The notes beneath the pieces are model-generated. The model was given only the letters and a program-made list of their open reading frames with translations. It was not told the origin of the DNA and made no database searches. A stretch of 64,000 bases of DNA, from assembly GCF_021026315.1 (NCBI RefSeq), contig NZ_JAJNCX010000004.1:62001-126000 (forward strand), read 5' to 3'. Every line of letters starts with the position of its first letter. Position 1 is the first letter of the stretch. The DNA is from Rhizobium sp. C4 (lineage in GTDB: Bacteria; Pseudomonadota; Alphaproteobacteria; Rhizobiales; Rhizobiaceae). Shown here in pieces: positions 1 through 64,000 of the stretch. Position numbers and translations under genes: made by a program.

Positions 1-2
1 AG

Positions 3-296
3 GTGGTCGTGCAGCGCATCGTGAAGCAGGCGCTGCTCCTGCTGGCGGCGTGCATCGTCTGCCTCCATCTGCCGGCGGCGGTTGCGCGCAAACTGCAGCG
101 CCACGAGCCCCATCCAGGCAGGCATCGCGGCAAGCGTGAACTGCGACGGGTTTTCAAACGCCCATGTCAGGAACGATCCGCTGTATCCGGCATATCTGGC
201 AATGAAAAAGAATGATGCAGGCAAAACCGCACCAACTGCCGAACCAACGAAAACATAACGTTGCTCAATTTTCGGCAGAAACGAATTTAACATCAT
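3..296 (-). CDS. Membrane-anchored GGDEF (diguanylate cyclase) protein, N-terminal part
   Basis: Only the first 98 codons are in the window; the gene runs off the left edge. The reverse strand starts with ATG-ATG (296 and 293). It encodes two hydrophobic segments (about residues 14-33 and 50-67), then a basic stretch and a helix ending LLHDALHDHLT, which is how a GGDEF domain begins (usually HDxLTGLxNR). The likely role is a membrane diguanylate cyclase or GGDEF/EAL hybrid acting on c-di-GMP. The catalytic GGDEF motif itself is not visible, so activity and a possible EAL domain cannot be judged. It is divergent from btaA. Confidence 0.6.
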   Translation of the reverse strand, partial: MMLNSFLPKIEQRYVFVGSAVGAVLPASFFFIARYAGYSGSFLTWAFENPSQFTLAAMPAWMGLVALQFARNRRRQMEADDARRQQEQRLLHDALHDH

Positions 297-379
297 GTTA
301 AACGCTCCTGGTCTGTGCGCGGACTCTAGAGCGAGAGGCGTTAATGAGTGTTTATCCAATCCGGTTAATGCATCGTGAA

Positions 380-407
380 GGGTCATGAAACTGTAGCGAA
401 TCGTGAC
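380..407 (+). promoter_or_regulatory. Candidate Pho box upstream of btaAB
   Basis: The stretch GGTCATGAAACTGTAGC (381-397) resembles the rhizobial PhoB box, two CTGTCAT-like heptamers with 11-bp spacing (GTCAT at 382, CTGTA at 391). A weak third unit (CGTGAC) starts at 402. It lies 46-72 bp before the btaA start. DGTS synthesis genes are known PhoB targets in rhizobia, so position and sequence agree. The match is imperfect. Confidence 0.5.
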
Positions 408-452
408 TAAGACTGCGCCCGCTTTGAATGATTTCAATGGGGTTCAGCGCCG

Positions 453-1700
453 ATGACGGGTATCGCTCCGATTACCGGATACTTAAAGAATACAAGGCTC
501 AAGTCAGCCTTCATCAGGCATCGTGCGCTGAGCGGCAAAGGCCTGTCGGAACGGCTCTTCGGCCTGATGTTCTCCGGGCTCGTCTATCCACAGATTTGGG
601 AGGACCCGGCTGTCGATATCGAGGCGATGCGGCTTGAGCCCCATCACAGCATCGTCACCATCGGTTCGGGCGGCTGCAACATGCTGGCCTATCTCGCCCA
701 GGGCCCGGCGCGGATCGACGTCGTCGACCTCAATCACCATCACGTCGCGCTGAACCGGCTGAAGCTTGCCGCCTTCGAGACGCTGCCGTCTTACGCCGAC
801 GTCCGCCGCATGTTTGCCGAGCCCGGCAATGCCGCCAACTCGGACGCCTTTGACCGGTTCATCGCGCCCGGTCTCGATCTGGAGACCTTCCAGTACTGGA
901 ACGGTCGCGACAAGCTCGGCCGCCGCCGGATCTCGACCTTCGACCGCAACATCTATCGCACCGGCCTTCTCGGTCGTTTCATCGGGGCAGGGCATCTGGC
1001 TGCGCGTCTGCATGGGAAGACCTTCGACCGGCTGATGGCGGCGCGCACGCTCGAAGAGCAGCGGGAGATCTTCGATCGAGAGATCGCGCCGATGTTCGAC
1101 AGCGGTCTGGTGCGCTGGATCACCAGCCGCAAGAGCTCGCTCTTCGGTCTCGGCATTCCGCCGCAACAATATGACGAGCTCGCCGCCAGCAGTGCCTCCG
1201 GCCATGTCGCCGACGTGCTGCGCGAGCGGCTGGAAAAGCTCGCCTGCGGCTTCCCGCTCAAGGACAATTATTTCGCCTGGCAGGCCTTCTCGCGCCGCTA
1301 TCCCTCGTCGCACGAGGGCAGCCTGCCGCTCTATCTGCATCCGGACAGTTTCTCGAAGATCCGCGCCAATGCCCGTCGGGTTGAAGTGCATCACAAGAGC
1401 TTCACGGAGCTTCTGAAGCAGAAGCGCGCTGGCTCGGTCGATCGCTTCGTTCTCCTCGACGCGCAGGACTGGATGACGGCGGGGCAGCTCAACGAGCTGT
1501 GGACCGAGATCAACCGGGCCGCAGCCCCCGGCGCCCGCGTGATCTTCCGGACGGCGGCCGTCGCCAGCCCGCTCGAAGCCAAGCTCGATCCGCGCACGCT
1601 GGAGCCCTGGGATTATCTGCCCGATCTTTCGAATGAACTGCTCGCCCGTGACCGCTCGGCGATCTATGGCGGCTTCCACGTCTACAGGAAAGCCTCGTGA
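453..1700 (+). CDS. btaA: BtaA, SAM:diacylglycerol 3-amino-3-carboxypropyltransferase
   Basis: This 415-aa protein is of the DUF3419/BtaA family. The family transfers the 3-amino-3-carboxypropyl group of S-adenosylmethionine to diacylglycerol, making diacylglycerylhomoserine, the first step of the betaine lipid DGTS. Family-like stretches include GLVYPQIWEDP near residue 43 and IGSGGCNMLAYL near residue 70 (SAM-binding loop). The length is normal. Its stop overlaps the btaB start by four bases, so the two are translationally coupled. The protein acts at the cytoplasmic membrane. In rhizobia the pathway replaces phospholipids under phosphate limitation, which fits the Pho-box-like sequence upstream. 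Confidence 0.9.
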   Translation: MTGIAPITGYLKNTRLKSAFIRHRALSGKGLSERLFGLMFSGLVYPQIWEDPAVDIEAMRLEPHHSIVTIGSGGCNMLAYLAQGPARIDVVDLNHHHVALNRLKLAAFETLPSYADVRRMFAEPGNAANSDAFDRFIAPGLDLETFQYWNGRDKLGRRRISTFDRNIYRTGLLGRFIGAGHLAARLHGKTFDRLMAARTLEEQREIFDREIAPMFDSGLVRWITSRKSSLFGLGIPPQQYDELAASSASGHVADVLRERLEKLACGFPLKDNYFAWQAFSRRYPSSHEGSLPLYLHPDSFSKIRANARRVEVHHKSFTELLKQKRAGSVDRFVLLDAQDWMTAGQLNELWTEINRAAAPGARVIFRTAAVASPLEAKLDPRTLEPWDYLPDLSNELLARDRSAIYGGFHVYRKAS

Positions 1701-2362
1701 GCGTGCTGGGAAACGCTGACGTCGCCGCGGACGCCCTGCATGCCGCGCGCATGGACAGGATGTATCGCACCCAGCGCCACATCTATGACCTGACGCGGAA
1801 ATACTACCTGCTGGGCCGCGACCGGGCGATCCGCGAACTGGCGGCAGAACCCGGCCAGAGCATTCTGGAACTCGGCTGCGGCACCGGGCGCAATCTCGCG
1901 CTGGCAGGGGCGTTCTTTCCCGGCTGCCGGCTCTATGGGCTCGACATTTCCGAGGAAATGCTGATCTCGGCGCGTGCCAAGCTGCCGTCCGATACCGTCC
2001 TGAAGGCCGGCGACGCGTCTGCCTTCGCTTCCGAGGATTTCGGACGTCCCGGTTTCGACCGGATCATGATCTCCTATGCGCTGTCGATGATCCCGGCCTG
2101 GGAGGCGACGATCGACGTGGCGGTTGCCGCGCTCAATCCCGGTGGACGGCTTCACATCGTCGATTTCGGCCAGCAGGAGCAATTGCCGGGCTGGTTCCGG
2201 CGCATGCTGAAAGCGTGGCTGGCGCGTTTCCACGTCGATCCGCGCGCCGAGCTTGCCAGCGCCGTTCGGGCCGTGGCGGAGCGTCATGGTTGCCAGTCGG
2301 AATTCCGGCCGCTCTATCGCGGTTATGCGTGGTCGGCCTGCATCACCAAGCCCGCCGCGTAA
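1697..2362 (+). CDS. btaB: BtaB, diacylglycerylhomoserine N-methyltransferase
   Basis: This 221-aa class I SAM-dependent methyltransferase has motif I ILELGCGTGRN at about residues 55-65 and the acidic motif LYGLDISEEML after it. BtaB methylates the homoserine amino group three times to give DGTS (diacylglyceryl-N,N,N-trimethylhomoserine). The GTG start at 1697 overlaps the btaA stop (GTGA), and AGGAAAG lies just upstream. The btaA neighbour makes the assignment firm; the methyltransferase alone would be generic. After its stop comes a 111-bp gap to the next gene. Confidence 0.88.
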   Translation: MSVLGNADVAADALHAARMDRMYRTQRHIYDLTRKYYLLGRDRAIRELAAEPGQSILELGCGTGRNLALAGAFFPGCRLYGLDISEEMLISARAKLPSDTVLKAGDASAFASEDFGRPGFDRIMISYALSMIPAWEATIDVAVAALNPGGRLHIVDFGQQEQLPGWFRRMLKAWLARFHVDPRAELASAVRAVAERHGCQSEFRPLYRGYAWSACITKPAA

Positions 2363-2473
2363 CGTTTTATTTACCCTGTCATGATTGGCTGAACGTCATG
2401 TCTTGACGGGCCTTCTTTACAACGTGCCCGAAGAGGATAACATCCTTCCGACTCGTTGATTTGCGGGACTTTC

Positions 2474-3256
2474 ATGCGCCGTTTCGCCCTGGCTTTGCTG
2501 CCGCTTGCTGCCCTCGTTGCCGGCTGCACGAGCACCGACTACGACCTGATGAAGACAGCTGCGCTGTCCTCGAAGTTCAAGGACGCCGATCCGCAGGATT
2601 TCGGCGCGCGCAGTCCGCACAAACATCCGATCCATGGGGTCGACGTTTCCAAGTACAACGAACGCGTGGACTGGCAGACGGCCAAGAAGTCCGGCATCTC
2701 CTTCGCCTTCATCAAGGCGACCGAAGGCAAGGACCGGATCGATCCGAAGTTCGACGAATTCTGGCGCGGGGCGAGGGCGGCGAACGTCGCCTATGCGCCC
2801 TATCACTTCTATTATTTCTGCTCGACACCCGACCAGCAGGCCGACTGGTTCATCGCCAACGTGCCGCGCGAGGCGGTCAAGCTGCCGCCGGTACTTGATG
2901 CCGAGTGGAACCCGGCGTCGCCGACCTGCAAGCTCAGGCCCGATCCGGCGACAGTCCGCGCCGACATGAAGCGCTTCATGGACCGGCTGCAAGCCTATTA
3001 CGGCAAGAAGCCGATCATCTACACGTCCGTCGATTTCCATCGCGACAACTTCGTCGGCTATTTCAAGGACTACCAGTTCTGGCTGCGCTCCGTTGCCTCG
3101 CATCCGGAAGAGAAATATGCCGATCGCAAATGGGCCTTCTGGCAGTACACTTCCACCGGCATCGTTCCGGGCGTTGGCGGTCAGACCGACATCAACGTCT
3201 TTGCCGGCACGCAGGACAACTGGAAGTCCTGGCTGGCCTATGCGGATGCGCGCTGA
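2474..3256 (+). CDS. GH25 family lysozyme-like lipoprotein
   Basis: This 260-aa protein carries a lipoprotein signal (MRRFALALLPLAALVAGC, lipobox Cys18). ATG 2474 is preferred over an in-frame TTG at 2456 because it begins a clean signal peptide. The mature part is glycoside hydrolase family 25 (N-acetylmuramidase fold): HGVDVSKYN supplies the first Asp and PPVLDAEWN the catalytic DxE pair, and the end IVPGVGGQTDINVFAG is typical. It probably cleaves or binds peptidoglycan from the periplasmic face of a membrane. A strong terminator follows at 3286. Confidence 0.85.
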   Translation: MRRFALALLPLAALVAGCTSTDYDLMKTAALSSKFKDADPQDFGARSPHKHPIHGVDVSKYNERVDWQTAKKSGISFAFIKATEGKDRIDPKFDEFWRGARAANVAYAPYHFYYFCSTPDQQADWFIANVPREAVKLPPVLDAEWNPASPTCKLRPDPATVRADMKRFMDRLQAYYGKKPIIYTSVDFHRDNFVGYFKDYQFWLRSVASHPEEKYADRKWAFWQYTSTGIVPGVGGQTDINVFAGTQDNWKSWLAYADAR

Positions 3257-3285
3257 GGCGCTTTCCTGATCAGACGAACAAAAAG

Positions 3286-3324
3286 CCACCCGCGACGCGC
3301 ATAGTGTCGCGGGTGGTCTGTTTT
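3286..3324 (+). terminator. Intrinsic terminator after the GH25 gene
   Basis: CCACCCGCGAC (3286-3296) pairs perfectly with GTCGCGGGTGG (3306-3316) across a 9-nt loop, followed by TCTGTTTT. It lies 30 bp after the GH25 stop codon. Confidence 0.8.
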
Positions 3325-3438
3325 CGGCGGCTGTCTGCTTCAAGCCGGGCGCAAGACTTGCTAAGAAAAGCCCTGAGCGGCTTGGCAGGTTGATTCATCT
3401 TTTCGCCGCAAGCTTTTGATTTTGCGAAGGAGATGCCC

Positions 3439-4617
3439 ATGCCCACACGTTTTCGCCATGCCGTCATCGGTTGCGGCCTGATGGGCGCGGCGGCGGCGCG
3501 GCATCTTGCCAACATGTCCGAAGGCGTCGCGTTGATCGGGCCTTCTGAGCCGGCGGACAAGGCGCATCATCAGGGCGTTTTCGCAAGCCATTACGACGAG
3601 GGGCGCATTACCCGGACGATCGATCCCGATCCGGTCTGGGCACAGCTCGCCCGCAATTCGATCAGCCGGTATCGCGATATCGAGGCGGCGACCGGCATTG
3701 CCTTCTACCGCGAGGTTGGCAGCCTGCTGACCGGGGCGGGCACCGAGGAGGGGCGGCACTATGTCGAGCGGACGGAGAACGCCGCGCGCGTTGCGGATGT
3801 GGCGGCGGACCGGCTCTCGCAGGTTGAGATGCAATCCCGGTTTCCGTGGTTTTCGTTTCCAGCCGGTACCGAAGGCATTTTCGAGGCGAGCGGGGCGGGG
3901 CATATCAGCCCGCGCCGGCTGGTGATGGCGCAGGCGCAACTGGCCGAGCGGGCAGGGGCGACGCGCATCGATGCAGCGGTTTCCTCCATCCGCGAGGCGG
4001 GCGGACATGTGGTGATCACGCTTGCCGATGGCGAAGTGGTCGAGGCGGAGCGCGTGCTCTGCGCCGCGGGCGGTTTCTCGATTCAGGACGGGCTCTTGCC
4101 GCGGCCTCTTGATCTGAAGGTTTATGGCCGCACGGTCACCTTCTTCGAGGTGAGCGAGGCGGATGCTGCCGCCATGAGCGCGATGCCGTCGATGATCCAC
4201 AAGGCCGTGGAGGCGCGCGGCGACATCTACATGCTTCCGCCGATCCGCTATCCGGATGGCAAGTTCTATCTGAAGATCGGCGGCGATCCGGATGAGATGC
4301 AGCTTCAACCGGAACAGCTGGGCGAATGGTTCCGCAGCGATGGGCGCCCGCATGCGCGGGAGCATCTGGTGGCGCGGATGAAGGCGCTGGTGCCGGGGCT
4401 GAACGTTCTGTCTGTCTCGTCGGCCTCTTGCGTCACTTCGTATACCTCTACCGGATATCCGGCTATCGGCTGGGTGGTGCCGGGGCGGATTGCGGTGGTG
4501 ACGGGCGGCTGCGGGGCGGCGGCGAAAAGCTCCGACGAGATCGGCCGGCTTGGTGCCGAGCTCGTCTTCGAGGACAGGATCAGTTCGTTCGATTTCGATT
4601 TCTCACCAGTCGAGTGA
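3439..4617 (+). CDS. FAD-dependent amine oxidase (DAO / sarcosine oxidase-like)
   Basis: This 392-aa protein has an N-terminal dinucleotide-binding motif (AVIGCGLMGAAAARHLA, about residues 8-24) and the D-amino-acid-oxidase fold of the monomeric sarcosine oxidase / N-methyltryptophan oxidase family. It probably oxidises a secondary or methylated amine with FAD and releases hydrogen peroxide; the substrate cannot be read from sequence. AAGGAG (3427-3432) sits six bases before ATG 3439 but touches the other in-frame ATG at 3433, so 3439 is chosen. Its 3' end overlaps the convergent LysR gene by 15 bp. Confidence 0.75.
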   Translation: MPTRFRHAVIGCGLMGAAAARHLANMSEGVALIGPSEPADKAHHQGVFASHYDEGRITRTIDPDPVWAQLARNSISRYRDIEAATGIAFYREVGSLLTGAGTEEGRHYVERTENAARVADVAADRLSQVEMQSRFPWFSFPAGTEGIFEASGAGHISPRRLVMAQAQLAERAGATRIDAAVSSIREAGGHVVITLADGEVVEAERVLCAAGGFSIQDGLLPRPLDLKVYGRTVTFFEVSEADAAAMSAMPSMIHKAVEARGDIYMLPPIRYPDGKFYLKIGGDPDEMQLQPEQLGEWFRSDGRPHAREHLVARMKALVPGLNVLSVSSASCVTSYTSTGYPAIGWVVPGRIAVVTGGCGAAAKSSDEIGRLGAELVFEDRISSFDFDFSPVE

Positions 4618-5547
4618 GAGCGAGGCGAATGGCCAGTCGCGCTCGGCAACCGTCATGAAGCCATCCGGACCGAGCTGGGCGTTCTCGACCAGCCAGTTCA
4701 TGAAGACCTGCGCGGGCTTCGATGTCTTCGGCCGCTCGCTGGACGGGCGCACCAGCAGACCGTCCTCGAATGTCAGGAAACCGGCGGGCGCAATCAGGCT
4801 GCCGTTCTTCAGCTCCCGCTCGATCAGGAATTTCGGCGCCAGCGTCGCACCCATGCCGCGCTCGGCCGCTTCGAAGGCGAGCGAGGAGAGATCGAAGGTC
4901 AGTTCGCGCTCGCGCAGGATCGTCAGGCCGGCAAGCTCGGACCAGCGTTTCCAGGCAGCCTCGCCCTCGCGGCGATGGATCACTGCCGGGACCTTCAGCG
5001 TGGTCTCGGTCATCTCGTAGGGATAGCCGGGCGCAAGAACGACGCCGATATGCACGTCGCCCAGCGGGCGGGCGTCGGGATGTTCGACATTCGGGCTCAG
5101 AAGCCGATCCCAGGAGACGACGAGATCGACCGGGCCTTCCAGCCGGCGGCTGCCATGCGGGCCTGTGAGACGGATCAGCACGTCGATATCGGGATAATCG
5201 ACATTGAAGCGGGCGATTGTCGGGATCATCCATTGGCGGGCGAAGGTCGAGCTTGCCGCGACCGTGACCGAGGCGCGTCCGCCGCCGGTGATCGCCGTGT
5301 AGGTGCGGCGCATCTCGTCCATGCTGCGGGCAACGGTTTCGGCAAGCTGGCGGCCCTCGTCGGTCAGTTCCAGCTGCAGGCCGCGCTTGATGAAAAGCTC
5401 GGTTCCCGCATGGTCCTGCAGTTGATGAAGCTGTTTGCTGACCGCGCTGTGTGTACGGCCGAGCATATCGGCAGCGCCGCCGACGGAGCCTGTGCGGAAG
5501 AATGCTTCCAGCGCGGAAAGCGAGGTCAGCGGCGGCAGCTTGTCCAT
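4603..5547 (-). CDS. LysR family transcriptional regulator (GcvA-like)
   Basis: This 314-aa protein has an N-terminal winged helix (LTSLSALEAFFRTGSVGGAA, then RTHSAVSKQLHQLQ as recognition helix) and a LysR effector-binding domain behind it. The opening PPLTSLSALEAF resembles the GcvA/AmpR branch. Start MDKLPPL at 5547 is chosen because the longer frame (to 5670) adds 41 residues with no family look and would run into the divergent DUF1127 gene. A likely target is the divergent gene at 5658 or its own promoter; the effector is unknown. Confidence 0.85.
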   Translation of the reverse strand: MDKLPPLTSLSALEAFFRTGSVGGAADMLGRTHSAVSKQLHQLQDHAGTELFIKRGLQLELTDEGRQLAETVARSMDEMRRTYTAITGGGRASVTVAASSTFARQWMIPTIARFNVDYPDIDVLIRLTGPHGSRRLEGPVDLVVSWDRLLSPNVEHPDARPLGDVHIGVVLAPGYPYEMTETTLKVPAVIHRREGEAAWKRWSELAGLTILRERELTFDLSSLAFEAAERGMGATLAPKFLIERELKNGSLIAPAGFLTFEDGLLVRPSSERPKTSKPAQVFMNWLVENAQLGPDGFMTVAERDWPFASLSLDW

Positions 5548-5657
5548 GGGGCGGTTCCAACTGTTGGAATTTTTCTCACATAGTCTGTTCTCATTATTCA
5601 ATTTTTCCGGGTGACGAAAGAAGCTATCTTCCCAAGCGTGGAAAAAGGAGATGGGCC

Positions 5658-5912
5658 ATGCGGCACGCAATTGAAGGTGACTACAGACGATACGAACAGC
5701 GGCAGCTTGCCGCGCTTCTGGTGGAAGGTTCGCGTCACGCCACTCATTTCGATGCGCTGCTGGCCATATTCAAGGTCTGGCAGGAGCGGCGTAGAATGCG
5801 GCGCGAAATGCTCCGCGACCTGGAAACGATGACTGAGACGACGCTCGAAGACGCGGGCTACACCCGGCGCGAGGCCGAGCGGGAAGCCCGCAAGCCGTTC
5901 TGGCGGGCATGA
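5658..5912 (+). CDS. DUF1127 (YjiS-like) small protein
   Basis: This 84-aa basic protein has the DUF1127 signature in its second half: an Arg-rich helix (WQERRRMRREMLRDLETM), then TTLEDAGYTRREAEREARKPFW, ending with the KPFWRA tail common in rhizobia. AAAAGGAG at 5643-5650 sets the start seven bases downstream. DUF1127 proteins are small stress-related proteins, and some bind RNA or affect phosphate and carbon metabolism; no exact role can be read here. It is divergent from the LysR gene with 110 bp between. A second, more divergent relative is at 44312. Confidence 0.8.
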   Translation: MRHAIEGDYRRYEQRQLAALLVEGSRHATHFDALLAIFKVWQERRRMRREMLRDLETMTETTLEDAGYTRREAEREARKPFWRA

Positions 5913-5956
5913 GTTCCGGCGCCACTCGCTCATGGCGCGCCCCTATCGGTAGATTG

Positions 5957-5990
5957 TCGGCCCGAATGCCAGAGACGGCGTTCGGGCCGA
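5957..5990 (+). terminator. Strong hairpin after the DUF1127 gene
   Basis: TCGGCCCGAA (5957-5966) pairs perfectly with TTCGGGCCGA (5981-5990). There is no immediate T tract (TCCCGTCTT follows), so it may stabilise the 3' end or terminate weakly. Confidence 0.4.
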
Positions 5991-6063
5991 TCCCGTCTTG
6001 GCGGCTGTTTTTCAGATCAGCGGATTTGCTGTGGTCTTTTCGGCGCAAAGACGCTATCACCCG

Positions 6064-6466
6064 CGCGCCAGTTGGCCGGGCAGCCGCGCGTCATCAATGC
6101 CGAAAGGCGATGGCGGGAGGAAAGTCCGGGCTCCACGGAAACACGGTGCCGGATAACGTCCGGCGGGGGCGACCCTAGGGAAAGTGCCACAGAAAGCAAA
6201 CCGCCTTCCATTGGAAGGTAAGGGTGAAAGGGTGGGGTAAGAGCCCACCGCGACCCTGGCAACAGGGGCGGCACGGTAAACCCCACCGGGAGCAAGACCG
6301 AATAGGGATGACGCGGCGGGGCAACCCGTCAGCCTGTTTCCGGGCCAGTCATCCGGGTGGGTTGCGAGAGGCGACGTGCAAATGTCGTCCCAGATGAATG
6401 GCTGCCACGTTCCGGTTCGCCGGAGCCATACAGAACCCGGCTTACAGGCCAACTGGCGAATTTTTC
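6064..6466 (+). ncRNA. rnpB: RNase P RNA, bacterial class A
   Basis: This is the catalytic RNA that removes 5' leaders from pre-tRNAs. Diagnostic cores are present: GAGGAAAGTCCGGGCTCC near 6116, AGGGTGAAAGGGTGGGGTAA at 6221-6240, and ACAGAACCCGGCTTACAGGCC near 6431. Helix P1 is closed by GCGCCAGTTGGCC (6065-6077) with GGCCAACTGGCG (6447-6458). A T-rich run (6461-6470) ends the transcript. A possible -10 box CTATCA at 6054-6059 would place initiation about 6066, at the start of P1. The exact ends are estimated. Confidence 0.95.
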
Positions 6467-6516
6467 TTTTGACGGGTGCTCGGCGCGCCGGCGCTGCGCG
6501 AGGGCAGGGCGTGGCG

Positions 6517-6882
6517 TCAGGCGGCCTTGCCCGCCTTGATGTCGAATTCGAAACGGATGCCGTCGTAGGGGAATTCGATCCCTTTTTCGCCGCGGTCGAT
6601 CACGCCGCTGTTGATGAGCGTCATCACATCGCGATGGACGGCCTGGACGTCGCGGTCCAGCCGGCGGGCGACCTCGCGGATCGAAAGCGGGCCGGTACCG
6701 ACAAGCGTCTTGACGATTTCAAGCCGGGACGGCGCGAGAATGCGATGCATGACCTCATAGCTCGAAAAGCCGAGTGTCGGTGTCGCTTCGGATGCACGTC
6801 CGGATTCCGCACGTTCCGCGGCTTCCAGAAGCCGTGCCTCAGCATCCTCGAAATTGCTCAGCCGGACCGTCAGTGTCGTCAT
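6517..6882 (-). CDS. Winged-helix antitoxin/regulator (TumA-type, HVO_A0114-like)
   Basis: This 121-aa protein has a C-terminal winged helix-turn-helix (EIVKTLVGTGPLSIREVARR, then DVQAVHRDVMTLINSGVIDR). It is the second gene of a pair with the DUF6516 gene; the four-base ATGA overlap (6879-6882) implies coupled translation. In this toxin-antitoxin type the DNA-binding partner is the antitoxin and usually represses its own operon. A perfect inverted repeat sits just upstream of the pair (7172-7195). The toxin-first order is less common but occurs in HTH-antitoxin families. It is convergent with rnpB, whose end is about 50 bp away. Confidence 0.75.
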   Translation of the reverse strand: MTTLTVRLSNFEDAEARLLEAAERAESGRASEATPTLGFSSYEVMHRILAPSRLEIVKTLVGTGPLSIREVARRLDRDVQAVHRDVMTLINSGVIDRGEKGIEFPYDGIRFEFDIKAGKAA

Positions 6883-7160
6883 GTCATGATCCTTTCCATG
6901 TCGTCGCGGAAGCTGCGAAGCAATGCCTTCAGGTCGGTGAACGCGATCGGCTCTTCGCGGCCGTTGATGTGGCGGTGATCGCCCTTGCCGCGTTCATTGT
7001 CGTAGCGCAGCACGCAGTCGCCTCTGACGACGAGCGCTAAGCGGTATTTATAGCGGTGCTCGCTGCCTGGCATCGGGTCCGGCAAGTGCCAGAGCACAAT
7101 CTCGTAGAAGGCCTCGTCGGACAGGACTTCCCGATATTTCTGAAGCAGAATGGCCTTCAT
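6879..7160 (-). CDS. TumE family (DUF6516) putative toxin
   Basis: This 93-aa protein contains the DUF6516/TumE hallmarks: LPDPMPGSEHRYKYRLALV, then CVLRYDNERGKGDHRH, with conserved Arg, Tyr, Asp and His residues. ATG 7160 (MKAILLQKY) is chosen because it gives the usual family length; an in-frame ATG at 7169 and a GTG at 7211 would extend it into the operator palindrome. It forms an operon with the HTH antitoxin downstream. The biochemical target of the toxin is not deducible here. Confidence 0.7.
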   Translation of the reverse strand: MKAILLQKYREVLSDEAFYEIVLWHLPDPMPGSEHRYKYRLALVVRGDCVLRYDNERGKGDHRHINGREEPIAFTDLKALLRSFRDDMERIMT

Positions 7161-7171
7161 GTTGTTCATCG

Positions 7172-7195
7172 TGACAACATAGATAGGTGTTGTCA
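7172..7195. promoter_or_regulatory. Perfect palindromic operator of the toxin-antitoxin operon
   Basis: TGACAACA (7172-7179) and TGTTGTCA (7188-7195) are exact inverted repeats with an 8-bp spacer. They end 12 bp before the chosen toxin start codon. The placement is that of an autoregulatory operator for the HTH antitoxin. Confidence 0.6.
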
Positions 7196-7273
7196 ATACC
7201 AACAACGGCACATGTTTTCGGATGCTGATTTGCCGCTGCTCTCCCCCATGCTGCGACTCGCATCCTCCCGCGT

Positions 7274-7288
7274 TTAAAACTTCATTAA
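7274..7288. promoter_or_regulatory. CtrA-like site TTAA-N7-TTAA upstream of mraZ
   Basis: TTAAAACTTCATTAA (7274-7288) is an exact TTAA-N7-TTAA, the core recognised by the alphaproteobacterial cell-cycle regulator CtrA. It lies in an AT-rich patch about 50 bp before the MraZ-box array. The core is short and the patch is AT-rich, so chance is possible. Confidence 0.4.
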
Positions 7289-7340
7289 GTTTAACGGCTT
7301 AATAATTTTTCGAGTGCGCGCGCCGCTCGAAATGCCGTTT

Positions 7341-7375
7341 CCCATTGACGCCCATGTGGTCCCATGCTATCCCAT
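7341..7375 (-). promoter_or_regulatory. MraZ operator: four TGGG repeats at 10-bp spacing
   Basis: CCCAT occurs at 7341, 7351, 7361 and 7371, exactly 10 bp apart. On the reverse strand this reads TGGGN-N5 four times, the MraZ-box architecture known from enterobacteria and others. It lies 176-210 bp before the mraZ start and is the probable site of autoregulation of the dcw cluster. The wider gap between the toxin-antitoxin pair and mraZ (7161-7550) otherwise holds only the palindrome at 7172, the CtrA-like site and a short hairpin at 7425. Confidence 0.8.
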
Positions 7376-7424
7376 AAGTCAGCCGAAAGGATGCCTGTAA
7401 GCGTCCGAAAAATGCAGAAGGTGG

Positions 7425-7445
7425 AAGGGTTTAGTACCCTTTTTG
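7425..7445 (+). other. Short hairpin plus T run in the mraZ leader
   Basis: AAGGGT (7425-7430) pairs with ACCCTT (7436-7441) across TTAGT and is followed by TTT. It resembles a weak terminator or attenuator between the MraZ boxes and the mraZ start. The stem is only six pairs. Confidence 0.3.
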
Positions 7446-7550
7446 CTCTGCAGCGGCGGTTTGCCTGCCGGGTCTCATGCGGGAGACTTGAGGCGGGCGA
7501 GGTTGGGCGGATGATCCGCTCTTCCATTTCGGAAACGGTTGTATCGCGTC

Positions 7551-7973
7551 ATGATCCGCTTCCTGTCGAATTCGGTGAACAGGATCGATGCCAAGGGGCG
7601 CGTCTCGGTGCCCGCGAGCTTCCGTTCCATTCTTGCTTCGGCGGATGTGCAGGATCTCTATTGTTTCCAGGACTTTGTGTTTCCGGCGATCAGCGTTGGT
7701 GGCCCCGAGCTGCTGACGCGCCTCGAAAAGCGGATCGAGGTGGCGGACCCATTCTCGCCGGAAGCCAATCGGATGTCGCTGCTGGTTCATGGTGGCGGCG
7801 TCTTCATGCGGCTCGATCAGGAGGGGCGGTTGATGGTCACGGACTTCATCCGCAGCTTCACGGGCATTACCGATCACGTCGCCTTTGTGGGGCGAGGGGA
7901 TCATTTCCAGTTGTGGCAGCCGGAGGCGTGGGAAGCTGCGCAGAAGGCGGCCCGCGAGGGGCTGGGGCGCTGA
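7551..7973 (+). CDS. mraZ: Transcriptional regulator MraZ
   Basis: This 140-aa protein is made of two MraZ/AbrB-like (SpoVT-like) half domains, the first with [18 protein letters not shown] near residues 11-28. It is the first gene of the dcw cluster. MraZ forms a ring-shaped oligomer that binds direct TGGGN repeats in its own promoter and represses the operon. ATG 7551 is chosen over an in-frame TTG at 7539 because MIRFLSN is the usual N-terminus. rsmH follows after 38 bp. Confidence 0.95.
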
Positions 7974-8011
7974 CGCTGACAAGGCAAGGCCCCGCGACGA
8001 GGGGATATTTC

Positions 8012-9028
8012 ATGTCGGTGGACGAGTTTGACGGCGTTCACGGGGACGGCTGTCCGCATATCCCGGTCATGCTGCCGGAAGTTCTGGCTGCGCTCGCGGT
8101 TCAGCCGGGGCAGGTTGTTCTTGATGGCACGTTCGGTGCAGGCGGCTACACGTCCGCGATCCTGGGTGCGGGCGCACGCGTGATCGCGCTCGACCGTGAT
8201 CCGAATGCGATTGCTGGCGGCAAGGCTCTGGTCGAAAAGTCGGCTGGCGCGCTGACGCTCGTCCATTCGCGTTTCTCCGATCTGGCGGCGCATGCGCCGG
8301 CCGAGGGGCTTGATGGCGTGGTGCTCGACATCGGTGTTTCCTCCATGCAGATCGACGAGGCCGAGCGCGGTTTCTCGTTCCAGCGGAACGGGCCGCTCGA
8401 CATGCGCATGTCGTCAGCGGGCGTCAGTGCGGCCGATGTCGTCAATCGCGCCAAGGTTGGCGATCTGATCCGCATCTTCGGCTTTCTCGGTGAGGAAAAG
8501 CAGGCGGGGCGCATTGCCCGCGCCATCGAAAAGCGCCGAGCTGAGAAGCCGTTCGAGACGACGCGCGATCTGGCAGGTCTCATCGAGATCGTGACCCCGC
8601 GCAAGGCCAAGGACAAGATCCATCCGGCGACCCGTGTCTTCCAGGCGCTGCGCGTTTTCGTCAACGATGAACTGGGCGAACTCGCCAAGGCGCTGTTTGC
8701 GGCCGAAGCGAGCCTGAAGCCCGGCGGGCGTCTCGTCGTCGTCACCTTCCATTCGCTCGAGGACCGGATCGTCAAGCGCTTCTTTTCCGACCGTTCCGGC
8801 AAGGCTGCGGGCTCGCGGCATCTGCCGCAGGTGCATGACAAGCCGTCTCATTTCGATCTCGTCTACAAATCGGCGCTGCAGGCGAGCGATGCGGAGGCGG
8901 AGGTCAATCCGCGCGCCCGCTCCGCCAAGCTTCGCGCCGGCATTCGTACCACTGCTGCGGCCGGCCCTGCCGACATGGCGATCTTCGATCTGCCTGATCT
9001 GGCAAGTCTTGCAAAACTGGGGAGCTGA
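8012..9028 (+). CDS. rsmH: 16S rRNA (cytosine1402-N4)-methyltransferase RsmH
   Basis: This 338-aa class I methyltransferase modifies C1402 in the ribosomal decoding site. Family motifs are [10 protein letters not shown] near the start, [17 protein letters not shown] (SAM loop), [18 protein letters not shown] and LDMRMS, then [12 protein letters not shown]. The open frame extends upstream to 7364, but that part is the mraZ region in another frame; the real start is ATG 8012. Formerly mraW, it sits in its standard dcw position between mraZ and ftsL. Confidence 0.96.
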
Positions 9029-9034
9029 CCGTCC

Positions 9035-9475
9035 ATGTTTCGCACATTCGATATCATCTTGATCGTGATCATGACGGTGGCGGCGACGATCACCTATTCG
9101 ATCAAGCACAAGGCCGAGACGGTGCTTGACGATGTTCACAGGCTCGATGCGGAGATCAAGCTGGAGAAGGATACGATCGATCTGCTGAAGGCCGACTGGG
9201 CGCTGGCGACGCAGCCGAACCGGCTGGCGCGGCTGGCCGACACGTTCAAGGGCGATCTCAAGCTGCAGCAGACGGATTCCAACCAGATCATCCAGCCGAA
9301 GGAGCTGCCGATGCTGAAGGCGGAAGTCGGGCTGGCTGACGCAGAGGCGGCAGGTCTTGCTCCGGATGCGCGCAAGACCGACGAGGTGGTCAGGCCCGCG
9401 CCTGCCAAGCGCGATACGGCCAAGGCTCCCTCAACCAAGACAGATACTATCAAGACCGGATCGGTGAAGCGCTGA
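9035..9475 (+). CDS. ftsL: Cell division protein FtsL
   Basis: This 146-aa bitopic protein has a short cytoplasmic tail, a transmembrane helix (IILIVIMTVAATITY, about residues 7-21), then a periplasmic coiled coil (residues about 25-75, with LDAEIKLEKDTIDLLKADW) and a Pro/Lys/Thr-rich tail. FtsL joins FtsB and FtsQ and helps activate FtsWI. It sits between rsmH (6 bp upstream) and ftsI (start overlaps the FtsL stop as TGATG). Sequence identity in FtsL is always low, so position and topology carry the call. Confidence 0.85.
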   Translation: MFRTFDIILIVIMTVAATITYSIKHKAETVLDDVHRLDAEIKLEKDTIDLLKADWALATQPNRLARLADTFKGDLKLQQTDSNQIIQPKELPMLKAEVGLADAEAAGLAPDARKTDEVVRPAPAKRDTAKAPSTKTDTIKTGSVKR

Positions 9476-11229
9476 TGTCATTCCTGTCCCGCATCATGAA
9501 CATCAAGAGCAAGGCGCACTTTTCTGCGACGCCTCGCGGAGCGCGTCGTGCCAATGATGGCAAGGCCCGTTTCGAGGGTACGCTCAAGCGTTCGGGTGCG
9601 CAGGCCAAGAGCCGCGTCGGCATCATTTTCGCCGGCTTTACGGTCGCCTATGTGATCATCGGCGGGCGACTGGTCGAGTATGGCATGGCGAAGCCCGAGA
9701 CGGTGTCCAGCATCATGCCGTCGGACAACCTTCTGGCCTCGCGTCCCGATCTTCTGGATCGCAACGGCCAGGTTCTGGCGACCGACATCCGCACCGTCTC
9801 GCTCTACGCCGAACCGTCCAAGATCATCGATCCGGACGAGGCGCTGGAGGAGCTCTCCAGTGTATTGCCCGATCTCGATGCCAAGTCGACCTATCGCAAG
9901 CTTTCCTCCAAGAGCCATTTCCAGTGGCTGCGCCGCCAGCTGACGCCACGCCAGCAGAGCCAGATCCTGGCGCTCGGCATTCCCGGCATCGGTTTCCGGC
10001 CCGAGAAGCGCCGCTTCTATCCCGGCGGCTCCATCGCCTCGCATGTTCTGGGCCTCGTCAATATCGACAACCGCGGCATTGCCGGCATGGAGAAATATGT
10101 CGACAGCCAGGGGCTTGCCGATCTCGCTGCCGTCGGCATGACGAATGATGCCAAGTTGGAGCCGGTCAAGCTGTCGATCGACCTGCGCGTCCAGAATGCG
10201 CTGCATGATGTTCTGGTCGACGGGATGCAGCGCTATCAGGGGATCGGCGCGGGTGGCGTCGTTCTCAACGCGCATACCGGCGAGGTCATGGCTCTGGCCT
10301 CTTACCCGGATTTCGATCCGAATGATCCGACCCATGCGCTCGACCCCGATCGCCTGAACCGCGTTTCGGCCGGCACCTATGAAATGGGCTCGACCTTCAA
10401 GGCCTTCACCATCGCCATGGGTCTCGACTATGGCACGATGACGCTGGGAACGACCTTCGACGCCACCAAGCCGCTCTATATCGGTGGCTTCACCATCCAT
10501 GACTTTCACGGCACGCGCCGCGTTCTGACGGTTGATGAAGTGTTCGTGCATTCCTCGAACATTGGTGCCGCCCGCATGGCGGATTCCGTTGGGATCGACG
10601 CGCACAAGGCGTTTCTTCAGCGCATGGGCCTCTTGACCCGCATGGACACCGAACTTCCTGAAGTGGCAACGCCTTCGCAGCCGCGCGTCTGGAAACGCAT
10701 CAATTCGATGACCATTGCCTATGGTCACGGTGTGGCAACGACTCCGCTGCAGACGGCTGTGGCTGGCGCGGCCCTGGTCAACGGCGGCTACCTTATCGAG
10801 CCGACCTTCCTGCCGCGGACGCGGACGGAAGCGGACAAGATTGCCGTCAAGGTGGTCAAGGATACGACGGTCCGCGATATGCGCAAACTGTTCCGCGACA
10901 ACGTGGTTCAGTCCGTCGGTTCCGGCAAACAGGCCGGCGTTCCGGGCTTCGATGTCGGCGGAAAGACCGGAACGGCTGAAAAGCTCGTCCGTGGACGTTA
11001 TGTCAACGGCCACAACTTCAACGCCTTCCTGTCTGCCTTCCCGATGAGCGATCCGCAATATGTGGTTCTGGTCTTTATCGACGATCCGCGCACCGGCGAG
11101 CATAATTCCAATCTTGCCGGCAATACCGCGACCCCGATGGTCGGCCGGGTCATTGGCCGGATTGCGCCACTTCTGGGCGTTCAGCCGAAATTTGGCCCAG
11201 ATGGATCGGCAACGCTCGTTTCATATTAA
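9475..11229 (+). CDS. ftsI: Peptidoglycan DD-transpeptidase FtsI (PBP3)
   Basis: This 584-aa class B penicillin-binding protein is the septal transpeptidase. It has a basic cytoplasmic tail, one membrane anchor (about residues 48-65), a pedestal domain and the transpeptidase domain with all three active-site motifs: STFK (Ser306-Lys309), SSN (360-362) and KTG (497-499). It cross-links peptide stems of new septal peptidoglycan in complex with FtsW, encoded further down the cluster. The start overlaps the ftsL stop by one base. Confidence 0.96.
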
Positions 11230-11290
11230 TATAGGGCGAATACCCGATTCGAGGCGTCCGGACGGCGGGCGTGAAAGGCGAATATCATCG

Positions 11291-12754
11291 ATGAAGCTTC
11301 GTGACCTCGCAGGTTCAGACTTTCCGGAAATCGATGCATTGCTTGCGGGCTCTGCCGGAGACGTTCGAGTAACATCCATCACTGCCGACAGCCGTCAGGT
11401 GGCCCATGGCGCACTTTTCGTGGCGATCGCAGGCTCCAAGGCCGATGGCTCGACCTTTGCGGGTGAGGCTGTGACCAAGGGCGCTAGCGCCATCGTCATT
11501 TCCCGCAATGCCTCCTTCGAGGCGTCCGTGCCGGTTCTGAAAGTGGACGAGCCGCGCCGTTTCCTGTCGCTGGCCGCCGCGCGCTTTTTCGGTGCCCAGC
11601 CGGCAGTCATGACCGCGGTCACAGGAACGGCCGGCAAGACATCCGTTGCCTCCTTCACCCGCCAGATATGGGCGCATGCCGGATTTGCAGCGGCCATGAT
11701 CGGAACGACGGGTGTCATCGCTCCCGGTCGCACGGATTACGGCACGCTGACGACGCCGGACCCGGTGTCGCTGCACAAGCTTCTGGCCGAACTGTCGCGC
11801 GAGGGCGTGACGCATGCCGCCATGGAAGCCTCCAGCCATGGTCTCGATCAGCATCGGCTTGACGGCGTCAAGCTGGCCGCGGCGGCCTTCACCAATCTCG
11901 GCCGCGATCACATGGACTACCATCCGACGATCGAGCACTATCTCGCCTCCAAGATGCGGCTGTTCAGCCTGCTGCCGAAAGGCGCGCCGGCGGTGATCTT
12001 TTCCGATGATCCCTATTCGCTGCATGCCATCGAAGCGGCGGGCCGCGCCGGCTGCGAAGTGCTGACGGTGGGCCGCAAGGGAACCTTCCTGACTCTGAAG
12101 CGTGTCGAGCATTTCCGTCACAAGCAGACGGCCGAGATCCATTGCGGCGCCGATATCTACGAAGTCGATATCCCGCTCGCCGGTGATTTCCAGGTCGCCA
12201 ATGCGCTGGTTGCCGCTGGTCTTGCCATGTCGACCGGGGTCAGCCCGGCGGCAGTGATGGCGGCGCTTGGCAAGCTGGTCGGAGCATCGGGCCGGCTTGA
12301 GCTGGTTGGCCACACGGTCGATGGCGCGCTTGCCTATGTCGACTATGCCCACAAGCCTGAAGCGCTGGAGAATGTGCTGACCTCGGTTCGTCCGTTCACG
12401 ACGGGCCGCGTCATCGTCGTCTTCGGTTGCGGCGGCGACCGCGACAAGGGCAAGCGGCCGCTGATGGGCGAGATCGCCTCTCGGCTTGCCGATGTCGTCA
12501 TCGTCACGGATGACAATCCGCGTTCGGAAGTGCCGTCGGTCATCCGTTCGGAGATCATGGCATCGGCGCCCGGCGCGCTGGAAATCGGCGACCGCGCGGA
12601 GGCAATTCGCACCGCCTGCGGCATGCTGAAATCCGGGGATACGCTGATTGTCGCCGGCAAGGGACATGAAGAAGGCCAGATCGTCGGGGACAAGGTGCTG
12701 CCGTTCTCGGATCAGGCCGAGATCGACAAGGCTTTGGGAGGAATGCAGGCTTGA
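11291..12754 (+). CDS. murE: UDP-MurNAc-tripeptide ligase MurE
   Basis: This 487-aa protein is a three-domain Mur ligase. The ATP loop is TGTAGKTS, and the DDNPR motif near the C-terminus marks the meso-diaminopimelate-adding type. It adds meso-DAP to UDP-MurNAc-L-Ala-D-Glu in the cytoplasm. ATG 11291 is chosen: the frame stays open to 11060 but only as overlap with ftsI. The murF start (TTG) overlaps its stop. Confidence 0.96.
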
Positions 12755-14184
12755 CCACTCTCTGGACGTCCGATGAGCTCGTCAGCGCGATGCATGGCAG
12801 GCCGTTTGGCTCGCTGCCCGCTGGCGTCACCGGCATTTCCATCGACAGCCGTTCCATCGGCAAGGGTGAGGCCTTCTTCGCCATCAAGGGCGACCGGGTG
12901 GACGGGCATGACTATGCCTCGGTCGCCGCTGCCAATGGTGCTGCGCTGCTGGTCGTCAGCGAGGCGAAGCTGCCGGCGCTGGGGCGCGTAACGACGCCGA
13001 TGATCGTGGTCGATGACGTGCTCGCGGGCCTTGAACGCCTCGGTCGTGCCGCTCGGCTGCGCTCGGCGGCCAAGGTGATCGCGGTCACGGGGTCCGTCGG
13101 CAAGACGACGACCAAGGAAATGCTGCGCAAGGCGCTGGAATCCTCCGGCACGGTCCACGCCTCCGTCGCCTCGTTCAACAATCACTGGGGCGTGCCGCTG
13201 ACGCTTGCCCGCATGCCGAAGGATGTCGACTACGGCATCTTCGAAATCGGCATGAACCATCCGGGCGAAATCCGCGCCCTGGTGTCGATGGTGCGGCCGG
13301 ACATTGCGATCATCACGACGGTCGCAGGCGCGCATCTCGGCAATTTCCGCTCCATTGAAGAAATCGCCTATGCCAAGTCGGAAATCCTCGAAGGCATCGA
13401 GGTCGATGGTCATGCGATCCTCAATCGCGATATCGAACAGTTTCCGATCCTCGAAAAGGTGGCGATCGAGAACCGCGTCGCGCATATCCACACGTTCGGC
13501 AACAATGCGCGTGCCGATTTCCGCCTTGCGGAGTTCAACGGCCATCCGACGAGTTCGAATCTCTGGGCCGTCATCGGCGGACGGACGATCGAAGTGACGA
13601 TCGGCGCGCCCGGTCGGCATATTGCCGAAAATGCGCTGGCAGTCCTCGGTGCGGTGTCGCTCGCCGGCGCCGATCTCGATCGCGCGGCCGAAGCGCTTGC
13701 CTCCTTCACGCCGGAAAAGGGCAGGGGCCAGCGGCATATCCTGTCGCTCGGCGAGGGCAAGGGCATGTTCACGCTGATCGACGAAAGCTATAATGCCAAT
13801 CCTGCCTCCATGCGTGCGGCGATCGGCCTGCTTGCGGGCACGCCGGCAACGGGCGAGGGGCGGCAGATTGCCGTTCTCGGCGACATGCTGGAAATGGGTG
13901 AAAATTCGCCCGCCATTCACGGCAATCTGGCACAACCGCTGCGGCAGGCCGGCATCAAGCATCTGTGGCTTGCAGGGCGCGACATGCGCATGCTTGCCGA
14001 AGCCATGTCGGGTTCGGCCGACGTTGCCTATAGGAAGACTGCCGAAGAGCTTGCAGACTATGCGGTTTCTCATGTATCCGACGGCGATGTGCTGGTCGTC
14101 AAATCGTCGCTGGGGACAGGATTCGGCAAGATCACGGCGGCCCTTCTCAATGCATTCCAGCCTGCAAACGCGGCTGGGGTCTGA
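12751..14184 (+). CDS. murF: UDP-MurNAc-tripeptide:D-Ala-D-Ala ligase MurF
   Basis: This 477-aa Mur ligase has the nucleotide loop [14 protein letters not shown] near residue 110, the [12 protein letters not shown] motif, and [11 protein letters not shown] in the C-terminal half, which is typical of MurF. It adds D-Ala-D-Ala (made by DdlB) to complete the UDP-MurNAc-pentapeptide. The start is TTG 12751, whose TTGA overlaps the murE stop; GGAG about 10 bp upstream supports it. Confidence 0.95.
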
Positions 14185-14208
14185 CAACTTTAATTAGAAA
14201 GAGCCGCT

Positions 14209-15309
14209 ATGCTGATCTGGCTTGTGGAACTGTCGCATCATATCCAGTTTTTCAATCTGTTCCGCTACATCACCTTCAGAGCCGGCGCAGCCCTCTTCAC
14301 CTCCGCCTTCATCGTTTTCCTCTTCGGTCCGCGCATCATCGCTTCCTTGCGCATTCGCCAGGGCAAGGGCCAGCCGATCCGTGCTGACGGACCGCAGACG
14401 CATTTCAAGAAGGCCGGCACGCCGACCATGGGCGGCCTCATGATTCTCGCCGGCATCGTCGTTTCTTCGCTGCTGTGGGCGGATCTGTCGAATGTCTATG
14501 TCGTCTCGACGCTGCTGGTCACGCTCGGCTTTGGCGCGATCGGCTTCTATGACGACTATCTCAAGGTCACGAAGCAGTCGGACAAGGGCTTTTCCGGCAA
14601 GGCGCGCCTTGGCATCGAATTCGTGATCGCCGGCATCGCAGTCTATTTCATGATGCGCTCGGCAATGGCGTCTGCGCCGAACGGCTCGATCATCGGGACC
14701 TCGATCGCCTTTCCCTTCTTCAAGGACTTCTTCGTCAATCTCGGCATGTTCTTCGTGCTCTTCGGCGGCTTCGTCATCGTCGGCGCCGGCAATGCCGTGA
14801 ACCTGACAGATGGCCTCGACGGGCTCGCCATCGTGCCGGTGATGATTGCGTCTGCCTCCTTCGGCGTGATTGCCTATCTGGCCGGCAATGCGGTCTTCGC
14901 GAACTACCTGCAGATCAACTTCGTGCCCGGCACGGGTGAACTTGCCGTCATCATGGGCGCGGTCATCGGGGCGGGCCTCGGCTTCCTCTGGTTCAACGCG
15001 CCGCCGGCGGCCATCTTCATGGGCGACACCGGCTCGCTCGCACTCGGCGGCATGATCGGCACGGTGGCTGTTGCCACCAAGCACGAGATCGTCATGGCGA
15101 TCATCGGCGGTCTCTTCGTCATGGAGACGCTGTCGGTCATCATCCAGGTCTTCTGGTTCAAGCGGACCGGCCGGCGCGTCTTCCTGATGGCGCCGATCCA
15201 CCACCATTTCGAAAAGCTCGGCTGGACGGAAAGCCAGGTCGTGATCCGCTTCTGGATCATCGCCGTCGGCCTTGCCATGGTCGGCCTTGCCACGCTCAAG
15301 CTCAGGTAA
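14209..15309 (+). CDS. mraY: Phospho-MurNAc-pentapeptide transferase MraY
   Basis: This 366-aa integral membrane enzyme has about ten transmembrane helices. It transfers phospho-MurNAc-pentapeptide to undecaprenyl phosphate, giving lipid I. Conserved motifs are [19 protein letters not shown] with the DD pair, [10 protein letters not shown] and [12 protein letters not shown], then [11 protein letters not shown] with the histidine triad. All metal-binding and catalytic residues of the family are visible. It lies 24 bp after murF and 6 bp before murD. Confidence 0.97.
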
Positions 15310-15315
15310 TTTGCC

Positions 15316-16707
15316 ATGATGCCGGTCACTTCACTCGGCGGCCGAAAGGTCGCCCTTTTCGGGCTAGGCGGTTCCGGCCTTGCGACGGCGCAGGCGCTGA
15401 TGGCGGGCGGCGCGGATGTGACCGCGTGGGATGACAATCCTGCCAGCGTCGAGAAGGCGAAGGCGGCGGGCATTGCGACCGCCGATCTCCATGGCATCGA
15501 CTGGAAGGTGATGGATTGCTTCGTGCTGTCGCCCGGGGTGCCGCTGACACATCCGAAGCCCCACTGGACGGTCGATCTGGCGCATGCCGCCGGCGTCGAG
15601 ATCATCGGCGATGTCGAGCTCTTCGTGCGCGAGCGCATCCGGCTTTCGCCCGATTGCCCCTTCATCGCGATCACCGGCACGAACGGCAAATCGACGACGA
15701 CGGCGCTGATCGCCCATATCCTGAAATCGTCGGGCCGCGATACGCAGCTCGGCGGCAATATCGGGACGGCGGTTCTGACGCTCGCTCCGCCGGCAGCCAA
15801 TCGTTTCTATGTGGTCGAGTGCTCGTCCTATCAGATCGATCTGGCACCCTCGATCAATCCGTCCGCCGGCATCCTGCTCAACCTGACTCCCGACCATCTC
15901 GATCGTCACGGCACGATGCAGCATTATGCGGATGTGAAGGAACGGCTGGTCGCGGGTAGCAAAAACGCCATTGTCGGCGTCGATGATAGCTATTGCAGCC
16001 AGATTGCCGACCGCATCGAGCGCGCAGGCGTGGCCGTGACGCGTATTTCGCGGCGGCTGGCGCTGAAGGATGGTATCTTCGCCGATGGCAGCCGCATCCT
16101 GAGGGCGGAAGCTGGCCAGGTCTCCGAGCTTCTGGACCTCAAGGGCGTCGAAACGCTCCGCGGCGGGCACAATGCCCAGAACGCGGCTGCGGCCATTGGT
16201 GCCTGCCTTGCCGTTGGCGTCAGCCTTGACGACATTCGCGCCGGCATCCGCTCCTTCCCGGGTCTCAATCATCGCATGCAGCCGGTCGGCAAGCGTGACC
16301 ACGTCACCTTCGTCAACGATTCCAAGGCGACGAATGCCGAAGCCGCAGCGCCCGCGCTGTCGAGCTATGATCGGATCTACTGGATTGCCGGCGGCCTGCC
16401 GAAGGAGGGCGGGATCACCGCGCTTCAGCCGCTCTTCTCGAAGATCGCCAAGGCCTATCTCATTGGGGAGGCTGCGCCGCAATTCGCCGCGACGCTCGGC
16501 GAGGCGGTGCCTTACGAGATTTCCGGCACGCTGGACCTGGCGATCGCGCATGCGGCGAAGGATGCAGCGGAAGACAAGACCGGCCCTGTGGCGGTCATGC
16601 TTTCCCCGGCTTGCGCAAGCTTCGACCAGTACAAGAATTTTGAGGTCCGTGGTGATTCGTTCGTTGCGATCGTGTCCGGCCTCAATGGCATCACGATGCT
16701 GGTTTGA
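15316..16707 (+). CDS. murD: UDP-MurNAc-L-alanine:D-glutamate ligase MurD
   Basis: This 463-aa protein has an N-terminal Rossmann-like domain ([18 protein letters not shown]), the ATP loop [29 protein letters not shown], and the C-terminal [10 protein letters not shown] motif typical of MurD. It adds D-Glu to UDP-MurNAc-L-Ala. A long open frame on the opposite strand (15364-18411) is only a high-GC shadow of murD, ftsW and murG. The start is ATG 15316 (or 15319). Confidence 0.96.
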
Positions 16708-16728
16708 GCACAGCGGGAGATCGGTCGA

Positions 16729-17883
16729 ATGGTAAGCCGCGCGGACAGGGGTAGGGTTGCAGACTGGTTCTGGACGATCGACCGGTATTTTCTGTTCGTC
16801 TTCGTTCTGCTGATGGGCATCGGCTTCATGCTGTCCTTCGCGGCCTCTCCGGCCGTGGCCGAGCGCATCGGGGCCGGAGAATTCCACTTTGTCACCAAGC
16901 ATGCGGAATTCCTGCTGCCGGCGCTCGCGGTGATGATCGGCTTTTCCTTCATGACGCCGAAGACGGTGCGGCGCACCGCGGTGATCATGCTGATCATCTC
17001 GCTGACGCTCATGGTGCTGGTTCTCTTCATCGGTGTTGAAGTGAAGGGTTCGCGGCGCTGGATCTCGCTCGGGCCGCTCGGCATCCAGGCCTCCGAATTC
17101 ATGAAGCCCGCCTTCATCGTGGTCTGCGCCTGGCTGTTTGCCGAGCATCAGAAACAGCCTGAAATTCCGGGCAATCTCTTCGCCATCCTGCTCTACGGCA
17201 TCGTCGTGGCACTTCTTGTTGCCGAGCCCGACCTTGGGCAGACGATCCTGACGACCTCGGTCTGGGGCGGCATGTTCTTCATGGCCGGTATGCCGTGGCT
17301 GTGGATCACGCTTCTGGCGATCTTCGCAGTCGGTGGTTTGACGTCGGCTTACGTCCTCTTGCCGCACGTGGCGGCGCGTATCGACAAGTTCCTGACCGGC
17401 GAGGGCGATACGTTCCAGGTCGATACCGCCCGTCAGGCGATCTTTCGCGGCGGCTGGTTCGGTCAGGGGCCGGGCGAGGGGCAGATGAAGAAGATCATCC
17501 CCGACGCCCATACCGACTTCGTCTTCTCCGTGGCGGCGGAAGAATTCGGCATTATCTTCTGCATGGCGCTGGTTGCGCTCTTTGCCTTCATCGTGATGCG
17601 CGGTCTGTCGATTGCCTATCGCGAGAAGGACCCGTTCAACCGTTTCGCCATTTCCGGTCTGGTGCTGCAGTTCGGCATCCAGTCCTTCATCAACATCGGG
17701 GTCAATCTCGAGCTGCTGCCGGCAAAGGGCATGACGCTGCCCTTCATCTCCTATGGCGGCTCGTCGATGATCGCGATCTGTATCACGGCCGGTTTCATCC
17801 TGGCGTTGACGCGGCACAGGCCCGAGACGCGCTCTCGCGAGCGCCGCCTGTTCAGCATCGCCCATGGTCATCCCGCCGAGTGA
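16729..17883 (+). CDS. ftsW: Septal peptidoglycan polymerase FtsW
   Basis: This 384-aa SEDS-family glycosyltransferase has about ten transmembrane helices. Typical stretches are GSRRWISLGPLGIQASEFMK, AEPDLGQTILT and LPAKGMTLPFISYGGSS. It polymerises lipid II at the septum together with FtsI. The putative catalytic Asp lies in the AEPDLGQ region or the later periplasmic loop. It is followed six bases later by murG. Confidence 0.96.
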   Translation: MVSRADRGRVADWFWTIDRYFLFVFVLLMGIGFMLSFAASPAVAERIGAGEFHFVTKHAEFLLPALAVMIGFSFMTPKTVRRTAVIMLIISLTLMVLVLFIGVEVKGSRRWISLGPLGIQASEFMKPAFIVVCAWLFAEHQKQPEIPGNLFAILLYGIVVALLVAEPDLGQTILTTSVWGGMFFMAGMPWLWITLLAIFAVGGLTSAYVLLPHVAARIDKFLTGEGDTFQVDTARQAIFRGGWFGQGPGEGQMKKIIPDAHTDFVFSVAAEEFGIIFCMALVALFAFIVMRGLSIAYREKDPFNRFAISGLVLQFGIQSFINIGVNLELLPAKGMTLPFISYGGSSMIAICITAGFILALTRHRPETRSRERRLFSIAHGHPAE

Positions 17884-17889
17884 GGTTTT

Positions 17890-19014
17890 ATGAGCAAAGG
17901 CATCGTCATGCTGGCTGCCGGGGGAACCGGCGGTCATCTTTTCCCCGCAGAAGCGCTCGCGCATAGCCTGAAGGCGCGCGGCTATTCGGTTCATCTGGTG
18001 ACGGATTCGCGCGCCGAGCGTTATGCCGGCAAGTTCCCGGCCGATGAGATCCATATCGTGCCTTCGGCCACCATCGGCTCGAAGAACCCGATCGCCGTCG
18101 CCAAGGCGCTCTTCACGCTGTGGCAGGGGACGAACCAGGCCAAGGCACTGATGCGGCGCATCAAGCCGGTTGCCGTTGCGGGCTTCGGCGGCTACCCGAC
18201 CGTTCCGCCGCTTCTGGCGGCCTCGCGTCTCGGCCTGCCGACGATGATCCATGAGCAGAATGCCGTCATGGGGCGGGCCAACCGGATGCTGGCGCCGAAG
18301 GTCAAGGCGATTGCTGGCGGCTTCCTGCCCGAGACGGATGGGCAATATGCGTCGAAGACGGTGACGACCGGCAATCCGGTTCGTCCGGCCGTGCTCAAGG
18401 CGGCGGCGCATCCCTATGTGCCATCCGCAGGCTCAAGCCCGTTCAAGCTCGTCGTGTTCGGCGGGAGCCAGGGCGCGCAATTCTTCTCGACCGCCGTTCC
18501 GACAGCCGTCACGCTTCTGCTGGCTGAGCTCCAGCAGCGCCTCGTGATCACCCAGCAGGCGCGGCCTGAAGATGCCGAGGGCGTCAAGGCCTGTTATGCC
18601 AAGCTCGGGATCAATGCCGAGATTGCGCCCTTCTTCACCGACATGGCGGAGCGCATTGGTGCCGCGCATTTCGTCATCTGCCGTTCGGGCGCGTCCACCG
18701 TTTCGGAAATCGCGGTGATCGGGCGGCCGGCGCTCTTCGTGCCCTATCCGTTCGCGCTTGATCACGACCAGGCGGCCAATGCAGCCCTTCTGGTCGAAAA
18801 GGGCGGTGCGAGGGTCGTCCAGCAATCGAAGCTCTCTGCGGAGAAGCTGGCCGATGTGCTGAAGATTGCGATGGAACAGCCGATGCGGCTTCTCGAGACC
18901 GCCTATGCTGCGAAACAGGCGGGCAAACCTGATGCGGCGAACTTGCTTGCCGATCTCGTGGAGGCTATTGCGGCGGGCAAGACGGTTTCACAATTCAAGG
19001 GTCAGCGCACATGA
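17890..19014 (+). CDS. murG: UDP-GlcNAc:lipid I GlcNAc transferase MurG
   Basis: This 374-aa GT28 glycosyltransferase has the glycine-rich loop [16 protein letters not shown] near the N-terminus, [14 protein letters not shown] and [12 protein letters not shown], then [13 protein letters not shown] opening the second domain, and [14 protein letters not shown] for UDP-GlcNAc binding. It converts lipid I to lipid II on the inner face of the membrane. Its stop overlaps the murC ATG (ATGA, 19011-19014). Confidence 0.97.
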
Positions 19015-20417
19015 AAATGCCCCAGAGCATCGGGCTCGTTCATTTCATCGGCATCGGCGGCATCGGCATGAGCGGCATTGCCGAGGTGCTGCATAATCTC
19101 GGCCACCGCGTGCAGGGCTCCGACCAGTCCGACAGCGCCAACGTGCAGCGTCTGCGCGCCAAGGGGATCGACGTGTTCGTCGGTCACAAGGCGGAGAACC
19201 TGGGCGACGCCGAAGTCGTCGTTGTCTCGACCGCCATCAAGAAGAACAATCCCGAGCTGATCGCCGCGCGCGAGAAGCTGCTGCCGGTCGTGCGCCGCGC
19301 CGAGATGCTGGCCGAACTGATGCGCTTCCGCAATGCAATCGCCATCGGCGGCACGCATGGCAAGACGACGACCACCTCGATGGTGGCGGCCCTTCTCGAA
19401 GCCGGCGGGCTCGACCCGACCGTCATCAACGGCGGCATCATCAATGCCTATGGCACCAACGCCCGCATGGGCGAGGGTGAGTGGATGGTGGTGGAAGCCG
19501 ACGAATCCGACGGCACCTTCCTGAAGCTTCCCGCCGATGTGGCGATCGTGACCAACATCGACCCGGAACACCTCGATCACTACGGCAGTTTCGATGCCGT
19601 GCGCGCGGCGTTCAAGCAGTTCGTCGAGAACGTGCCGTTCTACGGCTTCGGCGTGATGTGTCTCGACCATCCGGAAGTGCAGGCGCTGGTCAGCCGCATC
19701 GAGGACCGCAAGGTCGTGACCTATGGTGCCAACCCGCAGGCCGACGTACGCTTCATGAATATCCGCATGGAAGGGCCGGTTTCGGTCTTCGACGTGGAAA
19801 TCCGCCGCCGCCGCACCGGCGAGACGATCCTGATCGACAATCTGCGCCTGCCGATGCCCGGCCGACACAATGTGTCGAATGCGACGGCTGCCGTTGCCGT
19901 TGCCCACAGGCTTGGGATTTCGACGGACGCGATCCGCAAGGGCATTTCGTCCTTCGGCGGCGTCAAGCGTCGCTTCACCCTTGTCGGCGACTGGAATGGC
20001 GTCTCGGTCTATGACGACTACGGCCACCATCCCGTCGAGATCAAGGCGGTGCTGCGTGCGGCCCGCGAGGCCTGCCAGGGCCGCATCATCGCGGTTCACC
20101 AGCCGCATCGCTACAGCCGCGTCGCAAGCCTCTTCGAAGACTTTGCCGGCTGCTTCAACGACGCCGACACGATCATGATCGCGCCGATCTATGCGGCGGG
20201 CGAGGACCCGATCGAGGGCGTGAGCGCGGAAGAGCTTGTCTCGCGCATCAAGTCCGCCGGCCATCGCGATGCGCGCTTCGTCTCGGGTGCTGCAGATATC
20301 GCGCCCGTGGTCGCAGCCCTTGCCAAGCCGGGTGATTTCGTAGTCATGTTGGGGGCTGGCAACATCACAAGCTGGGCGGCAGCATTGCCGGAAGAATTGA
20401 AGAAGATTGCAGGATAA
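19011..20417 (+). CDS. murC: UDP-MurNAc:L-alanine ligase MurC
   Basis: This 468-aa protein has the N-terminal [17 protein letters not shown], the ATP loop [31 protein letters not shown] and [10 protein letters not shown] in the C-terminal domain, all characteristic of MurC. It adds L-Ala, the first amino acid, to UDP-MurNAc. ATG 19011 overlaps the murG stop; murB follows after 5 bp. Confidence 0.97.
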
Positions 20418-20422
20418 TTTGC

Positions 20423-21397
20423 ATGAAACAGGTTGACGGTCAGAAACTCTTGGAGTCCTTCGGCGATGCCATGAAGGATGTGCGCGGCCGCATGACGCCG
20501 GACGCACCGATGGACCGTGTGACCTGGTTCCATGCCGGCGGTCTTGCCGAGCTGATGTTCCAGCCGCATGACGTCGAAGATCTCGTCACCTTCCTCAAGG
20601 GGCTGCCGGACGAGGTGCCGCTGACGGTTGTCGGCGTCGGCTCCAACCTTCTGGTGCGCGATGGCGGCATCAAGGGCGTCGTCGTGCGCCTGTCGGCCAA
20701 GGGCTTCGGCGATGTCGAACTGGTCGGCGAGAACCGCATCAAGGCCGGCGCGATCTGCCCGGACAAGAACCTGTCCGCCATGGCGCTCGACAACGGCATC
20801 GGTGGCTTTGCCTTCTACTACGGCATTCCCGGCTCCATCGGCGGCGCACTGCGCATGAATGCCGGTGCCAATGGCGGCGACACGAGCGAACGTCTGATCG
20901 AGGCGCATGCCGTGGACCGCAAGGGCAACCTCCATGTGCTTTCCAAGGCCGAGATGGGCTATGCCTACCGCCATTCCTCCGCGCCGGAAGGCCTGATCTT
21001 CACGCATGGCGTGTTTGAAGGCCATGCCGACGACAAGACGAAGATCCGACAGGAAATGGACGCCGTGCGCCATCACCGCGAGACGGTGCAGCCGGTGCGC
21101 GAGAAGACCGGCGGCTCGACCTTCAAGAACCCGGAAGGCCACTCTGCCTGGGTGCTGATCGACGAGGCCGGCTGCCGCGGCCTGATGAATGGCGGCGCGC
21201 AGATGTCGCCGCTCCATTGCAACTTCATGATCAACACGGGGCAGGCGACCGCCCATGATCTCGAATATCTCGGCGAGATGGTCCGCGCCCGCGTGTTCGA
21301 ACATTCCGGCATCAAGCTGGAATGGGAGATCAAGCGGCTCGGCAACTTCATGCCGGGGCTGGAGATCAAGCCGTTTCTGGGCGTGACCACCGACTGA
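20423..21397 (+). CDS. murB: UDP-N-acetylenolpyruvoylglucosamine reductase MurB
   Basis: This 324-aa FAD/NADPH enzyme of the type II (shorter) MurB class makes UDP-MurNAc. Motifs are [31 protein letters not shown] for [23 protein letters not shown], and [14 protein letters not shown] with the catalytic Ser. It is the last gene of the first dcw transcript: an intrinsic terminator starts 10 bp after its stop, which splits the cluster before the propeller gene. Confidence 0.97.
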
Positions 21398-21407
21398 AAA
21401 CATCGAG

Positions 21408-21437
21408 CGCTGGCGGAGACGCCGGCGTTTGTCTTTT
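21408..21437 (+). terminator. Intrinsic terminator after murB
   Basis: CGCTGGCG (21408-21415) pairs with CGCCGGCG (21420-21427; one G-U pair), loop GAGA, followed by TTTGTCTTTTT. It separates the mraZ-murB part from the downstream propeller/ubiquitin-fold pair. Confidence 0.7.
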
Positions 21438-21509
21438 TCACAAAGGTTGACTTCAACATATCGAAAGCTTGCGCTATGGTAATTCCTGACCAGTGGAGAG
21501 GGGGACATC

Positions 21510-22592
21510 ATGGCCAAGCGCGTTATCCTGTTGATCGGTACGAAGAAGGGCACGTTCATTGCGGAAAGCGATGAAACGCGGCAGGACTGGGCCCTGAGGG
21601 GGCCTTACTGCGATGCCTGGCCGATCAACCATGTGATCGGCGATGCTGCCACGGGTACGATCTATGCGGCCGGCGGCAACGAATGGTTCGGACCGTCTGT
21701 CTGGAAGTCGACCGATCTGGGGCAGATATGGACGCGCTCCGGCAACGGGTTCAACTATTCGGAGGGCGAGGAGCCTGTGAAATCGGCCTGGAGCCTGGCC
21801 AAGTCGCATGGACGCCTGCATGTCGGCGTCGAGCCGGCGGGGCTTTTCGTCAGCGCTGACGACGGCGATAATTTCGAACAGGTTGAATCACTTCGTGCGC
21901 ATCCTTCACGTGAGACATGGGTTCCGGGCGCGGGCGGGCTGATCCTCCATTCCATCGTTCCGCACCCTGATGACCCGAACGAGCTCTGGGTGGCGATCTC
22001 GACGGCGGGCGTTTTCCATACGGCCGATGGCGGCAAGACGTTTGATGCGCGCAACAAGGGGACCCGCGCCGGCTTCATGCCGGAGGGGATGCAATATCCC
22101 GAAACGGGGCAATGCGTGCACTGCATCGTCATGGCGGCCGGCCGGCCCGATCGGCTCTACCAGCAGAATCACACCGGCATGTATCGCTGCGACGATGGCG
22201 GGGAACAGTGGGTTAGCATCGAAGAAGGGCTTCCGTCCGAATTCGGCTTTCCGGCCGCCGCCCATCCCCATGATGCGGATACTGTCTATTTCATTCCCTT
22301 GAACGGTGCGATCGAAGGTCGCTATGTGCCGGATGGCAAGGCGGCGGTGTGGAGGAGCCGTGACGCGGGGGCGACGTGGTCTGCGCTGCGCAGCGGCTTG
22401 CCGCAGGAGAATGCCTTCTTCGGCGTGCTCCGGCAGGCAATGGCGACCGACAATCTCGATCAGGCCGGCATCTATTTCGGCACGAACACCGGCACGCTTT
22501 ACGGCAGCCGCGATGAGGGCGATGATTGGGGCGTGATCGCGCAGCACCTGCCGGTGATCCATTCGGTGGAGACCATGGTGATTCATGACTGA
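21510..22592 (+). CDS. Six-Asp-box beta-propeller protein (BNR / VPS10-like), function unknown
   Basis: This 360-aa cytoplasmic protein (no signal peptide) is built of six repeats, each with an Asp box SxDxGxxW/F: residues 67-74, 115-122, 171-178, 227-234, 283-290 and 333-340, spaced 48-56 apart. This predicts a six-bladed propeller. The set resembles 'sialidase-like' or 'WD40/YVTN/BNR' proteins, but I see no FRIP motif or sialidase Arg triad, so a hydrolase name is not supported. GAGAGGGGG precedes ATG 21510. Its stop overlaps the next gene by 8 bp, so it forms a two-gene unit with the MoaD/ThiS-like protein. Confidence 0.7.
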   Translation: MAKRVILLIGTKKGTFIAESDETRQDWALRGPYCDAWPINHVIGDAATGTIYAAGGNEWFGPSVWKSTDLGQIWTRSGNGFNYSEGEEPVKSAWSLAKSHGRLHVGVEPAGLFVSADDGDNFEQVESLRAHPSRETWVPGAGGLILHSIVPHPDDPNELWVAISTAGVFHTADGGKTFDARNKGTRAGFMPEGMQYPETGQCVHCIVMAAGRPDRLYQQNHTGMYRCDDGGEQWVSIEEGLPSEFGFPAAAHPHDADTVYFIPLNGAIEGRYVPDGKAAVWRSRDAGATWSALRSGLPQENAFFGVLRQAMATDNLDQAGIYFGTNTGTLYGSRDEGDDWGVIAQHLPVIHSVETMVIHD

Positions 22593-22869
22593 ACCGTCTG
22601 CCGCGTCGTGCGAAGTCGTTTTGCCCGACGCGCTTTTGAGGCTCTATCCGGAGGCGGAGCGGCGTCTGACTGTTGCCGCCGCCGATGTCGGCGCGCTGAT
22701 CGATGCGCTCGATCAGCGCTGGCCGGGCATGGGCGCGTGTCTCAAAGATTCGCGCCCGTCCGTCCGGAAGCACATTTCCATCATGATTGACGGAGAGAGG
22801 ACGGCGCTGGAGACGAAAATCGTACCCGGTGCAACGGTCTTCGTGCTGACTGCCGTCAGCGGCGGCTGA
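22585..22869 (+). CDS. MoaD/ThiS-like ubiquitin-fold protein ending in Gly-Gly
   Basis: This 94-aa protein has the beta-grasp pattern of the MoaD/ThiS family: VEVVLPDALL-type first strand, ALIDALDQRWPGM helix, HISIMIDG strand and ATVFVLTAVSGG at the very end. The terminal GG is the adenylation/thiocarboxylation site in sulfur carriers and in ubiquitin-like modifiers. No E1-like ThiF/MoeB gene, molybdopterin gene or thiamine gene is nearby. Its start lies inside the end of the propeller gene (8-bp overlap), so the two are very probably co-translated and act together. Confidence 0.75.
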   Translation: MTEPSAASCEVVLPDALLRLYPEAERRLTVAAADVGALIDALDQRWPGMGACLKDSRPSVRKHISIMIDGERTALETKIVPGATVFVLTAVSGG

Positions 22870-23139
22870 TGTCCGGCGCACGCCGCTGAGGGTCACATTG
22901 GACAGCGTTCAACCCACGCCTCAAAGCCCTGATTTCATGGGGGTTCGACGCTCGTGCCTTTCTTGCCATTTCCAAAATATTTTTGTCGGCAAAGCCCTGC
23001 GGTTAACGAAAGTAAACGCTTCATTAACCATTCCTAGGTCTATTGGTTAACGATTTTCGCGGTATTGCGCTCGGGGTTCACAAAAGGCTCGTGCAAGCCT
23101 CCGGCGGGAAAATATCGTGTAGAGAGATTGGGGTGTATC
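22870..23139. other. Intergenic region before ddlB with repeated GGTTAACG
   Basis: These 270 bp carry no gene I can support. GGTTAACG occurs exactly at 23001-23008 and 23045-23052, with an inverted ATTAACC at 23023-23029 between them, in an AT-rich patch. This is likely the promoter region of ddlB-ftsQAZ. The motifs resemble CtrA half-sites, but no full TTAA-N7-TTAA is present. Confidence 0.4.
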
Positions 23140-24066
23140 GTGGGCGTCAAGCATGTCGCAGTTCTGATGGGCGGGTTTTCTTCCGAGCGGCCGGTAAGCC
23201 TCTCGTCGGGAAGCGCGTGCGCTGACGCGCTTGAGGCCGTGGGCTATCGTGTTACGCGGGTCGATGTCGGTCACGATATCGCAAGCGTTCTGCTCGATCT
23301 GAAGCCCGACGTGGTCTTCAATGCCCTGCATGGCCCCTTCGGCGAGGATGGTAAGGTCCAGGGTGTTCTCGAGTATCTGGAGATTCCCTACACGCATTCC
23401 GGCGTTCTTGCCTCTGCGCTTGCCATGGATAAGGCTGTTGCCAAGACGGTGGTCAAGGCTGCCGGCGTGCCGGTCGCCGAAGCCAAGGTGCTTAGCCGAT
23501 TCGATTTTACGCATGAACATCCGATCAAGCCGCCCTATGTCGTGAAGCCGGTCGCGGAAGGCTCGTCCTTCGGCGTCGTCATCGTCAAGGAAGACCAGTC
23601 GCATCCGCCGCAGGTCATCACCTCGTCGGAATGGCGCTATGGCGATCGCGTCATGGCGGAGCGCTATGTCTATGGTCGCGAGCTGACCTGCGCCGTGATG
23701 GGCGATGTGGCGCTCGGCGTCATCGAAATCGTCTCGAAGGCGAACAGCTTCTACGATTATGATTCGAAATATGCTGCCGGCGGCTCTGAGCACATTCTTC
23801 CTGCGCAGATTTCACCGAAAATTTACCAAAAAATACAAACACTGGCGCTGAAGGCACATCAGGCGGTCGGCTGCCGGGGCGTGAGCCGATCGGACTTCAG
23901 GTATGACGACCGTTTTTCGGAAGACGGAGAGCTTATCTGGCTTGAGATCAACACGCAGCCGGGCATGACCCCGACCTCTCTTGTGCCTGAAATGGCCGCG
24001 CATGCGGGTCATTCCTTTGGTGAATTCCTCAAGTGGATGGTGGAGGACGCGTCGTGTTTGCGTTGA
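23140..24066 (+). CDS. ddlB: D-alanine:D-alanine ligase DdlB
   Basis: This 308-aa ATP-grasp ligase makes D-Ala-D-Ala for MurF. Motifs are [20 protein letters not shown] at the start, [44 protein letters not shown], and [13 protein letters not shown] with the Mg-binding Glu/Asn. The GTG at 23140 (VGVKHVAV) gives the usual length; the longer frame to 23065 adds 25 residues with no family likeness. Its 3' end overlaps ftsQ by 13 bp. Confidence 0.93.
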
Positions 24067-24986
24067 GACGTCGGGGCAGGGCATATTACGGTCTTGGCGG
24101 CGCGGCTGTATCCGATCCGGATGCTGCGGGCGTGCTGCCGCGTCCGGTCCGCCGCGCCTTCCGTCTGGCGGTCTCGCTGGCGGATGGCCGTGTCACCGTT
24201 CCGCGCTTTGCCGGCATTGCCGGCGCGCTGGCGCTTTTTGCTGCGACGGGTCTCTACGGCATGGTGCTTGGTGGCCACACCGGTGCCGTTGCGGAAGCAA
24301 CGACCTCGGCCATCGGTTTTTCCATCGACAATGTGAAGGTCTCCGGCAACCTGCAGACCTCCGAAATCGACATCCTGCAGCAGCTCGGCCTCGACGGGTC
24401 GTCCTCGGTCGTCTTTCTCAGCGCCGCCAATGCCCGCGAGCGGCTGATCTCGCTGCCATGGGTGGAGAATGCGGAAGTCCGCAAGGTCTATCCGAACACG
24501 GTCGAGATCAAGCTTTCCGAGCGCGTTGCCTACGGCATCTGGCAGCATGGCGACGAGCTTTCGCTGATCGAGAAGGATGGCAAGGTCATTGCGCCGCTGC
24601 GCGACAACAAGTTTGCGAGCCTGCCGCTCTTCGTTGGCGATGGTGCCCAGCTTGAAGCTGCGGCTTTCGCAGAGCAGCTTTCCAACTGGCCCGACCTGCA
24701 GGCCCGCATCAAGGCCTATATCTGCATCGGCGGTCGCCGCTGGGATCTGCGCATGGACAACGGTGTCGTTGTCCGTCTGCCGGAAGAGAATATCGCCCGT
24801 GCCATGCATGCCCTTTCGACGCTCGAGCAGGACCAGCAGGTTCTGGAGCGCGATATTGAAACTGTTGATCTGCGTCTGCCCGATCGCACCACGATCCAGC
24901 TGACGCAGGATGCAGCAGTGCGCCGCGACAAGGCTGTCGCCGATCGCGCGAAAATGCTCAAGAAGCTGATGGAGAAGGGCGCGTGA
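24054..24986 (+). CDS. ftsQ: Cell division protein FtsQ
   Basis: This 310-aa bitopic protein has a basic cytoplasmic tail, a transmembrane helix (about residues 53-72), a POTRA domain starting at [18 protein letters not shown], and the FtsQ beta domain ([21 protein letters not shown]). It links FtsL/FtsB to the divisome in the periplasm. The GTG at 24054 is chosen because GGAGG (24042-24046) lies seven bases upstream. It overlaps ddlB and is coupled to ftsA by GTGA. Confidence 0.92.
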
Positions 24987-26311
24987 GTCTGTTTGGTTCT
25001 TCCTTCGGTCTACCCCGCCTGAGGCCGCTCTCTTCGAAGCGTTCGCATGTGGTCTCGGTGCTCGACATCGGTTCGACGAAGATTGTCTGCATGATCGGCA
25101 AGCTGACGCCGCGTCCGGAAAGCGAAGTGCTTCCGGGTCGCACGCACAATGTCGAGATCCTCGGCATCGGCCATCACAAGTCGCGTGGCGTCAAGAATGG
25201 CGTCATCATCGATCTGGAAGCCGCCGAAGGCGTCGTCCGTCTCGCCGTCGATGCGGCCGAGCGCATGGCGGGCCTGACGGTCGAAAGCCTGATCGTCAAC
25301 GTCTCCTGCGGCCGTCTCGGCAGCGACATCTACACCGCCTCGATCGATCTGGGTGGCCAGGAAGTCCAGGAAACCGACCTGCGTCGTGTTCTCCAGGCCG
25401 CCAGCCAGTCGTCGATGAAGCAGGATCGCGCCATGCTGCACGCGCTGCCGACGGGCTATTCGCTCGATGGCGAACGCGGCATCAAGGACCCGGTCTCGAT
25501 GTATGGCGACCTGCTCGGTGTCGACATGCATGTCGTCACCGCAGAACGCCCGGCGCTGAAGAATCTCGAATTGGCCGTAAACCGCGCGCATCTGTCTGTC
25601 GAAGGCATGATCGCAACACCCTATGCCAGCGGCCTTGCTGCGCTGGTAGATGACGAGGCTGAACTCGGCTGCGCGGCCATCGACATGGGCGGCGGCACGA
25701 CGACGATCTCGGTCTTCGCGGAAGGCCGGCTTGTGCACACGGATGCCGTCAACCTCGGCGGCCATCATGTGACGACGGATCTGGCGCGCGGTCTTTCGAC
25801 CCGCATCGAGGATGCAGAACGACTGAAGACGGTCCACGGTTCGGCGATTGCGACGACCATGGACGAGCGTGAAATCCTGTCGGTGCCGCCGATGGACGGC
25901 GATATCGAGAGCCAGCCGGTCAATGTACCGCGTGCGCTCGTTTCGCGAATTGTCCGCGCCCGCATCGAGGAAACGCTGGAGCTGATCCGCGACCGCATCC
26001 ACAAGTCGGGTTTCTCCCCGGTCGTGGGGAAGCGGGTGGTGCTGACAGGCGGCGCAAGCCAGCTGATCGGCCTGCCGGAAACGGCGCGCAAGATCCTGGC
26101 CCGCAACGTGCGCGTTGGCCGTCCGCTGGGTGTCTCGGGCCTGCCGGCGGCAGCCAAGGGGCCGGCATTCTCCACGGCCGTGGGGTTGATGATCTATCCG
26201 CAGGTCGCAGAGCTCGAGCAGCTCGCGACCCAGAGCGGCCTCTTCAGCGGGTTCGGCAACGGCAGTGGCCGGATCGCCCGCATGGGGCAGTGGCTCAAAG
26301 ACAGTTTCTGA
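24983..26311 (+). CDS. ftsA: Cell division protein FtsA
   Basis: This 442-aa actin-like ATPase tethers FtsZ to the membrane. It has the phosphate-1 loop SVLDIGSTKIVCMIG near residue 28, the 1C subdomain, and the phosphate-2 region AAIDMGGGTTTISVF with GHHVTTDLARGL. The amphipathic C-terminal end (RIARMGQWLKDSF) is the membrane-targeting helix. The start is GTG 24983, overlapping the ftsQ stop. It lies 78 bp before the chosen ftsZ start. Confidence 0.96.
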   Translation: MSLFGSSFGLPRLRPLSSKRSHVVSVLDIGSTKIVCMIGKLTPRPESEVLPGRTHNVEILGIGHHKSRGVKNGVIIDLEAAEGVVRLAVDAAERMAGLTVESLIVNVSCGRLGSDIYTASIDLGGQEVQETDLRRVLQAASQSSMKQDRAMLHALPTGYSLDGERGIKDPVSMYGDLLGVDMHVVTAERPALKNLELAVNRAHLSVEGMIATPYASGLAALVDDEAELGCAAIDMGGGTTTISVFAEGRLVHTDAVNLGGHHVTTDLARGLSTRIEDAERLKTVHGSAIATTMDEREILSVPPMDGDIESQPVNVPRALVSRIVRARIEETLELIRDRIHKSGFSPVVGKRVVLTGGASQLIGLPETARKILARNVRVGRPLGVSGLPAAAKGPAFSTAVGLMIYPQVAELEQLATQSGLFSGFGNGSGRIARMGQWLKDSF

Positions 26312-26389
26312 CCGCCAAGGCGGTCGTGAGTGAACAACATGAATTTGCCGTTACGGCGAAACGGCAAGAACCAGGAAGGAACGGGTACC

Positions 26390-28243
26390 ATGACTATCAA
26401 GTTGCAGAAGCCGGATATCACTGAGCTGAAGCCACGCATCACCGTATTCGGTGTCGGCGGTGGCGGCGGTAACGCAGTCAACAACATGATCAATTCCGGT
26501 CTGCAGGGTGTGGAGTTCGTTGTCGCGAACACCGACGCCCAGGCGCTCACCATGAGCAAGGCCGACCGCATCATCCAGATGGGTGTGCAGGTCACCGAAG
26601 GTCTCGGCGCGGGTTCGCAGCCGGAAGTCGGTCGCGCCGCCGCTGAAGAATGCATCGATGAAATCATCGATCACCTGAACGGCACCCACATGTGCTTCGT
26701 CACCGCCGGCATGGGCGGCGGCACGGGCACGGGTGCGGCACCGATCGTCGCCCAGGCCGCCCGCAACAAGGGCATCCTGACCGTCGGCGTCGTCACGAAG
26801 CCGTTCCACTTCGAAGGCCAGCGCCGCATGCGCCTCGCCGATCAGGGCATCGCCGAACTGCAGAAGTCGGTCGACACGCTGATCGTTATCCCGAACCAGA
26901 ACCTGTTCCGCATCGCCAACGACAAGACGACCTTCGCAGACGCGTTTGCGATGGCCGACCAGGTGCTCTATTCGGGCGTTGCCTGCATCACCGACCTGAT
27001 GGTCAAGGAAGGCCTCATCAACCTCGATTTCGCCGACGTCCGTTCCGTCATGCGCGAAATGGGCCGTGCGATGATGGGCACCGGCGAAGCTTCGGGCGAT
27101 GGCCGCGCCATGGCCGCAGCAGAAGCCGCCATTGCCAACCCGCTGCTCGACGAAACCTCGATGAAGGGTGCGCAAGGGTTGCTGATCTCCATCACCGGCG
27201 GTCGCGACATGACGCTCTTCGAAGTTGACGAAGCAGCGACCCGCATCCGCGAAGAAGTCGACCAGGACGCCAACATCATCCTCGGCGCAACCTTCGACGA
27301 ATCGCTGGAAGGCATCATCCGCGTTTCGGTCGTCGCCACCGGCATCGACCGCAATGTTTCCTCCGAGGACGTCCGCCCGGCCGCTCCGGTGCGCCCGATC
27401 GCTCGTCCGGCGGCAGCCGTGACTTCCGCTCCGGTTGCCGCCATCTCGCCGGCCTATCAGCAGCCGGCCGCCAAGACCGTTGATCCGGTCGCCGAAACCA
27501 TCCGCCAGGCGGAAGTCGCCATGGAGCGCGAGCTTGAAATTGCAACGCAGTCGGCTCCGGCCGCTGCACCGCAGCCCGCTGCCCAGCAGGACACGTTCCG
27601 CCCGCAGAGCCGTCTCTTCACGGCACCGCCGGCAGAGGTTGCTCCGGTTGCTCCGCGTCCCGCTCCGCAGCCGGTTGCTGCCGCACCCGTCGCAGCGCCG
27701 GCTCCGCAGCCGCGCTTCGAGCCGGTTGCCGCTGCTCCCCGCGTCGAGGAGCCGCGTCGCGCCGAGCCGATGATGGACATGTCGCCCCGCATGGAGCAGC
27801 CCGCTCCGATGCCGGTCGCGCCGCAGCCGATGGTCGCCGCCGTCGCGCCTGAGCCCGTCATGCAGCCGGTGATGGAACGCCGCGAGCCCGACATGGCCCG
27901 CATGCCGCGCATCGAGGACTTCCCGCCGGTCGTGAAGGCCGAGATGGATCATCGTACGCGTGACGTGCCGTCGCATGGTGACGAGCGTGGCCCGATGGGT
28001 CTCCTGAAGCGCCTGACGAACTCGCTCGGCCGCAAGGAAGACGAGATGCCGGCAGCTCCGGCCGAGATGGCAGCGCCGCAGGCCGCCCAGCAGCAGCGTC
28101 GTGGTCTTTCGGCAGAAGCCAGCCTCTACGCTCCGCGTCGCGGCCAGCTCGATGACCTCGGTCGTTCGGCTCCGAAGCCGGTCTCTTCGCATGAAGACGA
28201 CCAGCTCGAAATCCCGGCCTTCCTGCGCCGTCAGTCGAACTGA
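26390..28243 (+). CDS. ftsZ: Cell division GTPase FtsZ, long-linker type
   Basis: This 617-aa tubulin homologue forms the Z ring. The GTP-binding signature GGGTGTG is at residues 109-115, and [20 protein letters not shown] marks the T7 loop region. The globular core ends about residue 320. A linker of about 270 residues rich in Ala, Pro, Val and Gln follows, and the conserved tail [10 protein letters not shown] closes the protein and should bind FtsA. AGGAAGGA (26373-26380) supports ATG 26390. The long linker is typical of rhizobial FtsZ1. A strong terminator follows. Confidence 0.97.
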
Positions 28244-28266
28244 GACGGTTCACCCAAGCTTACCCA

Positions 28267-28300
28267 CGCCCGGCCGTCACATGGCCGGGCGTTTTCGTTT
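28267..28300 (+). terminator. Intrinsic terminator after ftsZ
   Basis: CGCCCGGCC (28267-28275) pairs perfectly with GGCCGGGCG (28283-28291), loop GTCACAT, then TTTTCGTTTT. It ends the dcw cluster and separates it from lpxC. Confidence 0.85.
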
Positions 28301-28366
28301 TAAGACATTGGAAACATTTCGATCTCGACTTCGCTTCAAAACGTTACAAAGCGATAAAAACAGTGA

Positions 28367-28395
28367 TTTGGCCTTTTCTGGCGAGGGGACTATCT
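28367..28395 (+). promoter_or_regulatory. Candidate housekeeping promoter of lpxC
   Basis: TTTGGC (28367-28372), a 17-bp spacer and CTATCT (28390-28395) resemble the rhizobial sigma-70 pattern CTTGAC-N17-CTATAT. It lies 118 bp before the lpxC start and after the ftsZ terminator. Confidence 0.4.
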
Positions 28396-28513
28396 AGTTT
28401 CATGACAACGGGTTCATGTATGTGAGTCCGCGCCGACATGAAGCAAATGCTCCAGGTGTCAGCGAGTATGCGTGATGGCGGCATCGGCCGCGGGTAATGA
28501 TCGGAAGGTTCTG

Positions 28514-29470
28514 ATGGGCGTTGATTTCCTGGGCTTGCAAACAACCATTGCAAACTCTTTTACGCTGGAGGGCGTAGGCGTCCATTCTGGGTCCGAGGTG
28601 AGCGTTACCTTTATCCCCGCTGAGGCCGGTACCGGCATCGTTTTCCACCGCATGCACGAGAATGGTGATGTCACCGAGCTGAAGGCCGTGTCCTCGCAGG
28701 TCGGCAATACCGATCTCTGCACCATGCTCGGCTTTTCGCCGGCCACGTCCGTCGCCACGATCGAGCACCTGATGGCGGCTCTCTATGCGATGGGCGTCGA
28801 CAATGTCGTCATCCAGGTGACGGGTGCGGAAATCCCGGTCATGGATGGCAGCTCGGCTCCGTTCATCGAAGCGATCGAACTTGCAGGCACGCAGACGCTC
28901 GGCGTCAAGCGCCGTTACATTCGCGTGATCAAGCCTGTCCGCATCGAGGCCGGTAATTGCTGGAGCGAGTTCGTTCCGCATGACGGTACGCGATTCGAAG
29001 TCGAGATCGACTTCCCGACGCCGCTGATCGGCAAGCAGTCCTGGAAGGGCGAACTGACGGCCGCTTCGTTCAAGGACGAGCTGTCCCGCGCGCGCACCTT
29101 CGGCTTCATGCGCGATGTCGAGCGCCTGTGGGCCGCCGGCCTCGCGCTCGGCTCGTCGCTCGAAAATTCGGTCGTCATTTCCGACAACGACACTGTCGTG
29201 AACCCGGAAGGCCTGCGCTACAAGGGTGACGAGTTCGTGCGTCACAAGACGCTCGACGCCGTTGGCGATCTGGCGCTGGCCGGCGCGCAGTTCATCGGCT
29301 GCTACCGCTCCTATCGCGGTGGCCACAAGATGAATGCGCTGGCGCTCAAGGCACTGCTGCAGGATCCGTCGGCTTACGAAGTCGTGGAAGCCCCTGTCAG
29401 CCGCCAGCGCGTTCGCGCCTTCGAGATGATCGCGGTTAACGCGCCGGAATTCGCGCCCTGGAGCGCGTGA
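28514..29470 (+). CDS. lpxC: UDP-3-O-acyl-GlcNAc deacetylase LpxC
   Basis: This 318-aa zinc enzyme carries out the committed step of lipid A synthesis. Motifs are GVGVHSGSEVSVTF, IEHLMAALYAMGVDN (zinc His), VMDGSSAPFIEAI, and KTLDAVGDLALAG with the zinc Asp, then GHKMNALALKAL with the active-site His. ATG 28514 is chosen because GGAAGG (28503-28508) is five bases upstream and MGVDFLGLQTTI matches the family start; an upstream in-frame ATG at 28472 is less likely. Confidence 0.95.
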   Translation: MGVDFLGLQTTIANSFTLEGVGVHSGSEVSVTFIPAEAGTGIVFHRMHENGDVTELKAVSSQVGNTDLCTMLGFSPATSVATIEHLMAALYAMGVDNVVIQVTGAEIPVMDGSSAPFIEAIELAGTQTLGVKRRYIRVIKPVRIEAGNCWSEFVPHDGTRFEVEIDFPTPLIGKQSWKGELTAASFKDELSRARTFGFMRDVERLWAAGLALGSSLENSVVISDNDTVVNPEGLRYKGDEFVRHKTLDAVGDLALAGAQFIGCYRSYRGGHKMNALALKALLQDPSAYEVVEAPVSRQRVRAFEMIAVNAPEFAPWSA

Positions 29471-29561
29471 GGCGAGGCGACTTCGCTTCGCGCGGACTTG
29501 CCGATGCGCTCCACTAGATTTGCATCGAACGACAATCATCTCAAAAATTCTTCGTTGATGG

Positions 29562-29588
29562 ACAGCCCGATTGGGCTGTTCTTTGTTA
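29562..29588 (+). terminator. Intrinsic terminator after lpxC
   Basis: ACAGCCC (29562-29568) pairs with GGGCTGT (29573-29579), loop GATT, then TCTTTGTT. It stands between lpxC and bamD, about 90 bp past the lpxC stop. Confidence 0.65.
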
Positions 29589-29713
29589 TAAACGCCACAA
29601 ATTTGCGGCAAAGGCCGATCATGGCGTTGCTCTTGGCATGCGTTTGGAGATAGAAACGCGTCACTGGCGGTTCTGGCAACCTTGGCATGACCGCTTCAAA
29701 TGGGACTTTTCCG

Positions 29714-30586
29714 ATGGAATTTGCGAATACCGCCGCGCTGAACAAGAAAGTACGATTTGCCCTGCTGTCTGTTGCGCTTGCCGTGGCCGGCGCCGGTCTT
29801 TCGGCTTGCAACAGCGATCCCGATATCGACATCACCAAGATCAAGGCGAATACGGATCCGGCGGACAAGCTTTATGCTCAAGGCCTGGCGAACCTGAACG
29901 CCGGCAATGTCGGCGAGGCGAAGGCGAAGTTCGCGGCCATCGACAAGCAGGATCCCTTCTCGGAAGAAGCCCGCAAGTCACTCGTGATGAGCACCTTCCT
30001 GAACTATCGCAACGGCCAGTTTGACGAGGCGATCGTCGCCGGCAGTCGCTACATGAAGCTTTACCCGGAATCGAAGGATGCCGCTTACGTCCAGTATCTG
30101 GTCGGGCTTTCCTTCTACAAGAAGATCCCGGACGTGACGCAGGACCAGCGCTATGCGGCCGAAACGATGAAGGCGATGCAGGCCGTCGTCGACAACTATC
30201 CGACCTCCGAATATGCCGATGACGCGCGCTCGAAGATCCGTATGGCGAAGGATCAGCTGGCCGGCAAGGAAATGCAGGTCGGGCGCTACTATCAGGAGCG
30301 CAAGGAATACATTGCCGCCGTCTCGCGCTATCGCAACGTTGTCGAGACCTACCAGAGCACCAATCAGGTTCAGGAAGCGCTCGCCCGTCTGGTCGAATGC
30401 TACTATGCGATGGGCGTGACGACGGAAGCCCAGACGGCTGCCGCCGTTCTCGGCGCCAACTATCCCGACAGCCAGTGGTATGCGGATAGCTTCAAGCTCT
30501 TGAAATCCGGTGGCCTTGAGCCGCGCGAGAATTCCGGCTCGTGGATTTCCCGCGCTGCCAAGAAGCTGGTGCTCGGCGAAGGCTGA
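29714..30586 (+). CDS. bamD: Outer membrane assembly lipoprotein BamD
   Basis: This 290-aa lipoprotein has a lipobox LSAC with Cys32. The mature part is a series of TPR-like repeats ([20 protein letters not shown], then [36 protein letters not shown]). BamD is an essential part of the BAM complex that inserts beta-barrel proteins into the outer membrane. The start [10 protein letters not shown] is chosen; an upstream in-frame ATG at 29687 would add nine residues. It lies 5 bp before recN, the usual rhizobial neighbour. Confidence 0.9.
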
Positions 30587-30591
30587 TCCCC

Positions 30592-32256
30592 ATGCTTGCC
30601 CAGTTGTCGATCCGCGATATCGTTCTGATCGAACGGCTGGACCTCGAGTTCTCTGCCGGCCTGTCGGTTTTGACCGGTGAAACGGGTGCCGGCAAATCCA
30701 TTCTTCTCGATAGTCTGTCGCTGGCGCTGGGCGGGCGCGGTGACGGCTCTCTCGTGCGTCACGGCATGGAGAAGGGGCAGGTGACGGCCTCCTTCGATGT
30801 CGGCATGGATCATCCCGCGCGCCTCATGCTGCGGGAAAACGGCATCGACGACGATGGCGACCTGATCTTCCGCCGCCAGCAATCCGCCGATGGCCGCACC
30901 AAAGCCTATGTGAACGACCAGCCCGTCAGCGTGCAGCTGATGCGCGATGCCGGCGCGCTGCTGGTCGAGATCCACGGGCAGCATGACGATCGCGCGCTGG
31001 TCGACATGCATGCCCACCGGCTGCTGCTCGATGCATTTGCCGGGCTTTCCACCGAAGCAGAGCGCGTGGGGCAGGCGTGGCGGTCCTGGAAACAGGCCGA
31101 GCGCGCCTTCGAGACGCATCGCCAGAAGGTCGAGGCCGCCGCCCGCGAGGCCGATTTCCTGCGCTCTGCCGTCGAGGAGCTGGAAAAGCTCTCGCCCGAG
31201 GACGGCGAAGAGGATGTGCTGGCCGAGCGCCGCACCGCCATGCAGAAATCCGAGCGGATTGCGGGTGACATTTCCGAGGCGTCCGAATTCCTCAACGGCA
31301 ATCATTCGCCCGTTCCGGAAATCGCCTCGATGTTGCGCCGTTTGGAGCGCAAGAGCCATGAAGTTCCCGGCCTTCTTGAAGACACGGTGGCGCTGCTTGA
31401 TGGCGCGCTGAACCAGCTTTCCGACGCGCAGATGGCGGTCGAGGCGGCACTGCGCAAGACGGAGTTCGATCCGCGCGAGTTGGAGCGCGTCGAGGAGCGG
31501 CTGTTTGCGCTTCGCGCTGCCTCGCGCAAGTACAATGTCCCGGTTTCCGAACTGCCGGCGCTTGCCGTGCGGATGATTGGCGATCTCGCTGATCTCGATG
31601 CCGGCGAGGAGAAGCTCGGCAAGCTGGAGGCCGCAGTCGCCGAGGCAAAGCAGCACTATTTTGCGCTGGCTCGCGTTCTGTCGGAGAAGCGGCACAATGG
31701 CGCGGTGGCGCTGGGCGAGGCGGTCATGGCGGAACTGCCGGCGCTCAAGCTGGAGCGCGCGCGCTTCTTCGCGAATGTCGCGAGCGACGACGCCAACGCG
31801 GCGTCGTCCGGCATCGATCTGATCGAATTCCATGTCCAGACGAACCCGGGCACACGGCCCGGCCCGATCATGAAGGTCGCCTCCGGCGGCGAACTCTCGC
31901 GCTTCCTCCTGGCACTGAAGGTGGCGCTTGCCGATCGCGGCTCGGCGCCGACGCTGGTCTTCGACGAAATCGACACGGGCGTTGGCGGGGCCGTGGCGGA
32001 TGCCATCGGCCAGCGGCTCAAGCGTCTTTCGGAAAAGGTGCAGGTACTCTCCGTCACCCATGCGCCGCAGGTCGCCGCACGTGCGGCCACACATCTCCTC
32101 ATCTCCAAGGGGCCGACCGGAGATGCCGGGACGATCGCCACCCGCGTTCACCGCATGGATGAGGAAGCCCGACGCGAGGAAATCGCCCGCATGCTGGCCG
32201 GCGCGACCGTGACCGACGAGGCGAGGGCGGCGGCGGCAAGTCTTCTCGGCGGGTAG
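30592..32256 (+). CDS. recN: DNA repair protein RecN
   Basis: This 554-aa SMC-like ATPase has Walker A LTGETGAGKSILLDSLSLAL near residue 26, a long coiled-coil centre, the signature VASGGELSRFLLALKVAL and Walker B TLVFDEIDTGVGG. RecN holds DNA ends together during double-strand break repair. ATG 30592 gives the canonical start MLAQLSIRDIVLIERL. The short distance from bamD suggests co-transcription. Confidence 0.95.
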   Translation: MLAQLSIRDIVLIERLDLEFSAGLSVLTGETGAGKSILLDSLSLALGGRGDGSLVRHGMEKGQVTASFDVGMDHPARLMLRENGIDDDGDLIFRRQQSADGRTKAYVNDQPVSVQLMRDAGALLVEIHGQHDDRALVDMHAHRLLLDAFAGLSTEAERVGQAWRSWKQAERAFETHRQKVEAAAREADFLRSAVEELEKLSPEDGEEDVLAERRTAMQKSERIAGDISEASEFLNGNHSPVPEIASMLRRLERKSHEVPGLLEDTVALLDGALNQLSDAQMAVEAALRKTEFDPRELERVEERLFALRAASRKYNVPVSELPALAVRMIGDLADLDAGEEKLGKLEAAVAEAKQHYFALARVLSEKRHNGAVALGEAVMAELPALKLERARFFANVASDDANAASSGIDLIEFHVQTNPGTRPGPIMKVASGGELSRFLLALKVALADRGSAPTLVFDEIDTGVGGAVADAIGQRLKRLSEKVQVLSVTHAPQVAARAATHLLISKGPTGDAGTIATRVHRMDEEARREEIARMLAGATVTDEARAAAASLLGG

Positions 32257-32299
32257 GGCTACGAATTTCGACATACGAGATCATGACTGGAGTCGGACG

Positions 32300-32653
32300 A
32301 TGAGAAAGCTCAAGGATGTGGTCGCAAGGCCTGAATATGAGCTTCAAGGCATCTTTGATGGTGGACTGTGCGGCGTTGTCGAACTGAAGAACCGGCTTTT
32401 CGGTGTCATGTTTGAACCGCTTCGTGATCTGGCATTCTTTGCATGTGCCCGCGTCGATTCCTTCGGTGCCGTCGTTTGGCCGAATGGGGCAGATCTCGAC
32501 CCCGCCGAACTTTATGCGCTTTTGCTGACCTCTTCTGGTTTGAGAGATAGGTTGGAGCACGGTTATCGCGAGATGGCAGCGGACCGAGGTCGAGAGACGG
32601 AAGCAAACGAGTGGGTGGAGGCGAAGTGTTTCTATGCCCCTTCCGACAGCTAG
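32300..32653 (+). CDS. DUF2442 domain protein
   Basis: This 117-aa protein has the DUF2442 pattern: a first strand KDVVARPEYELQGIFDGGLCGVVEL-type hairpin, PLRDLAFFACARVDSFGAVVWPNGADLDPAELY, then an unconserved tail of about 35 residues. Many DUF2442 proteins sit next to a DUF4160 partner in putative toxin-antitoxin pairs; no such partner is present here, so it is a solo copy of unknown role. It starts 43 bp after recN. GC content is a little lower than that of its neighbours. Confidence 0.65.
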   Translation: MRKLKDVVARPEYELQGIFDGGLCGVVELKNRLFGVMFEPLRDLAFFACARVDSFGAVVWPNGADLDPAELYALLLTSSGLRDRLEHGYREMAADRGRETEANEWVEAKCFYAPSDS

Positions 32654-32699
32654 AGTTCAGCCCTAAGAGATCATTTGCCCATCTACCAGGAGTTCGCGT

Positions 32700-34142
32700 G
32701 TGTATGCCGTTCTGACGACCTACTGGCCGCATATTCTCCTCGTGCTTTCCTTCCTGATGGGTGGTGTTGCGGCCATTCATGCGACGATGAGCAAGCGGGA
32801 CGTGCGCTCGGCGATCGGCTGGGTCGGCGTCATTCTCCTGTCTCCCATTCTCGGCGCCGTCATCTATGCGGTGGCCGGCATCAACCGGATGCGCCGGCAG
32901 TCGATCATGGCGCGCGGCACGTTGCGCAATGAAAGGCTGCGGGGTGGACATGTTTCGCTGCCGGTGTCGCAAGATGATTACGAGATGGCCTTCGGCCCTC
33001 ATTTCGGCGCGCTGAAAATGCTGGGCGACCGGGTTGCCGGGCCGCTTCGCGACGGCAATCTGGTCACGGTTCTGGCCAGCGGCGACGAGACCTATGATGC
33101 GCTCTGTGCCGCGATCGACACGGCCGAGCGCAGCATCATTCTCGAAACCTATATTTTCGACCGCGACCGCGTCGGCCTGCGCATTGCCGAGCGGCTGGCG
33201 GCGGCCGTGCAGCGGGGCGTCGAGGTGAGGGTGCTGATCGATGCGGTCGGCGCGCGCTATTCGGTGCCCAGCATCGTGCCTTACCTGCGCGACAGGGCCA
33301 TTCCGGTTGCTGACTTCAATGGTCACGTCATCGTCGGTCTGCGCCTGCCTTACGCAAACCTGCGCACCCACCGCAAGATCGCCGTGATCGACGGCAGGAT
33401 CGGCTTCATGGGTGGGATGAACATCCGCGCGGCGTTCAGCGGGCCGGGTGCGGCGCTCGACACGCATTTCCGTGTCACGGGACCGATCGTTGGCGATCTT
33501 CTCGCCGTGGCGGCTGATGACTGGCATTTCGACACCGGCGAATTGCTGGAGGGTGATGCGTGGCGGGTGGAGGGCGAGCCGTCGGATGAGGCTTCGATGA
33601 TGACGCGGGTCGTCGTTTCCGGGCCGGATGCCAATCTCGAGACCAATCACAAGGTCATCATGGGAGCAATTTCCGTCGCCGAGCGTTCTGTTCGCATCAT
33701 GTCACCCTATTTCCTGCCCGACGGCATACTTCTTGGAGCCATTGCGACCGCAGCGCTGCGCGGTGTGGCGGTGGAGATCATCGTGCCGGCCAAGAACAAT
33801 CTCGGCGTCGTGGCGCGCGCGATGACGGCGCAATTTGGCGAGACGATCCGCAGCGGTGTCCGCATCTTCAAGGCTGGTGCGGTGTTCAACCATTCCAAGC
33901 TGATGATCGTCGACGACAAATGGGCCTATATCGGCTCTTCCAACATGGATTCGCGGTCGCTGAGGCTCAATTTCGAGATCGACATGGAAGTGCACGACCG
34001 GGCGTTCGTGCGCGATCTTCACGCTCGGTTCGACGAGGCGATGGAGGGCGCGAGCGAGGTGACGCAGGAGATGCTGCGCAAGCGACCCTTTCCGATCCGG
34101 CTTCTTGACCGTATCTTCTGGCTTGCCTCCCCTTATCTCTAG
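32700..34142 (+). CDS. cls: Cardiolipin synthase / phospholipase D family protein
   Basis: This 480-aa protein has two N-terminal membrane helices (about residues 10-28 and 38-62) followed by two phospholipase-D (HKD) motifs, HRKIAVIDGRIGFMGGMN and HSKLMIVDDKWAYIGSSN. This is the domain order of bacterial cardiolipin synthase, which joins two phosphatidylglycerols. The start is GTG 32700 with CAGGAG upstream. It is followed directly by an EEP-fold gene. The substrate is inferred from architecture. Confidence 0.82.
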   Translation: MYAVLTTYWPHILLVLSFLMGGVAAIHATMSKRDVRSAIGWVGVILLSPILGAVIYAVAGINRMRRQSIMARGTLRNERLRGGHVSLPVSQDDYEMAFGPHFGALKMLGDRVAGPLRDGNLVTVLASGDETYDALCAAIDTAERSIILETYIFDRDRVGLRIAERLAAAVQRGVEVRVLIDAVGARYSVPSIVPYLRDRAIPVADFNGHVIVGLRLPYANLRTHRKIAVIDGRIGFMGGMNIRAAFSGPGAALDTHFRVTGPIVGDLLAVAADDWHFDTGELLEGDAWRVEGEPSDEASMMTRVVVSGPDANLETNHKVIMGAISVAERSVRIMSPYFLPDGILLGAIATAALRGVAVEIIVPAKNNLGVVARAMTAQFGETIRSGVRIFKAGAVFNHSKLMIVDDKWAYIGSSNMDSRSLRLNFEIDMEVHDRAFVRDLHARFDEAMEGASEVTQEMLRKRPFPIRLLDRIFWLASPYL

Positions 34143-34148
34143 TGGCCC

Positions 34149-34973
34149 GTGCGTGATCCCGTGACGAAAACACATCGAAATCTCGCCGAGGTCCTGGTCT
34201 CTTCGCTGCGCCGCAAGCGGACGGAAATGTCCGTTCGCCATGCGTTTGGCGATGCCGACGACAAGCTGGTCGTCGCCTCCTACAATGTTCACAAATGCGT
34301 CGGCACGGACGGGCGCTTCGATCCCGGGCGGATCATGGATGTGATCCGCGAGATCGGGCCGGACGTCATGGCGCTGCAGGAGGCCGACATGCGCTTCGGC
34401 GAGCGCGTCGGGCTTCTCGATCTCACCCGTCTGCGGCTCGAAACTGGGCTTGTCGCCGTGCCGATGAAGACGGTCAGCAAATCGCATGGCTGGCGCGGCA
34501 ATGTCATCCTTGTGCGCAAGGGGGCGTTGAAGGATGTGCATGAGGTGGCGCTGCCGGGGCTGGAGCCGCGCGGCGCGCTGGTGGCTGAACTCGAACTCGA
34601 CAACGGCTCTGCGCTCAGGATCATCGCCGCCCATCTCGGGCTGCTGCGCCGCTCGCGCCAGCAGCAGGCGGAGTTCCTGCTGGAGCTGATGTCCCGACGG
34701 GGTGACTGTCCGACGCTGCTCATGGGCGACTTCAACGAATGGCGGCTCGGCAAGCGCTCGGCGCTCAAGCATTTCGAGGCCGCTGTGGGGCCTCTGCCGC
34801 CGGCGCTGCCGAGTTTTCCGGCACAATTGCCGGTCCTGTCGCTGGATCGCATCATCGGCAATCGCCGGGGCATGATCGCCAATATCGCCGTGCATGACAC
34901 GCCGCTGGCGCGGCTTGCCTCGGATCATCTGCCGCTGGCGGCCGTCATCGATCTCGATGCTGCCACGACGTGA
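34149..34973 (+). CDS. Endonuclease/exonuclease/phosphatase (EEP) family protein
   Basis: This 274-aa protein of the DNase I/EEP fold has VVASYNVHKCVGTDG (first metal Asn), DVMALQEADM (metal Glu), LLMGDFNEWR (Asp-Asn pair) and ASDHLPLAAVI (catalytic Asp-His). No signal peptide is seen. It lies 6 bp after cls, so a phosphodiesterase acting on lipid head groups is conceivable, but nucleases share the same motifs. The start is GTG 34149; a later start (for example an internal ATG at 34227) is possible. Confidence 0.75.
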   Translation: MRDPVTKTHRNLAEVLVSSLRRKRTEMSVRHAFGDADDKLVVASYNVHKCVGTDGRFDPGRIMDVIREIGPDVMALQEADMRFGERVGLLDLTRLRLETGLVAVPMKTVSKSHGWRGNVILVRKGALKDVHEVALPGLEPRGALVAELELDNGSALRIIAAHLGLLRRSRQQQAEFLLELMSRRGDCPTLLMGDFNEWRLGKRSALKHFEAAVGPLPPALPSFPAQLPVLSLDRIIGNRRGMIANIAVHDTPLARLASDHLPLAAVIDLDAATT

Positions 34974-35080
34974 CAGGGATGGCGGCCGAGGGCATCTTTT
35001 CATTCGTCAGAAATTGGTTTCTTGTTTGCCGCGCCGGGTTATCGAAAAACCGGACTCCACTTTTTCGCCCGGCGCATTAA

Positions 35081-37267
<2,187 letters not shown>

Positions 37268-37422
37268 CGGGCTCACGGAAGGTGGCGTCGATGGGGATCG
37301 GCACGCCGTCCCGTGTCTTCGCAACTGCTTAAATATAAGAAAAGTCAAATATATAACCCCTAAAAGGCATGATATTCATCGCCCTCGCAGTCGGCTAACA
37401 CTGTCGTCTGTTTCGTCATGCC

Positions 37423-39570
37423 GTGGGGGCGGTAGACTTGCCGAATCGCGCTCTGAAATTGTCGCGTTCGTTGCAGACAAGGATCATGGTCCTGTCTGTG
37501 GGCATTGCGTTTGTCGCGGTGTCGGTGGTGGCGTTCTTCTACGATCGCCGCGCGGTGGATCTGGTGATCAACACGGCGATGGAGCGACTTGCCTCCGAGA
37601 CGCGGCTTCTTGCCCAGCGGGTGGAATTTGCCGATGGCGCGGTTGAGCGCGAGGCGGCTTTTGCGGCGGAATCGCCACTTGCCGCGGCGCTGATCCAGGA
37701 TGCCGGCAACGCGCGTTTCCAGGCTGCCGCCGCCCTTGTTTTCGGGCGTCTTCTGGCGCGCCGGGCGGACTATCTGCAGGTTCGCGTCGTTGCGCTCGAC
37801 GGTGGGCGGGAAGTCGTCCGGGTGATCCAGACCGGGATCGAGACCAGGGCTGTGGCTCCTGCGGAACTTGCCTCGGTTGCGGGCGAGCGGTTCTTCAAGG
37901 AGGCCGCATCCGAGGCGCTTGTGGGGGCTGTCTACTATTCGCATGTCGAGATACCGGCGAAATCGGATGGTCCCGCGCTTGCGGGGCCGGCCGTGTGGCG
38001 CGTGGTCTATCCGGTGCCGGATGCGGCGGGAAAGGTGATCGGTTTCGCCATCATCGACGTCGACTACGTGAAGATGCTGAGCGGCGTGCTGCGTGATGCC
38101 CCGCCGCGGCGTGACATTCTCCTGTTCAACAGCGACGGCGACAGGCTGGAACGCCTTGCGGACTCCGAGACCGTGCGCTTCTTCCGGCATGATCAGGAGG
38201 GTTCAAGCAGTTTCATCGACCCCCGGACGATCGGCCCGGGCCAGAATGAAGCGGCGGTCCGCCAGGATGGCGCGATCTCCTATATCGTCCGACGCTATTT
38301 CAGCGGCCAGCAGCCCTACGGCTTTGTCGGCGTGGCCTTGCGGGAACCGGAAAGCCGGTTGCTGGCGCTGGCCTGGGAGGCGCGGCGCGAGACGCTTGTC
38401 ATCGGGGCGGCAATCCTCATTGGCGTGTTGCTTGTTGCGCTTCTCGCCTCGCGCCGTTTTGCCGACTATGTCGTCGATGTGGCTGCCCGCTCGGGTGCGG
38501 TGATTGACAGCGCGCTCGACGCCATCATTTCGATCGATGAAGAGGGACGCATCCTCTCGGACAACCCGGCGGTCGAGCGGGTGTTCCAGTACAAGCCCGG
38601 CGAGTTGATCGGCCAGGGCATCGACACGCTGATGGGCGTCGGCGGCCAGGGCGCGCATGAAGTCTATCTGGGACGCTACAAGAAGACCGGTATCCGCCAC
38701 GTTATCGGCCAGGTGCAGGAGGTCACTGCGCGGCGACGTGACGGATCCCGCTTCCCGGCCGAGCTTTCCGTCAGCGAGACGATCGTCAACGGCCAGAGGA
38801 GCTTTACCGGAAACGTCCGTGACATCTCGGCGCGCAAGGCGGCGGAGGCCGAGCGCGAACGGCTGATCAAGGCGCTCGCCCGCTCCAATCGGGAGCTGGA
38901 CGAGTTCGCCTTCGTGGCCTCGCATGACCTGAAGGCTCCGTTGCGCGTCATCGAAAACGCCTCCAGCTGGCTGGAAGAGGATCTGGCCGACCGGCTGGAT
39001 GCGGAGAGCCGCGAGAATCTCGGGCTTCTGCGCAGCCGCGTGCGGCGCATGGACCGGCTGCTGGACGATCTTCTCGAATATTCGCGGATCGGCCGCAAGA
39101 CGAACGAGCAATGGCGCCAGGTTCTCGACGGGGCGGAGCTGCGCGACGAGGTGATGGCGCTTGTGCCGCAGCGCGACGGTTTCACCGTGACCTTCGATCC
39201 GTCCTTCCTTGCCATTGCCGCGACGCGCATGCCGCTGCAGCAGATCCTGATCAACCTGATCGGCAATGCGCTGAAACATCATGACCGCGAGACGGGAGAG
39301 ATTCATGTCAAGGCGCAGACCCGAGAAGACACATACCTGATCTCGGTGATTGACGACGGACCCGGCATCCCGGATGAGTATCGCGAACAGATTTTCAAGA
39401 TGTTCCAGACCCTGCGCCCGCGCGACCGCGTCGAGGGCAGCGGCATGGGCCTGGCCATCGTCCGCAAGCATATTGATGTCCTGGGAATGAGCCTCTCTGT
39501 CGAGCGGGCTGGCGAGAGGGGGAGCATTTTTGCCTTCACCTATCCCCGGTCCGTTCGGGACGAGGCATAG
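37423..39570 (+). CDS. Membrane PAS sensor histidine kinase
   Basis: This protein is up to 715 aa. Transmembrane helix 1 is at about residues 23-41, a large extracytoplasmic sensor domain spans residues 42-322, and helix 2 is at about 326-344. A PAS domain (360-465, DSALDAIISIDEEGRIL) and HisKA with the phospho-acceptor His501 (EFAFVASHDLKAPL) follow, then the HATPase (NLIGNALKHH, DDGPGIPDEY, GSGMGLAIVRKH). It heads a three-gene phosphorelay with the next two genes. The signal is unknown. The start is uncertain: GTG 37423 or TTG 37438. Confidence 0.85.
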   Translation: MGAVDLPNRALKLSRSLQTRIMVLSVGIAFVAVSVVAFFYDRRAVDLVINTAMERLASETRLLAQRVEFADGAVEREAAFAAESPLAAALIQDAGNARFQAAAALVFGRLLARRADYLQVRVVALDGGREVVRVIQTGIETRAVAPAELASVAGERFFKEAASEALVGAVYYSHVEIPAKSDGPALAGPAVWRVVYPVPDAAGKVIGFAIIDVDYVKMLSGVLRDAPPRRDILLFNSDGDRLERLADSETVRFFRHDQEGSSSFIDPRTIGPGQNEAAVRQDGAISYIVRRYFSGQQPYGFVGVALREPESRLLALAWEARRETLVIGAAILIGVLLVALLASRRFADYVVDVAARSGAVIDSALDAIISIDEEGRILSDNPAVERVFQYKPGELIGQGIDTLMGVGGQGAHEVYLGRYKKTGIRHVIGQVQEVTARRRDGSRFPAELSVSETIVNGQRSFTGNVRDISARKAAEAERERLIKALARSNRELDEFAFVASHDLKAPLRVIENASSWLEEDLADRLDAESRENLGLLRSRVRRMDRLLDDLLEYSRIGRKTNEQWRQVLDGAELRDEVMALVPQRDGFTVTFDPSFLAIAATRMPLQQILINLIGNALKHHDRETGEIHVKAQTREDTYLISVIDDGPGIPDEYREQIFKMFQTLRPRDRVEGSGMGLAIVRKHIDVLGMSLSVERAGERGSIFAFTYPRSVRDEA

Positions 39571-39580
39571 GGGAGGCGCT

Positions 39581-40027
39581 ATGGCACTTTATGCACGATC
39601 GGGCACGACCGACGTCAAGATCCTCCTTGTCGAGGATGATGACGGCGATGCCAAGGCACTGATCCGCGCCTTCGCCAAGGCCAATATCGGCAATCCTATC
39701 ATTCGCGCGCAGGACGGCGTGGAGGCGCTGGCCTATCTGAAGGGCGAGGGCAAGAGCACGCAGCCGCGTCCGCCGATCCTGCTTCTGGTCGATCTCAACA
39801 TGCCGCGAATGAACGGCATCGAATTCATCCGGGCCCTGCGCGCGGATCCGGATCTGCGCCGCACCGTGGCCTTCCTGCTCACCACCTCGAAGCGCGAGGA
39901 AGACATGGCGGCGGCCTACGACCTCAATGTCGCCGGCTATATCGTGAAGCAGAACGCGGGCGTCGATTTCCTGAACCTCGTCGGCATGATCGACAGCTTC
40001 TGGAAGATCGTGGAACTGCCGACATGA
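39581..40027 (+). CDS. Stand-alone response regulator, Rcp1-like
   Basis: This 148-aa single receiver domain has the acidic pair VEDDDGD (about residues 17-23), phospho-acceptor Asp71 (LLLVDLNMPRMNG), the Thr pair LLTTSKREED and the Lys of YIVKQNAG. Extended loops around PRPPILLLVD resemble Rcp-type partners of phytochrome-like kinases. There is no output domain, so it probably shuttles phosphate between the membrane kinase upstream and another protein. GGGGAGG precedes ATG 39581. Its stop overlaps the next gene by four bases. Confidence 0.88.
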   Translation: MALYARSGTTDVKILLVEDDDGDAKALIRAFAKANIGNPIIRAQDGVEALAYLKGEGKSTQPRPPILLLVDLNMPRMNGIEFIRALRADPDLRRTVAFLLTTSKREEDMAAAYDLNVAGYIVKQNAGVDFLNLVGMIDSFWKIVELPT

Positions 40028-41097
40028 ATAGTGGAAAGCTTCGGCTCCTCATCGCCGACGACGACGATGGCGACCGCATGCAGTTGCGGCGGCTGATCCG
40101 CGCCTGCGGGCTGGTCTGCGAGATCGACGACGCGATGGACCTGAAGGAGGCGGAGGCGGCCTGCGCTGCGCACCTTTATGACTGCGCCATCATCGATTAC
40201 CGCATGCCGGGCGGCAATGGGCTCAAGGGGATCGTTGCGCTGCGGGATCAGCACCCGCACCTGCCGATCATCATGGTGACCGGGCAGGGGGACGAGCTGA
40301 TCGCCAGCGAGGCGATCAAGCTCGGGGCGGCCGATTACGTGCCGAAATCGCAACTCTCGGAGAGTTATCTGGCGCATGTGATCCAGAACGCGCTGCGCAA
40401 GGCCGAGCTGGAACGGATCGTTGCCGATCAGCGCGAGGAGCTTGAGCGCTTCGGCCAAGTTCTCGCGCATGACCTCAAGACGCCGATCCACCAGATCCGC
40501 TATCTCCTCCAGTTCATCGAACGCGATCTGGACGAGGACAATCGCGAGCAGCTGAGCGTCAATCGCGACCGCTTGCTGGCGACGGCCCGGCGGATGGAAG
40601 ACCTGATCAACACGCTGCAGCACTATACGATGAGCGACAAGCCGATCGAGGTGTCGGTCATCCCGCTGGACGGCGCCGTGGAGGGCTGCCTTTCCAACCT
40701 CGCCGGCGAGATCGCGGCGCGGGATGCCGAAATCACCTGCGGGCGCCTGCCGCTGGCGCGGGGAAACCTTTCGCTGCTCACACAACTCTTCCAGAACCTC
40801 GTCGGCAACAGTCTCAAATATTGCGGGGCAGCGCGGCCCGAGGTTTCGATTGCGGCGGAAACCGACGGCGAGATGATCACCGTGTCGATCGCCGACAACG
40901 GGATCGGTGTGCCGCCGGCGCAGCAACACATGATCTTCCAGCCGTTCAGCCGGCTGCATCGGCAGTCGGAGATCGAGGGGACGGGGCTGGGGCTCGCGAT
41001 CTGCCGCAAGATCGTCGAGCGCCATGGCGGGCGGATCTGGTGCGAGGGTCGGCCTTCCGGCGGCAGCATCTTCCGTTTCACGCTCAGCGCCGCCTGA
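40024..41097 (+). CDS. Receiver-histidine kinase hybrid (REC-HisKA-HATPase)
   Basis: This 357-aa soluble protein starts with a receiver domain (LLIADDDDGDRMQL; Asp58 in CAIIDYRMPGGNG), then a HisKA domain with His149 (FGQVLAHDLKTPI) and an HATPase (NLVGNSLKYCG, IADNGIGVP, GTGLGLAICRKI). It has no transmembrane helix. REC-first kinases are usually themselves driven by phosphorylation. The ATG overlaps the preceding response regulator stop (ATGA), so all three genes form one operon. Confidence 0.88.
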   Translation: MNSGKLRLLIADDDDGDRMQLRRLIRACGLVCEIDDAMDLKEAEAACAAHLYDCAIIDYRMPGGNGLKGIVALRDQHPHLPIIMVTGQGDELIASEAIKLGAADYVPKSQLSESYLAHVIQNALRKAELERIVADQREELERFGQVLAHDLKTPIHQIRYLLQFIERDLDEDNREQLSVNRDRLLATARRMEDLINTLQHYTMSDKPIEVSVIPLDGAVEGCLSNLAGEIAARDAEITCGRLPLARGNLSLLTQLFQNLVGNSLKYCGAARPEVSIAAETDGEMITVSIADNGIGVPPAQQHMIFQPFSRLHRQSEIEGTGLGLAICRKIVERHGGRIWCEGRPSGGSIFRFTLSAA

Positions 41098-41098
41098 T

Positions 41099-41116
41099 GC
41101 TCAAAAAAATTTGAGC
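41099..41116 (+). terminator. Possible weak terminator hairpin after the phosphorelay operon
   Basis: GCTCAAA (41099-41105) and TTTGAGC (41110-41116) form a seven-pair hairpin immediately after the stop codon. The AT-rich half could act as a terminator, but a separate T tract is missing. Confidence 0.35.
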
Positions 41117-41189
41117 GTTCATCAAGCGAATTGACTTGTACGCGCGTTGGATGGGTTGTCTTAAGAACACTTTCCAGCAAGGTGGCGGC

Positions 41190-41897
41190 ATGTTCATCGA
41201 TGACTTCAAGGCCGGGCTCAGGCGGATTGCGCCGATCATCGTCTCGGCCTCTCCATTCGGCGTGCTCTTCGGAGCGGTGGCCATTCAGCATGGCATGAGC
41301 ACCGGTGAAGCGGTGCTGATGAGCGCCGTGATCTATGCGGGGGCCAGCCAGCTCGTCGGCGTCAATCTCTTTGACCAGCATCTGCCGGCCTGGGTGGTGA
41401 TCCTATCGATCCTGGCCGTCAATTTCCGGCATATCCTCTATTCGGCGGCGATTGCACGACATATCGAGCTGCTGTCGCCGTGGCAGAAGGCGGCCAATTT
41501 CTTCCTGCTGACCGACCCGCATTATGCCGAGATCGAGCGTCAGGCGCATTCCGGCGAGCCGATCACCTTCGGCTGGGTCATGGGGCTCGGGATCGGGCTC
41601 TATCTGCCGTGGCTCGCCCTGACCTATGCCGGCTGCGTGCTTGGCGCCTTCATCGGCGACCCCAAGTCGATCGGGCTCGATGTGCTGCTGCCGATCTATT
41701 TCCTCGGCCTCGTCATGGGTTTCCGCAAGCGTGCCAACTGGCTGCCGGTGGTGATTGCGAGTTCGCTTGCCTCCATGGCTGCGGTCAAGTTCGTCGGTTC
41801 GCCCTGGCATGTCAGCATCGGCGCCGTTGCCGGCATCATCGTTGCCGCGCTGATGCCGCTGCCGCCGGGCACGCATTCCGAAATCGAGGAGGGCTGA
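41190..41897 (+). CDS. azlC: AzlC family branched-chain amino acid exporter, large subunit
   Basis: This 235-aa membrane protein of the AzlC/YgaZ family has PIIVSASPFGVLFGAVA and YAGASQLVGVNL as family motifs and about six to eight helices. AzlC and AzlD (the next gene, 2 bp on) form a two-component exporter for branched-chain amino acids and analogues. ATG 41190 is chosen, with AAGGTGG upstream; the frame extends to 41136 but those residues do not look membrane-like. The substrate is inferred from the family. Confidence 0.85.
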   Translation: MFIDDFKAGLRRIAPIIVSASPFGVLFGAVAIQHGMSTGEAVLMSAVIYAGASQLVGVNLFDQHLPAWVVILSILAVNFRHILYSAAIARHIELLSPWQKAANFFLLTDPHYAEIERQAHSGEPITFGWVMGLGIGLYLPWLALTYAGCVLGAFIGDPKSIGLDVLLPIYFLGLVMGFRKRANWLPVVIASSLASMAAVKFVGSPWHVSIGAVAGIIVAALMPLPPGTHSEIEEG

Positions 41898-41899
41898 CC

Positions 41900-42211
41900 A
41901 TGGAGACGATGTTCCGGCCCGAAATGCTGTTGATCATCCTTGGTGGCGCAGTTGCGACTTATCTCACCCGCATCGGCGGCTATCTGCTGATCAAGCGCTT
42001 CAAGACCATTCCGCCGCGCGTGGAGGCGGGGTTGAACGCCGTGCCGGCGGCCGTGCTGACGACGCTGGTGGCGCCTGCCGCGCTGACGGGCGGGCCGGAG
42101 ACGGCCGTTGCCCTTATCGTTTCGCTCCTCGCGGGACTGCGCTTTTCGGGGTTGACGCTGATTGCCATCGGCTGGGCCGTGGCAATGGGCATCCGGCATT
42201 TCGTTCTTTGA
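41900..42211 (+). CDS. azlD: AzlD family exporter small subunit
   Basis: This 103-aa protein has three or four membrane helices and the AzlD motifs GGAVATYLTRIGGYLL and NAVPAAVLTTLVAPA. It is the obligate partner of AzlC. ATG 41900 lies 2 bp after the azlC stop, with GAGGAGGG upstream. It is convergent with the aminopeptidase gene, whose stop is 48 bp away. Confidence 0.85.
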   Translation: METMFRPEMLLIILGGAVATYLTRIGGYLLIKRFKTIPPRVEAGLNAVPAAVLTTLVAPAALTGGPETAVALIVSLLAGLRFSGLTLIAIGWAVAMGIRHFVL

Positions 42212-42259
42212 TTCGAATGCCGGATATCTCTCTTTTCGGATGATCCGATCCTGACGTTA

Positions 42260-44092
42260 TCAGGCAATCGGAGCGGTTGCCCGGGCCAGCCAGCCGCGGA
42301 CCTTTTCATCCTCGATCAGCGGCATCAGCTTTTCCCGCGTGCTCGCATGATAGGCGTTGAGCCAGTCCAGTTCCTCGCGCGTCATCAGCGCGGGCAGGAT
42401 GAGCCGCCGGTCGATCGGGCACCATGTAATCGTCTCGAAGCCGAGCATCGGCCGGTCGCCGCCGGCAATGTCCGTGGCGGCCTCGACAACAATCAGGTTT
42501 TCGATGCGGATGCCGAAGGCGCCGGGCCTGTAATAGCCGGGCTCGTTGGAGAGGATCATGCCGGGCAGCAGTTCCTGCATGGCGGCGCGGGAAATCCGCT
42601 GTGGCCCCTCATGCACCGACAGATAGGAGCCGACGCCGTGGCCGGTGCCGTGACCATAGTCGGCGCCCGCCTTCCAGAGCGCGATGCGGGCGAGCGGATC
42701 GAGATCGACGCCGCGGGAGCCGGCCGGGAAGCGGGCTGTCGATATGCCGATCATGCCTTTCAGGACGAGGGTGAAGAAGCGCTTCTCCGTCTCGCCGACC
42801 GCGCCGATGGCGACCGTGCGGGTGATGTCGGTGGTGCCGTTGCGATACTGGCCGCCGGAATCGACCAGGAAGAGTTCGCCGGGCGCCAGCTGCCGGTTCG
42901 TTTCGCCTGTCACGCGATAATGAATGATGGCGCCGTTCGGGCCGGCGCCGGAAATCGTGTCGAAGGAAATGTCCGCCAGCGGGTTCTGCATGCGCTCGCC
43001 AACGCGGCGGCGGCAGGCTTCCAGTCTTTCGACGGCTTTGATCTCGGTGATCGCACCGGGTTCCGCGTCATCGAGCCAGGCGAGAAATTCGACCATGGCC
43101 ACGCCGTCCTGGACATGGGCGGTGCGGGTGCCGGCAAGCTCTGCCTCGTTCTTGGTGGCGCGGGGCAGGGCGCAGGGGTCGGTCGCTTCGCACACCGTGC
43201 CGCCCGCCGCCTCGATGAGGCGAACGAGTTCATAGGAAACGATGCCGGCGTCCACTTCGACAGTCGCGCCGCGCGCGCCCAGGGCACCCAGCGTTTCGGC
43301 CAGCTCTGCCGGCTCGCGAATTTCGCAGATCTGGGTGAGATAGGCCTTTTCCTCGATCCCGGTCTTGCGGGCGTCGAGGAAGATTTCGGCGAGCCCGTCG
43401 GCATGGATGATCGCGCGGGCAAGCGGGTGAGGGGTGTGCGGCACGTCCGAACCGCGGATGTTGAAGGCCCAGGCGACGGAGGACGGGTCGGCGATCAGGA
43501 CGGCATCGGCGCCGCGCACTCTCAGACCTTCGGCGATGGCGGCGATCTTGTCACGGGCGAGCGTGCCCGAATGCTGGTGCTTCTGGATGGTGACGCGGCC
43601 GAGCGGTTCGGCCGGGCGATCGGTCCAGAGCGTATCGAGCGGGTTATCGGCCAGCAGGACCAGCGCACCGCCCTTGCTTTCCAGCGCGGTCTTCAGCTTG
43701 CGAACTTCCGAGACGGTGTGCAGCCACGGATCGATGCCGAGGCGGAAGCCCTGACCCGCATTGTTGGCGATCCAGTCCGCCGGCGGCTCCTTGATGAGAT
43801 CGCCGGGGGTGAAGACGGCCGGGTCTGTCTGCTGGGCAAGCTGCGTGACATAGCGACCGTCGACAAAGACGACCGCGATGCCGGGGGCTACGAGTGCCGC
43901 ACCCGCCGAGCCCGTGAAGCCGGTGAGCCAGGAAAGGCGCTCGGCAGAGGCCGGCACGTATTCGCCCTGGAACTCGTCAGCGCGCGGCACGAGGAAACCA
44001 TCGACGCCGAGGCTTGCAAGATGTTCGCGCAGGGCGCGGACGCGGGGGGCGCCATTGGCTGGGCTGGCGGTGGTTTCAAAGCTCTGGAACAT
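42260..44092 (-). CDS. M24 family Xaa-Pro aminopeptidase (long form)
   Basis: This 610-aa cytoplasmic metallopeptidase has two N-terminal creatinase-like domains (VDGFLVPRADEFQGEY, LSWLTGFTGSAGAA) and the C-terminal pita-bread domain with metal ligands in FLVDSGGQYRNGTTDITRT, GHGTGHGVGSYLSVHEGP and NEPGYY. It removes N-terminal residues that precede proline. The length fits the three-domain aminopeptidase P class (about 600 aa), longer than E. coli PepP. The start MFQSFET at 44092 stands well. Confidence 0.92.
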   Translation of the reverse strand: MFQSFETTASPANGAPRVRALREHLASLGVDGFLVPRADEFQGEYVPASAERLSWLTGFTGSAGAALVAPGIAVVFVDGRYVTQLAQQTDPAVFTPGDLIKEPPADWIANNAGQGFRLGIDPWLHTVSEVRKLKTALESKGGALVLLADNPLDTLWTDRPAEPLGRVTIQKHQHSGTLARDKIAAIAEGLRVRGADAVLIADPSSVAWAFNIRGSDVPHTPHPLARAIIHADGLAEIFLDARKTGIEEKAYLTQICEIREPAELAETLGALGARGATVEVDAGIVSYELVRLIEAAGGTVCEATDPCALPRATKNEAELAGTRTAHVQDGVAMVEFLAWLDDAEPGAITEIKAVERLEACRRRVGERMQNPLADISFDTISGAGPNGAIIHYRVTGETNRQLAPGELFLVDSGGQYRNGTTDITRTVAIGAVGETEKRFFTLVLKGMIGISTARFPAGSRGVDLDPLARIALWKAGADYGHGTGHGVGSYLSVHEGPQRISRAAMQELLPGMILSNEPGYYRPGAFGIRIENLIVVEAATDIAGGDRPMLGFETITWCPIDRRLILPALMTREELDWLNAYHASTREKLMPLIEDEKVRGWLARATAPIA

Positions 44093-44311
44093 GATGCAAC
44101 CGATCGACTTTTGATGTGGCCATGAGGTTTATCTTATTCGGGCGCTCGACGCCAAGGGCAGGGTTCGACGGCGATTTTTGACCAGATAGTTAAAATCATG
44201 CAAAAAACGCATAGCTCCCATGAGCAATCGACTGTGTTGCGGCGCAATAATTCGAGCTATAAAAAAATCACGAACGAAGCAGAAGTGCTGCGGAAACGAA
44301 GGGAAGTGAAA

Positions 44312-44464
44312 ATGTCCACGCTTTGGACGGTGAAGAAGACCATGATCGCATCGCGCGAGCGTCATGCTCAGCGTTCTGTTGCTCGTGTTCTCGCCGGCAT
44401 GGACGACATCGCCCTCAATTCCCTCGGCAAGTCGCGCGAAGGCCTGCGGATGGGCCCGTTCTGA
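44312..44464 (+). CDS. 50-aa DUF1127-like small protein
   Basis: This short basic protein (MSTLWTVKKTMIASRER, then RSVARVLAGMDDIALNSLGK and SREGLRMGPF) follows the DUF1127 pattern: a basic helix, LxxMDDxxLxxLG and SRxxL. AGGGA at 44300-44304 sets the start. The longer open frame from 44198 is AT-rich and lacks protein character upstream. A CTATAA at 44257-44262 may be its -10 box. It is followed within 30 bp by three hairpins with CCTCCTCCC loops, the arrangement known for CcsR/'cuckoo' sRNAs cotranscribed with a DUF1127 gene. Function in this strain is unknown. Confidence 0.7.
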   Translation: MSTLWTVKKTMIASRERHAQRSVARVLAGMDDIALNSLGKSREGLRMGPF

Positions 44465-44490
44465 CAGTTTAAGTTCCTGTTTCGGTAGCC

Positions 44491-44518
44491 AGAGATCGCT
44501 CCTCCTCCCAAGATCTCT
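44491..44518 (+). ncRNA. Anti-Shine-Dalgarno-loop hairpin 1 (cuckoo/CcsR type)
   Basis: AGAGATC (44491-44497) pairs with GATCTCT (44512-44518). The loop carries CCTCCTCCC (44501-44509), which is complementary to ribosome-binding-site sequence. It is the first of three such hairpins downstream of the small DUF1127-like gene. Confidence 0.75.
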
Positions 44519-44543
44519 CGCAACATGCCGAAACTGGTTTGTT

Positions 44544-44571
44544 CCCGGCACCTCCTCCTCCCAATGCCGGG
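44544..44571 (+). ncRNA. Anti-Shine-Dalgarno-loop hairpin 2 (cuckoo/CcsR type)
   Basis: CCCGGCA (44544-44550) pairs with TGCCGGG (44565-44571), enclosing the loop CCTCCTCCTCCCAA with three CCT units. Between this hairpin and the third is a separate stem GATCAGC-CTA-GCTGATC (44576-44592) without the motif. Confidence 0.75.
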
Positions 44572-44593
44572 ACGCGATCAGCCTAGCTGATCC

Positions 44594-44630
44594 AAGGGCG
44601 ATGCCACCTCCTCCCGGCATCGCCCTTTTT
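44594..44630 (+). ncRNA. Anti-Shine-Dalgarno-loop hairpin 3, doubling as intrinsic terminator
   Basis: AAGGGCGATGCC (44594-44605) pairs perfectly over 12 bp with GGCATCGCCCTT (44616-44627). The loop is ACCTCCTCCC and a T run follows. It is a full intrinsic terminator whose loop again presents the anti-Shine-Dalgarno motif, so it probably forms the 3' end of the whole transcript. Confidence 0.8.
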
Positions 44631-44746
44631 CTTTGCCTATCGTCTTGTGCATTGCAGCAAATCGCTAGCCCGCAACAGGCCCGCAAGAGGATTGCGGGCC
44701 CGCCAAATGGCATGCCTGATGCGCATAACTAAGTTGAATTGCTTTA

Positions 44747-45631
44747 TTATTTCGCGCCGCGTTCCAGCACGATGGTCACCCAGCCGTTGCGCCAGATGGT
44801 GCGGCGATGGGCGAGGCGCTGGCCGTTATAGGCTGCGAGCACCTTGAGGCGCTGGCTGGCGAGAATGCCGGACAGAATCACCGTCCCGCCGGGTACGAGG
44901 TTGCGGACGAGGTCCGGCGCCATCTTCATCAGCGGCTTTGCCAGGATGTTGGCGATGATCAGGTCGAACGGGCCGTTCAGCCGGAAGGCGCCGTGGTGGA
45001 AGCCTGGAGCGGTCTCGAAGCGAAGGCCGGCGCCGACGCCGTTCTTGCGGGCGTTTTCGCGCGCCACGCGGGTTGCGATCGGGTCGATGTCGGTCGCCAG
45101 AACCGGGATCGGCTGGATCTTGCGGGCGGCGATTGCCAGCACGCCGCTGCCGGTGCCGAGATCGAGCGCGTTCTTGATCTTGCGCGAGCGCAGAACCCAG
45201 TCGAGCATTTCGAGGCAGCCTGCGGTCGTGCCGTGATGGCCGGTGCCGAAGGCCTGGCCGGCATCGATTTCGATTGCCACATCGCCCGGCATCACGCGGT
45301 CGCGGTCATGGGAGCCATGGACCAGGAAGCGGCCGGCGCGGACGGGCTGCAGGCCTTCCAGCGACTTTGCCACCCAGTCGGTATCGGGCAGCAGTTCGCG
45401 CTGGATTTCCAGATGTTCGTAGCCGGAGGTCAGGGCCTGTTCGAAGGCGGCTCTGGCGCCGTCCTCGTCGCCCTGCATCGTGTAGACGGCGGTTTCCCAC
45501 ACATCGTTCGCCTCGTCGATTTCCATCGTCGTCACGGCATATTCGCCGTCTTCGAAGATCGCGCCCAGGCGGTCGAGGATGATGGCGCAGTCGTTCTCGC
45601 TGGCGTTGATGTAAAGACGGACTTCGCTCAC
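44747..45631 (-). CDS. prmA: Ribosomal protein L11 methyltransferase PrmA
   Basis: This 294-aa protein has an N-terminal substrate-recognition domain (SEVRLYINASENDCAIILD) and a C-terminal class I methyltransferase with AFGTGHHGTTAGCLEML, ALDLGTGSGVLAIAARKI and the NPPY-like DLIIANILAKPL. It trimethylates L11 on the ribosome. GTG 45631 is the start: the frame stays open far upstream (to 46216) but only across the SCO gene in another frame. It lies 44 bp downstream of the SCO gene and may be cotranscribed. Confidence 0.93.
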   Translation of the reverse strand: MSEVRLYINASENDCAIILDRLGAIFEDGEYAVTTMEIDEANDVWETAVYTMQGDEDGARAAFEQALTSGYEHLEIQRELLPDTDWVAKSLEGLQPVRAGRFLVHGSHDRDRVMPGDVAIEIDAGQAFGTGHHGTTAGCLEMLDWVLRSRKIKNALDLGTGSGVLAIAARKIQPIPVLATDIDPIATRVARENARKNGVGAGLRFETAPGFHHGAFRLNGPFDLIIANILAKPLMKMAPDLVRNLVPGGTVILSGILASQRLKVLAAYNGQRLAHRRTIWRNGWVTIVLERGAK

Positions 45632-45675
45632 GGCATTCCCCCAATGTTGCGGGTGGTTATCGGGGGTAGGCTCTA

Positions 45676-46275
45676 CTAGCCCTTGATCAGGTTTTCCAGC
45701 TTTTTCACCGCCACGTCGGCATCCTCGCCATAGGCAATGGTTCCCTTGAAGCGACCGCCGTTGTTCAGCAGGAAGACGGAGGCCGTGTGATCCATCGTGT
45801 AGTCGCCGTCGGGCTTGGCGGGATCGATCGGCACTTTCTTGGCATAGATGCGGAAGCCCTTCACGACTTCGGCAATCCTTGCCGGGTCGCCGGAGATGCC
45901 GGTGATCCGCTTCGAAACATTCGACACATAGTCGTTCATGATCTGCGGCGTATCCCGCTCGGGATCGACGGTGACGAAATAGGCATGCATCTTCGTGCCA
46001 TCCGGATCGACCTTCTGCAGCCAGCCGTCCATTTCGAAGAGGGTGGTGGGGCAGACATCCGGGCAATGGGTATAGCCGAAGAAGACGGCTGCCGGCTTGT
46101 CGCGGAATGCGGCTTCGGTGATCGGCTTGCCGGTCTGGTCGACGAGCTGGAAGGGGACGCCATAGGGGCCGTCGGCAACCTGCTGCTTGTCCTTCGTATA
46201 TTCCAGCGTGAACCACCCAAGGAAGCCCGCAAGCGCGATGATCGCGATCCAGATGATGAGGCTGGCCTTTTTCAT
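45676..46275 (-). CDS. SCO1/SenC family copper-binding protein
   Basis: This 199-aa thioredoxin-fold protein is anchored by one N-terminal helix (about residues 5-23). The copper/redox motif CPDVC (Cys71, Cys75) and the distal His163 (MDHTASVFLL) are present, so it should be a functional SCO that helps load the CuA centre of cytochrome c oxidase. It acts on the periplasmic side. No oxidase genes lie in this window. prmA follows. Confidence 0.9.
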   Translation of the reverse strand: MKKASLIIWIAIIALAGFLGWFTLEYTKDKQQVADGPYGVPFQLVDQTGKPITEAAFRDKPAAVFFGYTHCPDVCPTTLFEMDGWLQKVDPDGTKMHAYFVTVDPERDTPQIMNDYVSNVSKRITGISGDPARIAEVVKGFRIYAKKVPIDPAKPDGDYTMDHTASVFLLNNGGRFKGTIAYGEDADVAVKKLENLIKG

Positions 46276-46491
46276 GTCGCGGCTCTCCCGTTTTCTTCGG
46301 TTTCTTGAGAGGCCGTTTTAGTGCGCCTTCAGGCGGCGGTAAACAGCCACTTTGTCACAGCGGGCAATTGGTACGCCCCTGCGTTGCAACGTCGGAAAAC
46401 TGGGCGTTTGAGTTAGCAAATCTTTAAAAGTTGTTTGTCAGTGTCGATACATCCAGAGCCTCGGGGCGGCTCTATTGCTAAGGACGTTCAT

Positions 46492-48552
46492 ATGAAACTT
46501 TCTGTCAGCCAGAGATTGTGGGTGTCTGGTGTTGCGGCGTTCATCGGCATCGGCTCTCTTGTCGTGGTCGGCTGGTATTCCAGCAGCACCGTTTCGGGGG
46601 CGCTTGCGCATTCTCAGATCATCGACGGGATCGACCGGCAGGTCACGGACCTGCGCTTTGCCAACGAGGAGCTGCGGCTGGCCTCGATGGACATCATTAT
46701 CGACCGTGCCGAGCGGCAGGTCAGCGCTGAGCGCAAAGCCATGCTTGAAACGAGCATCAAGGTGCTCAAGGGCGGTTCAGCGACAGTCGCATCTTTCGCG
46801 AAGTCAGAGGGTCTTGCTATCGATGCAAGTGCGCTGAATGCGGACGTGGATATTATTGTGAAGGCGGCTGGAGAGCAGTTGCCGGCGCTGGTGACCGGCG
46901 GAGCGCCGGATGCTGAATTCGACAAGATTGATGACGTTATCGACTCGACGGGAAGCCGCATTCAGGCCGTTCTAGATGTCGTCTCTGCAGCGACCGGCAA
47001 GGCTCAGCAGCGCGAGGTGTCTGTCGCCATGGACCAGGCGCAGCAGTCGGCGCTCATTCAGCTGCTGATCGGCGTCATTGCCGTCATCCTGGCGGGCAGC
47101 CTGATTGCCTGGCAGTCCCGCAATATCCTGAAGGGCCTGAACGCCGTTCGGCGCAGCATGAACCGTATCGCCGAGGGCGATATCGCTTCCACCGTCGATG
47201 GGACGACGCGCGCCGATGAAATCGGCGAGATTGCCCGCGTTGCCGATATCCTTCGCAAGGCGACGGTCGAGAAGGAGAGGGTGGAAGCCGCAGCGCAGTC
47301 TGAACGTCTCAGCGTCGACCGCGAGCGCAGCGAGAACGAAACCGAGCGTCAGCGAGACGAGGAAGAAATCCGCCGTTGCGTTACCATTCTGGCTGGCGGT
47401 CTGGCCCGTCTTGCCGAAGGCGACCTGACGCAGCAGATCGAGGATCCGTTCCGCGCAGATCTCGAACGCCTGCGCCAGGATTACAATGCCGCCGTCACGC
47501 GTCTCAGCACCGTCATCGGCAATGTTACCGACCAGTCCTCCTCCATCCATTCGAGCAGCGTCCAGATCCGCATGGCGGCGGACGATCTTGCCAAGCGAAC
47601 CGAACAGCAGGCGGCCTCGCTCGAGGAAACCTCCTCGGCGCTGGAGCAGATCACCATCACCATGCGCGGCTCGACCAGCAAGGCCGAAGAGGCCGGCGCG
47701 ATGGTGGGCGGCACCAAGGTTCAGGCCGAGAAGTCGACCGCCGTCGTTCGCGAAGCGATGCAGGCCATGGAGCGCATCGAAAGCGCCTCTGCCGAAATCG
47801 GCAAGATCATCAACGTCATCGACGAGATCGCCTTCCAGACCAACCTTCTGGCGTTGAATGCCGGCGTGGAAGCCGCGCGTGCCGGTGATGCCGGCAAGGG
47901 CTTTGCGGTCGTTGCCCAGGAAGTGCGCGAGCTTGCCAACCGGGCGGCGACTGCCGCCAAGGACATCAAGCAGCTCGTTGCCCGCTCCAGTGCAGAAGTG
48001 CAGACGGGTGCGGAGCTTGTCACCGCAACGGGACAGGCGCTGCGCGACATCGGCGCGGACGTCGTCAAGATCAACGAACACATGATCTCGATCGTCAATG
48101 CCGCGCGCGAACAGAATGCCGGCCTTGCCGAAATCAACACGGCCATCGGCCAGATGGATCATGTGACGCAGCAGAACGCGGCCATGGTCGAGCAGACCAA
48201 CGCTGCCTGCCAGACGCTGAACGAAGACACGACACGGCTGGAAAGCGTCATCTCGCAGTTCCGCACCAAACTCGGCATGGCGCCGCAGGCACGGGCCGAA
48301 CGGTCTTCCATGCATACCAACACGCCGATCCCGCCGCGCGCGCCGGTCGTCTCCACCGGCTTCAAGCCCGCGATCGCACCGGCCCAGCCCGGGCAGCGGC
48401 CGCGCACGTCGCCGGCGCAAAAGCTCATGGGTCGTCTCGAAAACGCCTTCGGCGGATCGCCGGCGCCGGCCAAGTCGTCGACCCTCCAGTCTTCCGGCCA
48501 GCGCGTCAGCGCGCAAGCTTCTCCTTCAACCGATCAATGGGAAGAGTTCTGA
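46492..48552 (+). CDS. Methyl-accepting chemotaxis protein
   Basis: This 686-aa transducer has transmembrane helix 1 (about residues 10-30), a periplasmic helical sensor (residues 31-185), helix 2 (about 195-218), HAMP, and the MA signalling domain with the tip EIAFQTNLLALNAGVEAARA. The C-terminal residues QWEEF resemble the pentapeptide tether for CheR/CheB. AAGGA upstream supports ATG 46492; the frame is open to 46435. It is directly followed by cheW (1 bp gap). The ligand is unknown. Confidence 0.93.
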   Translation: MKLSVSQRLWVSGVAAFIGIGSLVVVGWYSSSTVSGALAHSQIIDGIDRQVTDLRFANEELRLASMDIIIDRAERQVSAERKAMLETSIKVLKGGSATVASFAKSEGLAIDASALNADVDIIVKAAGEQLPALVTGGAPDAEFDKIDDVIDSTGSRIQAVLDVVSAATGKAQQREVSVAMDQAQQSALIQLLIGVIAVILAGSLIAWQSRNILKGLNAVRRSMNRIAEGDIASTVDGTTRADEIGEIARVADILRKATVEKERVEAAAQSERLSVDRERSENETERQRDEEEIRRCVTILAGGLARLAEGDLTQQIEDPFRADLERLRQDYNAAVTRLSTVIGNVTDQSSSIHSSSVQIRMAADDLAKRTEQQAASLEETSSALEQITITMRGSTSKAEEAGAMVGGTKVQAEKSTAVVREAMQAMERIESASAEIGKIINVIDEIAFQTNLLALNAGVEAARAGDAGKGFAVVAQEVRELANRAATAAKDIKQLVARSSAEVQTGAELVTATGQALRDIGADVVKINEHMISIVNAAREQNAGLAEINTAIGQMDHVTQQNAAMVEQTNAACQTLNEDTTRLESVISQFRTKLGMAPQARAERSSMHTNTPIPPRAPVVSTGFKPAIAPAQPGQRPRTSPAQKLMGRLENAFGGSPAPAKSSTLQSSGQRVSAQASPSTDQWEEF

Positions 48553-48553
48553 A

Positions 48554-49018
48554 ATGTCCAACGTTATCAAACAGTCCGGAGCCTATCTGGAAATCGTCTC
48601 CTTCCATCTCGGAGAACAGGAATTCTGCATCGACATCATGGCGATCCGCGAAATCCGCGGCTGGGCTCCGGTGACGCCGATGCCGCATACGCCGCGCTAC
48701 GTGCTCGGCCTCATCAACCTGCGCGGTGCGGTGATCCCGGTCATCGACATGGCCTGCCGTCTTGGCATGCCGATGACGGAACCGTCGGAACGCTCCGCCA
48801 TCATCGTCACTGACATCAAGGGCAAGCTCGTCGGCCTTCTGGTCGAGCAGGTGTCCGACATGATGTCGATCAAGTCCGAAGACCTGCAGCCGGCACCGGA
48901 AATCATTCCGGAAGCCCAGCGCGCCTTCTGCCGCGGCATCGTCGCGCTCGAAAAGAACATGGTCTGCTTCCTCAACCTCGACACCGTCATTGCCGACGAA
49001 CTGTCGATGGCGGCCTGA
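48554..49018 (+). CDS. cheW: Chemotaxis coupling protein CheW
   Basis: This 154-aa CheW domain protein (EIVSFHLGEQEFCIDIMAIREI, VLGLINLRGAVIPVIDMACRLGM, VSDMMSIKSEDL) couples receptors to the kinase CheA. It starts one base after the MCP stop, so it probably serves that receptor. No CheA, CheY or methylation enzymes are in the window, so this pair must plug into a distant che cluster or act as an extra coupler. Confidence 0.93.
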   Translation: MSNVIKQSGAYLEIVSFHLGEQEFCIDIMAIREIRGWAPVTPMPHTPRYVLGLINLRGAVIPVIDMACRLGMPMTEPSERSAIIVTDIKGKLVGLLVEQVSDMMSIKSEDLQPAPEIIPEAQRAFCRGIVALEKNMVCFLNLDTVIADELSMAA

Positions 49019-49129
49019 GCAGCCGCCGTCAGGAAGATCGGTTGAACTGATGACCCGTTCCCAGCGCCTGGTCGGCGCCGGGGGCGGGTTTGCCATTTGT
49101 GGTTCAGGCCAAAGGCGAGGCGGGTGCCG

Positions 49130-49630
49130 TCACTTGGCGACGGGCTTGCCCTTTTCCCAGGTGACGTTCTGGTTATAGAGCGGGATGGTCGAGATCGACA
49201 TCTTGGCCGAGCCGTCGATGATCTGGCGTGAGTGGACGAGATAGATCAGCGTGTCGTTCTGCTTGTCGTAGATGCGGTTGACGACCAGCTTCTTCCAGAT
49301 CAGCGAGAGACCCGACTTGAACACTTCCTCGCCGCCCTTGCCGAGGTCGATATCGCCGATCTCGATCGGGCCGGTCTGGCGGCAGGCGATCGAGTTGTTC
49401 GACGGATCCTCGAACCATTTGCCGTTCTTCAGGCGGTCGACGACGGAGCGGTCGAAATAGGTGACATGGCAGGTCACGCCCTTGACCTTCGGATCGGTCA
49501 GCGCGTCGATCATGATATCGTTGCCCATCCAGTCGACGCCGACCTGGCCGACGACTTCGGCGCGGGCCTCAGGGCTGAACAGAACGACTGTCGCAGCCAT
49601 TGCTGCCGCAACTTGTGCCATGCGCTTCAT
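49130..49630 (-). CDS. creA: CreA family periplasmic protein
   Basis: This 166-aa protein has a signal peptide (MKRMAQVAAAMAATVVLFSPEARA). The mature protein matches the CreA/DUF1131-like family: VGVDWMGNDIMIDALTDPKV, GVTCHVTYFDRSVVDRL and DPSNNSIACRQTGPI, with two conserved Cys. CreA function is unknown in general; it is a conserved small periplasmic protein. ATG 49630 (AGGAAGGAAAATCC upstream) is chosen over an extension to 49675. It is convergent with cheW. Confidence 0.85.
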   Translation of the reverse strand: MKRMAQVAAAMAATVVLFSPEARAEVVGQVGVDWMGNDIMIDALTDPKVKGVTCHVTYFDRSVVDRLKNGKWFEDPSNNSIACRQTGPIEIGDIDLGKGGEEVFKSGLSLIWKKLVVNRIYDKQNDTLIYLVHSRQIIDGSAKMSISTIPLYNQNVTWEKGKPVAK

Positions 49631-49711
49631 GGATTTTCCTTCCTCGATAGTCGCGACGAAGCGTCGCCTTCGCATCAGACATAGAAAGCGGGGACGCCGC
49701 TTTCAATCCGT

Positions 49712-49738
49712 CTTGCATGGGAAAAGCTTGCTGCTACA
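49712..49738 (+). promoter_or_regulatory. Promoter of TMEM175 copy 1
   Basis: CTTGCA (49712-49717), a 16-bp spacer and CTACAG resemble the rhizobial sigma-70 promoter. The same two blocks at the same distance (TCTTGCA, 8 bp, GCTTGCTGCTACA) precede the second TMEM175 copy at 50366, so the promoter was duplicated with the gene. Confidence 0.55.
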
Positions 49739-49767
49739 GTCGTTTGCAGGGGTTTTGGGGGCTGGAA

Positions 49768-50346
49768 ATGACAAAAGGCAGGCTGGAAGCATTTTCCGAT
49801 GGCGTGATCGCGATCATCATCACGATCATGGTGCTGGAGTTGAAAGTGCCGCATGGCGAGACATTGCAGGATCTCGTGCCCTATTGGCCGGTCGGCTTTG
49901 CCTATGTGCTGAGCTTCTTGCATATCGGGATTTACTGGAGCAACCATCACCACATGATCCATGCCGTCAAGCGGGTGACCGGGGGCACGCTTTGGGCCAA
50001 TCTCTATCTGCTGTTCTGGCTTTCACTGGTGCCGGTGACGACGGAGTGGATGGGCGAGACCCATTTTGCCGAGACGCCGGTCGCGGTCTATGGCTTCGTG
50101 ATGGTGATGGCGGCTTTTGCCTATTACATCCTGACGCATCATCTCATCGCCATTCATGGCCGTGAATCCGAGTTTGCGCGGGCGCTGGGTAGCGACCGCA
50201 AGGGGACGTTTTCGGCGATCGTCTATATTCTGGCGATCCCGGCCGCCTTCGTCAGTCCGTATATCTCGATTGCCATCTATATCGCGGTCGCCGCCGTATG
50301 GCTCATCCCGGATCGGCGCTTCGAGCGGGCGCTTTCGTCGTCCTGA
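49768..50346 (+). CDS. TMEM175-family potassium channel subunit, copy 1
   Basis: This 192-aa protein has about six hydrophobic helices. The first helix contains RLEAFSDGVIAIIITIMVLELK, with the FSD motif and a pore-lining Ile row as in bacterial TMEM175 (DUF1211) proteins, which are tetrameric K+ channels. ATG 49768 (MTKGRLEAF) is the family start; the open frame from 49717 is rejected. A second copy follows after 75 bp with nearly identical 5' sequence. Confidence 0.82.
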   Translation: MTKGRLEAFSDGVIAIIITIMVLELKVPHGETLQDLVPYWPVGFAYVLSFLHIGIYWSNHHHMIHAVKRVTGGTLWANLYLLFWLSLVPVTTEWMGETHFAETPVAVYGFVMVMAAFAYYILTHHLIAIHGRESEFARALGSDRKGTFSAIVYILAIPAAFVSPYISIAIYIAVAAVWLIPDRRFERALSSS

Positions 50347-50366
50347 CGCGCCGTTCCCGCATGCGT

Positions 50367-50393
50367 CTTGCACGTACTCCGCTTGCTGCTACA
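50367..50393 (+). promoter_or_regulatory. Promoter of TMEM175 copy 2
   Basis: CTTGCA (50367-50372), a 16-bp spacer and CTACAT match the promoter-like block of copy 1 in both hexamers and spacing. The spacer itself differs in its first 8 bp, which suggests that the shared blocks are under selection. Confidence 0.55.
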
Positions 50394-50421
50394 TTGGGTT
50401 GCAAAGAGCTGGGGGCGGCAC

Positions 50422-51015
50422 ATGACGAAAGGCAGGCTGGAAGCATTTTCCGACGCCGTGATCGCGATCATCATCACGATCATGGTGCTGGATTTGAAGA
50501 TGCCACATGGATACACGTTGCAGGATCTGGAGCCGCTCGGGCCGGTCTTTCTCGCCTATGTGCTGAGCTTTGTGCATCTCGGGATCTACTGGAGCAATCA
50601 CCATAACATGCTGCATGCGGTGAAGCGCATCACGGGCCGCGCGCTCTGGGCGAACCTGCATCTGCTTTTCTGGCTCTCCCTTGTGCCTGCAACCACCGAG
50701 TGGATGGGGGAGAGCTACTTCTCGACGATCCCGGTCGCTATCCACGGCGTTGTCATGCTGATGGCCGCGTTCGCCTATTACATCTTGGCGCATCGCCTCA
50801 TTGCCATCCATGGCCGTGATTCCGATTTTGCGAAGGCCTTCGGCGGAGACTGGAAGGGCAACCTGTCGACGGCGGCCTATCTCGTCGCGGTGCCGGCGGC
50901 TTTCATCTCTCCACTGCTTTCGCTCGGCATCTTCGTGCTGGTTGCGGCGATGTGGTTCATTCCGGACAAGCGTTTCGAAGAGGGGTTTTCCATCGCTTCG
51001 GCGCCCGAAACTTGA
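50422..51015 (+). CDS. TMEM175-family potassium channel subunit, copy 2
   Basis: This 197-aa protein is a paralogue of the gene at 49768. The first 36 residues match at 32 positions (RLEAFSDAVIAIIITIMV), while the centre and C-terminus have diverged. It keeps the FSD motif and six-helix profile, so it should form a channel alone or with copy 1. ATG 50422 is the start; the frame open from 50368 is rejected. The first 78 coding bases differ from copy 1 at only three positions. Confidence 0.82.
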   Translation: MTKGRLEAFSDAVIAIIITIMVLDLKMPHGYTLQDLEPLGPVFLAYVLSFVHLGIYWSNHHNMLHAVKRITGRALWANLHLLFWLSLVPATTEWMGESYFSTIPVAIHGVVMLMAAFAYYILAHRLIAIHGRDSDFAKAFGGDWKGNLSTAAYLVAVPAAFISPLLSLGIFVLVAAMWFIPDKRFEEGFSIASAPET

Positions 51016-51125
51016 CGGCCGACAAGACACATTAGAATTATCATATTTTAGTTGAGATGGATCAACGCAGAAGGGGTGCCACGGCGTAGCCTTTTCCCTG
51101 TTTTCAAGAGGAAAGGGATGCTTCC

Positions 51126-51320
51126 ATGTTTCGGCTCATTGCCATTCTCTACGTGCTTGTCGCCACTGTTTTTGCAGGGGTTGCGGTGACGGCGGTTCTG
51201 TCGCTCGGCCATTTCGGGCGATCGGACATCGCGCTTTCGGCGCTTGCCGGTGCCGTGATCGCGCTGCCGGTTGCCTGGCTTGTCGGCAGGCATGTCTTCG
51301 CGTTGACGCGCAATGCCTGA
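51126..51320 (+). CDS. Small two-helix membrane protein, unknown
   Basis: This 64-aa protein has two hydrophobic helices (about residues 4-27 and 36-56) joined by a short polar loop (LGHFGRSD) and a basic tail. AGGAAAGGGA precedes the ATG at a suitable distance, and codon use is like that of the neighbours. I do not recognise the family. It lies between the TMEM175 copies and the L,D-transpeptidase, all on the same strand. Confidence 0.55.
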   Translation: MFRLIAILYVLVATVFAGVAVTAVLSLGHFGRSDIALSALAGAVIALPVAWLVGRHVFALTRNA

Positions 51321-51390
51321 CGCGAAGAAAGCCACGCGCCAGCCGGGCGGTGCATAAAGCCGGACGACGATGATTGTCCGGAGACCGCCC

Positions 51391-52386
51391 ATGATCGAGC
51401 ATGTGACCGCAAAGCTTGGAATTGCCCTGCCGAGGCTGTTCGTGGCTGCCGGTCTGGCGCTTTCGCTTTCGGCCTGTGTCGGTGCGGATGGACGTCCGGT
51501 CGATTTCGATGATGGCAGGCCGATTGTCGGCGATGCCCGCAACCCGTCGAAGATCCCGTTCTTCCCCGATACCGGGTCGATGAACGCGGAGCGCTTCGGC
51601 GACCAGACCTTCCCGGTCTTCATGCGCCCGACCGGCACGCCCTATGCGCTTCAGCCGCAGGGATCGCAGCCGCCGCAGACGACCTATCAGTCGCCGGCCA
51701 CGTCGACGAAGCTTGATCCGTCGCGGGTGAGGGGCCAACCGGCCTATTACCCCGCCGCGCCGTCGTCGCTCGGCGAACAGTCTTCCGTCAAGCCAAGCCT
51801 CTCCGATCCCGAGCCGCAGACGAAGGTTGCAAAACTCGACGCGGATGTCTGGAACCGCTACGGGCCGATGGATGATTCCGGGCATCTTCTGCCCGCCATT
51901 CCGATCGAGCGCGTGGGTCCCGACCTGCTGCGTCAGAAGGTCGATTATCCGACGACGGAGAAGCCGGGGACGCTGGTGGTCGATACCCGCGCACGGTTCC
52001 TCTACCTGGTGGAGGGCAACGGCCGGGCGCTGCGCTATGGCGTCGGTCTCGGGCGGCAGGGCTATGCCTGGTCCGGCCGCGGCGTCATCCGCTACAAGCA
52101 GCAATGGCCGCGCTGGACGCCGACCGACGGCATGGCCGAGGCCTCGACGGATATCAACAATATCAAGGTTCGCGGTGGCATGGTCGCCGGCATCGACAAT
52201 CCGCTTGGGGCGAGGGCGCTCTATATCTACAAGGACGGCAAGGACACGCTCTACCGCGTCCACGGGACGCCTGACTGGCAGTCGATCGGCAAGCAGGTCT
52301 CGTCCGGTTGCGTGCGCATGTACAATCAGGATGTCGTCGATCTGTATAACCGGGTGCGCGACGGCGCTGTCATCGTGGTGATGTAG
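51391..52386 (+). CDS. L,D-transpeptidase (YkuD/ErfK) lipoprotein
   Basis: This 331-aa protein has a lipoprotein signal (lipobox LSAC, Cys29), a Pro/Ser/Gln-rich spacer of about 100 residues, and a YkuD domain with the catalytic set His291 and Cys307 in SSGCVRM. It cross-links peptidoglycan 3-3 or attaches proteins to the wall; polar-growing rhizobia carry many such enzymes. GGAGA (51380-51384) supports ATG 51391 rather than an upstream ATG at 51370. Confidence 0.9.
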   Translation: MIEHVTAKLGIALPRLFVAAGLALSLSACVGADGRPVDFDDGRPIVGDARNPSKIPFFPDTGSMNAERFGDQTFPVFMRPTGTPYALQPQGSQPPQTTYQSPATSTKLDPSRVRGQPAYYPAAPSSLGEQSSVKPSLSDPEPQTKVAKLDADVWNRYGPMDDSGHLLPAIPIERVGPDLLRQKVDYPTTEKPGTLVVDTRARFLYLVEGNGRALRYGVGLGRQGYAWSGRGVIRYKQQWPRWTPTDGMAEASTDINNIKVRGGMVAGIDNPLGARALYIYKDGKDTLYRVHGTPDWQSIGKQVSSGCVRMYNQDVVDLYNRVRDGAVIVVM

Positions 52387-52470
52387 ACCTCATCTATCGG
52401 CGGAACTGACCCAGGTCAGAGACACCGAATCGATTTTCATAAAATCCTCTCATCTCTGGTCCCGGTCGAA

Positions 52471-52495
52471 GGAACATTCGCGCCGGGTGGCCGTT
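52471..52495 (+). promoter_or_regulatory. EcfG (RpoE2)-type general stress promoter before the DUF982 gene
   Basis: GGAAC (52471-52475), a 16-bp spacer and CGTT (52492-52495) match the alphaproteobacterial general-stress sigma factor consensus GGAAC-N16/17-CGTT exactly. It lies 43 bp before the DUF982 start codon. Confidence 0.65.
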
Positions 52496-52537
52496 CTTTG
52501 TCCGGCACTGAATGTGCATGAGAATGCGAGGAGCTTT

Positions 52538-52882
52538 ATGATGATGTTGGTCTCTGTGCGTTGGACCACGCCGGTGATGGTTACGTTCGGGAATGGCGCC
52601 GATCGGCAGTTCGATTGCGTCCACGATGCGCTCGACTGCCTGCAGCACGAGTGGCCGTCCCCGCGTGGCAAGCGTCATGCAAAGGCCGTCGAGGTTCTGG
52701 GTGGCGCGCTGGCGCGGCTCGTCCCCGTCGAAGACGCCCGCAAGGCTTTCGTCTCGGCCTGTGTCGAGTCAGGCATTCTTGTTCCGCAGGTGGATCGCAA
52801 GGTCAGCAAGACGCGCAAGTTCGGGCAGGTTTTCACCCGCGACGGGCTCTCCCGCTCCGCCGGGCTTGAGGGGGCCGGTTGA
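52538..52882 (+). CDS. DUF982 domain protein
   Basis: This 114-aa protein contains the DUF982 core: VRWTTPVMVTFGNGADRQFDCVHDALDCL, LQHEWPSPRGKRHAKAVEVL, and ARKAFVSACVESGIL. This rhizobial family is of unknown function, often present in several copies. GAGGAG (52528-52533) lies upstream of ATG-ATG-ATG (52538, 52541, 52544); the second or third ATG has the better spacing. An EcfG-type promoter precedes it, which suggests general-stress control. The last 35 residues are unconserved and basic. Confidence 0.75.
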   Translation: MMMLVSVRWTTPVMVTFGNGADRQFDCVHDALDCLQHEWPSPRGKRHAKAVEVLGGALARLVPVEDARKAFVSACVESGILVPQVDRKVSKTRKFGQVFTRDGLSRSAGLEGAG

Positions 52883-52893
52883 ACCCGGCCGGA

Positions 52894-53349
52894 TCAATCG
52901 TGGGAGGCGGCGCTGTCGAGTGCCGTCTTCAGCTTGATCACCCTGTTGCGCATTTCATCCAGATCATCGACGCCGCAGCCGACCAGATAGCCGATGGCCG
53001 GCGCAATCCGGTCGAGCGCCTGCCTGCGCGCGGCCTTGCCCTGTTCCGTCAGCGAAATCACCACCTGCCGCTCGTCGTTCTCGTCGCGCGTGCGGTTGAT
53101 CATACCGAGCTTTTCAAGCCGTTTCAGCAGCGGCGACAGCGTTCCGGAATCAAGATCGAGCTTGGCGCCAATCTCCTTGACCGTCTGGGAATTGCGCTCC
53201 CACAGAACCATCATGACGATATATTGCGGGTAGGTGAGGCCAAGCGCATCCAGAAGCGGCTTGTAGGCCCGGTTGAACGCGTGGGCGGCAGAATAGACTG
53301 CAAAGCAGAGCTGCTGCTCGAGTTTCAGCACATTGTCATGCGGTTTCAT
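52894..53349 (-). CDS. ohrR: Organic hydroperoxide sensor OhrR (MarR family)
   Basis: This 151-aa winged-helix repressor has peroxide-sensing Cys15 ([11 protein letters not shown]) and a second Cys125, which indicates the two-Cys type. The recognition helix region is [15 protein letters not shown] and the wing [13 protein letters not shown]. Oxidation releases it from DNA. It is divergent from ohr with a palindromic operator between them. Start [10 protein letters not shown] (53349) is chosen; the frame extends to 53394. Confidence 0.93.
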
Positions 53350-53411
53350 GGCCTTAATCCCCAAATTCCCCACCTCTTGATAGCAGGCGGACAAAAATTC
53401 TGCAAAATCCT

Positions 53412-53438
53412 ATTGCGCACAATATAATTATGCGCTAT
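53412..53438. promoter_or_regulatory. OhrR operator between ohrR and ohr
   Basis: An imperfect 27-bp palindrome, ATxGCGCAxAAT...ATTxTGCGCxAT, lies in the 128-bp divergent gap. Its arms contain the AAT/ATT blocks of OhrR sites. It should control both genes. Confidence 0.6.
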
Positions 53439-53477
53439 TTAAAATGCAACAGCAACCCTTGAAGGATGGAGATCGAA

Positions 53478-53897
53478 ATGTCTGTACTTTACACTGCGAA
53501 TGCGACGGCAACCGGCGGCGGCCGCACCGGCCACACGAAGTCGGATGACGGCGTCATCGACCTGAACCTCACGATGCCGAAGGCGCTTGGCGGCGACGGC
53601 GCGCGCGGCACCAACCCGGAACAGCTTTTTGCAGCCGGCTATGCTGCCTGCTTCCTCGGAGCTCTGCGCTTCGTGGCCAGCCAGGCCAAGGTGAAGCTGC
53701 CGGAAGAAACCAATGTTTCGGTCAGCGTCGGCATCGGCCCGCGCGAAGGCGGTTTTGAAGTGCATCCGGCCGTTTCGGTTTCGATCCCGGGCCTCGACCG
53801 CGCGCAGGCTGAAGACCTCGTCGCCAAGGCACACCAGGTCTGCCCCTACAGCCACGCCATGCGTACCCCGAAGGAAGTCTCTGCCGTTCTCGCCTGA
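53478..53897 (+). CDS. ohr: Organic hydroperoxide resistance protein Ohr
   Basis: This 139-aa thiol peroxidase has Cys58 (YAACFLGAL) and Cys122 (QVCPYSHAMR), the two catalytic cysteines. It reduces organic hydroperoxides to alcohols with lipoylated partners. The start MSVLYTANATATGG is typical; ATG 53466 upstream is not used. It pairs with divergent ohrR. Confidence 0.96.
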   Translation: MSVLYTANATATGGGRTGHTKSDDGVIDLNLTMPKALGGDGARGTNPEQLFAAGYAACFLGALRFVASQAKVKLPEETNVSVSVGIGPREGGFEVHPAVSVSIPGLDRAQAEDLVAKAHQVCPYSHAMRTPKEVSAVLA

Positions 53898-53902
53898 GAC
53901 CG

Positions 53903-54358
53903 CTAGACGTCTTTTGAAATGATCAGCAGATTCTGCCGCAGGCGATCCCCGTCGCCCTGCGGCAGTTTCGTTTCGACCTCGGCATGCTCGGCAATCCAGA
54001 TGGGGGTTGCCTGCGCAAGCAGGGCAAGGCCTTCGGGCGTCAGCTTGAGCCGCTTTTCGCGCCGATCCTTCTCTCCCGGCACAATTTCCACCAGCCCGCG
54101 CCGCGTCAGCGGCTTCAGCACGGCCGTCAGCGTCGTGCGGTCCATGGCAAGCAGGTCTGCGACCGGTGACATCGCCGGCGGCTCGGGCCGATTGAGCGAC
54201 ATCAGCAGCGAGAACTGACCGTTATTGATCCCCAGATGCCGGAAGGCACGGTCGAACCGCCGCGCCAGCGCACGCGCCGCCCGCTGGGTATGGAGGCACA
54301 GGCAGTGATCGCGCACATGCATGGTTGTCGAATAGGGGACGGTCTCGGCGTTTGACAT
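53903..54358 (-). CDS. MarR family regulator
   Basis: This 151-aa winged-helix protein has MDRTTLTAVLKPLTRRGLVE as recognition helix and wing turn, followed by EKDRREKRLKLTPEG. It begins with a Cys-containing helix (RDHCLCLHTQRAARAL) like other redox or ligand sensors of the family. It is divergent from the VOC-family gene and convergent with ohr (6-bp gap). The start is 54358, or the in-frame ATG at 54367. Its likely target is the VOC gene. Confidence 0.85.
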   Translation of the reverse strand: MSNAETVPYSTTMHVRDHCLCLHTQRAARALARRFDRAFRHLGINNGQFSLLMSLNRPEPPAMSPVADLLAMDRTTLTAVLKPLTRRGLVEIVPGEKDRREKRLKLTPEGLALLAQATPIWIAEHAEVETKLPQGDGDRLRQNLLIISKDV

Positions 54359-54370
54359 GAATGTCATATT

Positions 54371-54388
54371 ATGTTGGTATCAACCTAT
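54371..54388. promoter_or_regulatory. Candidate MarR operator in the divergent gap
   Basis: TATGTTG-GTAT-CAACCTA (54371-54388) is an inverted repeat with one mismatch per arm. It lies 13-30 bp upstream of the MarR start codon and before the VOC gene. Confidence 0.4.
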
Positions 54389-54425
54389 AGTCAAATATCG
54401 AATTTTCACTATGGCGGAGGAAACC

Positions 54426-55217
54426 ATGGCAGGCGAGGGGAATTTTATCTGGCATGAGCTGATGACCACAGATACTGCGGCAGCGGCGCGGTTTTACAGC
54501 GCTGTCGTGGGCTGGGCGGTCGAGAAGGCGGGCAACACGACCGCCGGCGGCATGGACTATACGTTGTTCAAGATCCCCGGTTTCGACATGGGGACTGCCG
54601 GCATGATGGCGCTGACGCCGCCGATGCAGGCGGGCGGTGCGCGGCCTGCCTGGATCGGCTATGTCTTTGTCGACAGTGTCGAGGCGAAGACGGCGCAGGT
54701 TTCTGCGCTCGGTGGTGCCGTGCATATGGAGCCGACGGATATTCCAGGCATCGGCCGTTTCTCGGTCGTTGCCGATCCGCATGGAGCGACCTTCTATCTG
54801 TTCAAGCCCATCATGCCGGAAGGGCCGATGCCGGAGATGCCGAAGCAGGGATCACCCGGAACCTTCGGCTGGAACGAGCTGAACGCCGGCAATCTCGACG
54901 AGGCTTTTGCATTCTATTCCGGCCTGTTCGGCTGGACGAAATCCATGGCGGTGCCGATGGGGGCAATGGGCGTCTACCAGCTCTTTGCCAACGAGGGGCG
55001 GGACATCGGTGGCATGATGAAGAAACACGATCAGGTTCCGCTGCCATTCTGGGGTTTCTATATCACGGTTGATGCCATCGATGCGGCCGTCGAACGGGTC
55101 AAGGAAAACGGCGGTACGATCACCAACGGGCCACACCCGGTGCCGGGGGATGCCTGGATTGTCGAGGGCATCGATCCGCAAGGCGCGGTTTTCGCGCTGA
55201 CGGCGGGCAAGCGGTAG
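54426..55217 (+). CDS. VOC (glyoxalase/dioxygenase superfamily) protein, two domains
   Basis: This 263-aa protein consists of two vicinal-oxygen-chelate modules: FIWHELMTTDTAAAARFYSAV at the N-terminus and GWNELNAGNLDEAFAFYSGL from about residue 145. The family includes glyoxalases, extradiol dioxygenases and antibiotic-binding proteins; the substrate is unknown. GGAGG (54416-54420) favours ATG 54426 over 54411. It is divergent from a MarR regulator and so is probably induced by a ligand of that regulator. A RIME-like repeat follows. Confidence 0.85.
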   Translation: MAGEGNFIWHELMTTDTAAAARFYSAVVGWAVEKAGNTTAGGMDYTLFKIPGFDMGTAGMMALTPPMQAGGARPAWIGYVFVDSVEAKTAQVSALGGAVHMEPTDIPGIGRFSVVADPHGATFYLFKPIMPEGPMPEMPKQGSPGTFGWNELNAGNLDEAFAFYSGLFGWTKSMAVPMGAMGVYQLFANEGRDIGGMMKKHDQVPLPFWGFYITVDAIDAAVERVKENGGTITNGPHPVPGDAWIVEGIDPQGAVFALTAGKR

Positions 55218-55249
55218 GGGCGACGGGCGACAGTCTGTGGACTGGGCAC

Positions 55250-55545
55250 GCCCCTCTGTCCTGCCGGACATCTCCCCCGCATGGGGGGAGATCGGCAGAG
55301 CGGCGTGCGTTCGGCTCCTCCTGATGTTTTGCTGGAGCCTGAAGGTTGAAATAGACGGTTGCCGTGTCTTGAAACATGAATGAGCTGCGCGGCGCGTGCC
55401 GCAGTTCAATCTCCCCCCTTGCGGGGGAGATGCCTGGCAAGGCAGAGGGGGGGTAAGGCATCTTCCAGGCTTGCCGCGCAATTGCCCGCGAGCCCCCTCA
55501 TCCGGCGCTTCGCGCCACCTTCTCACCGAGGGGAGAAGGGGAGGC
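55250..55545. repeat. RIME-like rhizobial intergenic mosaic repeat
   Basis: This palindrome-rich intergenic stretch has no gene. Its left part (about 55251-55278) and right part (about 55423-55452) are imperfect inverted copies with the core CATCTCCCCC / GGGGGAGATG. The left part also folds on itself (CTGCCG...CGGCAG, 55261-55297). A third palindromic piece (CTTCGCGCCACCTTCTC region, about 55495-55543) adjoins the ATPase gene. This layout and sequence style match RIME elements of Rhizobiales. It fills the 335-bp gap. Confidence 0.65.
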
Positions 55546-55552
55546 CGCGCCC

Positions 55553-57115
55553 CTATTTCTTCAGACTGCCCAGGATCCCGCGTACCAGCGCGCGACCAAG
55601 CGAGCTTGCCACCGAGCGCGCCGCCGATTTCATTGCGGCTTCCACCACGGTTTCGCGCTGGCGGCCGCCGGATTTGGTCGTGCCGCCGCCGCCGAGTACC
55701 GAGCCGAGGTCCGGCAGAGTCCAGCGGTTGCTGCCCGGCGTGCCGTCCGGCGGCTGGACGTCTTCCTGATGCGGAGCTTCGCCCTGCTGCTGCTTGTTTT
55801 CGGCCGCCTGCGCCCGCCCGGCGAGCATTTCATAGGCCGAGACGCGGTCGAGATCGGTGTCGTTGGCATCATCGATCGGCGTCTGCGACAGGACTTCGGC
55901 GAGACCATCGTCGCTGAGCGGGCCGAGCAGCGAGGACGGCGGGCGGATGAGGGTGCGCTGGACGATGGAGGGCGTGCCCTTGGCTTCCAGCGTCGAGACC
56001 AGCGCCTCGCCGGTGCCGAGATTGGAGATGACTTCCACTGCGTTGAAATCCGGATTGGGCCGGAACGTGTCGGCGGCGATCTTCACGGCCTTTACCTCGT
56101 TCGGCGAATAGGCGCGCAGGGCATGCTGGATGCGGTTGCCGAGCTGGGCGAGAACCGTATCCGGCACGTCGGCGGGGTTCTGCGTGACGAAATAGACGCC
56201 CACGCCCTTGGAGCGGATGAGGCGGACGACCTGTTCGATGCGCTCGAGCAGCACTTTCGGCGCGTCCTTGAAGAGGAGATGCGCCTCGTCGAAGAAGAAG
56301 ACGAGCTTCGGCTTTACCGGGTCACCGACTTCGGGCAGCTCCTCGAAGAGTTCGGAAAGCAGCCAGAGCAGGAAGGTGGCATAGAGCTTCGGGCTCAGCA
56401 TCAGTTTCTGGGCCGCGAGCACCGAGATATAGCCGCGCCCGTCATAGGTGGTGCGCATGAGGTCGGAGATCTTCAGCGCCGGCTCGCCGAAGAAGCTCGT
56501 TGCGCCCTGCTGTTCGAGGATCAGCAATTGGCGCTGGATCGCACCCACCGAGGTCGGGGAGACGAGGCCGTAACGGCTGGAGATTTCCTTGGCGTTCTGC
56601 GACATGTAGGTCAGCAGCGCCTGAAAGTCCTTGAGGTCCAGAAGCGGCAGGCCCTGTTCGTCGGCGAGCTTGAAGGCGATGTTGATGACGCCTTCCTGCG
56701 CGTCGGACGCATCCATCATGCGGGCGAGCAGGAGAGGGCCCATCTCGGTGACGGTGGCGCGCATGCGGTGGCCGCGCTCGCCGAAGAGATCCCAGAAGAT
56801 GACGGGGAACTTGTTGTAGGCGAAATCGTCGAGGCCGATTTCCTTGGCGCGCTTTTCGAGGAAGTCCTTCGGCTCGCCCTTGCCGCCGATGCCGGAAAGG
56901 TCGCCCTTCACGTCGGCGCAGAAGACCGGCACGCCGGCATTGGAGAAGCCTTCGGCCAGGACCTGCAGCGTCACCGTCTTGCCGGTGCCGGTTGCGCCGG
57001 TGACGAGGCCGTGGCGGTTGCCATATTTCAGTTCGAGATATTCGCCCTTGTTGATGCTGTCGTCCGGCTTGCGGCTGGTGCCGATATAGATCTTTCCGTC
57101 CACTTGCATCGTCAT
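55553..57115 (-). CDS. HerA/YjgR-like (DUF853) ATPase
   Basis: This 520-aa RecA-fold ATPase has Walker A GATGTGKTVTLQVLAEG near residue 40, VFCADVKGDLSG, and Walker B LVFFFDEAHLLF, with an arginine-finger region later. The last 100 residues are low in complexity (Gln, Gly, Ser). It belongs to the YjgR/DUF853 family related to the HerA-FtsK translocases; its substrate is unknown. No NurA-like nuclease is nearby. It is divergent from the DUF2267-like gene, with the TTGACG palindrome in between. Confidence 0.85.
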   Translation of the reverse strand: MTMQVDGKIYIGTSRKPDDSINKGEYLELKYGNRHGLVTGATGTGKTVTLQVLAEGFSNAGVPVFCADVKGDLSGIGGKGEPKDFLEKRAKEIGLDDFAYNKFPVIFWDLFGERGHRMRATVTEMGPLLLARMMDASDAQEGVINIAFKLADEQGLPLLDLKDFQALLTYMSQNAKEISSRYGLVSPTSVGAIQRQLLILEQQGATSFFGEPALKISDLMRTTYDGRGYISVLAAQKLMLSPKLYATFLLWLLSELFEELPEVGDPVKPKLVFFFDEAHLLFKDAPKVLLERIEQVVRLIRSKGVGVYFVTQNPADVPDTVLAQLGNRIQHALRAYSPNEVKAVKIAADTFRPNPDFNAVEVISNLGTGEALVSTLEAKGTPSIVQRTLIRPPSSLLGPLSDDGLAEVLSQTPIDDANDTDLDRVSAYEMLAGRAQAAENKQQQGEAPHQEDVQPPDGTPGSNRWTLPDLGSVLGGGGTTKSGGRQRETVVEAAMKSAARSVASSLGRALVRGILGSLKK

Positions 57116-57253
57116 GCGGTGCGCTCCCCTAGCCGGCCCGTCAGGGCTGGCGACTGTTCATTGAATCGTAGACATGATTTTATATGGTGACAGGGTCATT
57201 GCGGCAACAAGAGGCCGATGGGCTGCTTGTTTTCCGGCACGAATTCTATTACG

Positions 57254-57269
57254 TTGACGTTCACGTCAA
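57254..57269. promoter_or_regulatory. Palindrome TTGACGTTCACGTCAA (shared motif, site 1)
   Basis: This is a near-perfect 16-bp palindrome 24 bp before the DUF2267-like start. It continues as ATATTGAC, so GTCAATATTGAC (57265-57276) is a second palindrome. The same 19-bp block with one base changed recurs at 59377. It is a probable transcription-factor site; the style resembles sites of MerR-type LiuR regulators. Confidence 0.5.
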
Positions 57270-57292
57270 TATTGACTCTACGGGAGAAATTC

Positions 57293-57661
57293 ATGAACGA
57301 ACTGGTTTCCAAGGTTGCCGATGCTGTTGGCCTCGAGCCTGCCGTTGCCGAAAAGGCGATCGGCCTCATGCTCTCCTTCCTGAAGAAGGAAGGCGATGAT
57401 CAAGCCGTGTCGGCCATGATCGCGGCGATCCCGGGCGCGGAAGAGCTGGCAGCGGCACAGAACGGCGGCGGCGGTTTCCTCGGCAGCCTGCTCGGCGGCG
57501 GCATCATGGCGCTCGGCCAGCAGCTGATGAGCGCCGGTCTCGGCATGGGCGAGATCACCTCGCTTGCCAAGGAAACCATGTCGGTTGCCCGCCAGTATGC
57601 CGGCGATCAGGTCGTTGACGACGTGATTGCTTCGGTTCCGGGTCTCGGGCAGTTCGTCTGA
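57293..57661 (+). CDS. DUF2267-like small protein
   Basis: This 122-aa protein begins with an alpha-helical stretch (MNELVSKVADAVGLEPAVAE, then AIGLMLSFLKKEGDD), has a glycine-rich centre (NGGGGFLGSLLGGGIMALGQ) and ends GDQVVDDVIASVPGLGQF. It resembles DUF2267/DUF2780-type proteins found in rhizobia; no function is known. GGGAGAA precedes ATG 57293; the open frame to 57218 is not used. The palindromic site 1 lies 24 bp upstream, and a strong terminator follows. Confidence 0.65.
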   Translation: MNELVSKVADAVGLEPAVAEKAIGLMLSFLKKEGDDQAVSAMIAAIPGAEELAAAQNGGGGFLGSLLGGGIMALGQQLMSAGLGMGEITSLAKETMSVARQYAGDQVVDDVIASVPGLGQFV

Positions 57662-57686
57662 TCCGTTTTCCGTTTTGCTGTTTGGA

Positions 57687-57716
57687 AGGCCCGGCTTAGT
57701 GCCGGGCCTTTTCGTT
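57687..57716 (+). terminator. Intrinsic terminator after the DUF2267-like gene
   Basis: AGGCCCGGC (57687-57695) pairs perfectly with GCCGGGCCT (57701-57709), loop TTAGT, then TTTCGTTT. Confidence 0.85.
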
Positions 57717-57872
57717 TCTGCGGGCCGTTAACGAAAATTTCGGCGTTGGCTTTGTATGAATTCGGGGAGGGCGGTTCGGTGCGCCGAGGGTGGCTGCCGC
57801 ATTCAATACTATAATCACTTATCTTGATTATCCGAAATCTCCAAAATCTAAGATTCAGATAATCGTATTTAA

Positions 57873-58646
57873 TCAAGCCTTTGTTGCGACTATGAAAAGA
57901 CGCGGGAAGCGCAACGGAACGCGGCCATTTTCGAGCGGCGGATAGTGCTTGCGCACCGCATCCGTATAGGCTTCGATATAGGCCGGGCGGTCTTTTTCCT
58001 CCAGCAGATCGAGCCATGGGCGCAGGCCCGTTCCCTTCACCCACTCAACAATCGCCTCCGCGTTTTCAAGCGGGTGATAATAGATCGTGTGCCAGAGATC
58101 GACGCGCGTCGAGATCGGGGCGAGCGCATTCATATAGTCGGCCGGGCTCGGCAGCAGCGGGCGCTTGCCCTTGCCGCCGGCGAAGCGCGCCGCCCAAGGG
58201 CCGGAAAGCGCTGTCTCCTCCATCAGCCGGTGGGTCGGTTCGGTCAGATTGTCCGGCATCTGGATCGCCAGCACGCCGCCGGGCTTCAATCCATTTGCCA
58301 TCAGCCGCTTCAGCACAGCAAGCTGGTCGGGCACCCATTGGAAGACCGCGTTGGCATAAAGCAGGTCGGCCTTTTCGCCCGGCAGCCAGGTTTCCAGATC
58401 GCCATGCGAGAAGGTGAGATCGGGCAGGCGCTTGCGCGCCGCTTCCAGCATGTTTTCGTCGCTATCCATGCCCGCGACGCGGGCGTCGGGAAAGCGCTCG
58501 GCGATCAGTTCGGTCGAATTGCCGGGGCCGCAGCCCATGTCGATGGCAAGAGCTGGTGCATCGAGTGGAACCTGGGCCAGAAGGTCGCGGGCGGGGCGGG
58601 TGCGTTCGTCTTCGAACTTCAGATACTGCGCCGGCGACCAGGCCAT
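57873..58646 (-). CDS. tam: Trans-aconitate 2-methyltransferase Tam
   Basis: This 257-aa SAM methyltransferase starts MAWSPAQYLKFEDERTRPA, as Tam does, with SAM motif AIDMGCGPGNSTELIAERFP and YANAVFQWVPD. It methylates trans-aconitate, an inhibitory by-product of the citric acid cycle. It is the downstream gene of a pair with the haloacid dehalogenase (3-bp gap). Past its end the AT-rich gap to 57662 holds GATTATC/GATAATC inverted repeats that could end the transcript. Confidence 0.9.
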   Translation of the reverse strand: MAWSPAQYLKFEDERTRPARDLLAQVPLDAPALAIDMGCGPGNSTELIAERFPDARVAGMDSDENMLEAARKRLPDLTFSHGDLETWLPGEKADLLYANAVFQWVPDQLAVLKRLMANGLKPGGVLAIQMPDNLTEPTHRLMEETALSGPWAARFAGGKGKRPLLPSPADYMNALAPISTRVDLWHTIYYHPLENAEAIVEWVKGTGLRPWLDLLEEKDRPAYIEAYTDAVRKHYPPLENGRVPLRFPRLFIVATKA

Positions 58647-58649
58647 GGG

Positions 58650-59303
58650 CTATTCCAATCCGTTGAGCGAGGGGAGGATGAGGGAGGGACCGTAGTCCTT
58701 GTATTCGTCCGGCGCGTTGGCGCGGTTGATCCAGACGGTGCGGAAGCCGAACTTGGTGGCGCCCGCCACATCCCAGCGGTTGGACGACTGGAAGGAGACG
58801 GCGCCCGGATAGAGCCGGTAATTGGTCGTCACCATGTCATAGACCTGCGGCGCGGTCTTGAAGGTGCGGATCTCGTCGACGGAGAAGATGTCGTCGATCA
58901 TCATGTCGAGGGCGGAGTTCTTCACCGCTGCCGCCAGCATGGAAGGCGAGCCGTTGGAGAGGATGGCGATGCGCGCGCCGCCGGCTTTCAGGGTCTTCAG
59001 CGTGGAGGGCACTTCCGGATAGCAGTCGAGCTTCCAATAGGCTTCGAGCAGCTTGTCGCGTAAGGCTTTGTTGACGCTCGGCACGCGCCAGAAGGCATAG
59101 TCGAGTGCCTGTTCGGTCAGCGCCCAGAAGTCCTGATAGCCGCCCATCAGTGCGCGGACCCAGGAATATTCCAGCTGCTTCGACCGCCAGACGTCGGAGA
59201 AGAGCTGCCCGTCCGGTCCCACGTCGCCCGCATGCCGGCGCACGGCCGCATGAACGTCGAAAAGCGTTCCGTAGGCATCGAAAACATAGGCTGCGTATGA
59301 CAT
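58650..59303 (-). CDS. Haloacid dehalogenase type II
   Basis: This 217-aa HAD hydrolase has the nucleophile Asp in YVFDAYGTLFDVHAAV near residue 9, then ILSNGSPSML (motif II), a conserved Lys in the middle, and SSNRWDVAGATKFGF (motif III). This is the sequence style of L-2-haloacid dehalogenase (type II). The natural substrate may differ. It is divergent from the aminotransferase, with palindromic site 2 in between, and sits directly upstream of tam. Confidence 0.88.
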   Translation of the reverse strand: MSYAAYVFDAYGTLFDVHAAVRRHAGDVGPDGQLFSDVWRSKQLEYSWVRALMGGYQDFWALTEQALDYAFWRVPSVNKALRDKLLEAYWKLDCYPEVPSTLKTLKAGGARIAILSNGSPSMLAAAVKNSALDMMIDDIFSVDEIRTFKTAPQVYDMVTTNYRLYPGAVSFQSSNRWDVAGATKFGFRTVWINRANAPDEYKDYGPSLILPSLNGLE

Positions 59304-59376
59304 GTCCCGTCCGGTTTTTATTGAGCCGCGACAATTGTTTGCCGGCTCCCCATTGTGCGGCGCAAAATGAGGCAGA

Positions 59377-59392
59377 TTGACGTTCGCGTCAA
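59377..59392. promoter_or_regulatory. Palindrome TTGACGTTCGCGTCAA (shared motif, site 2)
   Basis: This 16-bp palindrome lies in the divergent gap between the dehalogenase (start 59303) and the aminotransferase (start 59474). Followed by TAT, it shares TTGACGTTCRCGTCAATAT with site 1 at 57254. A half-site TTGACG recurs at 59415. Confidence 0.55.
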
Positions 59393-59473
59393 TATATTCC
59401 CGATTTGCCTCGGGTTGACGTGGCGCCGAAATGAGCCTTCATTGGCCGCCGCAATCGAATGAAGGAGGCGGCC

Positions 59474-60346
59474 ATGCATGGCAGCGCGGACACGAAGATC
59501 ACCACCTGGAACTATATCGACGGCGAATGGCTGCCGGGTAATCCGCCGGTCGCGGGGCCTTCGACGCATGCCATGTGGCTCGGCTCCTCGGTGTTCGACG
59601 GTGCGCGCTGGTTTGACGGCGTGGCGCCCGATCTCGACCTGCATTGCCAGCGCATCAACCGTTCGGCGCTCGCACTCGGCCTGAAGCCGACGAAGACGCC
59701 CGAAGAGATCGAGGCCCTTGCTCGCGAAGGCATTGCCCGTTTCGATGGTTCGAGCCCGCTCTATATCAAGCCGATGTACTGGGGCGAATCCGGCAGCGCG
59801 GGGCTCGTCGCCGTCGATCCGGAATCGACCCGCTTTGCCCTCGTCCTCTTCGAGGCTGCCATGCCGCCGAAGGACCAGCCGGGCATCAAGCTGACGCTTT
59901 CGCCCTTCCGCCGTCCGACGATGGAATGCATGCCGACCAATGCCAAGGCGGGCTGCCTTTATCCCAACAACGGCCGCATCCTGTCCGAGGCCCGCTCACG
60001 CGGCTTCGACAATGCGCTGGTGCGCGACATGCTGGGCAATGTCGCCGAAACCGGCTCGGCCAATATCTTCATGGTCAAGGATGGCGTGGCCTATACGCCG
60101 GCCGAGAACCACACGTTCCTGGCCGGCATCACCCGTTCGCGCGTGATGAAGCTGCTCCGCGGCGCGGGCGTCGAGGTTCGCGAGGCCACCCTTTCGGTCA
60201 GCGATTTCATGAATGCCGACGAGGTCTTCATGTCCGGCAACTATTCGAAGGTCCAGCCGGTCATCCAGCTCGACGATCGCCACTTCCAGAAGGGGCCGGT
60301 GACGGAGAGGGCCTATGGGCTTTACTTTGATTGGGCGCATGGGTGA
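59474..60346 (+). CDS. ilvE: Branched-chain amino acid aminotransferase (class IV)
   Basis: This 290-aa fold-type IV PLP enzyme has SSVFDGARWF near residue 37, the catalytic Lys in NAKAGCLYPNN, VAETGSANIFMVKDGV and FLAGITRSRVMKLL. It interconverts branched-chain amino acids and their 2-oxo acids. AAGGAGG at 59462-59468 supports ATG 59474. It is convergent with the GGDEF gene. The palindromic site 2 lies 82 bp upstream of the start codon. The class also holds D-amino acid transaminases, so the substrate is inferred. Confidence 0.82.
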   Translation: MHGSADTKITTWNYIDGEWLPGNPPVAGPSTHAMWLGSSVFDGARWFDGVAPDLDLHCQRINRSALALGLKPTKTPEEIEALAREGIARFDGSSPLYIKPMYWGESGSAGLVAVDPESTRFALVLFEAAMPPKDQPGIKLTLSPFRRPTMECMPTNAKAGCLYPNNGRILSEARSRGFDNALVRDMLGNVAETGSANIFMVKDGVAYTPAENHTFLAGITRSRVMKLLRGAGVEVREATLSVSDFMNADEVFMSGNYSKVQPVIQLDDRHFQKGPVTERAYGLYFDWAHG

Positions 60347-60390
60347 GGGGAGAAACGCCGTCCAGGCGGCCCCTCAACTCGGCTGGCAGT

Positions 60391-61323
60391 CTACAGGTCG
60401 CTTATGACGACGCGGTCCCGGCCCTCGGCCTTGGCTTTGTAGAGCGCCTTGTCGGCCCTGAGCAGGGCGCCGTCGAGGTCGTGTTCTCCCGGATGAACCA
60501 TCGCCACGCCGAAGCTTGAGGTGATGCGCACGGGTGTTTCGTCGAAGGTGAACTGAAGCCGCGACACTGCGCGCTTCAGGCGCTCTGCGGTCCGCGCTGC
60601 ATGCTGGTTCGTCGCTTCGAGAGCGATGGCGAATTCCTCGCCGCCGAGGCGGCCCGCGAGGTCGAAATCCCTCAGATTGGCGCGGCAGGCGGCGACCAGC
60701 GAGCGCAGGACCTCATCGCCGGAGGCATGGCCGAACTGGTCGTTGACCGACTTGAAGTGATCGACATCCAGCATGATGACCGAGACGTCCAGCCCCTTGC
60801 GCGCCACGATCTCGCAGAGCCGGCTTCCTTCCTTGAGAAACTGCCGCCGCGTCAGCGCACCGGTGAGCGCGTCGCGATGGGCGAACTCCCTGAGCTCGAA
60901 TTCGCTTGCTGCGATCTCCGCGAGATTTTCCAGGACGCGCAGTTCCTTGTCCGAGAAGATGCGGGGTTTGGTGTGGATGGCGCAGATGGTGCCGATGGGG
61001 GTCCCTTCGGATGTGCGCAGGATGACGCCGGCATAGAAGCGCAGGCGCGGCTCCTCATTCACCAGCGCATGATCGTGGAATTCCTCGTCCCTGGCCGTAT
61101 CGGGGATGATGACCGGCACGCCCTTGCGCCAGGTCGCGCGGCAGAAGCTCGCCTCCAGCGGGATTTCCGTCAGGTCGAGGCCCTGGATGGACTTGAACGT
61201 CTGTCGATTTCCCTCGATCAACGAGACTGCGGCGACATCGACGTTGAAGATGTCCTTCACGAGACTGGTGAGGCGATCGAAGGCCTCTTTTGTCGATCTG
61301 TCAGTCCCAAACGATTGCAGCAT
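60391..61323 (-). CDS. GAF-GGDEF diguanylate cyclase
   Basis: This 310-aa soluble protein has an N-terminal GAF sensor domain (residues about 15-150, VAAVSLIEGNRQTFKSIQGL, then GTICAIHTKPRIFSDKEL) and a C-terminal GGDEF domain with the active motif GGEEF (227-231). The RxxD product-inhibition site RDFD is placed five residues before it. It should make c-di-GMP and be feedback-inhibited. The GAF ligand is unknown. It is convergent with ilvE. Confidence 0.92.
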   Translation of the reverse strand: MLQSFGTDRSTKEAFDRLTSLVKDIFNVDVAAVSLIEGNRQTFKSIQGLDLTEIPLEASFCRATWRKGVPVIIPDTARDEEFHDHALVNEEPRLRFYAGVILRTSEGTPIGTICAIHTKPRIFSDKELRVLENLAEIAASEFELREFAHRDALTGALTRRQFLKEGSRLCEIVARKGLDVSVIMLDVDHFKSVNDQFGHASGDEVLRSLVAACRANLRDFDLAGRLGGEEFAIALEATNQHAARTAERLKRAVSRLQFTFDETPVRITSSFGVAMVHPGEHDLDGALLRADKALYKAKAEGRDRVVISDL

Positions 61324-61565
61324 CCCTAACCTTTCGTCTGCCCCCTCAGACGAACCGGCTCTGCGCGCGGGGTTGTCTGAGCGCTGCGCGTCAAATTGAC
61401 AGTGGCTAAATTTTACATAACAAAAGCTTCCGAAAACTTACCACACCTAGCAAAACGCGCATCTTTGGTGTCCTCTCATCAAATGGGGCAGGGCGTTTGC
61501 ATGCTTGAAACCACCTGCTGCTTGCCCTAGACCAAGTGGACTTAGCTCGCTTTCGGGGGATCATC

Positions 61566-61805
61566 ATGCGGCAGGTGAATGTGCATGCGGCCAAGACGCA
61601 TCTGTCTCGGCTGATCGAGGAGGTGGAGCGCGGCGACACCGTGATCCTGGCGCGGGCGGGCAAGCCGGTTGCGAAGATCGTGCCGATCGAGGTGGAGCCG
61701 TCGTCGGGCCGCATCGGTTTCCTGAAGGGGCATGTGAAGGGGGCGGACTCGCTCGATCTGTCGGGCGGCGCTTCCGTCGATGGGCTGCTGGGAGGCTTCT
61801 TTTGA
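61566..61805 (+). CDS. Phd/YefM family antitoxin
   Basis: This 79-aa protein starts MRQVNVHAAKTHLSRLIEEVE, the Phd/YefM pattern, with VILARAGKPVAKIVPIE and a C-terminal toxin-binding tail. It neutralises the PIN toxin encoded next and normally represses the operon. ATG 61566 is chosen. The toxin start codon overlaps its stop. Confidence 0.88.
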   Translation: MRQVNVHAAKTHLSRLIEEVERGDTVILARAGKPVAKIVPIEVEPSSGRIGFLKGHVKGADSLDLSGGASVDGLLGGFF

Positions 61806-62188
61806 AGATCCTGCTCGATACGCCCGTTCTGGTCTGGGTCGCGGCCGATAGCGTTCATCTCGACGACAAGGCGCGCCGGCTGATCCTCGACGAGGGCAAC
61901 GAACTCTATTTCAGCGCCGCCAGCATCTGGGAGATCGGGCTGCGCGGCGCCGCCAGTTTCGACGGCCCGCCGGTCGATGTGCGCATGCTGCGCCGGGGCC
62001 TGCTCGACGCCGGCTATCGCGAGGTGCCGGTGCGCTCGGAGCATGCGATGGCGGTGCAGGAATTCGAAGACCTGCCGGTCGATTCCTTCGCGCGGCTGCT
62101 GCTGGCACAGGCCCGCTATGAGGGGCTGATGCTGATGAGCGCCAAGCCGGGGCTGATCGCGCACAAGGCCGGCATCCTGCCAATTTGA
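61802..62188 (+). CDS. PIN domain toxin (VapC type)
   Basis: This 128-aa PIN-domain ribonuclease has KILLDTPVLVWVAADS (first Asp), FSAASIWEIGLRG (Glu), FARLLLAQARYEGLMLMS, then a late acidic position where VapC proteins carry Asp (here SAKPG; the usual D is replaced by K or shifted). The start is TTG 61802, which overlaps the antitoxin stop (TTGA). A longer reading frame from 61505 is not coding. Confidence 0.82.
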   Translation: MKILLDTPVLVWVAADSVHLDDKARRLILDEGNELYFSAASIWEIGLRGAASFDGPPVDVRMLRRGLLDAGYREVPVRSEHAMAVQEFEDLPVDSFARLLLAQARYEGLMLMSAKPGLIAHKAGILPI

Positions 62189-62364
62189 GCGAAATCCTGC
62201 CGTTTGGCATCGCAGGCAGGGCGCGAGACGTGGCTGCGCCGGCCTTTTCATATTGCGAAAAGCGTCAAATTTTCCGGCTCTTGCGGTTGCCTCGCAACTG
62301 TCACACACCTATGTTCCACTGCATCCGCTTCAATCCCCGTAATGGACACCAAGGAGAGACCAAG

Positions 62365-62967
62365 ATGGCTTTCGAACTTCCCGCACTTCCGTATGACTAC
62401 GAAGCGCTCGTGCCCTTCATGTCGAAGGAAACTCTCGAATATCACCACGACAAGCATCATCTTGCCTATGTGACCAACGGCAACAAGCTGGCTGAAGAAG
62501 CCGGTCTCGGCGGCCTTTCGGTCGAGGAAGTCGTCAAGAAGTCCTTCGGCACCAATGCCGGCCTCTTCAACAACGCTGCCCAGCACTACAACCACATCCA
62601 TTTCTGGAAGTGGATGAAGAAGAATGGCGGCGGCAAGTCGCTTCCGGGCAAGCTGCAGGCTGCGATCGACAGCGACCTCGGCGGCTACGACAAGTTCCGC
62701 GCCGATTTCATCGCTGCCGGCACGACGCAGTTCGGTTCCGGCTGGGCCTGGCTCTCGGTCAAGAACGGCAAGCTCGAAATCTCCAAGACCCCGAACGGCG
62801 AGAACCCGCTCGTTCACGGTGCGTCGCCGATTCTCGGCGTCGACGTCTGGGAACACTCCTATTACATCGACTACCGCAACGCCCGTCCGAAGTATCTCGA
62901 AGCCTTCGTCGACAGCCTGATCAACTGGGATTACGTCCTGGAAATGTACGAAGCCGCTGCAAAGTAA
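62365..62967 (+). CDS. sodB: Superoxide dismutase, Fe/Mn family
   Basis: This 200-aa protein opens AFELPALPYDYEALVPFMS. Metal ligands are visible: His in EYHHDKHHLAYV, His in AQHYNHIHFWKWM, and Asp/His in GVDVWEHSYYIDY. FGSGWAWL is typical. It disproportionates superoxide in the cytoplasm; iron is more likely in rhizobia, but manganese is possible. AAGGAG (62351-62356) supports ATG 62365. A terminator follows at 62991. Confidence 0.95.
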   Translation: MAFELPALPYDYEALVPFMSKETLEYHHDKHHLAYVTNGNKLAEEAGLGGLSVEEVVKKSFGTNAGLFNNAAQHYNHIHFWKWMKKNGGGKSLPGKLQAAIDSDLGGYDKFRADFIAAGTTQFGSGWAWLSVKNGKLEISKTPNGENPLVHGASPILGVDVWEHSYYIDYRNARPKYLEAFVDSLINWDYVLEMYEAAAK

Positions 62968-62990
62968 GGCTTTTTACGATCTTGTTTCAG

Positions 62991-63025
62991 AGCCCGCTGC
63001 GCCCCGCGCGGCGGGCTTTTGTTTG
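62991..63025 (+). terminator. Intrinsic terminator after sodB
   Basis: AGCCCGC (62991-62997) pairs with GCGGGCT (63011-63017), with an inner GCGC/GCGC extension, then TTTGTTTG. The following gap to 63258 holds no gene I can support. Confidence 0.75.
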
Positions 63026-63258
63026 TGACCGTTTTTCAACGGCTTTTGGAGACAGTTGCGACCACACTGTTCGCTATATGTGAACAATAGGGGTTTTGGC
63101 CGCAGGTCTTTGATTTGGCGTCTGTTTTTCCGGATTCTCTGAATTATTGTGACCCTGTCGCCTGAATTTCACCGGAATGTGATTTTGAAGTGATCGCACC
63201 GGGATAGTCATGTGGTAGTCCCGGTCAGCCCCGCCGGGGCGAACAATGGAGATTCCGG

Positions 63259-63696
63259 ATGATCAAGAGAACATTTGCTGCAGCCCTTATCTGTCTTGCC
63301 GGCGCAACAGCCGCATTTTCCGCCAGCGAGTTTGGCGACAAGCGCGAAGCCGACATGAAGAAGATCGGCGGCGCAACGGCGCAGCTCGCCGGCATTGCCA
63401 AGGGCGACAAGCCCTATGACGCAGCCGTCGTGAAGACCGCGCTGACGACCATCAACACGACCATCAAGGAATTCCCGACGCTGTTCCCGGCCGGCAAGCC
63501 GGACGCTGACGGCGCTGCAAGCCCGAAAATCTGGGAAAACATGGCCGGCTTCAAGGGCCATGCCACGGAACTCGCTTCGGTCACCGACAAGCTGCTCGCC
63601 GCACCGCCGGCTGACCAGAAGGCTGTTGGTGCCGCTCTCGGCGATATCGGCAAGGTCTGCTCGGCCTGCCATCAGGATTTCCGCCTGAAGAAGTAA
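63259..63696 (+). CDS. Cytochrome c' (class II cytochrome c)
   Basis: This 145-aa protein has a signal peptide (MIKRTFAAALICLAGATAAFS), a four-helix-bundle body and a C-terminal haem motif CSACHQDFR. This is the layout of cytochrome c', which can bind NO and may protect against it. The protein is periplasmic. It precedes another c-type cytochrome gene, from which it is separated by a terminator. Confidence 0.9.
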   Translation: MIKRTFAAALICLAGATAAFSASEFGDKREADMKKIGGATAQLAGIAKGDKPYDAAVVKTALTTINTTIKEFPTLFPAGKPDADGAASPKIWENMAGFKGHATELASVTDKLLAAPPADQKAVGAALGDIGKVCSACHQDFRLKK

Positions 63697-63714
63697 GACC
63701 TTCCGGGTCGTTTC

Positions 63715-63749
63715 GGGCGCTTCCCTTTCTTGAGGGCAGCGCCCTTTTT
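63715..63749 (+). terminator. Intrinsic terminator after the cytochrome c' gene
   Basis: GGGCGC (63715-63720) pairs with GCGCCC (63739-63744), with an inner CCC/GGG pairing, then TTTTTCCGTTTT. It may be partly read through to the next cytochrome. Confidence 0.7.
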
Positions 63750-63781
63750 CCGTTTTGGGCAGAGCTTCAGGAGCGCGCACC

Positions 63782-64000
63782 ATGGCATCGGCACTCACCA
63801 AATCCCTCCTGTCCCTGATCGGCATCGGCATTGTCGGCGCGGGCGCCTTCTTCTGGATCACCCGGCCGCAGCCCCTGCCGGAGAGCGAATTCGCCAATCT
63901 CGGCGCCGCGGACGTCAAGAACGGTGAGACGATCTTCTGGGCCGGCGGGTGCGAGAGCTGCCATGCGGCCAAGGGCGCGGAAGGCGATGCCAAACTGGTG
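63782..64000 (+). CDS. c-type cytochrome, N-terminal part
   Basis: Only 73 codons lie in the window and the gene runs off the right edge. It has an N-terminal membrane helix (SLLSLIGIGIVGAGAFFW) and a haem motif CESCH near residue 60, right after a spacer. It is a membrane-anchored or secreted monohaem, perhaps dihaem, cytochrome c of periplasmic electron transfer. The start is ATG 63782. The pairing with cytochrome c' suggests a small respiratory cluster beyond the edge. Confidence 0.75.
   Translation, partial: MASALTKSLLSLIGIGIVGAGAFFWITRPQPLPESEFANLGAADVKNGETIFWAGGCESCHAAKGAEGDAKLV

Follow-up and report, generated by a model that had tools for sequence, protein, structure and literature searches.

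A hairpin array with anti-Shine–Dalgarno loops behind a small-protein gene beside prmA in Rhizobium

Gene organization of the locus

We analysed a 64-kb stretch of the Rhizobium sp. C4 genome (64,000 nucleotides, hereafter the window) in which a small-protein gene and a hairpin array with anti-Shine–Dalgarno (anti-SD) loops lie between pepP-like and prmA genes. The features of the locus are as follows (positions refer to the window).

42260–44092, minus strand: pepP-like gene (M24 aminopeptidase), a locus marker (Pfam Peptidase_M24 and creatinase domains)
44199–44212, plus strand: LsrB/VtlR-type box TGCA-N6-GCAT, the motif that LsrB recognizes at S. meliloti PnfeR1 (sequence)
44235–44263, plus strand: probable core promoter read from the sequence, with a weak −35 TGTTGC (44235–44240), a 17-nt spacer and −10 TATAAA (44258–44263)
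44312–44464, plus strand: small-protein gene, 50 aa, remotely DUF1127-like (profile A3; hhalign)
44476–44537, plus strand: hairpin 1, CCUCCUCCC (44501–44509) in a 14-nt loop, within an outer stem (fold; covariation in helices 1–3)
44541–44575, plus strand: hairpin 2, CCUCCUCCC (44554–44562) in the loop (fold; covariation in helix 4)
44576–44592, plus strand: GATCAGC stem without an anti-SD loop (fold)
44594–44634, plus strand: hairpin 3, CCUCCUCCC (44607–44615) in a 10-nt loop, followed by TTTCTTT; probable terminator (fold)
44747–45631, minus strand: prmA (ribosomal protein L11 methyltransferase), a locus marker (Pfam PrmA, 213.6 bits on 44750–45628; GTG start at 45631 chosen)

A longer start for the small protein at 44198 (88 aa) was rejected because the frame would cross the box and promoter. 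Elsewhere, the window carries a bacterial RNase P RNA of class A (6068–6460, 315 bits).

The small protein and its family

The earlier note had called the 50-aa product DUF1127-like; the open reading frame (ORF) is there, and its relation to DUF1127 is detectable by profile–profile comparison only. The window protein and five congeners had no Pfam match at E ≤ 10, the window protein and three relatives had no NCBIfam match at E ≤ 1, and the window protein neither scored over 23.3 with DUF1127 (PF06568) nor featured among the nine matches that this genome has at E ≤ 1. A plain DUF1127 gene was rejected given these missing Pfam and NCBIfam matches, and below-cut-off matches of two relatives to ARMC9_ARM and Asparaginase were taken as chance. 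Comparison with an alignment of 29 DUF1127 proteins by hhalign gave 78%, or 89% over 27 columns once gappy columns were dropped, with a score of 30.4 (27 columns); none of 100 column shuffles exceeded 14.6, and the reversed alignment scored 10.3. The likeness is confined to the C-terminal half of the peptide.

A profile of the six genus proteins (A3), run on 199 family genomes, had matches in 101 of them at E ≤ 0.01, and these matches together with two more congeners make up the 103 loci examined. Both pepP and prmA lie beside the small gene at 94 of the 103 loci and at least one of them at 99. Four loci with neither marker (L102, L112, L139 and L123, the last a true DUF1127 protein) and one with no clear start (L105) were left out of the ortholog and box counts. 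In one genome, three adjacent matches to the profile (G070 C91:8231–8711) look as if the gene had been copied in tandem; in another, four DUF1127 matches stand in a row on one strand (L151 and L162, G207 C130:31148–32639).

The pN/pS ratio of the ORF was 0.36–0.59 in the 10 pairs among five species of the genus, 0.63–1.20 when these five were each paired with the sixth species (G003) and 0.11–0.38 in 10 pairs from seven other genera with pS ≥ 0.4. Judged from these sequences, constraint on the protein looks weaker in the genus, although the five-species pairs stay below one.

Structure and conservation of the hairpin array

The window has three copies of the motif CCTCCTCCC, all on the plus strand, at 44501, 44554 and 44607; shuffled versions of the 64 kb contained 0.67 copies on average, and three or more anywhere in 2 of 100. 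The region 44466–44640 has a folding energy of −71.4 kcal/mol, whereas shuffles average −42.7 (z = −7.4; none of 200 was as good). Motif positions and fold together confirm the three anti-SD loop hairpins that had been proposed 3′ of the 50-aa ORF, and the stems are those claimed: AGAGATC in hairpin 1 (44491–44497 paired with 44512–44518), TCCCGGCA in hairpin 2 (44543–44550 with 44565–44572) and AAGGGCGATGCC in hairpin 3 (44594–44605 with 44616–44627). Two elements were absent from the earlier note, namely an outer stem that encloses hairpin 1 (44476–44489 with 44520–44537) and the motif-less GATCAGC stem between hairpins 2 and 3 (44576–44582 with 44586–44592). Hairpin 3, which had been proposed to be the terminator as well, resembles one, with TTTCTTT directly 3′ of it; it is absent from the list of a simple terminator scan, which limits loops to 8 nt, and the loop here has 10.

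The array with all three motifs is present in each of the six examined genomes of the genus, so that the conservation of loop motifs in relatives, on which the original claim had been staked, was borne out at this level. In local folds, 17 of the 18 motif copies of the genus lie wholly within a hairpin loop (the exception is the second motif of L022). We aligned 13 sequences from the genus and a related genus (g84); in this alignment, which was fitted to the covariance model of the array, 97.0% of cells were paired and 32 of 48 pairs had two-sided changes, in agreement with the view that loops are retained while stems diverge. Covariation was 0.548 compared with 0.202 after shuffling, none of 500 shuffles was as high on any of five measures, and sliding the alignment by one column lowered pairing to 43–44%. 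Two-sided changes affected 18 of 19 pairs in helices 1–3 (the hairpin 1 region), all 10 pairs of helix 4 (hairpin 2) and 4 of 12 pairs in hairpin 3, in which 100% of cells were paired. The GATCAGC stem is conserved without covariation support, because six of its seven pairs never vary among the 13 sequences. In the 10 pairwise comparisons of five species of the genus, identity was 96.8% for hairpins 2–3, 86.9% for the promoter, 77.8% for the hairpin 1 region and 68.4% for the ORF.

Relationship to RNA families

Membership of the CcsR family, as the earlier note had suggested, was rejected, given that the covariance model of CcsR1 (RF02791) reached only 24.2 bits against a gathering score of 65.3. 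The nearest RNA family is instead ar14 (NfeR1, RF02344), the Rfam model of which matches 44538–44631 with 51.6 bits, below its gathering score of 58.8; five congeners score 49.9–55.5 bits, likewise below that threshold. Like ar14 RNAs, the array carries CCUCCUCCC in the loops of three hairpins whose stems diverge, and because the scores of window and congeners stay under the threshold, it is ar14-like yet not a member. The same genome has three ar14 loci above the threshold (112.9, 106.2 and 92.3 bits), two of which adjoin Pfam-detected DUF1127 genes (L001/L032/L034, G000 C5:5171–6268; L002/L033, G000 C2:176903–177368), and six NfeR1-type loci are described in S. meliloti (PMC7143759).

Upstream box and promoter

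LsrB is reported to bind the TGCA-N6-GCAT motif at S. meliloti PnfeR1, −72 to −57 from the transcription start (PMC10746234). Judged from the candidate −10, transcription at our locus may start near 44270, in which case the box would span −71 to −58. The box begins 59 nt before the −10, with the same offset in all six genus members; TGC[AG]-N6-GCAT occurs eight times on the two strands of the window, and only this copy has TAT at +57..60. The box and the 59-nt spacing of an ar14-type LsrB promoter are present, a sigma-70 consensus scan gave no site at the candidate core promoter, and LsrB binding is predicted. TGC[AG]-N6-GCAT was found 58–59 nt before TAT in 6/6 genus members, at 3/3 ar14 loci of this genome and at 7/7 g84 loci (at L181 in g84, as TGCG-N6-GCAT with a spacing of 59). 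Both AbcR (ar15) loci of this genome (L168 and L169) have an LsrB-type box 61–62 nt before a −10-like TAT, and a gene with LysR domains by Pfam directly precedes L169. We read this gene as LsrB because of its place, which vtlR/lsrB is reported to occupy in Agrobacterium and relatives (PMC7486931).

We also searched 98 upstream regions of the small-protein gene, which are related and so do not represent 98 independent cases. At −130..−95 from the ATG, 17 regions, including the six of the genus, had the exact box (0.19 on average and at most 2 in shuffles), 45 had it with one mismatch (2.8, at most 8) and 69 with two mismatches (21.6, at most 32). A strict form (TGC[AG]-N6-GCAT with TAT at +57..60) was present in 21 of the 98 syntenic regions: 16 of the 18 with TCCTCC behind the gene (6/6 in the genus and 10/12 others) versus 5 of the 80 without. 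Subtraction shows that a box within one mismatch is present in no fewer than 27 of the 80 regions without loops. The box tends to accompany the loops, and its looser form is older; because the strict box is found in only 5 of 80 loop-less relatives, LsrB control is less sure for the ancestral gene than for the loop-bearing form.

Distribution of the array and absence of the ORF in g84

A covariance model of the array had matches in 152 of 394 family genomes at E ≤ 0.001. Scores were 91–195 bits in the six genomes of the genus, 57.6–79.4 bits in seven g84 genomes (the set in which the model found the array, not a fraction of g84) and at most 57.4 bits in all others. The lowest g84 array is not separable by score from other ar14-like matches (57.6 versus 57.4 bits); its place separates it, as none of the next 17 model matches (L183–L199) had prmA or pepP beside it. 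In g84, prmA lies downstream of the RNA and the box upstream in 7/7 genomes, and pepP was not found within the stretches searched around the array. In six of the seven, the small-protein profile had no match before the RNA; the best match elsewhere in these six genomes had an E value of 0.13, two of the genomes being only 81 and 86% complete. The seventh (G166) retains a 45-aa version that matches profile positions 1–32 of 56; no motif is present in hairpin 1 of its array. Box, array and prmA thus persist in the other six g84 genomes, from which the ORF is missing.

On a quick prmA tree of 97 rows (30 of 94 inner branches weak, no outgroup root), the 18 rows with at least two motifs form one clade (SH-aLRT 95) that needs one change, with the g84 rows chosen for having the array and their motif counts set by hand; presence of any motif needs four changes. 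The tree omits loci with fewer than 200 aligned prmA residues (L075, L055, L049 and others) and L134, which occupies the same place as L181. Four tails that carry a single motif and fall outside the main clade (L061, L072, L068 and L107) were rejected as arrays, given that the motif lies in no loop in local folds; L061 and L072 have the box with its spacing despite this. The first motif of L059 and one motif of L120 are likewise not in loops. Repeated arrays were seen at two further places: tandem anti-SD arrays with a period of ~129 nt (L027, L030 and L031, G195 C54:17715–18172) and three array-model matches ~350 nt apart (G068 C1:4345172–4345994).

Proposed function and origin

We consider it probable that the locus is an LsrB-activated unit that combines a small protein with a trans-acting anti-SD RNA. 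The promoter would yield one transcript, the 5′ part of which would encode the 50-aa protein and the 3′ part of which would be a ~160-nt RNA with three CCUCCUCCC loops, ending in the terminator hairpin. This RNA, as the long transcript or after processing, may pair through its loops with strong SD sites of other messages and block their translation in the manner of NfeR1, the three loops of which are reported to silence ntrB redundantly (PMC10746234); by this analogy, it should act on strong SD sites in trans. The loops would have arisen in the tail (3′ UTR) of an older small-protein gene, and g84 would later have lost the protein and kept the RNA.

An alternative is an RpoH-driven stress operon of the CcsR/CIN1 kind, in which a DUF1127 RNA-binding protein would help to mature the cuckoo RNAs downstream. 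The order of parts is that of ccaF1-CcsR1-4 (PMC10253847) and the peptide is remotely related to DUF1127, but we regard this operon as unlikely in view of the CcsR1 score, the LsrB-type box with its NfeR1-like spacing, and the retention of the RNA without the ORF in six of seven g84 genomes, where the peptide is therefore not needed for the RNA. The same ORF-less arrays weigh against a purely cis-acting 3′ UTR, the hairpins of which would merely terminate, stabilize or translationally control their own small-protein mRNA. Such a role would fit the position of the array directly behind the stop codon and the terminator-like last hairpin; it is nonetheless quite improbable, as the start site of the ORF itself (AAGGGAAG) poorly matches the loops and TCCTCC is absent from the 250 nt that follow the small-protein gene at 84 of the 103 loci.

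For a trans-acting RNA, the genome offers 50 sites of GGAGGAGG-N3–9-ATG (eight complementary bases) compared with 8 for the reversed pattern, and hence many possible partners. Of 30 candidate sites retrieved, 20 open frames of at least 100 residues; several sit inside longer frames, and some are therefore no true starts. On visual inspection, some candidate targets resemble components of ABC transporters; a strong SD is no proof by itself. The loops, which we take to resemble the anti-SD end of 16S rRNA, might instead titrate SD sites or initiation factors broadly with no preferred targets, as the excess of 50 sites over 8 would allow. By analogy with NfeR1, the loops of which are reported to silence defined messages (PMC10746234), we judge such a global decoy to be highly improbable.

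Returning to the LsrB-activated dual-function transcript, we lean, with less assurance, towards a specific history in which the RNA was born from a protein gene. Beside prmA, anti-SD hairpins would have been gained once in the 3′ UTR, giving a dual-function message in several genera, and the ORF would have been shed in g84 (shortened in G166), with box, architecture and place kept; LsrB would control all four of the anti-SD arrays identified in this genome by way of a constant spacing between box and −10. Anti-SD arrays of the ar14 and CcsR kind are known, and the literature that we found, as far as its accessible text goes, does not address the origin of the copies. Here, a single place beside prmA offers a living series, from a plain tail through a two- or three-motif tail to a stand-alone RNA without an ORF, and the g84 form, with the protein gone and the RNA and its probable switch kept, hints at a regulatory RNA growing from a protein gene. 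In addition, a single transcript of this locus may unite two known kinds of LsrB/VtlR output, DUF1127-type small proteins on the one hand and anti-SD or AbcR RNAs on the other, and the locus lends itself to a simple test of whether the anti-SD arrays of the genome share one regulator.

Comparison with known systems

We found no description of this array in the open-access literature. Its closest relative, ar14/NfeR1, shares the three CCUCCUCCC-loop hairpins with variable stems and an LsrB-type box equally far from the −10; the present array differs in its sub-threshold score, the outer stem, the extra motif-less stem, the ORF in front and its position beside prmA. SmelA075/SmelA099 of Rhizobiales also have three or four CCUCCUCCC loops on variable stems and were placed by their authors in a single family whose members differ in module number, but their accessible description mentions neither a protein gene in front nor a prmA locus (PMC3927594). 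The VtlR/LsrB-activated DUF1127 genes (atu1667, BAB1_0914 and others) are comparable as small-protein genes under VtlR/LsrB control, which is predicted here; unlike at our locus, the accessible accounts describe no anti-SD array behind them (PMC7486931, PMC12595884).

The likeness to the CcsR/cuckoo layout of Rhodobacter that the earlier note had pointed out stands for the arrangement of parts and fails for the family assignment and the plain DUF1127 gene. The reported CcaF1-CcsR1-4 ('CIN1') locus likewise has a small-protein gene in front of several anti-SD RNAs and a terminator (PMC10253847), but here the CcsR1 model falls short and the peptide is only remotely DUF1127, and an LsrB-type box lies where CIN1 is described with an RpoHI/RpoHII promoter (PMC10253847). 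DUF1127 genes with CcsR-like RNAs are on record (PMC10253847), and the arrangement itself is therefore no novelty. Our analysis adds to it an LsrB-type box at a constant spacing, the position beside prmA, a diverged family of small proteins and the ORF-less form in g84.
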